Source: Hydractinia symbiolongicarpus
Taxonomy: Eukaryota > Cnidaria > Hydrozoa > Anthoathecata > Hydractiniidae
Assembly (NCBI RefSeq): GCF_029227915.1
Contig: NC_079878.1
Span: 9,610,001-9,674,000 of the forward strand
Direction: 5' to 3'
Length of the DNA: 64,000 nt
Below are positions 1 to 64,000 of this stretch, piece by piece (the first letter of the stretch is position 1; every line of letters begins with the position of its first letter). The notes under the pieces are model-generated. The model searched no databases. It worked only from the letters and a program-made list of their open reading frames with translations, and was not told the origin of the DNA. The position numbers and the translations under genes were made by a program.

Positions 1-1
1 C

Positions 2-3000
2 GAGAAAGACCTTAAGATTGGAAAACTCGAGCAGGACATCGAAACTCTTAGAAAAAAATTGACAGAATCTGAGGATGCATTGAGCTACGCTGGAACCATG
101 AAAGAGGAGTTTGCCACGCAGTTAGAGGACACGCAGAAATTGTTGCAAGCTGAACGGAAGGCTAGATGTGAAGCTGAACAGTTGTGTGAAACTCATCTAG
201 AGACAATCAAAACATTAAAAGAAGAAGTTAGGAAAATTAAAGAATCTTTTGAGTATCTGACCACGGTCAAGTTGGAAATGAACGAAGAACTTCAGAGTAA
301 AGCCACTGAACTTGACAACGCCAAGAAAGAAAAAGAAACTGTTTTAAAACAATTAGAAACTTGTAAGGCACGGTTGGATGATTTAGAAAGTAAAACTGTA
401 AGAGAAAAAGAGTTGAATGACCAAGTCCAAAAGGAAAGGGACCATTTCAAGAGCGAGGTAAACAAGCTGAGAATCTGTTTCGATACGTTAAATGAAGAAA
501 AACACAAGAACGTGGAAAATTTGAACCAAGTAAACATCAAACTACAAGAGATGCAAACCTTGTTAGATGCTAAACAGAAGGAAGTGCGTAAGATGGAGGA
601 AGCGCTTGGAAATGAGAAAGAAAACAATGTGTGCCACAAAGCGGAGATTTCAAACTTGAATATAAGTCTAGTAGAAGCGCAGAAATCAGCAGAGAAAGAA
701 AAGCGAAGAGTGAAAAAACTACAACACGATATGGAAAAGAAAGATCTCTCAATTAGTGAACTTGAGCAACAACTTAATTCGCTTAACTGTCAACTCGCAA
801 CGAAGGAAAACGCGCTCAAAGAAACCGTGGAAAATCTCACGAGAGCCGAAAACACACTCTCTTTAGAGAAAGAGATGCATACCTCGAAGCAGGCAAAACT
901 GGAAGAAATTAAAAAAAGTCTAATGCGTTCTCGCGCGCTTTCCTCCCAAGAGGATATTACTTCAGATAATTCTAACTTAGACGAAACTATTGATTTCAAC
1001 TCGCAGATACTCAAATTACAAGAGGAGATTGTAAAGGTATGGTTAATTTGTTTTCTTTTTGCATTTCCCGTTTAAATACTCTTCTCCGGTCTTTTTAAAA
1101 TTTTCTATGGTTAAAATTTTACAACGAATGATAATGCTAACTGAAATGGTAACTGCGAAAAGCAATCGGCAAATCCTATATATTTTCTTGGTTACTATAA
1201 ATCTATTAGCAGGTAGAGTAAAAACTAGTGGGCTATACAAAAAAAGGTTTTTACTGTCAATGCATCTTTCTTAGCTTGAAAAGGACAAAAAGCAGATGGT
1301 GGAAGCAGCTGTTGAAGAAGAAAGACTTCGAATAGTTGAAGCATCCAAACAATTTGTTCTCGAGAGAGAAAAAGAAAACGAGACTCGTAACCAAGATCTT
1401 CTCGATGATATCAAGCTAAAAGAAAAGAAGATTACAAATCTTCAAAAAACGATCTCACAAAAAGAGGAGGAGTGTAAACAGTTCGAGTATATACTGAGCA
1501 AGGAAAAAGAAACGTACCAAGAGCTATTGAAAACATCCGAAGAAGAAAAAAACGTGACCAGCGTGACCGCACCCGCTGAGCGTTTTAACGGAGATGAAAT
1601 TAATGAGATGCGAGAAAGGCTGGAGAGGGCTAAATTACAGAATGAAGAGCTAAGAGGAGATTTTGCGAAGACGGTAGATGATTACGAAAGAGCTAAGGCA
1701 AAGGAAAGTCGCGAGTTTGGTAAACTAAAAGAACAATGTGAAAACTTTAAATCGCTTTGCGAGAAGAAAGACGTTGATTTAAAACGTTTAAAAGCTTTGA
1801 CGATAGAGCCAAGACGAAACGAGAAATTACTGGAAGATTTGCGTGAAAAGTTAATGTCCTCGGATGAGAAATATATCACGCTGGAATTCAAAAACGAAGA
1901 CTTGCAGAATGCGTTAAAAAGCGCAACAAAAAAACACGAAATTGAAATGAGTGGAATCAGTAAAAAATTGTCTTCCCTAATGAAGGATAACGATCAATTG
2001 CGATTAAAACTTGAGGAAACCATGAAAAGGCTTTCCTTGCTTGAAAAGGAAAATTTGATATTAAAAAAAGATTTAGCAGCGTATCCGTTTGCAAAAAACA
2101 GCATGGTATCGCCTTTAACGAGATCTTTATCTTCTTTGAAAGTGTTGTCAAGCGAAGATGATTCTACAAACGATGTCTCTTCCATCCAAACCAACTCTTC
2201 CATCCAAACCGACTCGTCGCGAGTGCAATCTCAAGCTAAAGGGATTCTGAAAAAGTCATCTGAGACTCCAAAACGGAGTATGGAATCTACAGGTTGGTAC
2301 AGGTGTAAACTTTTTTTATACAACTTTGCTTCCTTTCTTTTCACACAAGAAGAGGGTGGGGTAATTCCACTTTAAACTCTTTGATTTTTCGTAGCTAAAC
2401 TTTTAAAATACTGCTCCGTTGCTAAGCTTCGATTCTGCTAAGATGTTCAGGGATACACTTTGTCAGGAATGTGAGAATTTTTTTTTAAATTGTCAAAATG
2501 TCAGGAAAAAGTCAAGAATATCAGGAACATTGCGTCAAAGCTATGATGTTTTTCAAGTATCAATATTTTGCTTTATTAATATACTTGTTGTTAAATGTAC
2601 TTATAGGGTAATCTAAGGTTTCATTCCAATAACGAATGTGTTCTCAAACCAGAACAACTGGAAATATCAATAAAAATATCGCTGATTCGCAAACGATTTG
2701 TTCTGTGGTTAGAATACTGACCGCGCTGATTGGTTGGTTACTTTCACTTGATCATTATCGGGGAACATATTTCTTGTTTTAAGCAAACTAACTGCCGAAA
2801 TTAAAATTTGAATATTACGCCTAGATTTTAGACTGAAAAAATGAGTAAATTTGAGGCTAAACTCGAAATTAACTTTGCAAATTTTCAGTCTGGTCAGTTG
2901 CTGACCCAGATCACGTCCTGGAACTTTTACTCGCCTTATTTACCGAACAAAAGTGACATACAGACCAATCATTATGAAGCATGATAATGTGCACGTGCTC

Positions 3001-4540
3001 TTAAATAAGTCGTGTATACTAAAATTTCCTGAACTTTCCCACTATATTTCTTTTATGCCATGTCATATTTACACCAAGTTCCATAGGCGGGGTTTAACCC
3101 GTTAGGGGGTAAAAGATGCACTGCAGATGTTTCAGAAGCGCTGTGTCACTTAACCATAGAATGTGCCAGAGATAGAACACTGTGTAATTTAAGCAAGTTC
3201 GTTTGAATCTAGATGTCTAGGCAACTTGACTATTACTTGTGATTTAGAAACGGATTTTTTAGTTCCGTACAGACATCCAATTTTCCAGTTGACTGTGTAT
3301 ATATTTATTTCTACTGCTTATTTTCTTAGAGAGTCTGTCATCAAAAGCCAACTCGAAGAGGACACGTTTAAACACCGTGATTGAGCATTCTAATGGTTAC
3401 GAGACAAAAATTTCACCATCGTCGGCTGCTGATCAAAGCGGAAGAAGAAGGTCGACGAGGCTTGCACGTAAACCATACAGTAGAGAGATGCCTTCCAGTT
3501 CTTCTGATGACGAGGTGAGTGAGACCTTAAGTGAGACCGAAGGGAAGAGGGAGAGATACAATTTGTAAAAATAAGTCTGCAAAGTATATCATAAAATTGG
3601 AGTTCGTTAAAATAACTATCGCACGGAAGCTCATGGAAACCTTAGTACAAAAACATTCGTTCGCAAAGTGTTTCTTGATATCTCACAAAATAAATCTATA
3701 ACAATAAAAAATAAATAAAAAAATTACTTGGGATCCAAATAAATCCTTTAAAACAAAATATTTTCCTATTAAATCGCAAAAATAAATCCAGAAAAAAGTT
3801 TATTTAGCATTAATCTATTTAAGATATGGTTGCAACCTTGTTTATTTTACGCCATAAAAACATAAAAACGAGGTTGTTTAATCATGCTTTTATTATCTTG
3901 TATAGGTTCTGCAGAAGCAACTTTCGGGTTCAACCACTTCTCACCCTACGAAAGAAAATCCAGCACATGCTCGTGTTACTCGTGCACGTGACAAAGAAAC
4001 GACACCATTGTCCCCCAAAAAGACAAATATTACGGATTTAAACTCTTCTCTAACGGTACCGAAAAAGCCTCATCGTGATCTTGGTATGCCGACAAGAATA
4101 GTTGGTAATAAAAACGTACAACAAGGTACGAGTTTGTTCATTTCCTTCTCTGTCTGTTTGCTTGTTGGTCGGTCGGTCGGTCGGTCGGTCGGTCGGTCGG
4201 TCGGTCGGTCGGTCGGTCGGTCGGTCGGTCGGTCGGTCGGTCGGTCGGTCGGTCGGTGGTGACACGAGACTTTGTTTATAAGTTCTGGCCGCCTTTGATC
4301 CTTTGAAAGGGTGACTAAATACCCAGTATAAAAGATTTGACAAAATTCTCCCAAAGTCCTAATTAAGTTTTGTCCTTTATTCTAACACATCATTTTTTAA
4401 TAGGTCCCTGCAGAGCGACGCGTTTAAATTCGACTCGTAACGCAGATGCTGAAGTTACGAGCAAACATTCCGTAAAAGCTCGTCCGTCGTTACGGAGTGA
4501 TGGTAACAGCGAACAGGAAGAAAAATGCAATATGCAGTAG
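2..4540 (+). CDS. Large coiled-coil protein, 3' part (5' end outside window)
   Basis: Five exons join in frame: 2-1036, 1275-2292, 3330-3514, 3906-4125 and 4404-4540, stop TAG at 4538. All introns are GT-AG and phases agree (0, 1, 0, 1). The visible 864 residues open inside a long Glu/Lys/Leu-rich heptad coiled coil of roughly 640 residues. A Ser/Thr-rich region follows, with a doubled SSIQT motif and an ILKKSSETPKRS stretch. The tail is basic and disordered, including RRRSTRLARKPY and an SSSSDDE acidic patch. No enzymatic domain is visible. The architecture would suit the stalk and tail of a motor or a cytoskeletal or centrosomal scaffold; a kinesin-6 (KIF20-like) origin is only a guess, since any head domain lies upstream of base 1. 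Exon structure is firm; identity is not. Confidence 0.75.
4167..4257. repeat. (GGTC)n microsatellite
   Basis: About 22 uninterrupted copies of the tetranucleotide GGTC lie in the last intron of the coiled-coil gene, about 40 bp after the donor site of its fourth exon. Stop-free frames across it (Ser-Val-Gly-Arg on +, Pro-Thr-Asp-Arg on -) are repeat artefacts. Confidence 0.97.
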
Positions 4541-6671
4541 TGTTTTATTTATTTTTTATGTAAATATTTATCATTTTAACGAAATTGTTACGCACATGAT
4601 TTTGTTGGAAACCCTCAATTCCAGCCTCCCCTAATTATTTTACATCGGTAATAGCACGGAAACGAGGCTGATTTTCTGTATGTTTGAAATGTTTATAATA
4701 TGTGTGATCAGTATCAACTTCGTATCCACTGCTTACATAGTGGATAATTCAACTGTATATGTACGCTCTGGTACAGGCAAGAAAAATAATGTATCCAGAA
4801 TGAAATGAAATTTCCAGAATTAAACATTTTATATTTTATTTATTTTGTCGTATTTTTGTCGTACCAGTGTTTTCTGGCTCGTGTCACCCCAAAATATTGA
4901 AAAGCTGACAGATGGAAATGAGACTCACGCGGATGGAATTAAACTAAGATCAAGCTAAAGACATAAAAAAAATCATTTTTTCTTTTCTCTGCATCAGCAA
5001 TTTAAAGAAGTTCTTGCCAAAGTTACTGCGAGATTTGGCATCACATAGGGCGACCTTTACCTAGAATTACTTAAGAAATCCATTTCCTGCCAAATGAGTT
5101 AATCTACGGCTTGTTGAATTTTGCCTTAAGTGTATTCGAAGTTTTGTTATTATTCGTTTATAAATATTTGTTTTGTTGCGTTTTATTGCAAGAAAACAAT
5201 GGTCCCAATAACCTTACAGTCGATACACGAGAGTGGTAAAAACACGATTGATAGAAAATGACAATTTCCGCACGGGCTTCAAATTTATGTGTCTGTTGGG
5301 AGTAGACAATTTTTTTAGGCGAACCATCCTGGGAACGAAGGTAGTAATCACATAGAATACCAACCACCTTAGGAAAAAAACATGCGATTTTGTGTGAGTT
5401 GCCAAAAATCGCAAAAAAATTTATTCCGCAAAATTTTTAGGTTTCAATCGCAAAAATTTATTCCGCAAAATTTATAATTTTCTACGTAAAAAATAACATG
5501 TTTGTATATTCTTCATGTTTTAATGCTACAAAACTGAGAATAGAACAGTTTTCGATCAATTTTATCACATTCGATGACACGAGGAGCTTCTTTACAAGAA
5601 GAGCTACGGACTGTACTCCTTTCTTTTCTCTTTTCGTCTCACACCTTGCTCGGGACTTCATAGTTTTTGGCCGTCAACCAAAAGGAAGTTAATAATTATA
5701 CTACTACACAATAGTGATGACAAGAACGCAGAGTTGACGAAGAACAAATTAACAGCATATTCAAAATACATTCATTGATGACTTTTAAAAGCTATTTTTT
5801 TGATAAGCATACGAGTAAATTGGGCTAGAGGACAATACGATAAGATTTTGCCCATTTGACCTTGAAGTTATGCCTAATTTTAAGACTAATTTGGATATAT
5901 GATATAGCGTTTAATATGAGCGCCCTGGTTTCAGGCTATTTTTTAGACAGAGTTTCTTTGTGTAACAGTATTTCTTGTATTTAATTTCGGAAGAAATGAT
6001 ATGCTTTAAAGCCGGTTCACCCTTGTGACGTAAGCGCGAACGCAAGAAAAAGAAAGTTAACACCTTCCACGCAAAGCATAAGCTCGAAGCAAGATATCGA
6101 AAAGTTTTGATTATCTTGCGTTTGCATTCACGTTTGCAGTGTGTGAACTAGAAAACGCAAGTGAACGCAGACGCATCAACAAACGCAAAAATATTCTCAA
6201 TGATAAATTTAAAAAACAGAATTTGAAGTCAGAGATATTAAAAAAAGTACTGGGAACGGAATTTTTCGAAGAAAAGCTGTGTGGAAGAAAAATTATTTTT
6301 AAAAATTCGTTTTGTAAGGATAAAAGGTATGATAAGAACGTAATTAAAGTGGCTTTGTGCTGATTACGATCGTCGTTTCTTAAGTATAAAAAACTAATAA
6401 AAAAAAATCGATTTTTTGATACAATCAAGGTATACCGTCACCTCAATGCAACACGTGCACAAGAAACGACACAGATGTTGCGCAAAACGGTTTATCCATA
6501 AAATAAATACGGTACAACAATATTGTCCCGTTTTTGACAAAACTAAATATATTTGTAAAAGCTAAACGCAAACGTGGACGCTGATTATCTCCACTTGCAC
6601 AATTTAAAAGACATTTGAATTCTTGGGTTTAGAACGAGGACGAACGACTACAGAATTTTGGCGTTAATTAG
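4541..6671. other. Intergenic region between convergent genes
   Basis: This holds the presumed 3' UTR of the coiled-coil gene and the spacer to the RPS26 3' end. No exon set or RNA gene is supportable. Around 5400-5480 there are alternating motifs of the type TTTATTCCGCAAAATTT, a short-repeat style that recurs elsewhere in the window. A small open frame at 6139-6363 has biased low-complexity sequence and no support. Confidence 0.6.
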
Positions 6672-6677
6672 TTTATT
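6672..6677 (-). terminator. Polyadenylation signal AATAAA of RPS26
   Basis: AATAAA on the minus strand lies 8 bp beyond the RPS26 stop codon. This implies a very short 3' UTR, as is usual for ribosomal protein genes. Confidence 0.7.
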
Positions 6678-6685
6678 TCAACTAG

Positions 6686-9600
6686 CTACGTTCTTTGTGG
6701 GGCTACAAAAGGTCTCTGTTGCGCTCCACCAAATGGTCTCTGTTGGGCTCCGCCAAATGGTCTAGGTGGTGCACCAGGCGCTCCAGGTGTCTGTCCTGGA
6801 CGTTGCTGTCTGTTATCATCACGCTGAAAAAAGAAAAATGTTGTTTATGTTTGCTGTTTCTGACTAACTTCAACAAAAAAAATTGTTGCCAATACACAAC
6901 GATTCGTTAATATTTACCCTCATTCCGAATCTTGGCGGTGGAGTACGGATTTTTCTGTCTTCTCGAGATCTGTTACGCACAACCTTCGAATGGATAGCAC
7001 AGCTCACACAGTAGCTCAATTTTGCATACAGTTTAGGAAGTTGGTAACCTATAAACAAACAGAACTAACATTACAAGTGACGAAGATGTATTTACAGACA
7101 ACTAACATTCACGACAGGATGACATGATGTTGCAGACAAAAAGAATAAAAATGAAATTCAAGATGAAGAATCTGCAGGTGTGCAATCTTACAGGTGTGTA
7201 CACCATTATTTAGTCATGGCACTCAATAAAGGTGTGAGTCCACGGTGGAGAATGGTGATTAATTTAGCATCGTTTATTAATCACTGCATATAAATAATGC
7301 ACAATTACTCAAACAGTGCAGATTCAATATAACTAGTTTTCCTTATACAGCCGAAGGATTTCAGTAAAAAAAGGTTGACGGATTGGATTACCTAACTTAT
7401 CCACTGTAAATTTGCAGTATGTATTTACCTTGTTTTGAGAAGCTAAACAATGTTTAGGGCAAAGTGAAAAAATCAATTGTTTTAAAAAAAAGTAAGAAAT
7501 TTGTACGCCCAAAAATGGAATATGTGGAATAAACTTTTGTGGATAGAGACCTCAAAAGAGATATTGCAGAATAAATTTTTGTGGATGCAAGAAATTTGGT
7601 AAATCGAAAGTCGAACCTAACCTAATTACTATCTCGCCTGCGAGGAGTATTTAAATACAGCTGTCCGTCCTAAAATGGAAATTTTTGGCTCTCTGAGCAC
7701 CGACACGGGAGTAGTCGTGTGTTCGAATCTTATCTTGGTAACTATTTTTACTTTTTTTTTCTTTTTACTATCTCGCCTGCGAGGATAGGTTTCCAACTCG
7801 TAACCAACTAAATGTCCCAAATGGTCAATTGCAAAAAGGTATGCTGAACATAATAGTGACATCATAATTTTGATTTTTGTCACCTAAATGTCATTTTAGG
7901 CCAAAATTGGTCTGAAATTAAAACTACTTTATTTTCGACAAAATTTGGCACAGATAACAAAAAAAGTATGCTAACATGATGGTGACATCAAAATTTTGAT
8001 TCTTTGTCACCTAAATGCCGTTTAAAACCATAAACGTTTCAATCGCGCGACTTTTAACCATTAGCAGAAATTGTAGAATTGGGTCGCATTGTGGATGTTT
8101 CATAGTTGTGCATTTTTAATAGCGAGATAGTTTATGCAGCGCCTGCATCTTGTTTAGTATGAAAAACATCTGTCTAATTTTAATTAAAAAATCAAATATT
8201 TTTATTTGGTCAGTAAGTCAACAGATCAGTAAGGTTAGAAAACATGTGTTCACCAATTTTTAGAATATATCAGGGTTAAAAGAACTACGTCACGAAACAT
8301 GATCCATGGTCCGAAACAAGACCACTGGAAATGCATACTTATTACTAAACACAAGCAAATTGGCTATGAAGGTGAATTTTGCATGAACTATTTTCTTTGA
8401 TAACTAGTATCATCATGTCATTAAACAAAACCCAACTCCCTTAACTAGGCTAGAGTAAACATTATATCAATGCTTTACAACCCTGTCATGATTTTAAATG
8501 TACACTATTTTTTAGTCATGGTAACTCAATTTAGAATGCACATGAGTCCACGGTGGAGAACAGTGATTTATTTAGCAATGTTTATTAAATTTTACATATA
8601 AATAACGTAAAACAACTCAAACAGTGCAAACTTATTTAAAATTTGTTGTTTCTTGAACATCTAAACGATACTTCAATGGTAAAGTTAAGTAGGTAACATG
8701 TCAGGAGACCCTTTCCAGTCATCAGGTAAACTAATTACACAGGAGTGTATTGGTTTAATTGTTTTTTCACATGGTTTTTATTTTTCACAAAAAAATTTAT
8801 TTACTGCGTGTTTACTATGTAAAACATAAAATGAAAGATTGCGTATATCCAAGTTCAACAACTTCTCATAGTCGCAGTTCAATGACGTTTTAATAAAAAA
8901 ACACTATACTCCCTTGTAATGTACTGTGTACTCTCTTCGCTAAAACAATTTTAATTTTAAGAGAAAATAATAGCTTTTATTAAAAGGACTAAAATGTAAC
9001 ACATAGTCCTGGGGGGAAGAGAGGGTTGTCACTATAAGCATTTCAGTCAGGAATTAATTCTGACTTTTGGTGATCAATGTACCTTTTTTTGCGGCAATGT
9101 CTCTTTAATAATAACCGTCGTCTGTCTGCCTGTGTGTCCACGAAAGCCGCGTCCCGTAACGGGAACACAACACATATTTTTGTTCACTTTGTTGCAACGG
9201 GTAAATTTAAAGGACTGGCGACCCCGTGGACTTTTCCACGGGCTAATGACTAGTCTATATTATAATACCTGTATATGTCTCTCTGTCTGTCACGCAAAAT
9301 GGTAGCTTAGCTGCACAAGTACGCACAGTATAAAAAGGACTGGCGAACCTGACGACTAGTTTATTTAATTTTCAGTTGGTTTCAATACAGTACCAACAAA
9401 TGTGACTATTTTACTACGACAATATATTTATTGAATGTACACTATTTTTTAGTCATGGTAACTCAATTAAAAATGCACCTGAGCCCACGGTGGAGAATAG
9501 TTAGTTCTTTAGCATCATTTTAAGACCTTGTTTTATGCAATAAAACAAACTCATTATTAAAACAATGCTGCATAACAAGAATTAAAAAATGTTGAATATC

Positions 9601-11076
9601 TTACTTTCATAAACGCTGGCCTCACTTAAATCTCGCACAGCAGCTGCTTCAACAATATTTCTTATAACAAATTTTTTGATGGCCTTATCCTTGGGGACAC
9701 ATCGGGCACAGTTTGTGCATCGGACATATCGGACGTGTCCACGGCCACTTTTGTTCCGTCCACCATTCCTTCGCTTTTGTGTCTAAAAAAAGAAAATAAT
9801 GAGAAATTGTCTTTGAACAATTTTAGGGTGACTTACAAATTGAAAAATACATGCTGAACGCCAATTCCATGTTTAGATAACACAATGATTGCAAGAACCT
9901 TTTAACTTGTTGTTAAAAACCCTTGCTAAACTTGTGTTTAACTGAACCAAGTCAGTCAGTCCTGAAAATTTGGCAGAAACGATCGTTTTGTTTTTGCAAC
10001 ATTTCTGCGAATCAATAAAGCTGGTAAGGATAAATCGTTTCCCTTGGAGAATATTTAAATTATAATCATTTTATATTATAATATATATTATATATTTATA
10101 TTATAATATTTTACTACTATAGAGTAGGTCTTGTCACTGACCAGGGGGATTATGAAATGGTTCTCCACTTATCCACAAGGTCCACTTCGCAGAAACAAAA
10201 AATGTTTTGATTATTTACATCAGCTTCAAATCGCGGTAACGATGGATCGTTTCCCTAGAATCCATAAATTTTAAGGCCTGTCATTTATGGTAAAGTGTCT
10301 TGGTAAACTACAGTGCCTTTTTTGTGGTGCCGTAGATTAGTGGTTATAGCTGTCGTGCTCTGTGTGGGAGACCGGATTTTCTGGGTCCTGTAAACTTGCC
10401 ATAAGTACCCTAAAGAAATTAATTTTTACGGGAATTAATTTTTGCAAGTCTATATTATAATACCCATATACATCTGTCTGTCACGCAAAATCGTAACCGC
10501 ATTAGCGAGACACGAAATGCAGGTAATAAAGGACAGGCTGAGCCGTGGATTTATCTATTTTTGTCAATTTAGGGAAAATTAGTTCTCACAAATTTTTTTT
10601 CAAATATATCTTGTTTGAATCAAAAAGTTTTTTCCATGTTTTTTCCGTCTTATAGCCAAAAGTGAGTCAGTCGGAGGACGCGAAATAACATATTTTTGAT
10701 GGCGACCCAACATATATGGCACTTTCCGGCAAGTTGGCAGCCTCTTCCCAACTGATATTGCACAGGAAGAACTGACACCAATCAAATCCTGTTTAATTTT
10801 AAGACACTGTAGTTTGATTAAATGACAAGTGCAGGTAAGGTAGAAGATGCCGTTTAAATGACACAGTAACTGCCAGAATGAAGTTTTTAATCACGCAAGG
10901 AATTTCTTCTATCCAGGATAAAAAGGTACTGGCTACATTTCTTTAGTTTCTAGCTCGCTAAATTGGCAAATACATATCTAATTCTCAGTATGAACAAATT
11001 TTGTAATAAAAATTTTCTGTTACGTTAATAAAGCTTGTATAACTCTAAATAAACGATCAGTTTGCACTCTTACCAT
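6686..11076 (-). CDS. RPS26: 40S ribosomal protein S26 (eS26)
   Basis: Four minus-strand exons: 11074-11076 (the ATG alone), 9605-9782, 6918-7048 and 6686-6823. They give 149 residues. The ATG-only first exon, followed by GTAAGA, is a layout known for RPS26 genes. The protein starts MTQKRRNGG, carries the eS26 zinc cysteines at C23/C26 (CTNC) and a second CVSC pair, and contains the family signatures [20 protein letters not shown] and KVVRNRSRE. It is a component of the small subunit near the mRNA exit channel. After the TPPPRF motif, where animal eS26 normally ends within about 15 residues, this protein runs on for nearly 50 residues with FGGAQQRPF repeats. Intron 2 (7049-9604) hosts three H/ACA snoRNA candidates, and introns 1 and 2 hold Helitron-like repeats. 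Confidence 0.95.
7194..7320 (-). ncRNA. H/ACA box snoRNA candidate, copy 1 (RPS26 intron 2)
   Basis: On the host strand the sequence folds as hairpin, H box, hairpin, ACA. The 5' hairpin has a GCA..GTTT / AAAC..TGC lower stem and a TGCAT/ATGCA upper stem. The H box is AAATTA (ANANNA). The 3' hairpin has outer stem CACCATT/AATGGTG and inner stem CGTGGACTCA paired with TGAGT-G-CCATG. ACA stands 3 nt before the inferred 3' end at 7194. The 3' pocket strands CTCCAC and ACTAA match 18S rRNA around UUAGU-UG-GUGGAG, a segment I recall as conserved. The ACA lies 15 nt from the pocket, as expected for this class. Confidence 0.85.
7628..8045. repeat. Dispersed repeat mosaic in RPS26 intron 2
   Basis: The segment has two CTCGCCTGCGAGGA palindromic patches and about 1.3 units of the family tandemly repeated at 13800-14130 (CACCTAAATGTCATTTTAGG, AAATTTGGCACAG, GGTGACATCA). 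Between them, near 7700-7725, is a tRNA B-box-like GTGTTCGAATC, possibly a decayed SINE. No gene is visible. Confidence 0.7.
8496..8627 (-). ncRNA. H/ACA box snoRNA candidate, copy 2 (RPS26 intron 2)
   Basis: Same architecture as the copy at 7194-7320. The 5' hairpin keeps the GCA..GTTT / AAAC..TGC base and has a TTTTAC/GTAAAA upper stem. The H box is AAATAA. The 3' hairpin outer stem is CACTGTT/AATAGTG, the inner stem and the guide strands CTCCAC and ACTAA are unchanged, and ACA lies 3 nt from the end. Relative to copy 1 one outer-stem pair changed from C-G to U-A and another from A-U to G-U, so pairing is kept although the bases changed. Confidence 0.85.
9102..9253 (+). mobile_element. Short non-autonomous Helitron-like element, copy A
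   Basis: It starts TCTTTAATAATAACCGTCG and ends with a GC-rich hairpin (CCGTGGACTTTTCCACGG) followed by GCTAATGACTAG, that is hairpin, short spacer and CTAG, with T as the next base. TC start, subterminal hairpin and CTRR end define Helitrons. The following element starts at the very next base. Confidence 0.7.
9254..9359 (+). mobile_element. Short non-autonomous Helitron-like element, copy B
   Basis: It begins TCTATATTATAATACCTG and ends GACGACTAG followed by T. It shares the GTCTGTCACGCAAAATGGTAG core with the 21749-21880 copy but has lost most of the terminal hairpin. It abuts copy A with no spacer. Confidence 0.7.
9433..9568 (-). ncRNA. H/ACA box snoRNA candidate, copy 3 (RPS26 intron 2)
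   Basis: The 5' hairpin is fully paired at its base (GCATTGTTTT with AAAATGATGC, including two G-U pairs) and has a GTTTTAT/ATAAAAC upper stem. The H box is AAAGAA. The 3' hairpin has ACTATT/AATAGT, the conserved CGTGG and CCATG stem, guide strands CTCCAC and ACTAA, and ACA 3 nt from the 3' end. The 5' hairpin differs most from the other copies while still folding. Confidence 0.85.
10326..10400 (+). repeat. Probable tRNA-derived SINE fragment
   Basis: GTAGATTAGTGGTTATAGC resembles a pol III A box region and GTGTGGGAGACCGGATTTT a degraded tRNA T-arm region, in the spacing of an Asp/Glu-type tRNA. The B box is too degenerate for a functional tRNA. It lies in RPS26 intron 1. Confidence 0.45.
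10449..10555 (+). mobile_element. Short non-autonomous Helitron-like element, copy C (decayed 3' end)
   Basis: It begins TCTATATTATAATACCCATA and contains the shared CTGTCTGTCACGCAAAAT core and the GCCGTGGATTT half of the terminal hairpin. The closing hairpin arm and CTAG are not recognisable. Confidence 0.6.
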
Positions 11077-11498
11077 GCTTGCCACCGAAGGTACATATAT
11101 AAAAGAGAGATATCCGAAAGAGAACGTTCCGAAGCATGGGCCCGACATTATTTGCAGCCGTGTTTGGCAATAAGCTGAAAACTACAGGAGATGGGCGTCC
11201 GTTGTTAAAATTCATGTAGAAATTTATGCATCCCAGTAAAATTATTGCTACATGTATAAATATAAAACAAAATAATTACTAAAAGGCAAATTAATTACAT
11301 AGAAAACACTTAACTGTTTTTAAATTCTCTATTATTTAATTAAGTCTTTCCCCCCCCCCGTCTTAGATTTTACATTGGTTTTGTGAGCTGGAAAAGCGAG
11401 GCAAATTTGTGCGTTTGAAAGATAGCTTCCCAACCTGATGTAACTTTCCAATGTGAGCACAAGGTCTAAAAGCTAAAGCTCAACTCCAAACAGCAAGT
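11077..11498. promoter_or_regulatory. Shared divergent promoter region of RPS26 and PHB1
   Basis: The two start codons face away from each other across 422 bp. A TATATAA-type sequence (plus strand, about 11093-11102) lies only some 20 bp upstream of the RPS26 ATG, so RPS26 must have a very short leader. Pyrimidine tracts on the minus strand here could supply a 5' TOP start, but the start site cannot be placed from sequence alone. A poly-C run lies near 11350. Confidence 0.55.
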
Positions 11499-14400
11499 AT
11501 GGCTGCAAAGGTTTTAAACACCATTGGTAAACTGGGTATCGGACTGGCTATCACTGGAGGAATCGTGAGCAATGCTTTATACAATGGTAGGCTGAAGATT
11601 TTTTAACTAGAAATTAAAAAAAAGGTTGCGAATCATTTTGCAAGTTGCAAGCAGAATTAAGCTATCCAATACTTTATCCCTAGCGCTTCTTGTTTTTCTA
11701 GCGCTAACATCTTCCGAAATACATCAAAGTTGAATATCATAGCGTAGAAGATCCTTGGGAACGAGGAAGGGAAATGAACGCTCTTCTGCAGAACAATTCG
11801 TTGTGCAAAAACAGTTTTTTGTACCACCTTTTCCCACAGAATGATAAAAGTAAAAAGCACATTACAAAATTACACTTTAGTAGTATTCTGAAAAATTTAT
11901 AATACATCAAGTTGTACAACCCACAGAACTTGGTCTTAACGTTAATGATTTTGTAGATGACCTTACAAAAAAATAGTATTTTTTTCACATAAAAATACAG
12001 GCACTAGAAGCCACAGTATCTGCTGGAACGAATTTCGAAAACTTGCGGGAAACAATTAAAACAAACAAATCAAAACAGTTTTTAAACTTTATCAAGATTT
12101 ATTAAATAGCTTCAATTTTGGGCAGAAAAAACAAAGGTTTTGCTTTCTTTTCACCACACGCATTGGAAGATTACATCACTCAATCCAATTATACATAGTC
12201 TAAAAAAAAGAAAACATTTTCATATAGTGAAGTTTCAAGTGCCTTTAAGGGATGACCAAATCAATGGAATTGAAAGTGCTGTTTTTCATCTCATAAATAA
12301 GGCAATTTCAGTTAAGTATAAAAGAAAAAACTATGGCAACTTTACTAATTTTAGATTTTACTAATTTTTAAATATTTTTTTTCAGGATTTGATTGATGCA
12401 AGGTCAAGGGAAATTAAATAAGTTTATTGTCCCAGACACATTAAAAAATACATGCGTCTTATGTTTCGTTTTTTTTTCAACCAACATTAATGCAATCACC
12501 TAGAGGAAATTATAATTTCTCTTGCCTGTGTCATGCAGTTTGCTTAAATCAATGCACAACACAAAGTTTTGAAGCTAAGTACACAAATACAAAAAATATT
12601 ACAAGTGCTGAACTTTCGTAATTATATTTTGCAATCAGACCCTATTGAAAACTATGCTGAATCATGTCTATTATTAAATTTATCCCTATAGAATAGCACC
12701 TTGGATAGGATTATTTGTTGGATGAATAAAATGACTGATAAATGGTTTATTGTAAATAAAATGGAAATTTTTACACAAATAGTTTTAAAAATAATGAACT
12801 TTTTTATGTGAATTGTTCTCAAACATACGGGGGTGGTGGACAAGAAAATGTGATGTAATTTCTCTTGGTCTATTATTCCTGAGAATGTTCTAAGATTACA
12901 AGCAGTTTCGAAAATGGCCACACCTTTTAGAGGACCTGTCTGGCTTGGGCATCCTTGGAGTTTTGTTTAAATGACAGTTTTAATGTCATTTTAAACCTTG
13001 TTTTCAGGGAGGGTGTGCGGACAACTAATTCCCATTGACAATTACATTGCTGTTGGTTTGATAGCAAAAGTGGATATTTTTTTTAATTACTGTAAATAAA
13101 AATTGTAATGAAAAACGGTTGGTCAGCTCAATCTAACACCCAGAGCTATTTGTTTTGTTTGCACCCTAACTACAGGTTTTCCTCTATCTGGCTATCAGTC
13201 AGGTAGTAATACAGCTTCTCCATATTTATTCTACAAATTACTTTCAATTCTTTTATATACAAAACAGAGCTAGGAGGTCGCTAGCCACCTTTCGTGTTTA
13301 AGCCATACCTTGATTTGGATAAAACTGTAAAATGGTAATATTGTATTCTTACATCCTCTTAGAAACAATAAAATAAAACACAGCTCGGCGCGTTATAATT
13401 CTACAAATTACTTCAATCTTTCTTTAGAAAAGGGTAGCTTACACAGGAGCTTTCCAATCCAACTTAAATCTCCAGAAAAAGCACAACAACAGAAGAGCTT
13501 AAAATACACAAGTAAAGTCAATTAGAAACAGGACTAGCAATAAATTATTTTAAAAGAAGAAAACAGTTTTAATACTATTATTGAATTTCCGCGCCTGAAG
13601 GCGTAGGAAATTCTTTAAAACCGTCGTTTTTTTCTTTCGGAGCATTTTTTGAGAAAAAATCGACCCTGGGATTTCACGTTCTTCTGAGAGGAGGATAGTA
13701 TTGGTATAACCGACTAACTAACTAACCCTGTCCCAAATGGTCAAACTCAACGTCACAGATTTAAACTTCGTACCCAAGCTCCCAAGTACTGGGAAGTCAT
13801 CTAAATGACGTTTCAGGCCAAAATTGGTATTTGTTTTCGACAAAATTTGGCACAGTTAACAAAAAAAGTATGCTGAACATAATGGTGACATCATAATTTT
13901 GATTTTTGTCACCTAAATGTCATTTTAAGCCAAAATTGGTCCAATAATTAAAACTACTTTATTTTCAACAAAATTTGGCACAGTTAACAAATGAAGTATG
14001 CTGAACATGATGGTGACATCACAATTTTGATTTCTTGTTACCTAAATGTCATTTTAGGCCAAAATTGGTCCAAAAATTAAAACTACTTCATTTTTGACAA
14101 AATTTGGCACAGTTAACAAAAAAAGTATGCTCCACAATTTTACTTCGCTCGCGAAGTTCAATTGCATCACAATAATCTATAACTTTTCCACACCAATCTT
14201 TTTTACATGTTTAGCTAAGGGGTCTTCGAAAAAAATTTTGAGCCCTGTTAGCGAGATATCACTACTAAAGGGGGGGTCTGAAGTTTGAAAAAAAAATCCG
14301 CTAAAGATTGAGAAATTTCAAAAATTTGTTCGTGGCCTGAAAATTCTTCGTCATTCGTGAGCAGAATTCCTGTCATCAATTCCGATAACTTTTATCTACA

Positions 14401-17400
14401 AAACACGCCCTTGAGCCTTCCAAGATTTATCCAAATGTGTGTATTTCACGGACAGAAATCCACTAAAAGAGGGGGGAGGGGGTCCGAATCTTAGCGGCGA
14501 TATCCTGCTAACAGAGCCCAAAAATTTTTTCAAAAGGCCCCTGAGGCAATATGAATTAGTACCTTATAGTTAACCTTTGTCTCTACGTAAAAATACTAAC
14601 CTTCTCGGTTCAGCAAATGTCACACCATACTTTTAAACTAATTACAGGTCTGTATATTTCATGGTAGCCATTATGATTTAAGGGAAAACATGCCGTTCAC
14701 CCAGTCACCTCTTCATAAATAGGGGCTAGATTTTTTTCAGAATCATTGTTTTCTAACTTCAAACCTAACATATTGTATAGTTTCAGGGGATTTTTCGCCA
14801 CATGTCATTTATGACCGATTATCTTGCATTTTTTTCTGGGCGTGCATCATATAACATGACGTAATTAGAACCTCAAAAGATGCGTGTGGAAGAATGGAAA
14901 CAATGAAAACATAGTGTAGAAAAAACATAGCAAGTACAGCGAAAAAGAGGAAGAGTTGCTGCTGTGTTGTAGGATGCACGAACAGCCAATACTTGTAAAA
15001 CTGGAAAGTGACTGAATGTGATTCAAAAGGATTTATTTCATCATTCATGCACTGCAAAACAGTTTCATTTTCGCTAAAAAACAAGATTAGATTGCACATA
15101 TATGCTGTGCTCGGAGCGATACACCAAAAAACTCAAGCTTTGAATGCATGTTTTATTTGTGTCAATGTTAACATAAAAATTTGTGCCAGTAAATAATTAC
15201 ATAGCTTTTTTTAAAATTATTGTGATTAAATGTTGAAACCCAAATGTGGATTTTGTAAACATTTTCCTCCGTGTCTGCTTGGTTTGTTTACATTTTTACC
15301 TCCAAATGTGCACGCGCATCAGGCATTACATAATCACTCGAATGCACACAAAAGTAAATATCCAGACGACTGTAGTTCCATGTATTAAATTTGTTACTAC
15401 TTGTGGTACAAACAATTAATTTCTTTGTTTAGGAATTCTGAAAGCTTTTTTTCCATTTGATATCAGCAATTACTAACAAAAAGGTAACAAGTAACCACCT
15501 GTATTTAGACGCTAACATTTATATCTAGCGTAAGATTACCGTCCTAACTACTGATTATCTGAACACACACCATATTACTTCATGGTTTTGACTATAAGAT
15601 TATTTTCTAATGTGAGATACATTGGACAAATTTTTTTTATTTTTATTATTGAAATAATTGCACTACTTGGCGACTGGTCTTTGATAAATCTAGTAGCTGT
15701 TGCAAACAGTCGGTCTAGTTTCATAATAATATATAGGTTTGTTTAGTATTTAATGAATGATTACAAAGATAACATTAAAATAAATAGAATAAAATCTTAT
15801 ACCCCCCACCATGCAGAAGTTTCTCATCTGTGATCTACCCCTGTGATGTTTTGGTTGTCAGTTTTTTCCATTTCTTGTTTACATGGTATTATGGTACATC
15901 CTAAATGTAAGGCTCAGGATATCATATAGCCATTCAGTGTTGCCGTTAAAAAAGGGAAGTTACCTAGAAAAGTGAAATCATGAATTAACACGTTTGCGTA
16001 GTATGCACAGTATACGCTATATAAATAATGAGAAAAAATATTGAATAGCACATGTAATGAACTAATGGCTCAAGTGGACAAAATTTATGTGGGACTGGGA
16101 GAGCATGTAATGACTCAGCTATATGCTCTCGCTTCACAGGGTTGTGTGCATCTTTCTGTGTGCCAAGTATTGAGGGTCTTGGGTTTTTTAAAGTGTATTA
16201 TACAGAACCAATCCAACTTGTGGTTTAGTTATTTTATTTTTTCTAGGCACTAGAATTTTTAAATTGCTTGAAATAAAATAGAAAAAGCATCATAGTTTAC
16301 CCTTGCAGTTATACCACACTAATAAATATGAACTATACTGTAACCCTTTTTTTTTAGTGGAAGGTGGACACAGAGCTGTAATATTTGACCGTTTCAGTGG
16401 TGTTAGTCCTAATGTATCTGGAGAAGGAACACATTTTCTAATTCCGTGGGTACAAAGGCCTATTATTTTTGATGTCAGAAGTAGGCCAAGAAATGTTCCT
16501 GTTATAACTGGTAGCAAAGGTATGTTATTATTGTTCATTTTTCTGTTCTAACTCGACTTCAATTCTTTTTTTACGAGGAAAAATTTGAGTTTTTTAAGGG
16601 TTTTTTTTGCGAAAAAACAGAAAACAAGGACTTTCCAGGTTTATGATATATATTATATTAACAAAACTTAAGGGATCTAATAAAAAATTAGCAACTAAAC
16701 TATATGATTACCATAAAAAACTTTGGCAACTTATTGTTTTTTCATAAAATATGCTGTCAAATTTGCCATTTTGGCAAACTCTTTAAGACAGCCACCTCTC
16801 TAATACTGATGCATAAGGCAGTTAGCTGGCCTCCTCAACACAGCCAACTTTAATTTTACCAAATTTTTAACAACATTGTTTGTGTTTAGTTAATTTTAAC
16901 AAACAAATACAAACAAATTGTTTCCTTCCCCCTGAGTAAGTGCGGTAAACACGTCTGGCAGTATACATTTGAATCATTTGGATTCTTTACTAGATATTTA
17001 ATAAATAATGTACTTAGTTTTGTCAAGCTTGTCTGTAGTATAATTATATAGTATAATGTTTTTAAGATACTTGGAAAAGCATTAAGTAGACGTTTTTGTT
17101 GTAGCTCAATAAGAAATGTGCAAATGATTATTTGAAGTACTTTTGTGGCATCCCTTTGATAATATTAATTTAAATCTTGATTTCCCAGCAATTGCAGCAA
17201 TGTTTTACTTTGAAGAAACTCATAATTAACATAATATTTGCTGTGTCTCATAGTGATGTACAACCTATCATGTTTTTTTTTTAAATTAAGATTCCTTGTT
17301 GTGTTATTAATATATCTGTTAAATATTTATTTTTTTATTTTTTGTGAAAATTACATCATGTTACTTCTTTTTTCTTTTTTTTTTAGATTTACAAAATGTT

Positions 17401-19125
17401 AACATCACATTGAGGATACTATTCAGACCGCTTGCTAGTGAGTTACCAAAGATTTATATGAGCCTTGGTGAAGATTACGATGAAAGAGTTCTGCCATCAA
17501 TCACAACTGAAGTTTTAAAGGCTGTTGTGGTTAGTATCATTCTCAATCGAAACAGAATGTTTAGTAGGAAGATAATATATATATAAAAACATGGAACATA
17601 TTTTTAGGCACAATATGATGCAAGTGAATTGATCACACAGAGAGATATGGTTTGTCATTTTTTTTATTTTTTATTTACAAAAGTAAAGCATGCAAGGCCA
17701 GGTTTGCCATGCCTCCAAAAAACTCCTTCATTCCCCTCAAATATCTAAAAGTAGTTTTTTTACAACTTGTCACAAATTTTTATGTCTAAAATGCATAGAA
17801 ATGCTAAACTTCTATAGCAATAATTTCTTCCTTACATCAAATATCTACACTTTTTTCCTCGAAATTGACTCTAGAGTATCCATGTAAGCATATTGTTGTC
17901 TATGTATACATTGGACTTGTTATAGGTATCTCATAGTGTTCAAGAAGCACTGGTATCCAGAGCATCGTCATTCGGTTTAATTTTAGATGACATTTCATTA
18001 GTAAGTAGGCCTGTTCTTTTTTAAAAAAATATTGTGCAGTCTCAATGTAGCAGTAAGGTGTGCAATAATACCCAGTTAGTTTCCAGTTTCTTTGTTTCTG
18101 TACTATATTACTGTACTGTTTTTTAGACGCATCTTACGTTTGGCAAAGAATTCACGGAGGCTGTTGAGTTGAAACAAGTTGGTGAGTATCAGATAGTTAC
18201 AGAAGATTTTGTTTTGTGTTTTTAAACGAGACAGGAGAATGAAAACAGCATTTTGAGGAAATTTATTTTTTTAACAAATTTTCACAAATTTCCTCACAAT
18301 TTCCTTTTTTAAATCAAAGCTCTTTTCTATTTTTATTCCAATACACATCATAAATGCATTAATCTAGGAAGTGTTTCCACTAACATGCATGATCCAGTAA
18401 TATCCTTTAATAATAATATTGTGCAATACTTTTCTTTCTATAGCTCAACAAGAAGCAGAGCGTGCCAGGTTTTTAGTCGAGCGTGTAAGTCGATGTATTT
18501 TAACTTGTGTCTGATAATGTTGATAGAAAGGATAGCCGAAATTAGACTATGTAACCTTTAAAACTTAAGATATACATATAATTAAAATTTTTACAAACCT
18601 TGGAATAATATCCTTTTCTTTCGAAAAGCATTTTTGCTTAGCTATGTTTCCTTTCAAGTTTAAATGCTGGACAATATACCTTTGTTTAAATTTTTGGTAA
18701 CAGCAATTTTGCGTCTTCTTTGCATGGTACCTATGAATTTCTCCTGGATTTGTGTGAGCTGACTTACGAACCTTTTAGATAAATTAAACCTTAAAAGTGT
18801 TAAAAAGAATTAACAGATCCCCTGTAACCTTTAGCACAGCTTAACATTTTTGTGGTTAGATTTACATTTGTAAGTGACTTTCCTTTAATTTTTTGTTTTT
18901 AACTTTCAGGCCGAACAACAAAAACAAGCTGCCATCATTACAGCAGAAGGTGACGCAAAGGGTGCAGATCTTCTTTCTCGTGCGTTTAAAAAAGCTGGAG
19001 ATGGACTAATAGAATTGAGAAAGCTTGAAGCTGGAGAAGAAATTGCACAAAATTTAGCTGGGTCTAGAAATGTGGCTTACCTGCCAGACGGGCAAGGAGT
19101 ATTAATGAATTTACCGGCACCCTAA
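11499..19125 (+). CDS. PHB1: Prohibitin 1
   Basis: Eight exons join in frame: 11499-11586, 16358-16519, 17387-17529, 17608-17649, 17926-18000, 18127-18181, 18444-18484 and 18910-19125. They encode 273 residues, matching the usual 272 or so. The protein opens [15 protein letters not shown] with a hydrophobic N-terminal membrane anchor. It then carries the PHB/SPFH domain ([66 protein letters not shown]) and a C-terminal coiled coil (QQEAERARF), ending [15 protein letters not shown]. Prohibitin 1 pairs with prohibitin 2 in ring assemblies of the mitochondrial inner membrane. Intron 1 is 4.8 kb and full of repeats; the other introns are short to medium. Confidence 0.96.
13577..14290. repeat. Tandem ~128 bp repeat with flanking low-complexity DNA (PHB1 intron 1)
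   Basis: From about 13800 to 14130 a unit of about 128 bp is present roughly 2.5 times. Its landmarks are AAATTTGGCACAGTTAACAA, AGTATGCTGAACAT, GGTGACATCA and CACCTAAATGTCATTTTAGG. The same family appears at 7860-8030 in RPS26 intron 2. The stretch to 14290 has a CTTCGCTCGCGAAG palindrome and G-runs. No gene is seen. Confidence 0.8.
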
Positions 19126-19781
19126 AGTAGTGAATGATACATTTGCAAAATAGCAATATTTTAAAAAAAGGTGTTTCTGAAACATACGCACCTACGTGTA
19201 CAGCATTTTATCTTGTGTACTTGCTTTGGAATATTTTTTTGAAATTATGTCAAATATTTTAGTTACCTTTGATAAATATTTTTCATTTTTCCTTTTCACC
19301 AATGTGTTCCTACTTAGCAACCGTTGTTACAGGGTGTATGTAGCATGGGTGGATGTGTTTCAGGGAAAAAGGGGAAATTAATGGGGAAAAGGAGGAACTA
19401 GGCAAACTCTGGGCGTTGCTTAAACTCAAGAAAATTATACATCCTGTATCTATTCATATGCACAGTGGCGAAATTTGTCTGGAATGTTTACTTAGTATAT
19501 TTTATTTGAATTCACTTGGATTCAGTTGTTAATTTTTGCAATTATGTATGAACATTTTATATTGTCACCGCGTCACTGTGCTAGACTATTTTCGATACAG
19601 TACACTCGAATCTGCCTAATTCGAACATTCGTTTGTTCGAACAAATTACATTCGTAGTAACTTATCAAGAAAGTCTTTTAATAACGCCCAGGGCGTAAAT
19701 ACTAGAGAGGGCACTTTTTATTTCCCGTGTTACCACTAATGCTCTGTTTTGTTTTAAGTACTAGTTATAAAGCAATCTTGA
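19126..19781. other. Intergenic spacer, PHB1 to MRPL10
   Basis: It contains the PHB1 3' UTR and the MRPL10 promoter. No canonical AATAAA is seen close to the PHB1 stop. At 19604-19645 CTAATTCGAACATTCGTTTG is typical of decayed pogo/Tc1-type MITE ends. Confidence 0.5.
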
Positions 19782-21215
19782 ATGGCGGCTCAAAGGTTGT
19801 GTTCAGTTGGGAAGAATGTGATAAAGAGACAATTACCAAGAACGGTATGATATGTTTTGTGGCTGTGAATCCTTTTCGTTTGAAAGCAAGGGTATCCTCT
19901 GTTGCGAATGTCAGCATTTGGCAGAAATTTTAAAAATATAGGCAAAATTTCAAGAAAATTTGGTCTTTTTTATTATATGTCAGGAAAAAGTCAGGAATTT
20001 TAGGTTTAGATAGTTAATCAAAACTATGTTCTATTTCCAAAATTTAGCAAGGAATAAATTTTAAAATTATTTTACAAGAGTTAGCATTAATTCTAAATCA
20101 ATATGTTTGTTATACTTCCCGTCGTTGTCATTGGAAAGTCTCTTCAAAAAATGTCAATTTTTACTGTCTTGTTGAACAATGATTTATTTCTACTACACAA
20201 GGCGTAGTCTAGTTAGCTAAGCTTTTTTCGAGGTTATCAAATTTAGTTTCTTTTAAACGGAAGCTTAGACGCAAACAAATGTCAGAGCAGATCCCTAAAA
20301 TTCAAATCCACCTCATAGCAAACCCAAAATTTCAATCAACCAATAAGCACAAAGTTGGCGTGGTGACATGTTCCCTCTTAAATAATACAAGAATTAATTA
20401 TATTTGTTCGGGTGAGTGAGGCCATTCGAACTCAAAACAGGATTTTCCAATATTAACCACATGAGCAAAGAACAATAGAATTACCAAACCAACTAGCCGG
20501 TCAGTATACTGACCGCAGAAAAGTCGTTTGAGACCCATCGTAATTTTTCCCATCCCATTTTCTGGTGGTAAGAAAAATTATTCTGGGTTTCCTGTCTACA
20601 AAAAGGCGCTGGACAAAAATACCTTTTTTAATTTTTTTTTTTTTTTTTTTTTTTTTGATTTTGTGTCATGTCTGATAACGTGTTACTAAGGTGTTTGTTA
20701 TTTAGTATCCACAATGGAAAACTGACCTTGGGAAAGAGATCATCAACGTGTTCGAAAATAATTCGAAAGTATTGTTGCTTCAATACAATGCTTTGAATTC
20801 CGACGAGTGGCAAGATCTTCGGTATGATATGAGAAAAGAGAACGCAAAGGTGAAAGTTTACCCCAACAAAATCACTTGCAAGTTTTTGTCGGATACTGTG
20901 TACTCCAATTTGACTATTTTATTTCGATCGGAAACATGCATTGCGTACGGAGACGGCATGAATCTAAAAAACATTGTTCGAATACTCAATACCAACCCGA
21001 AAACGGAACTTATCGGCGCGAAAATTGACAATACACTAATGAACAAGCAACAAATTGTAGACTACTCAAAGTTACCGTCATTGGATCAATGTCGGTCAGA
21101 ACTCGTGCAAATTTTATCACAGCCTTCGAAGAAGTTGTCTCAGTTACTACAAACGAACCAGTCGTATTTATCGATGTCACTAGCTCAATATATGAAGCAA
21201 CTCGAAGAATCTTGA
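19782..21215 (+). CDS. MRPL10: Mitochondrial large ribosomal subunit protein uL10m
   Basis: The main exon, 20706-21215, encodes 169 residues that align with animal MRPL10: VFENNSKVLLLQYNAL, VKVYPNKITCKFLSD, NIVRILNTNPKTELIGAKID and VDYSKLPSLDQCRSEL. A first exon is proposed at 19782-19844: MAAQRLCSVGKNVIKRQLPR followed by T, arginine- and lysine-rich without acidic residues, as in a mitochondrial targeting peptide, with donor GTATGA. It joins in phase 0. The resulting 190 residues are about 40 short of what I expect between presequence and domain, so a small middle exon in 19845-20705 may be missed. The product would form the base of the L7/L12 stalk of the mitoribosome. The main exon is firm; the first exon is inferred. 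Confidence 0.88.
20628..20656. repeat. Poly-T tract
   Basis: A long T run stands about 50 bp before the acceptor of the MRPL10 main exon. It may serve as polypyrimidine sequence or be an A-tail relic on the minus strand. Confidence 0.8.
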
Positions 21216-22190
21216 CGATAAAAATTTCTCGTCAAATGTAATTCACCCAAGCAAAAATGATTTTGTAGAGTACTACTTTTAAAACTTATCCTTGTGGATT
21301 GATATTTTCTTATATAACAGCATATTTCAATATCTTTGTTTGAAAAAGAATGACACCAAATAATGTTAATTTTTTACTGCATAGCAGGTATCACTTTCTT
21401 GGAATTGGTCAGTTTGTAAGCAATTCACTCTAGGTTCAGGTATTCTAAACAACTTTTAGTACTCACTCACGCTTACCAACCATATGTCTGTCTTTAAAAA
21501 ACGGAACTTTATTTCCCGAGAAGAAATTTTTGTAACAGTGAAAATATACTATAATGATTAGGGAAAATAATCTTTTTACATTTGTATGAGTTTCTTATGA
21601 TATATTTCCTCATCTATCCTATCTAACGAGTTTACGAGAACAATTTTTTTTTCACGTATCAGGCAATTATTTGTTTACGCAAGAATTAATTTTTGCGAAT
21701 CACAACGAATTTCGTACATTCAAACACTCTCTTTGAAACTTCAAATTATCTATATTATAATGCCCGTATACATCTGTCTGTCACGCAAAATGGTAGCTTA
21801 GCTGCGCAATAGCGAGAAGCACGCAATGCGGTATAAAAAGGACAGGCGAACCCGTGGATTTTTCACGGGCTAACGACTAGTCGTCTATAATTTCTGGTGC
21901 GGATTTAGAAAAAAACTATTCGCATTAAAATAACTAAAAGTTCAAGCTTGCGAAAAACGTTTTTGATTCTATAAAAGTTGTTAATATAACACGAAAGTTA
22001 GTGCGATGCTTTAAAATCTTGTAATTATAATTGGTGTCTGACTTTCTTTCTTACGTCCTATGAAAAGAAAAAGAAAACAAATTTTGTAAAAAAATAAATT
22101 TATTTTTTGTAATTTTTTAGACCCAATGTTTAAAACAGCACAACATATATGACGTCACAACACAAACATGAGACAAACAAATATACAGAG
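21216..22190. other. Intergenic spacer between convergent MRPL10 and acidic-repeat gene
   Basis: It holds the MRPL10 3' UTR and the complete Helitron-like element at 21749-21880. Nothing else is supportable. Confidence 0.6.
21749..21880 (+). mobile_element. Intact 132 bp Helitron-like element, copy D
   Basis: It begins TCTATATTATAATGCCCG after an A. It ends with hairpin CCCGTGGATTTTTCACGGG, then CTAACGA and CTAG, followed by T. This is the Helitron signature (A|TC...CTAG|T) in a miniature element with no coding capacity. It is the best-preserved copy in the window. Confidence 0.8.
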
Positions 22191-22196
22191 TTTATT
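22191..22196 (-). terminator. Polyadenylation signal AATAAA of the acidic-repeat gene
   Basis: AATAAA on the minus strand lies 26 bp past the stop codon at 22223. Confidence 0.65.
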
Positions 22197-22222
22197 TTTT
22201 TGAAAGTTCGAACTTCTGATTT

Positions 22223-25200
22223 TCAATAAGCTCTTGGTTCTTTATTAGCTCGTTTCGAATCAAATTCATCTAAATCCAACAGCAACGCATCAATGTCGTC
22301 AAAATTAACGTCATCATCATCATTGTTACTGTCATCGTGATCAAGCGGTTGACATTCTTGAGTTGCAGAATCTTTGTTGTTTATCAACATTGACGATGAA
22401 TCAGTTACTGGTAATGGTGGAAGGTCAAACACACTGCTATCTTGTTTATGATTTAATGGTGGAAGTTTTCCCAGTCTATTCTTTGATATTGAAAGAGGTG
22501 CTAACTTTTTACACAGTGATGATGGATTTGATAACAATTTAAAGTTGCTATCTTCATAGGACGATAGTTCATCGTCTCTTTCTTCGATGTTTCTGATCGT
22601 CTTACCTATAAGGTAAATTTTTTAAATAACATTTTATCTTACAAAATGCAACACTAACATACAATGGTTCTAATGAACTTGTTGCATAATATTTTTGCTA
22701 ACATTAAGATACTTGAATAAAGTAAATTGTTACCTTTACTTGGCTGACATGTTAAAATCATTTTGTTATCTGCACCGTTGTCTGGAATGACCATTTCACC
22801 ATCTTCAATTTCAAACGATTTATTTAAATCGTCATCATCCGATAAGGGACAAATGTCAACTTCATTTTCTTTGGAAGAACTAGAAATGTCACTTGCTACA
22901 GATTCTTCACATTCTTCTCCAATCTCTTCACTGATACTTTCATCAAATTTATCATTTTTTGACTGTGGAGCTGCAAACATATTGAGGCTTCCAGCAATTG
23001 GTTGCATAAATCCTGTCTCACTTGTTGATGCATCACTGTCAACTTCATCTTGTTTTTCCATTGATGAATTAGCATCCGCTTCGACATCGTTGCTTGTTGA
23101 CATAAAAATATCAATATTGCCACCTTTCGAAGCATCATTGAACTCATCTTTTGTGGAATTGTCATTATCTGTGTTTTCAGCAAGCAGTTGACATTCTTGA
23201 GTTGCAGAATTTTTCTTGTTTATCAAAGATGACGATGAACCAGTTACAGGTAATGGTGGAAGGTCAAACACACTGCTATCTTGTTTATGATTTAATGGTG
23301 GAAGTTTTCCCAGTCTATTCTTTGATATTGAAAGAGGTGCTAACTTTTTACACAGTGATGATGGATTTGATAACAATTTAAAGTTGCTATCTTCATAGGA
23401 CGATAGTTCATCGTCTCTTTCTTCGATGTTTCTGATCGTCTTACCTATAAGGTAAATTTTTTAAATAACATTTTATCTTACAAAATGGCGACACTAACAT
23501 ACAATGGTTCTAATGAACTTGTTGCATTTTTTTCGCTAACATTGGAGGATTGAAGTAAATTGTTACCGTTGCTTGGCTGGCATGTTACAATCATTTTTTT
23601 ATCTTCCGCACTGTTGTCTGGAATGACCATTTCATCATCTTCAATTTCAAACGATTCATTCAAATCGTCATCATTCGATGAAGGACAAATGTCAATCTCA
23701 TCTTCTTTAAAAGAAGTAGAAATGTCACTTGCTACAGATTCTTCACATTCTTCTCCAATCTCTTCACTGATACTTTCATCAAATTTATCATTTTTTGGCT
23801 GTGGAGCTGCAAACATATTGGGACTTCCAGCAATTGGTTGTATAAATCCTGTCTCACTTGTTGATGCATCACTGTGAACTTCATCTTGGTTTTCCATTGA
23901 TGAATTAGCATCCGCTTCGACATGGTTGCTTGTTGACATAAAAATGTCAATATCGCAACCTTTCGAAGCATCATTGAATTCATCTTTAATCGACTTGTCA
24001 TGGTCTGAAACTTTATCAAGTGGTTGACATTTTTGAGTTGCAGAATTTTTGTTCTTTATCAAAGATGACGATGAAACAGTTACAGGTAGTGGTGGAAGGT
24101 CAAACACACTGCTATCTCGTTTATGATTCAATGGTGGAAGTTTTCCAAATTTATTCTTTAATGTTGGAAGAGGTGCTAACTTTTTACACAGTGATGATGG
24201 ATTTGATAACAATTTAAAGTTGCTGTCTTCATAGGACGATAGTTCATCGTCTTTTTGGCTTGGCTGGCATGTAAATATCATTTTATTATCTGCACTATCG
24301 TCTGGAATGACCATTTCATATTTTTTACACTCAACAGATTTATCCAAATCGTCATCATTTGATAAGTGACCTTTGTCGCTTTTATCATTTTTAGAAGAAG
24401 TAGAAATTTCATTCGCGTGTGAACTTTGGTTTTCAGTTTTGACTTCTTTGATGTTTACCGTAAGTTTTCCTATAAAAAAATACTTCAATCTGTAATTCAT
24501 GAAACTTGTTTAAATCTTTATGTAAAATTAATTGTTTGGGTAAGAATACGAATGTTTGGTTGTTCATAGTAGCTGAATTAAAAATATTTACTTTCATTTG
24601 ATTGACAGATGTCAATCTTTTTATCCTCCACACTGTTGTCTGGAATGACCATTTCATCATCTTCAATTTCAAATGATTTATTCAAATCGTCATCATCCGA
24701 TAAGGGACAAATGTCATTCTCATCTTCTTTGAAAGAAGTAGAAATGTCACTTGCCACAGATTCTTCACATTCTTCTCCAATCTCTTCATTAATACTTTCA
24801 TCAAATTTATCATTTTTTGACTGTGGAGCTGCAAACATATTGAGGCTTCCGGCAATTGGTTGTATAAATCCTGTCTCACTTGTTGATGCATCACTGTCAC
24901 CTTCATCTTGTTTTTTCATTGATGAATTAGCATCCGCTTCGACATGGTTGCTTGTTGACATAAAAATATCAATATCGCCACCTTTCGAAGCATCATTGAA
25001 TTCATCTTTAATCGACTTGTCATGGTCTGAAACTTTATTAAGTGGTTGACATTCTTGAATTGCAGAATTTTTGTTCTTTATCAAAGTTGACGATGAACCA
25101 GTTACAGGTAGTGGTGGAAGGTCAAACACACTGCTATCTCGTTTATGATTCGATGGTGAAAGTTTTTCCAGTCTATTCTTTGATGTTAAAAGAGGTGCTA

Positions 25201-28200
25201 ACTTTTTACACAGCGATGATGGATTTGATAACAATTTAAAGTTGCTGTCTTCATATGACGATAACATGTCGTCGTTTTGTTTGATGTTGTGGTTTGTATA
25301 GCCTATAGTAAATAAAATTTATTTTTATTGCTAAAATAATTTTGGCATGCTATTATAAAGTTTTCTATCCTTATTTGTGTGAGGTAAGATCACTGTAAGA
25401 CGTGTCTTACCCTTTCTTGATTGGTAGTTTTCAATCACTTTATATTTTACGCTATTTTCTGGAATGACCATTTTATCTTTCTTAATTTCAAACGATTCAT
25501 TCAAATTGTCATTATTCGATACGGGACAGTTGTCGCCATCATCATTTTTAGAAAAAATAGTCATTTTGTTCGCTGGTAAATAATGTTTTTCAATCTTGTC
25601 TTTTTTGATGTTTAATGTAATTTCTTTATCTTTTCTTGTACTTTTACCTACAAAAAACGTGTTAAACCATTAAAAATTAGGGTTAATTAACTATCCTAAC
25701 GATTTTATCAAATTAGAACATTAAAGCGAGACTGATACTGTGTATATATGAGGACTTGGTTGTGTAAAAAGTATATTAAAAATATTTACTTTCATTTGAT
25801 TGACTGGTGTCAATCATTTTATCCTCTGCACTGTTGTCTGGAATGACTATTTCATCATCTTCAATTTCAAACGATTCATTCGAATAGTCATCATCCGATG
25901 AAGGACAAATCTCCCCTTCATCATCTTTAAAAGAAGTAGAAATGTCACTTGCTACAGATTCTTCACATCCTTTTCCAATATTTTCACTAATACTTTCATC
26001 ATTGTTTGACTGTGGAGCTGCAAGCATGTTGATACTTCCCGAAATTGGTTGTATTAATCCTGTCTCACTTGTTGATGCATCACTGTCAACTTCATCTTTG
26101 TTCCCAGTTGATGTGAGGATATCTACTCTGACTTCGTTATTTTCTGTCATACCGCTCTTTATTTTATCAATTTTGATAGAGGCAACCTTTTTCTCCCCAT
26201 TATCTCCCTCACTAGTATTCATCTCAATATTTATCTCCTTATAATCCATTTCATGAAATTTAAGCTCAATCTCGTCAGAAACACAAACATCCCTCCTTTC
26301 TTCATTCTCGCGCTCCTTCATGTTTTTCTCTCCCCAGTCTCTTTTTGGAGTTGGTATATTGTCGTCGCTATTTTAACAAGAAAGAAAATTAAGTTATTAA
26401 ATAGGACTTAAAATGGCTACAACCAAAAAAATAGCTACAAAGGTGAAACATGATCACATAAATGAAACCATGAGTAAAACACTGTAGTACTTACCTCTTT
26501 GAGACATCCATTTCACAGGTCGCGTTAAGTTCGAATACTTTTGCTTCCAACTCCTTTACTTTTCTTTTCAAACCCTTAGCTTCATTCTTCTCTTCTTTGT
26601 AGTTCTTAACAAGATTTTCATAGCGTGTTATTTCAATTTGCAATTTGTTCAAATCGTGTTTGGTCTTTTCAAAATCATGCAGAGTTGCATTCAGTTCAGT
26701 TTCAACTGAGTGAAGCTGCTTGTGTATGTTATCCTTATCCTCCTCTAATCTTCTTTTATGGCCATCGCATAATGAATGCGCTTCTTTAAGATGAGATAAC
26801 TCTTCTTCCAAGTCCTTTTTGTTTTGAACCAACTCAAGCTTTTTCAACTCACAAATTTCGTTCTGTTGTTTCAACTTATCAAGTTCCTCACTCTCGCATT
26901 CAGTGCTTGCTTTTGACAAATCTCTTTGAGCTTTATCCAATTCTTCTTGCAAATCAGAAAGCTGCTTGCTTAAAGTGGTGATATTTTCTTCAGCCTTTTC
27001 AAGTTCTGATTCTGATTCCTGTAGCAGCAACGTCTTTTTTTCGAGGTTTGCAGACACTTTTTCTTTTGCTTGCAATTCTGTTGTAAGCTGCTTCGTCATT
27101 TCGCTTTTCTTTGTGCAGTCATTTTTAACTTTTTCTAAATCGATATTCAGATCATTAACTTTCTTGTTGGCAATCTCAAGACATTTGTCTTTTTCCAAAA
27201 CCTCTTTTTTCAGCTTCTCGTTGGTGTTAACATATTCTTCATTCTTTTCTTCTATCTCTTTCACTATTTGACTTTTCTCTTCTAATTTCTTCGACATCTC
27301 TTCGAACTGTTCCTCCTCCAACGTAAATTCTTTGTTCAACTTCTCTACTTGCTCCGCCGCACTTAGCATGTCTCGATGTTCCAATTTTAAATCTCTGATT
27401 TCTCTGTCAGCTTTCTTTAAACTCCATTTTACATCAGCAAGCTCTTTCTCCAGCTCATCGACATTCTTGTCGGCTACATTCAATCTCCATTCATATCTCT
27501 CAGCTTGGTGTTTCATTTTATCTGTCATTTGAGTTAACTGTGTCATTAACTCCTCTTTATGTGCTTGTAAAAGTTCGTTGCCTTTGTTAACTTCAAACAG
27601 TTCTTGTTCGAGTTCATCCATTCTTTTCAACCTTTCCTCTGTCTCCATCTTATCCTGAACTGCATCCTGGAGTTTATCATTCAGTTCATCAAGTTTCAGT
27701 TGAAGATCTGCTTTGCTATTAAACAATTTTTTGTTTTCATCTTCAATTTCTGTCAAGTCGTCGGAAATATGACGCTTTTCTTCACTCAACTTTTGGATCA
27801 TAGACATCGATGTTTTATGCTGTTCTTCAAAACATCTTAATCGATCACTAAGCTCCTCTAAATCATTCTCCTTTTCTGCAAGGCTAAAGGAAATCAAATT
27901 CTTTTGGTTGTTGTTGTCGTCTAGCTGTTTTACCAACTCGTCGATTTTTGCTTTTAACTCTACCACAGCATTTTCATAATCTTGAACCCTTTTTAGAAGG
28001 GTAGAAACTTCACAATCTCTTTGTTTTTGCAATTTGATTTCTTGTTGGACCTGCTGTTCTTTCTCTTTTACGTAATCTTGCAGTTCTTTCACCAATCCAT
28101 CTTTTTCGGCAAGAAGAATTTTCATTAACTTAAGTTCTTCTTCACTTCGCTCTTTATTTTCGATAATCCTTTCAAGCTCTTCACAACGCACTTTCAACTT

Positions 28201-29214
28201 TTTAAAAGCATCGAACTTTTTAACAAGTAATGCATTGACTTTCTTTATTTCCATCTCATACTCTTCTTTTTCTTTCTCTGTTGCAGTAAGATTGTCAGCA
28301 TCGCTTTGCAACTGCTTCATTGAAGCTTCCTTGTCACGAAGAAGAGATCTAAATCGTTCAACTTCTGCTACATACTCCATTTTTTCATCATTTAACTTCC
28401 TTACCTCTTCTTGTAGAGATTCACAAACGCTTTCAACTTTTAGCAACTTTTCCTTTTGATCATTTGCTTCATCTAGAGAACAGTTTTGTCTTCTTTGTCG
28501 TTCAGCATTCAATTGACCTTTGATGCGAATATTTTTTTGTTTCACACTTTCAACGCAATTTGTCATTTCTATCTTATCTTTTTGAGCAGCATTTAACTCT
28601 TCTTCCATCTTTTCTATCTTCTTTTGTTTTGCATCAAACAAATCTTTCATTTTTCGCAACTTTTTCTTGTCATTAGATCTTTGTTCTTTCAGCTGATTGA
28701 ATTCCTTTGTTTTGTTTTCCAATTCATTTTGCAGCAACTTGTTCTTCAACTTAAACTCCTCCACTTCTTTGAAAACTCCTGCATTTTGACTTTCGTTCAC
28801 AACATTTTGTGTCTTCTCCAGTTTTACGCAAGATGAACACATACCTTCTACAACTTGTAGTGAACATTTACACATGCAAGTTTTCTTCAAAGCATCTACT
28901 TCACTTTCTAATCCAACCATTCGTCTCTTTATGCAGATAATTTCTTCTTCAACGTCTTTCCGCCTTTCTTCCTTACTCTCTTTACAGACTGGGTAATGTA
29001 TGTTGATTTGTCTGCTCAGAAGATTGGTTAAAAGCGACAATTGAGATTTAATAGCTAATAAATCTTCTTTTTCCTCTTCTTGATATGAGCGATGACAATT
29101 CCTCTCATGTATTCTAAAATCGTCATCGCAAAAGAAAATGGGACGCTCATAACAAGCACCACATGTTCGTAGGTTCTTCACGTTTGCAGATATATCTCTA
29201 TATTTGCTATACAT
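22223..29214 (-). CDS. Unrecognised 2080-residue protein: Cys/His cluster, coiled coil, amplified acidic repeats
   Basis: Seven exons in frame: 26495-29214, 25790-26367, 25411-25647, 24592-25302, 23567-24469, 22734-23444 and 22223-22605. I start at the ATG at 29214 (MYSKYRDI), the first ATG in the frame. Residues 18-40 form C-x2-C-x14-H-x3-C, the spacing style of UBZ/NEMO-like zinc fingers. A CMCKC...CSSC cluster follows near residue 120. Residues about 50-900 are continuous coiled coil. From residue 907 the protein is acidic and repetitive: modules with SSYEDSNFKLLSNPSSLCKK and VFDLPPLPVT alternate with modules containing DASTSETGFIQPIAGS, FDESISEEIGEECEESVASD and DDEMVIPDNS. It ends in an Asp-rich IDALLLDLDEF tail. 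I do not recognise the family; a ubiquitin-binding scaffold is inference only. Confidence 0.85.
22540..25302 (-). repeat. Tandem exon duplications inside the acidic-repeat gene
   Basis: Four exons (25302-24592, 24469-23567, 23444-22734 and 22605-22223) carry the LLSNPSSLCKKLAPL module, and the first three also carry the acidic DASTSETGF module, which recurs in the exon at 26367-25790. Exons beginning at 23444 and 22605 have almost identical 5' halves. Their upstream introns also match (AACACTAACATACAATGGTT in one, a near copy in the other), so the duplicated unit includes intron and is recent. All repeat introns are phase 1, so units can be added without a frameshift. Confidence 0.9.
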
Positions 29215-29400
29215 TCTGAAATATTTTCTTCTTTTCTTCGTTCCACTCAAATATCTCAAGTACTTTTCTAAGTATTCTCGAAAAAGTACTAAAGTTAAAA
29301 GTTTCTCTACACATATTTGACGTCAAATAGTTTAGATGTAACGGTGATTTTATTGGCCGGTTTTGCGTATGACGTCAAAAGAAACGACATTTGATTGGAT
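29215..29400 (-). promoter_or_regulatory. Putative promoter of the acidic-repeat gene with two CRE palindromes
   Basis: The palindrome TGACGTCA, the core of CREB/ATF sites, occurs at 29318-29325 and 29370-29377, about 105 and 157 bp upstream of the ATG. ATTGG (CCAAT-type) motifs lie at about 29352 and 29394. The arrangement suits a TATA-less promoter. It is sequence-based only. Confidence 0.5.
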
Positions 29401-29517
29401 GAACATTGCTAGATGCCACAGTAATCAATACAAAGAACGTCAAGGTTACGAAACAACCTTGTACCTGTTCTCCCATTACCAAGAAAACAAGGGCAGTCAC
29501 TGTCACTGTCTGGAGAT

Positions 29518-29718
29518 CTAAGCGAGTACAAGTTGAACACAGAAGTAATCAGAATCGCAGTTGATAAAGATCTGTTTTTGTATATTATGTGATTTTCGTT
29601 CAACCGCGTCCTGGGACTTCAAGACTACGCCATATAGAAGGTTGGCAAGCTGGGATAGCTCGATAATGTCATCAAGTATTTTCCCGAGTTTGTGTCCTCT
29701 TACTGAATAAGTGGCCAT
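29518..29718 (-). CDS. Small ORF of unknown status, 66 codons
   Basis: An ATG in good context (AAATGGCC) opens a frame reading MATYSVRGHKLGKILDDII and onward to a stop at 29518. The composition (Leu/Ile-rich amphipathic centre, charged edges) looks protein-like. A GTAAGA donor-like site directly after codon 5 means it could instead be a short first exon; joining to the downstream acceptors I tried gives stops. I recognise no homologue. Confidence 0.25.
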   Translation of the reverse strand: MATYSVRGHKLGKILDDIIELSQLANLLYGVVLKSQDAVERKSHNIQKQIFINCDSDYFCVQLVLA

Positions 29719-30153
29719 TTAAAAATTTTCAAAAAATCAAATGGTAATTTTTTATATTAGACTTTTTGTTGATCAGCTGATGTCATTTCGCTTGTCAATT
29801 TAAACGGTCAAAATTTTAAAGCGTACTGCGTGAAATTTCTCGTAAACATCGCAACCGAAGGAAAATTAAAGCCGTCAGCTATTAGTCTGTCTCTTGGAAT
29901 TATTTTAACAAAAAATTTGCTAGTTAGAAGTTTCAAATTAGACACGACGAAGGCGTGAATCAATAACAATCAATTACGCATGCAAATTTTAGACATGACT
30001 CCTTAGTGTTTAGCACTAATGAGTCATTGTCGTTTTTGTAAATTGACAAATTTTTGGCCCGCCCGCACTTATTATCTTATTAACGGAAAAAATAAAAATT
30101 TCCATCGCTAACCTTGCGCAAGCTATAGAAGTGCAGAGTGACAGTCGGTGACT

Positions 30154-30319
30154 TTAAGGGGGGTTTTCACGAAGCGAATTGAACGGCGAATTCGACGACG
30201 AATTGTATCTGAGCATGCGCATTTTTGTTTGTTTTGATTTTGCATCGAACTGCGCATGCTCAGATACAATTCGCCGTCGAATTCGCCGCTTAATTTGCTT
30301 CGTTAAAATCCCCCTTTTT
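30154..30319. mobile_element. Palindromic MITE, ~165 bp
   Basis: Two arms of about 70 bp, around 90% complementary, surround a loop of about 25 bp. Outer ends read AAGGGGGGTTTTCACGAAGC and, inverted, AAGGGGGATTTTAACGAAGC; the inner ends share TGTATCTGAGCATGCGCA. TTA or TTTA flanks on both sides could be the target duplication. It has no coding capacity. Confidence 0.88.
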
Positions 30320-30325
30320 ACCTAG

Positions 30326-30414
30326 GTCCTGAGAATCCTTACGTTAATGATGGGGATGATGATTCCTCCGATGAATCTGATTGGAACAAAAACTTTGACG
30401 TTGACGAATTTTAA
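30326..30414 (+). other. Orphan terminal-exon-like sequence
   Basis: It is preceded by a plausible acceptor (TACCTAG). Entered with one carried base it gives an open frame of 28 codons, very acidic (NDGDDDSSDESDWNKNFDVD followed by EF), to a TAA. Such acidic ends are common in real proteins, but I cannot find upstream exons on the plus strand. It lies immediately after the palindromic MITE. Confidence 0.25.
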
Positions 30415-30903
30415 TGAACAGCCGTAAACTTGCGCTACTCGTTTTGATTTAAAAAAATATGCTTTATAAGGACATTAGGCTGGAAACGTTAAACAATAGG
30501 TCTATTGTTTAGAACAACAGAATAATATATACTACCCTGGTTAAAAACTAGGTATTCTTATTAAAAAAAGAGTGTAAACATTAAATATGCTATTTGCAAA
30601 AATAAATTTTCGCAAAATTTATTGAAACTACCTTTCTCAAAATTGAATTCTCGCGAAATCTAAAAAAGAAACTTCGATTGGCGATATTGTGAAATTAAAT
30701 TATCGCGAAAATATATTCCATTAAGGTGACTTGGCAGAGAGAGAAAATGTTCTCTTAACACATCTCGATAATTTGTCTCGATAGTCTTTCGCTTTCTATT
30801 CCATTTGGCGTTAAACGGCTGTCATTGTAATGTTAACAAAAACTGTTGCGTCAATGCAATGACTTCAAACTCGTGCGAGAAAAAGTGAATACCCAAGAGG
30901 AAA

Positions 30904-33900
30904 ATGGCGAGTTATTTTGGAAGGAAAACTCTCAGGATAAGAAATTTGAGGGAAGATGTAGCAGAGGTAAGACATGATTGAATGATAACAGACAAAAAAT
31001 TTACAATCAATAGAATAAAATCTAAACGATATATTGCAGTACATGTATTTTATAAAAACAACCTTAGTACTTCAAAATTTTAGTCCCTAATCCCTGAAGC
31101 TTCAAAAGTTTCAAAAGCTTTGCCATGATATAATTTTTTGCTGTGGCTCCATAAAGCTCTTATTACCGAAATTCAAAAATAAGTACATTAAAGCCCCCAT
31201 AAATTTAAACTGCTCGTCAAAATGTGGGCACGTATATCGGAAATCGAAAAGGAAGCTCAAGATAGTTCAATACCCCTTTTTTCTTAAAAATGTATTTCTA
31301 TTACAGATACTCGTCAAAGAAGTTTCAAATTTCATACAACTAGAAAGAATTGTAAAGAAAAACGGCACAGGTAATTACATTTCTGTTTTTATTGATGTTG
31401 GCCAGAATTAGTTGATTCTGAAGGTTTGTTTAGCTTTATTTATCACCGCGCATACGTTTACCTTTTGCAGAAAATAGAACATAGTGCGAGCGCAGCGAGA
31501 CTAGTCCACGATCGTGCTATTCATATGACTTTTATCCTTTAAGGAGTTGACGGGCAAAAAAGAAACAAAAATTATACAGTAGTGAAGTAACTTTGTTTTT
31601 TTATCGTGGAAATATGTCTGTACGCCACGTCAAACTTAAATTGTTGAATCATAAAAAATAGGGGTTGTAATAAGCTTCAAATTGACATTTTTATGGTTTA
31701 GTATCCGTCTGTGTCGCATCACAGTTGAAAAATCTTGTCGAAAGAAAAATTTTGTCAACTCTTAACAAGTATGTGGAAAATGCAAATTACACGTGCGAAA
31801 ACATTGAAGTGAAATCTTCGCTCGTCGTTGTTACAAACATACCGCAAGATGTAAGAGAAAAAGATATGGACAAAATGTTGGCCGGATTTGGTAGAACTTT
31901 AACCAAGGTATGTAAAAATGATTTTTCAAAACTATGAGGTAACTGACGAGTTCAAAAACTGTACGTCATTCCGACAGTCTCGTCCGCAGGGGCTTTTGCC
32001 TTTTTGACATCTAAGCCGGCGGCGAAAAAACCGTCAAGTAAGCGCCAGCGGCTTTGACATAGGACAAACCGTGGGGACGAGGACATCATTCCGACGCTTT
32101 GATTATAACCACACCAACCCTAAACATCAAAATAAAAAAATATAATAAGTTTCACAATTCTCACAATCCTTAAAATTGCAAGTACTCGTATGTGCGTTTC
32201 TGTGAACCGTGTGGACGACAAACTAGTTCAAAAGACCTCCCTAAAGTTGGATCCCCATGTCGCTGAAGTAGAATTCCGACTAAAGTTGGAGCCCGACAGT
32301 TAGGTCCTGACGTTTCTAAAATTGGGTCGCGACGTCGCTAAAGTAGTATCCCGACTAAAGTTGGATCGTGACGTCCCTGAATTTGAGTCCCGAAGTTTCT
32401 GAAGTTGGATCCCGACGTCGCTAAAGTGTGATCCCGACGTCGTTGGATTGAAGTTTAACATATAGTGTTAAGTATGTGAGTCAACTTTAAGCAAAATTAA
32501 AGGCAAGTAATTTTTGCTGGGAGAATTTTTTTTATTTTTTTCAGATTTTTTTTCGTTTCGCAAAAATAAATTTTAGCGAATCAGGTGTATAAAAAATTTC
32601 CTTGAAAACTAATTTTCGCGAATAAGAAAAAGAAAAACAAGCAATGATATATATACAATAAGTTGATTATAAGCGGTAAAAAATGCATTTCGCTAAAATT
32701 AATTTTCGCCAATCAGTCATGTCGAGATATTTCGCGAAGACTAATTTCCGCAAATCCGACTCCCTCAAGAAGATTTTTTTTCGCGCATGGACCATTTTTG
32801 GATTTTTTGCAAATACTCATTTTTGCAAATATTTAGCATTCTACATTTCTCCTGCAAACATATGAAGCTGTATTTTAATACGAATGTAAAAAAACTTGAA
32901 GAACTGTACTGTCACCCCAAAGAGGAGTATATCGCCTTCCGAAGCAATTAGTGGAAAAGCCCCAAAGGGTAACAAAGATATTTGTGAAATGATAAAAAAA
33001 ACAACAGAAAAACGTAACAAATCAATTTTGCATTTCTAGTCATATCGCGAATTGACCTTTTCGAGAATTTTCGCGCATAACTTAAGGCACAAATACTGGT
33101 GGCAAAAACAAAAGTTTAATAGTTTAAATAATGTGAATAATGCGGTGTCGGCGGTGCTTGAAAAAGGGGCTATTATTGCTGAGATGCGCAATTTGATATT
33201 TAAACACCGCTGTCCAATATCAAAAAGCGAAAAGGAGCAATGGAGACAAGGTTGTGAGATCAGATCATTTGAATTGATAGTGCATATTAAAATACTCGTG
33301 ATGCAAAGAATAGGATCTGATATAGACGCAGTATAGATGCAAGAGAAATTAGTTTGTTGTAATTTCACAGCTAAGAAGCTAAACTGTGCTTTACTCGACT
33401 CTCGTAAGATATGTTTTCTTTAAATCAATGGCACTTCAGGAAACATAATAGTCAAGTTTTTTGTTTAGTTTGAGCGTATCCTTTATTTTAAAGTAGAGAT
33501 CTCTTAAGCCGACAGCATTCTCGTCCTCGGAGTTTGTTGTCTATGTCAAAGCCGCTAGCGCTTACTTAACGGCCGCACGCCCTGGCGTCAAAAAGGCGAA
33601 AGCCCCTGGGGACGAGGTTGAAGCAGACAGCATAAAATCGAGTATTCCTTTGATGGTGTCCACTTTCTGGAAGGGATTCTACTGCGACATAAAACTAGAA
33701 TCATAAGGATTACACATGACATTTTCTGAAAAATGCTGTTTTTTTTAGTTTCAACTGATCAGAAAACGAAACTCAAATCTATCATTGAAGTATGGTTGGA
33801 TAGTTTTTGAAGATCTCGAAAATGCTGAAAGGTGTGTACTGTCGATGTCAAGAGTTCGCATCAAAAGTCATTATTTACAAGCCATGTTATTACCAGAAGC

Positions 33901-35698
33901 GATTAACTCAGAAAGTTCGCTACAAGAACTATCAACTCTACAAATTGAAGGCTTTCCATTAAGCTTTTGCAGCGAGGAAAAAATTAAAGACATCTTAAAA
34001 GTTATTTGTGTTGACATCGCACAAAGCGTGAAATTTATCAGGGTAAGTGTGACTCTTACTGTTCTTATAGCTTTTACTCTCTACAAAACTTTTACGCCTT
34101 ATATATTTATTTATCTGTAGACGAAAACACTTATTGGCAACAATGTAACACGATATGTCGCTTTGATCGACTGGAACTCTCCGCAGCTGGCTATCACAAA
34201 TTTTCAAAAACTTGACACTTTCAAAGCTGCAGACGAAAATGGACACTCGTTGGTAAATTTAAATGCTTCGTTTGCTTTGCCAGGAGTCACAGCATTTTCA
34301 GACTTTTGTCAATCTATTAACGAAGCTTCGAACTCTTTCGAAGTAGCACATGAACTTAGTAGAAACATTAGAGGGACCGAGAGATGTGTAGGTGTTAGAA
34401 GCCCTCCACCACCGTATGTTGAACGAGAAGTACCACCTGGGTCAAACAATTGTCCTCAGCCTCCTCCCTATACGCCACCAAGACCACTTATGTCTCATGA
34501 AGTGATGCAACCAATGTTATTCTCAGTTGGGCCTCAAAGCACAATACCAGTTTGCCCTCCACCGCATGTGCTTTTGTCAGTTGTTACACCACCTCACAGA
34601 ACACACGGCCAAGATGCACAAATGATGAACGGCATTTTTTATAATACACCAGTGCAACGAAACCAAGTTTTTCGTCCTCCACCGTTGGTGATTCCGACGC
34701 AAGCACATGTTATGCAAAATGGTAGACCAATTGTAGTGCAATTCGCAAATCATTTTCCTCCTTTAAATACCAACAAAAACGTTCCTCCTTTGAATAACGT
34801 ACCGAGAATGTCCATTCCATTACATGTAGGAGAGGTTCCTCGTTTCAACGCCGTTGTTTTAAACAATATATTACCGCCAAATCGTCCAACAGGTAGAGGA
34901 CCAGTTCATGGTGTAAAACCTGTAAATACTGCGTCTCTGCGTAGAAACATTATACATCCCGTATCTAACAATACCCGACAAACAACTCCATCATCGACAA
35001 AACACGGACAGGCGACAGACGTCTGCAGTAATGATGCCTCAACCTTAATAATAAAAACTGCGACTACTTCCGATGTAAATTCAGTTGCTTCCGACATAAG
35101 AGAAAACAATGACGCACCAATGATAAACGCCGAATGTAGTGCAATTGATCCGTCACCATGTAACGACAATAACGTTAATGAAAAGCCTACTTCAACAGCA
35201 ACGCCGTCAACCGCCTGGACACAAAAGAAAACAAATCGACGATGGAGTACTGCAAAAAAGGTTAACAAAAACCAGAGGACGAGTACATTGCCGAATGAGG
35301 CTATTATCGAAGAAGTTGTGAAGGAGTACGCAATGAAAAATGAAGTAACTGATGCACCTGACATCGAGACGAAAAGCGATTTTGATGTAAACGAGACAGC
35401 AAACGAATCTAGACCGATAAGTAATCCAGATAATGACAAATCTCAAGTGGACACTTTAGAAGGATTCGAAGTTGAAATAACGAATGAAACAGATAAGTTT
35501 TCACAGGGAAAAGTTTTACACGCTCTTACGCGAATGTCAATCTTGGATACAATGAAAGCTTATGAAAATCCGACAAGTCAACGTGCAGTCGTCGACGTCG
35601 AAAGTAGTCGTTTGATGACCTTTATACACACAGACGAGGCGGAAAAACAAAGATTTTGGAACCGACTACCGCGCGAAATGTTTAACAGTTTATTTTAG
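30904..35698 (+). CDS. RRM-repeat protein with proline-rich PPxY region
   Basis: Five exons join in frame: 30904-30966, 31307-31370, 31702-31907, 33749-34042 and 34121-35698. They encode 734 residues. The N-terminal third looks like two or three RNA recognition motifs. The clearest has a beta-1 LVVVTNIP and an RNP1-like KYGWIVFED strand; TLRIRNL before it and TLQIEGFP after it look like first strands of divergent RRMs. Residues about 290-480 are proline-rich with PPPYV and PPPYT, candidate WW-domain ligands. The last 250 residues are Asn/Thr/Glu-rich and disordered, ending FWNRLPREMFNSLF. A role in RNA binding is supported by fold only. I do not recognise an orthologue. Intron 3 (1.84 kb) is packed with repeats. 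Confidence 0.83.
31979..32085. mobile_element. CTCGTCC-ended MITE, copy 1
   Basis: It starts CTCGTCCGCAGGGGCTTTTG and ends GTGGGGACGAG, inverted with respect to its start. CATTCCGAC occurs just outside on both sides, a possible target duplication although not flush with the ends. It is in intron 3 of the RRM gene. Confidence 0.6.
32225..32450. repeat. Degenerate short tandem repeat (GACGTCGCTAAAGT units)
   Basis: About eight imperfect units of 24-28 bp share the pattern AAAGTTGGATCCCGACGTCG, with interior GACGT and GATCCC motifs. The tract is much more GC-rich than its surroundings. It lies in an intron; no coding function is seen. Confidence 0.75.
33519..33616. mobile_element. CTCGTCC-ended MITE, copy 2 (inverted relative to copy 1)
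   Basis: It is similar to the reverse complement of 31979-32085, sharing TAAGTAAGCGC.AGCGGCTTTG and CCAGGGGCTTTCGCC-type blocks. GACAGCAT flanks it at 33511-33518 and 33626-33633. Both copies lie in the same intron, facing each other about 1.4 kb apart. Confidence 0.6.
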
Positions 35699-35777
35699 TA
35701 TTTAATTTTCTTAAATTTTCACACCAAACAATTCTTTACACCACTAAATATCTTTGAGATAGTAGTCCCAAACGAAA

Positions 35778-35783
35778 ATAAAG
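35778..35783 (+). terminator. Polyadenylation signal AATAAA of the RRM gene
   Basis: AATAAA lies 80 bp after the stop codon at 35698, on the sense strand. Confidence 0.6.
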
Positions 35784-37087
35784 TCTAGTCCATCCGGACA
35801 AGAGTTGACAAAACGAAAGAGATAACAATAATTAATACTGGAGGCCTTATCTTTACTAAAATATTATTATTGGTACAGAAAATTAATGAAAAGTATACAG
35901 AAATATAAGTCATTCTTTAATTTTCTCTACACACATGCGCATGGAACCAAACTGAAGTTAGAAAGGCTAGCTATCGCACACACAAAAAAAGTCAAGCGCC
36001 CATAAAAAATGAAAATTAGTGGGAATTCTCGCGTTTACATTGAGATTGAAAAAAAAATTAGCTGTACCTTTAAATTGATATGCTGCGAACACGTGACACT
36101 ATTGGTGCATCAAAAACAAAGCAAAATTTCTGTGAAACAGCAAATTACAAAACTGAGCTTGTGTAAAACAATTAAAAAACAAATAACCAGAATGCTTATT
36201 ATTACAGCGAATAGTTCATAACAAACTATATTTCTAATGGTTTGTAATAACTAACGGTATTTCTTAGAGCGTGAGGCCAGCAACGTTCATGCGGACCATT
36301 TTAATTTCTGGTTGCCATCATTAACGATCTTGGCGTAAACTAACTAGGGCTACAAAAAAATAATTTTTATCGAACGTTTTCCTATACAGGCATCGCAAGT
36401 AAAAGGTCCACCTCCAATGATGGTGACCAAACTTACAGTAAGTAGTCAAATGTCGGTACTTATTTTGTTACCCTACAAAGTAGGGATAAAGAAGAAAATA
36501 CAAAAGAACTGCTAAGACTTGGCTTATTTCTTTTGATGCTGATATAGAAAAACGCACGAAATTTGTTAGATGTAAAAACAGCGAAAGAATTTAACTGGCC
36601 TGTGGCAAAGAGAAAAATATTTCGATGAAAAATATGAGCACAAAATAAACTTTATTACACACCCAGTTAAACGAGTCGGATGATAAATATAGTACAATTT
36701 AACATAAAGATTAGACAAAAATAATAATACGTAATGACACAAAAATTTATCCGTATTCTGATAAAAACTATGAACAAATTCATTAACGATCCAACTACAA
36801 TTTAATTACGAAACTATGGCTCCATTTACACCAGAAAAAACAGTTAAAAAAGGGCAGGCGCTCTAATAAAAAGAAGAAAAAAAGAGGCTAAGAATTTAAA
36901 AGCATTAATAAAAAGGTTTCTATCTCATGTTTTACACTTTAATCCAAACCATCTATCACAAATTGTTTAAGAACATTATAACCTGCAGGAATTTTAAACA
37001 AATTAAAACGAAGCTGGTTCACCTCTTTACCTAATTTTTACTAAGCAGGATATTTAATTAAAAAAATGCATGCACATACAAACAATC
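35784..37087. other. Spacer between convergent RRM and MRCK genes
   Basis: It includes the presumed MRCK 3' UTR. The only feature of note is an exon-like piece on the plus strand at 36390-36437. Confidence 0.5.
36390..36437 (+). other. Orphan internal-exon-like sequence
   Basis: A 48 bp open segment (ASQVKGPPPMMVTKLT) is bounded by a good acceptor (TTTCCTATACAG) and a consensus donor (GTAAGT). No neighbouring exons were found on the plus strand, so it may be chance, a relic or an exon of an overlapping gene. Confidence 0.2.
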
Positions 37088-58489
<21,402 letters not shown>

Positions 58490-60945
58490 CTAAATAATTC
58501 AAAAGTCCTAATGGTAATATATATCATAACGGTACAGTCAACCATTATACATAACAGAACTACATTGAAAACAAAAAATTAAAAGTGAAATATTATTTCG
58601 TAATAGTTAAAACTTGCTATCATTGAAACTTTTGTCGTATGAAACATTTATTTTGTTGATTACACTACATAACACCAATTTAGGACACATAAAAATATTA
58701 TTTTTAATTTAAAAATTTTTAATTCAAAAATTGACAGTTTTGTCAAAATAACCACATATAAATCAGTAGTTTCTGCAACGCATTTTTGACCTACCATAAT
58801 CATAAAAATGATTTTTATTTATACAATATTAATACCCCCGTTTTACTAACTTATCACGACACGAACCTTATTCGATCCTTCGATCACGCATTTCAATGGT
58901 CCTCCATCATGGAGAATATTTCAACGTTACATAAAATTTGTTTGTATTTGTGCGCAAAAAACTGCATGCGGAGGAAATATATTGCTGAACTGTGAAATAA
59001 AAATAAATTGGCTTGTAAAGTAAGAAAGATTTTTTACTGAAGCAAATGATAAATTTTTTTGACGAAAAAAATGTAAAAAAAGCGATTAAATATATTTTTT
59101 ATTTTCTTAAAAAGAAAATGTTTTGCCAAAAACGTTGCTTTGAGTCAGTAAAAGACACCTCGTCACTTTGCATCATTATTAATTTCTCCCTTGTGAGACA
59201 CAAGAGGTTTGAAGTCGTATTATGGCTGTAGCTTTATAAGTCTTTCTCATGAAGAGAATTATCTGATTCTAAGTTTTCTAAGTTATAATCTTCATTATTA
59301 CAAGACGTTTTATCAACGAACAATGTAAACAATAAGTAAACAAACTTTTAGAAGGTGTGCTGCTGAGCTTACGGACTTTCTGCACGATGTGACGTATCCT
59401 TATTTTTTCGGACCTAGTCCTCCTGACTGTATGCGACCTTGCAAATTTATTCGAAATTGAAGATGTTTACAGACCTGATAAAGATATATATATAAAGGTT
59501 TTTTAACGATTGTAAAAGGTTTATTTTGTCATATTTATGTATTGTCTTTAAAATAACATTTTTTTAAATATTTTTTTTCACTCGAGTGTCCCTTTAATTT
59601 CTGCAAAATATCAGGGGTTGTTTGCAAACTAATAAAGTTTGAACATGAAATTTTATTCTGTCATATTCCTTTTTTTTCACTGATTGTGCATAAAATATTA
59701 CTAAGAATGTTTTAACAGAAGTATTAAAAATATTGAAATCTTAAGTGGGTATTCAATATTTAATGTTTAAATATTAAATGTTTCAATATTTTTAGGAAAA
59801 TAATTTCCGGCAAATCCATCGAATTTGTTTCACCTCAGAAATTAATTCTGCAAAAAATGGTGATATTTTGGAATTATGAAATCCTTCCCCTGTGAAAGTA
59901 ATGGTTTTTATCATGCCATAAACTGCTTCTTTTCAATGAAAAGATTGCTATAACAATATACTAAAACAAATATACGCCCCATAAAAACTATTTAATCATT
60001 TACAAGCATTGGAATTTAAAATTTAGATCTTTCAGAATTTAATTAACATTAAAAGCTTATTGTACAAAAGTGAAAGTAATAAGTATTTTTTTAAATCTGA
60101 TTAGTGTTGTTGGCAGTATTTTATTTTAGCATAATCAAACCAATCAAAATTATTTAAATTTTTGTCATTGTTCTTTTTAAAAGAGACACCATGGGTGATT
60201 GTTTCTAAACTTATTAAAATAACAACTTCTAAAGATTAAAAATTTGATCTACAACTGTCATATCAGTCCTATTTAAAAGCAAGGCTAAAATAAAGGCTAA
60301 TATTTTCTATTGAAAAATAAAGTTAAGGGACATTATACTCAGCCTCCAAATAAATCAAGTTTAAATATTAGAAACTGTGTTACCCCACATGGTCCCAATT
60401 GTGCACACAGTCTTTTTTTACCAATGCAAAAAATATGGAGGAGTTCTTTATAAAAATCAAAGAACCAATAAGAAACAAAACTTTTTTCAATCCATAAATT
60501 TAAATTTTTTTTATTGTAAATCATTTAGTGGAAAAACTATTGCAAATCGACAATAAGATTGTACTGCAGGTTAAATTCTGATTACGCTTACTTTAATCAG
60601 GAGTAAAAGCACATTGCTTACAACTGTGGTACAGCATTAAGACTTTATTATTATTAGAAAATGGTTAACATATCCAATTTTTACAGAATAATTCCAAATA
60701 GATCAGTCTGTGTAACCATTATGATGTCAGCAGTATGAAAAACCATGCTTTTAGTTCAAGTTAAGTCCTATAACTTCAGTAAAAATTGAAATAAGAACTG
60801 AAAACTTAAAAATTTGTCATTATCATCACAGTTTCAGAGATTGTAAATTTAGCCATTTTTTGAGATGCAAATAAACTGTTTTTCATATTAATTTTGACAT
60901 AGATACATGTGTAGAAAACATCAAAGACAATTCTCACAATTAAAA

Positions 60946-61604
60946 TACCGTATTTTCCGGTATATAAACCGCACATCGTATAACCTGCAGCTCAGCTTTT
61001 TTAGGGAGTTACAAACCAGATGTTGTCAGATAGCCTGCACCTTCGTATAACCTGCATAAAATTTCAATCATTGAGTTTTACTAACCCACACCTTTGTATA
61101 ACCCGCATCGGAAAAAAATTCAGCATAGTTTTACTCCAAATCATTTTATAAACATGTGCGTGTGGTTGCTTTTATCGTTTGTTTTTTAGTTCTGGGTCAT
61201 TATTTTTTTTCCATGCTGGAGACAAGTGGGAGACGTTTAAACTCGTGAACCCCAAACACAAGAACCGAGTGTCTGAACTAGCGACTCTCTAAATCTTAAC
61301 TTCCTTGTCCCTGATTACCGAAATAATAATAAACAACATAATAATTATCACAGGTTGTCTGTAACAGCGATGTACCAAAATTACTTGTTTCATTCTGCGC
61401 AATTTATCAGGTTGTTAGTACTACAAATAAATAAAAAACAACACACAGAAGATTCTGTTAAAAAAAGGAAACCTTAACTTGTTTGCACCAGTAAATGTTT
61501 AAACTTTAAATTTCACAATAAATAACAGAAAAAATAAAACTTATCATATAACCCGCACTACCAGTGGAAGTCATAAAAATCAACATATATCGGAAAAAAC
61601 GGTA
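60946..61604. mobile_element. Non-autonomous DNA transposon with ~21 bp TIRs
   Basis: The ends TACCGTATTTTCCGGTATAT and, inverted, TACCGTTTTTTCCGATATAT are near-perfect terminal inverted repeats. Internally, phrases such as CGTATAACCTGCA and TATAACCCGCA recur about six times. No transposase ORF is present. The TA at both termini could be a TA target duplication. Confidence 0.8.
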
Positions 61605-61784
61605 AGTCAGACAGATAAAACGTTTCCTAAGCCCAAAGAATTTGGTCTTAGGCCCAAGCCAAGGACTAATTGCTTCGTCCAGTTTAGAGAAATTAGGAAT
61701 GCGTAAGAAATTATTAAATTATTCCCAATAGACAGAATGCAATTCTTTTACATCAATGGTGCAAAATCTAAACATGCAACATTG

Positions 61785-62730
61785 GATCAAGGGTCTGGCT
61801 CCATAGTATTTTATAATCATGGTTGCTTATATTAATCACAACATGAAATATTCCTTGTTATCCAGCTTTGCAGATGACACACAAATCATGGGCACCTTTA
61901 AAATCCAAAGTGATTTAAAAATAATACATTAGTGGACAGATAATAACAACATGAGACTAAATGGGTGTAAGTTTGAGCTTCTAAGTTATGGAAAGACAGA
62001 GTCTTTGAAACCATTATCTGTATATTTAAGCAACATTTCAAAAAAGATTAACACAAAAAAACAATGGAAGAGCTTGGGTATTATAATGTCAAATGATTGC
62101 AAATTTAACCTTCACATCTCTAACCTTATATCAAAGGCAAATAGTATAACTGGATGGATACCACAAACATTTGAGACCAGAGAAAAAAACCTGTAATGCT
62201 GTTCCTCTGGAAATCACATTAGAAATTCCCAACTAGATTTTTGTTCCCAGTTATGGTCTCCACTACTAAACTGACACATAAAGGACAGATAAATGGTCCA
62301 ATAAACGTCACTAGGAAAATCACTGGAATTCAAGGTTTTTCTTACTGAAATTTACTAAAACAAACAAAACTGTATTATTTGGAAAGAGAAGAAGAGAACG
62401 TTAAACAATAATCTGAAAAATAAAGATAGTACCAAACTTTGGTCAGGAAACTGTGATTGGAGGGATCATATGAAACATGTGATTCGACTTGGTTTCATTT
62501 GACATAGTTTGATTGAAAATGTGTTGTTCCTGTTGTGAAGAAAGGGCTATTTTATAAGATTCTCTGTGCAAGCTTAGCTGTTTAAGGGATGTGATTTTTA
62601 AATTGTCTACCAAAGGCAACATCCAATCTGTCTGATTGCTGTATGGACTGTTTAAATGGAAGTTAGATTTTTTCTTTCTATTGTTCCTGATGAGGCACTG
62701 ATACCAAATTAAGTTTAGTTTTAAAAAGGC
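61785..62730 (+). pseudogene. Decayed LINE reverse transcriptase
   Basis: Plus-strand pieces in shifting frames follow the order of a non-LTR reverse transcriptase: SSFADDTQIMG (catalytic YADD-type box), WKSLGIIMSNDCKFNLHISN, then FCSQLWSPLL, and a C-terminal FNCLPK-like and NLSDCCMDCLNGS segment near 62600. Multiple stops and frameshifts show it is dead. Confidence 0.75.
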
Positions 62731-63157
62731 CAAGACAAACAGAATCATTGACATGATGAGCAAAGGACTCTCAGAGTTAGTTGCGTGGAGATCTCACAGA
62801 ATCTACTTTAAAGTAATTATAATACACTTATTCAACCTAAATTTTATGCTGCATATATAAACAGTTAAATCAAAGTCGTCAGAAATTTATTTTTTGTGTT
62901 CTACCCGAATCTGCGACACAGTTTATGTACTAATAAGTTAACTAGTTCCAATCAATTACTTTTCGAACAACCACTTGAACTTGTTCTGCAAAATAAACAG
63001 TGCTGAACAACTGTTACTGTTGTTTTTGACAGAGTAATAATAGGTTTCATCATAATTCTTGGGAATGTCAGTTTTGAAAATAGTTATTACACTCTAAATG
63101 ATGATATTCAGACACACTCTATTGTATTTGTGACATTTTCGTACTAAGGGCACTGCT

Positions 63158-63394
63158 TCATGGTTTTCTGGGACTAGAGCATAATAGACTGCTGTCATCT
63201 GCAAAGTGAAAAACATCACTACAGGAAATTAAGTTTAGGAGGTCATTAATGTAAATCAAGAAGAGTAGTGGTCCAAGGACCGATCCCTGGGGCCCCCCAT
63301 GAAAAAGTTCTTTACTAGTCCTTAGCCCATGAAAAATTCCATGTAGTTCTCTTGTCAGACACCCTTCCTGCATTGCTATATGCAGGCCTATCAA
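63158..63394 (-). pseudogene. LINE reverse-transcriptase fragment
   Basis: The minus strand has FHGGPQGSVLGPLLFLIYIN followed by DLL and, after a short gap, HFADDSSLL: the PQGSVLGP and FADD motifs of non-LTR reverse transcriptases. Only about 75 codons remain. It is a different family from, and opposite in orientation to, the remnant at 61785-62730. Confidence 0.85.
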
Positions 63395-63560
63395 TAAGGG
63401 GAGAGCAATCGCTCTTGCTCACACAAAGACTTGCCCAATTTTAAGAAATGAAAAACTAGCTGAGCCAATAATTACTAATTACCAATTCCACAAAACGTTT
63501 GTCTGGCAGAGCAATATCAATTCATCTCACATGGAAATCAATGTTATCATTTTTATTATT
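63383..63560 (+). repeat. Dispersed repeat, copy 2
   Basis: It matches the inverted sequence of 56930-57090. It directly abuts the reverse-transcriptase fragment below 63394, so one may have inserted into the other. Confidence 0.7.
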
Positions 63561-64000
63561 TGCAGTAAAAAATAACCCAAATTATATATATATATAAGAA
63601 AGACAAGATAAAATAAGTAAAAAGAATTTTGTAATAAAATGCTTATAAAGTTTAAAAATTATTTATTTCGGTTGCTCGCACAGGCTGACTTATTGTAACC
63701 TTGGGCTAGCAATTTATTGCTTGTTTATTATTTGCTTATTGATAGGCTTGTACATGCATTCTTGTTGTAATATTAGTAGTTATTACTATGATAACATGTG
63801 CAATTTTAATAACATTTTTGATTTCAAACCTTATGTTTTAAAAATTGGCTCACAGTTAGGAAGCAATTATATTTTTTTGATCATGTAAAATGATCTAAAA
63901 CATTTAATCCCTATTAATATTATTTTTTCTTTCAATTAGAGCAAGTCCATAATTAAAAATCATGACCAAATTAAGATAAGATCCAAAAGGCTTTGAATAA

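Follow-up and report, generated by a model that had tools for sequence, protein, structure and literature searches.

The H/ACA small nucleolar RNA (snoRNA) SNORA4 (ACA4; Rfam family RF00394) of vertebrates guides, from its 3′ hairpin, the modification of an 18S rRNA site that carries the number 1305 in chicken (PMC2653536). The same site is Ψ1290 in yeast, where it is guided by snR83 (PMC8307265, PMC9045821), an RNA that guides Ψ1415 in addition. One snoRNA per intron is described as the common rule in animals (PMC1821038, PMC11028025). The four copies of DmSnR60 in the Drosophila gene mfl are box C/D snoRNAs that were duplicated in cis and are housed one per intron (PMC1821038). RNAs that end in snoRNAs, the sno-lncRNAs, have been described in human and other mammals, and include SLERT, a human H/ACA-ended sno-lncRNA that is made by exon skipping (PMC11028025).

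Here we describe three predicted H/ACA elements that share a single intron of the ribosomal protein gene RPS26 in Hydractinia symbiolongicarpus. They lie in a stretch of 64,000 nt (hereafter, the window) at positions 9,610,001–9,674,000 of the forward strand of contig NC_079878.1 (C4) in assembly GCF_029227915.1. The genome comprises 480.9 Mb in 76 contigs, and the window is AT-rich, with a GC content of 33.6%. Judging from the sequence, we consider it highly likely that these are three intron-encoded H/ACA snoRNA genes, counterparts of SNORA4 and snR83 that would direct one 18S pseudouridine.

The arrangement, with three elements in one intron, is unusual; the kind of RNA is ordinary and well known. 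SNORA4 of chicken is listed as one variant in intron 9 of EIF4A2 (PMC2653536), whereas here three copies occupy one intron of RPS26, and the likeness to snR83 lies in the site that is guided. As with the DmSnR60 copies, duplicated guides reside in a host gene tied to ribosome making, but those are box C/D RNAs with one copy per intron, whereas the present elements are of the H/ACA type and stand three to an intron. Among the titles that our literature search returned, none concerned an H/ACA triplet in an RPS26 intron.

Three H/ACA elements in intron 2 of RPS26

An earlier note on this DNA had placed three tandem H/ACA elements in RPS26 intron 2, on the host strand, at spacings of about 1.3 and 0.9 kb. 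Position and strand are as it claimed, and the measured spacings are 1302 and 937 nt. Copies are numbered by position in the window, so that copy 3 comes first in the transcript.

9605–9782, minus strand: RPS26 exon 2 (Pfam PF01283 (S26e), 102.3 bits; ends by eye)
7049–9604, minus strand: RPS26 intron 2, phase 1, GT–AG, host of the three elements (splice sites by eye; flanking exons match S26e)
6918–7048, minus strand: RPS26 exon 3 (Pfam PF01283 (S26e), 71.7 bits; ends by eye)
6686–6823, minus strand: RPS26 exon 4, coding part (frame runs on from exon 3 across a GT–AG intron, by eye)
9433–9570, minus strand: predicted H/ACA copy 3, first in the transcript, about 34 nt past the 5′ splice site (fold, guide pocket, similarity)
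8496–8628, minus strand: predicted H/ACA copy 2, internal (fold, guide pocket, SNORA40 at 23.6 bits, below cut-off)
7194–7320, minus strand: predicted H/ACA copy 1, last in the transcript, 145 nt before the 3′ splice site (fold, guide pocket, Rfam matches below cut-off)
9505–9510, minus strand: H box AAAGAA, copy 3
8568–8573, minus strand: H box AAATAA, copy 2
7260–7265, minus strand: H box AAATTA, copy 1
9436–9438, minus strand: ACA box, copy 3
8499–8501, minus strand: ACA box, copy 2
7197–7199, minus strand: ACA box, copy 1
9490–9495, minus strand: left guide CTCCAC, copy 3
9449–9453, minus strand: right guide ACTAA, copy 3
8553–8558, minus strand: left guide CTCCAC, copy 2
8512–8516, minus strand: right guide ACTAA, copy 2
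7245–7250, minus strand: left guide CTCCAC, copy 1
7210–7214, minus strand: right guide ACTAA, copy 1, 15 nt before ACA

Exon 4 gave no Pfam match when searched alone. All three H boxes fit ANANNA and every ACA box lies 3 nt from the predicted 3′ end, both of which the earlier note had read in the same way.

The sequence between the copies is rich in repeats. A 127–129-bp unit within intron 2 (7833–8033) recurs about 6 kb away as a tandem array (13796–14131), 80–92% alike. Other repeats in the window include a perfect (GGTC) microsatellite of 22.8 units (4167–4257), a 20-bp minisatellite (38713–39280; 28.5 copies) whose three forward frames all hold long open stretches and a 65-bp unit with 4 repeats at 99% (47168–47427). 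On the minus strand at 22223–26372, several tandem coding frames share KLLSNPSSLCKKLAPL or nearby parts, with cross-matches of 85–94%.

A shared 3′ pocket and its predicted 18S target

The nucleotides of the 3′ pocket are invariant in all three copies (left CTCCAC, 6 of 6 positions; right ACTAA, 5 of 5) and stand 15 nt upstream of ACA in each, which bears out the claim that the copies share one guide. The distance from pocket to box in H/ACA RNAs is 14–16 nt. In every copy, the pocket pairs with U1291 of the organism's own 18S rRNA through 5+6 Watson–Crick pairs. This exact 5+6 site occurs once in the 1802-nt 18S, and is absent from the organism's own 5.8S and from the partly masked 4.3 kb after it.

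When ranked against other sites in the organism's own rRNA, U1291 comes first for each of the three 3′ pockets, and 0, 1 and 0 of 20 shuffled target sets scored as well. An earlier target set, from another eukaryote, combined rRNA fragments found in a contaminated bacterial MAG and in an IMG/VR contig; there, too, the best site was the same 18S uridine (equalled by 1, 1 and 0 of 60 shuffles), and the exact 5+6 site arose by chance in 1 of 3000 shuffled sets. The H/ACA reading put forward in the earlier note is therefore supported by an independent test, in that all three 3′ pockets converge on a single 18S site of this organism, for which guides are known in other eukaryotes (SNORA4 and snR83).

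As to the genomic rRNA loci, many of the 30 18S matches listed are scattered over several Mb of C1 (about 34.3–39.3 Mb) in both orientations, some of them partial, and no single tandem array is visible among the matches listed. A comparison of two 18S loci over 3156 nt showed 100% identity. Pieces of eukaryotic rRNA also occur fused to phage-like sequence in two IMG/VR viral contigs, and one contig of a cyanobacterial MAG is eukaryotic rDNA; these are chimeras or contamination.

The correspondence to a known modification site follows from its spacing to a second one. U1291 lies 103 nt from position 1188, the snR36/ACA36 site, in the 18S of this organism. The same distance separates yeast Ψ1187 (snR36) from Ψ1290 (snR83) (PMC8307265), and chicken 1202 (ACA36 homologue) from 1305 (ACA4 homologue, 3′ hairpin, given as ‘7+5 nt (3′)’) (PMC2653536). 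Because this spacing is equal in the three rRNAs, U1291 is the site guided by SNORA4 and snR83. The human SNORA36 site is 1244 (PMC6466398), from which the 103-nt spacing yields 1347 as a derived human number. Two other identities, human U1354 as the equivalent of the target and SNORA15 with 18S-1367 (PMC6466398), were dropped when published tables pointed to the SNORA4 site.

No convincing target emerged for the 5′ hairpin of any copy; likewise, the row for chicken SNORA4 gives a 3′ target only (PMC2653536). Against the organism's own rRNA (28S masked past its start), the best scores of the 5′ pockets were reached by 9 of 20 shuffles for copy 2 and by 7 of 20 for copy 3. The 5′ pocket of copy 1 has 18S U121 as its top match (0 of 20 shuffles), but this requires a weak alternative inner stem. 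We rejected U121 as the equivalent of yeast Ψ120, from which it is 2 nt off.

Matches to known RNA families

In the whole window, no Rfam family was found at its gathering score. In the covariance comparison with H/ACA families, a check named in the earlier note, none reached the gathering score, and the best Rfam match on the elements was SNORA4 (RF00394) on copy 1, with 34.7 bits against a gathering score of 56. Five of the six Rfam matches reported for a 4-kb stretch were H/ACA families on the elements, on the host strand and all sub-threshold. In the search of the whole window, 3 of the 14 sub-threshold matches fell on the elements, with E-values of 0.17 (SNORA4), 1.7 and 9.7. A genome search with RF00394 returned 0 matches; it scored 52 of 115197 candidates and missed the known copies.

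The consensus of the SNORA4 family contains the guide words CUCCAC and ACUA, as do these copies. In Schizosaccharomyces pombe snR92 (RF01444), the words CUCCACC and GACUAAAU of the 3′ pocket line up with copy 1, at 23.9 bits versus a cut-off of 80. The EIF4A2 synteny of SNORA4 is not shared, as RPS26 is the host here; because snoRNAs move between host genes (PMC3511168), this is not decisive. In function the elements are predicted to match SNORA4; by score they fall short of formal membership in the Rfam family.

Elsewhere in the window, a near-perfect palindrome of about 150 nt (30150–30320; −110 kcal/mol), which looks like a MITE-type inverted repeat, draws sub-threshold Rfam matches to miRNAs (MIR7504 and MIR156) on both strands.

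Folding, divergence and compensated base pairs

When folded alone on the host strand, all three copies adopt a hairpin, an ANANNA hinge, a second hairpin and an ACA tail, with a pocket in both hairpins. The earlier note had treated this layout as evidence; the layout itself stands in each copy, but its evidential value does not, being at chance level. A generic H/ACA descriptor matched 24 places on the plus strand and 30 on the minus strand of the window, all three copies included, and 15–27 (plus) and 20–36 (minus) places on eight shuffled windows, so the H/ACA layout alone carries no weight in this window. Fold z values relative to shuffles were −2.56, −3.27 and −2.72 on the host strand for copies 1, 2 and 3, versus −1.40, −0.90 and −2.29 for the antisense.

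With 60-nt flanks included, the minimum free energy (MFE) structure retains both hairpins in copy 2 only (1 of 3); copy 1 loses its 5′ hairpin and 3′ outer stem, and copy 3 its 3′ outer stem. This result counts against simple folding within the pre-mRNA. The hinge of copy 2 becomes partly paired once more 5′ sequence is included in the fold. Flanking complementary stems, by which the two ends of a copy might be drawn together, did not beat shuffles (446, 324 and 460 of 500 at least as strong), and no flanking stem hints at a processing site for any of the three copies.

By blastn, copies 1 and 2 share 79% identity across nearly their full length, and the match between copies 2 and 3, at 90%, takes in the 3′ half and the H box; the 5′ hairpin of copy 3 drew no blastn match. 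In global alignments, this hairpin agrees with copy 1 in 34 of 53 aligned positions and with copy 2 in 31 of 53; alignments as good arose in 0 and 39 of 1000 shuffles, respectively. These alignments show it to be strongly diverged but still related to copy 1; its relationship to copy 2 is less clear. Similarity between the copies ends near the element boundaries.

Across the three sequences, 5 of 28 consensus pairs are compensated, three of them in the 5′ inner stem, the part in which the alignment of copy 3 is the least secure. This number was reached by 3 of 500 shuffles, and a control in which the partner was slid by 1–3 columns gave only 0–1 compensated pairs. Unpaired cells number 5 of 84, two in copy 1 and three in copy 3. 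The 3′ outer stem, for which the earlier note had claimed that pairing persists while bases change, lives up to this in part: one of its seven pairs is truly compensated (C–G to U–A), one changes from A–U to G–U and one is broken in copy 3. What convinces is the combined case of stable sense folds, 5 of 28 compensated pairs and an identical 3′ guide pocket.

Copy number and a duplicated region

Hundreds of copies elsewhere in the genome would have pointed to a transposon, as the earlier note had set out. A blastn search of the 481-Mb genome with copy 2 found six places; a pattern made of the guide and inner stem found the same six, a count that strongly diverged copies could escape in both searches, and the reversed control pattern found none. 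Three of the places are the elements described here and three lie in a duplicate of the region (C4: 984.5–986.8 kb). Six places in 481 Mb argue against an abundant transposon. A covariance model built from the copies, trained on three of these six places with the remaining three being near-copies, scored them at 139–159 bits, against at most 17.1 for anything else in 164 kb.

The duplicate is 94–99.6% identical in long blocks over the 80 kb compared (C4: 970001–1050000), and these blocks reach its ends. Nearly the whole window, with 7–10 kb on each side, has a second version 8.6 Mb away on the same 36-Mb contig. Either a recent duplication on a large scale or a haplotype left uncollapsed could account for this. 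Between the duplicate and the window, copies 2 and 3 are identical; copy 1 carries one extra CA in its loop region in the duplicate. Within intron 2, there are 0 substitutions in the 407 nt of the elements versus 13 in the other 2149 nt, which is weak evidence of constraint on the elements.

Proposed mechanism and alternative explanations

We propose that the RNAs are transcribed with the RPS26 pre-mRNA, freed from the spliced intron and bound by H/ACA proteins. Members of this class are stable RNAs, here expected at 125–140 nt, in complex with dyskerin, Nhp2, Nop10 and Gar1. The 3′ pocket pairs with 18S 5′-UUAGU-Ψ-G-GUGGAG-3′, in which the synthase would isomerise U1291 (own numbering; 1290 in yeast and, as derived above, 1347 in human). 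The copies probably arose by duplication inside the intron, at a time so distant that the flanks, and the 5′ half in large part, have diverged while the 3′ guide stayed fixed. Trimming from both intron ends could expose no more than the outer ends of copies 3 and 1; to release what lies inside, the intron would have to be cut, failing which the remnant would persist as a sno-lncRNA (PMC11028025). Very probably, at least one copy is functional. We also lean, with a good deal less assurance, towards all three being so.

A serious possibility, albeit one that we hold to be improbable on balance, is that only one or two copies work and the remainder are decaying duplicates, with copy 2 not freed by exonuclease trimming from the intron ends alone. 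The 5′ hairpin of copy 3, which shares 31–34 of 53 positions with the others, its one broken outer pair and the usual animal rule of one snoRNA per intron (PMC11028025, PMC1821038) would all fit such decay, but the guides, the ACA, an H box and the 15-nt spacing are retained in all three copies, each of which also folds better than its shuffles, and copies 2 and 3 are unchanged in the duplicate, where the contrast of 0/407 with 13/2149 substitutions adds weak evidence. It is unlikely that the intron instead yields sno-lncRNAs, that is, remnants capped by two copies (copies 3 and 1, for example, would enclose about 2.4 kb) that do more than guide. Trimming of an intron that holds two snoRNAs can leave snoRNA-ended RNAs (PMC11028025); three are predicted in intron 2, and copies 3 and 1 are near its two ends, but the sequence between the copies is repeat-rich. 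In such a case, the two end copies would protect the 2.4-kb remnant as an H/ACA-ended sno-lncRNA in a ribosomal-protein gene, with copy 2 cut out by an endonuclease or retained inside, an outcome that we regard as doubtful. As in SLERT and other sno-lncRNAs, at least two snoRNAs could share one RNA remnant here, but SLERT arises by exon skipping across two introns, whereas the present case would involve one intron. We know of no sno-lncRNA outside human and other mammals.

We give very little credence to a transposon or SINE-like repeat that merely resembles a snoRNA. The intron is indeed repeat-rich, and the similarity between copies stops near the element ends; however, the six places that both searches of the 481-Mb genome gave, in which strongly diverged copies could be missed, all fall in two copies of one intron, and a SINE is not expected to show an 18S guide match together with compensated pairs. 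It is just as improbable that the signal stems from the opposite strand or from some other intronic element: copy 3 folds in the antisense too (z of −2.29), but copies 1 and 2 reach only −1.40 and −0.90 there, and all five H/ACA matches from Rfam, sub-threshold as they are, fall on the host strand.

Implications

Read as three H/ACA snoRNA genes, the triplet departs from the one-per-intron rule and raises the matter of how an internal H/ACA RNA is released and of the fate of the intron remnant. The locus also adds a well-supported candidate guide for a conserved 18S pseudouridine, in a place where Rfam models find nothing at cut-off, and this blank suggests that standard annotation misses such RNAs in this lineage.
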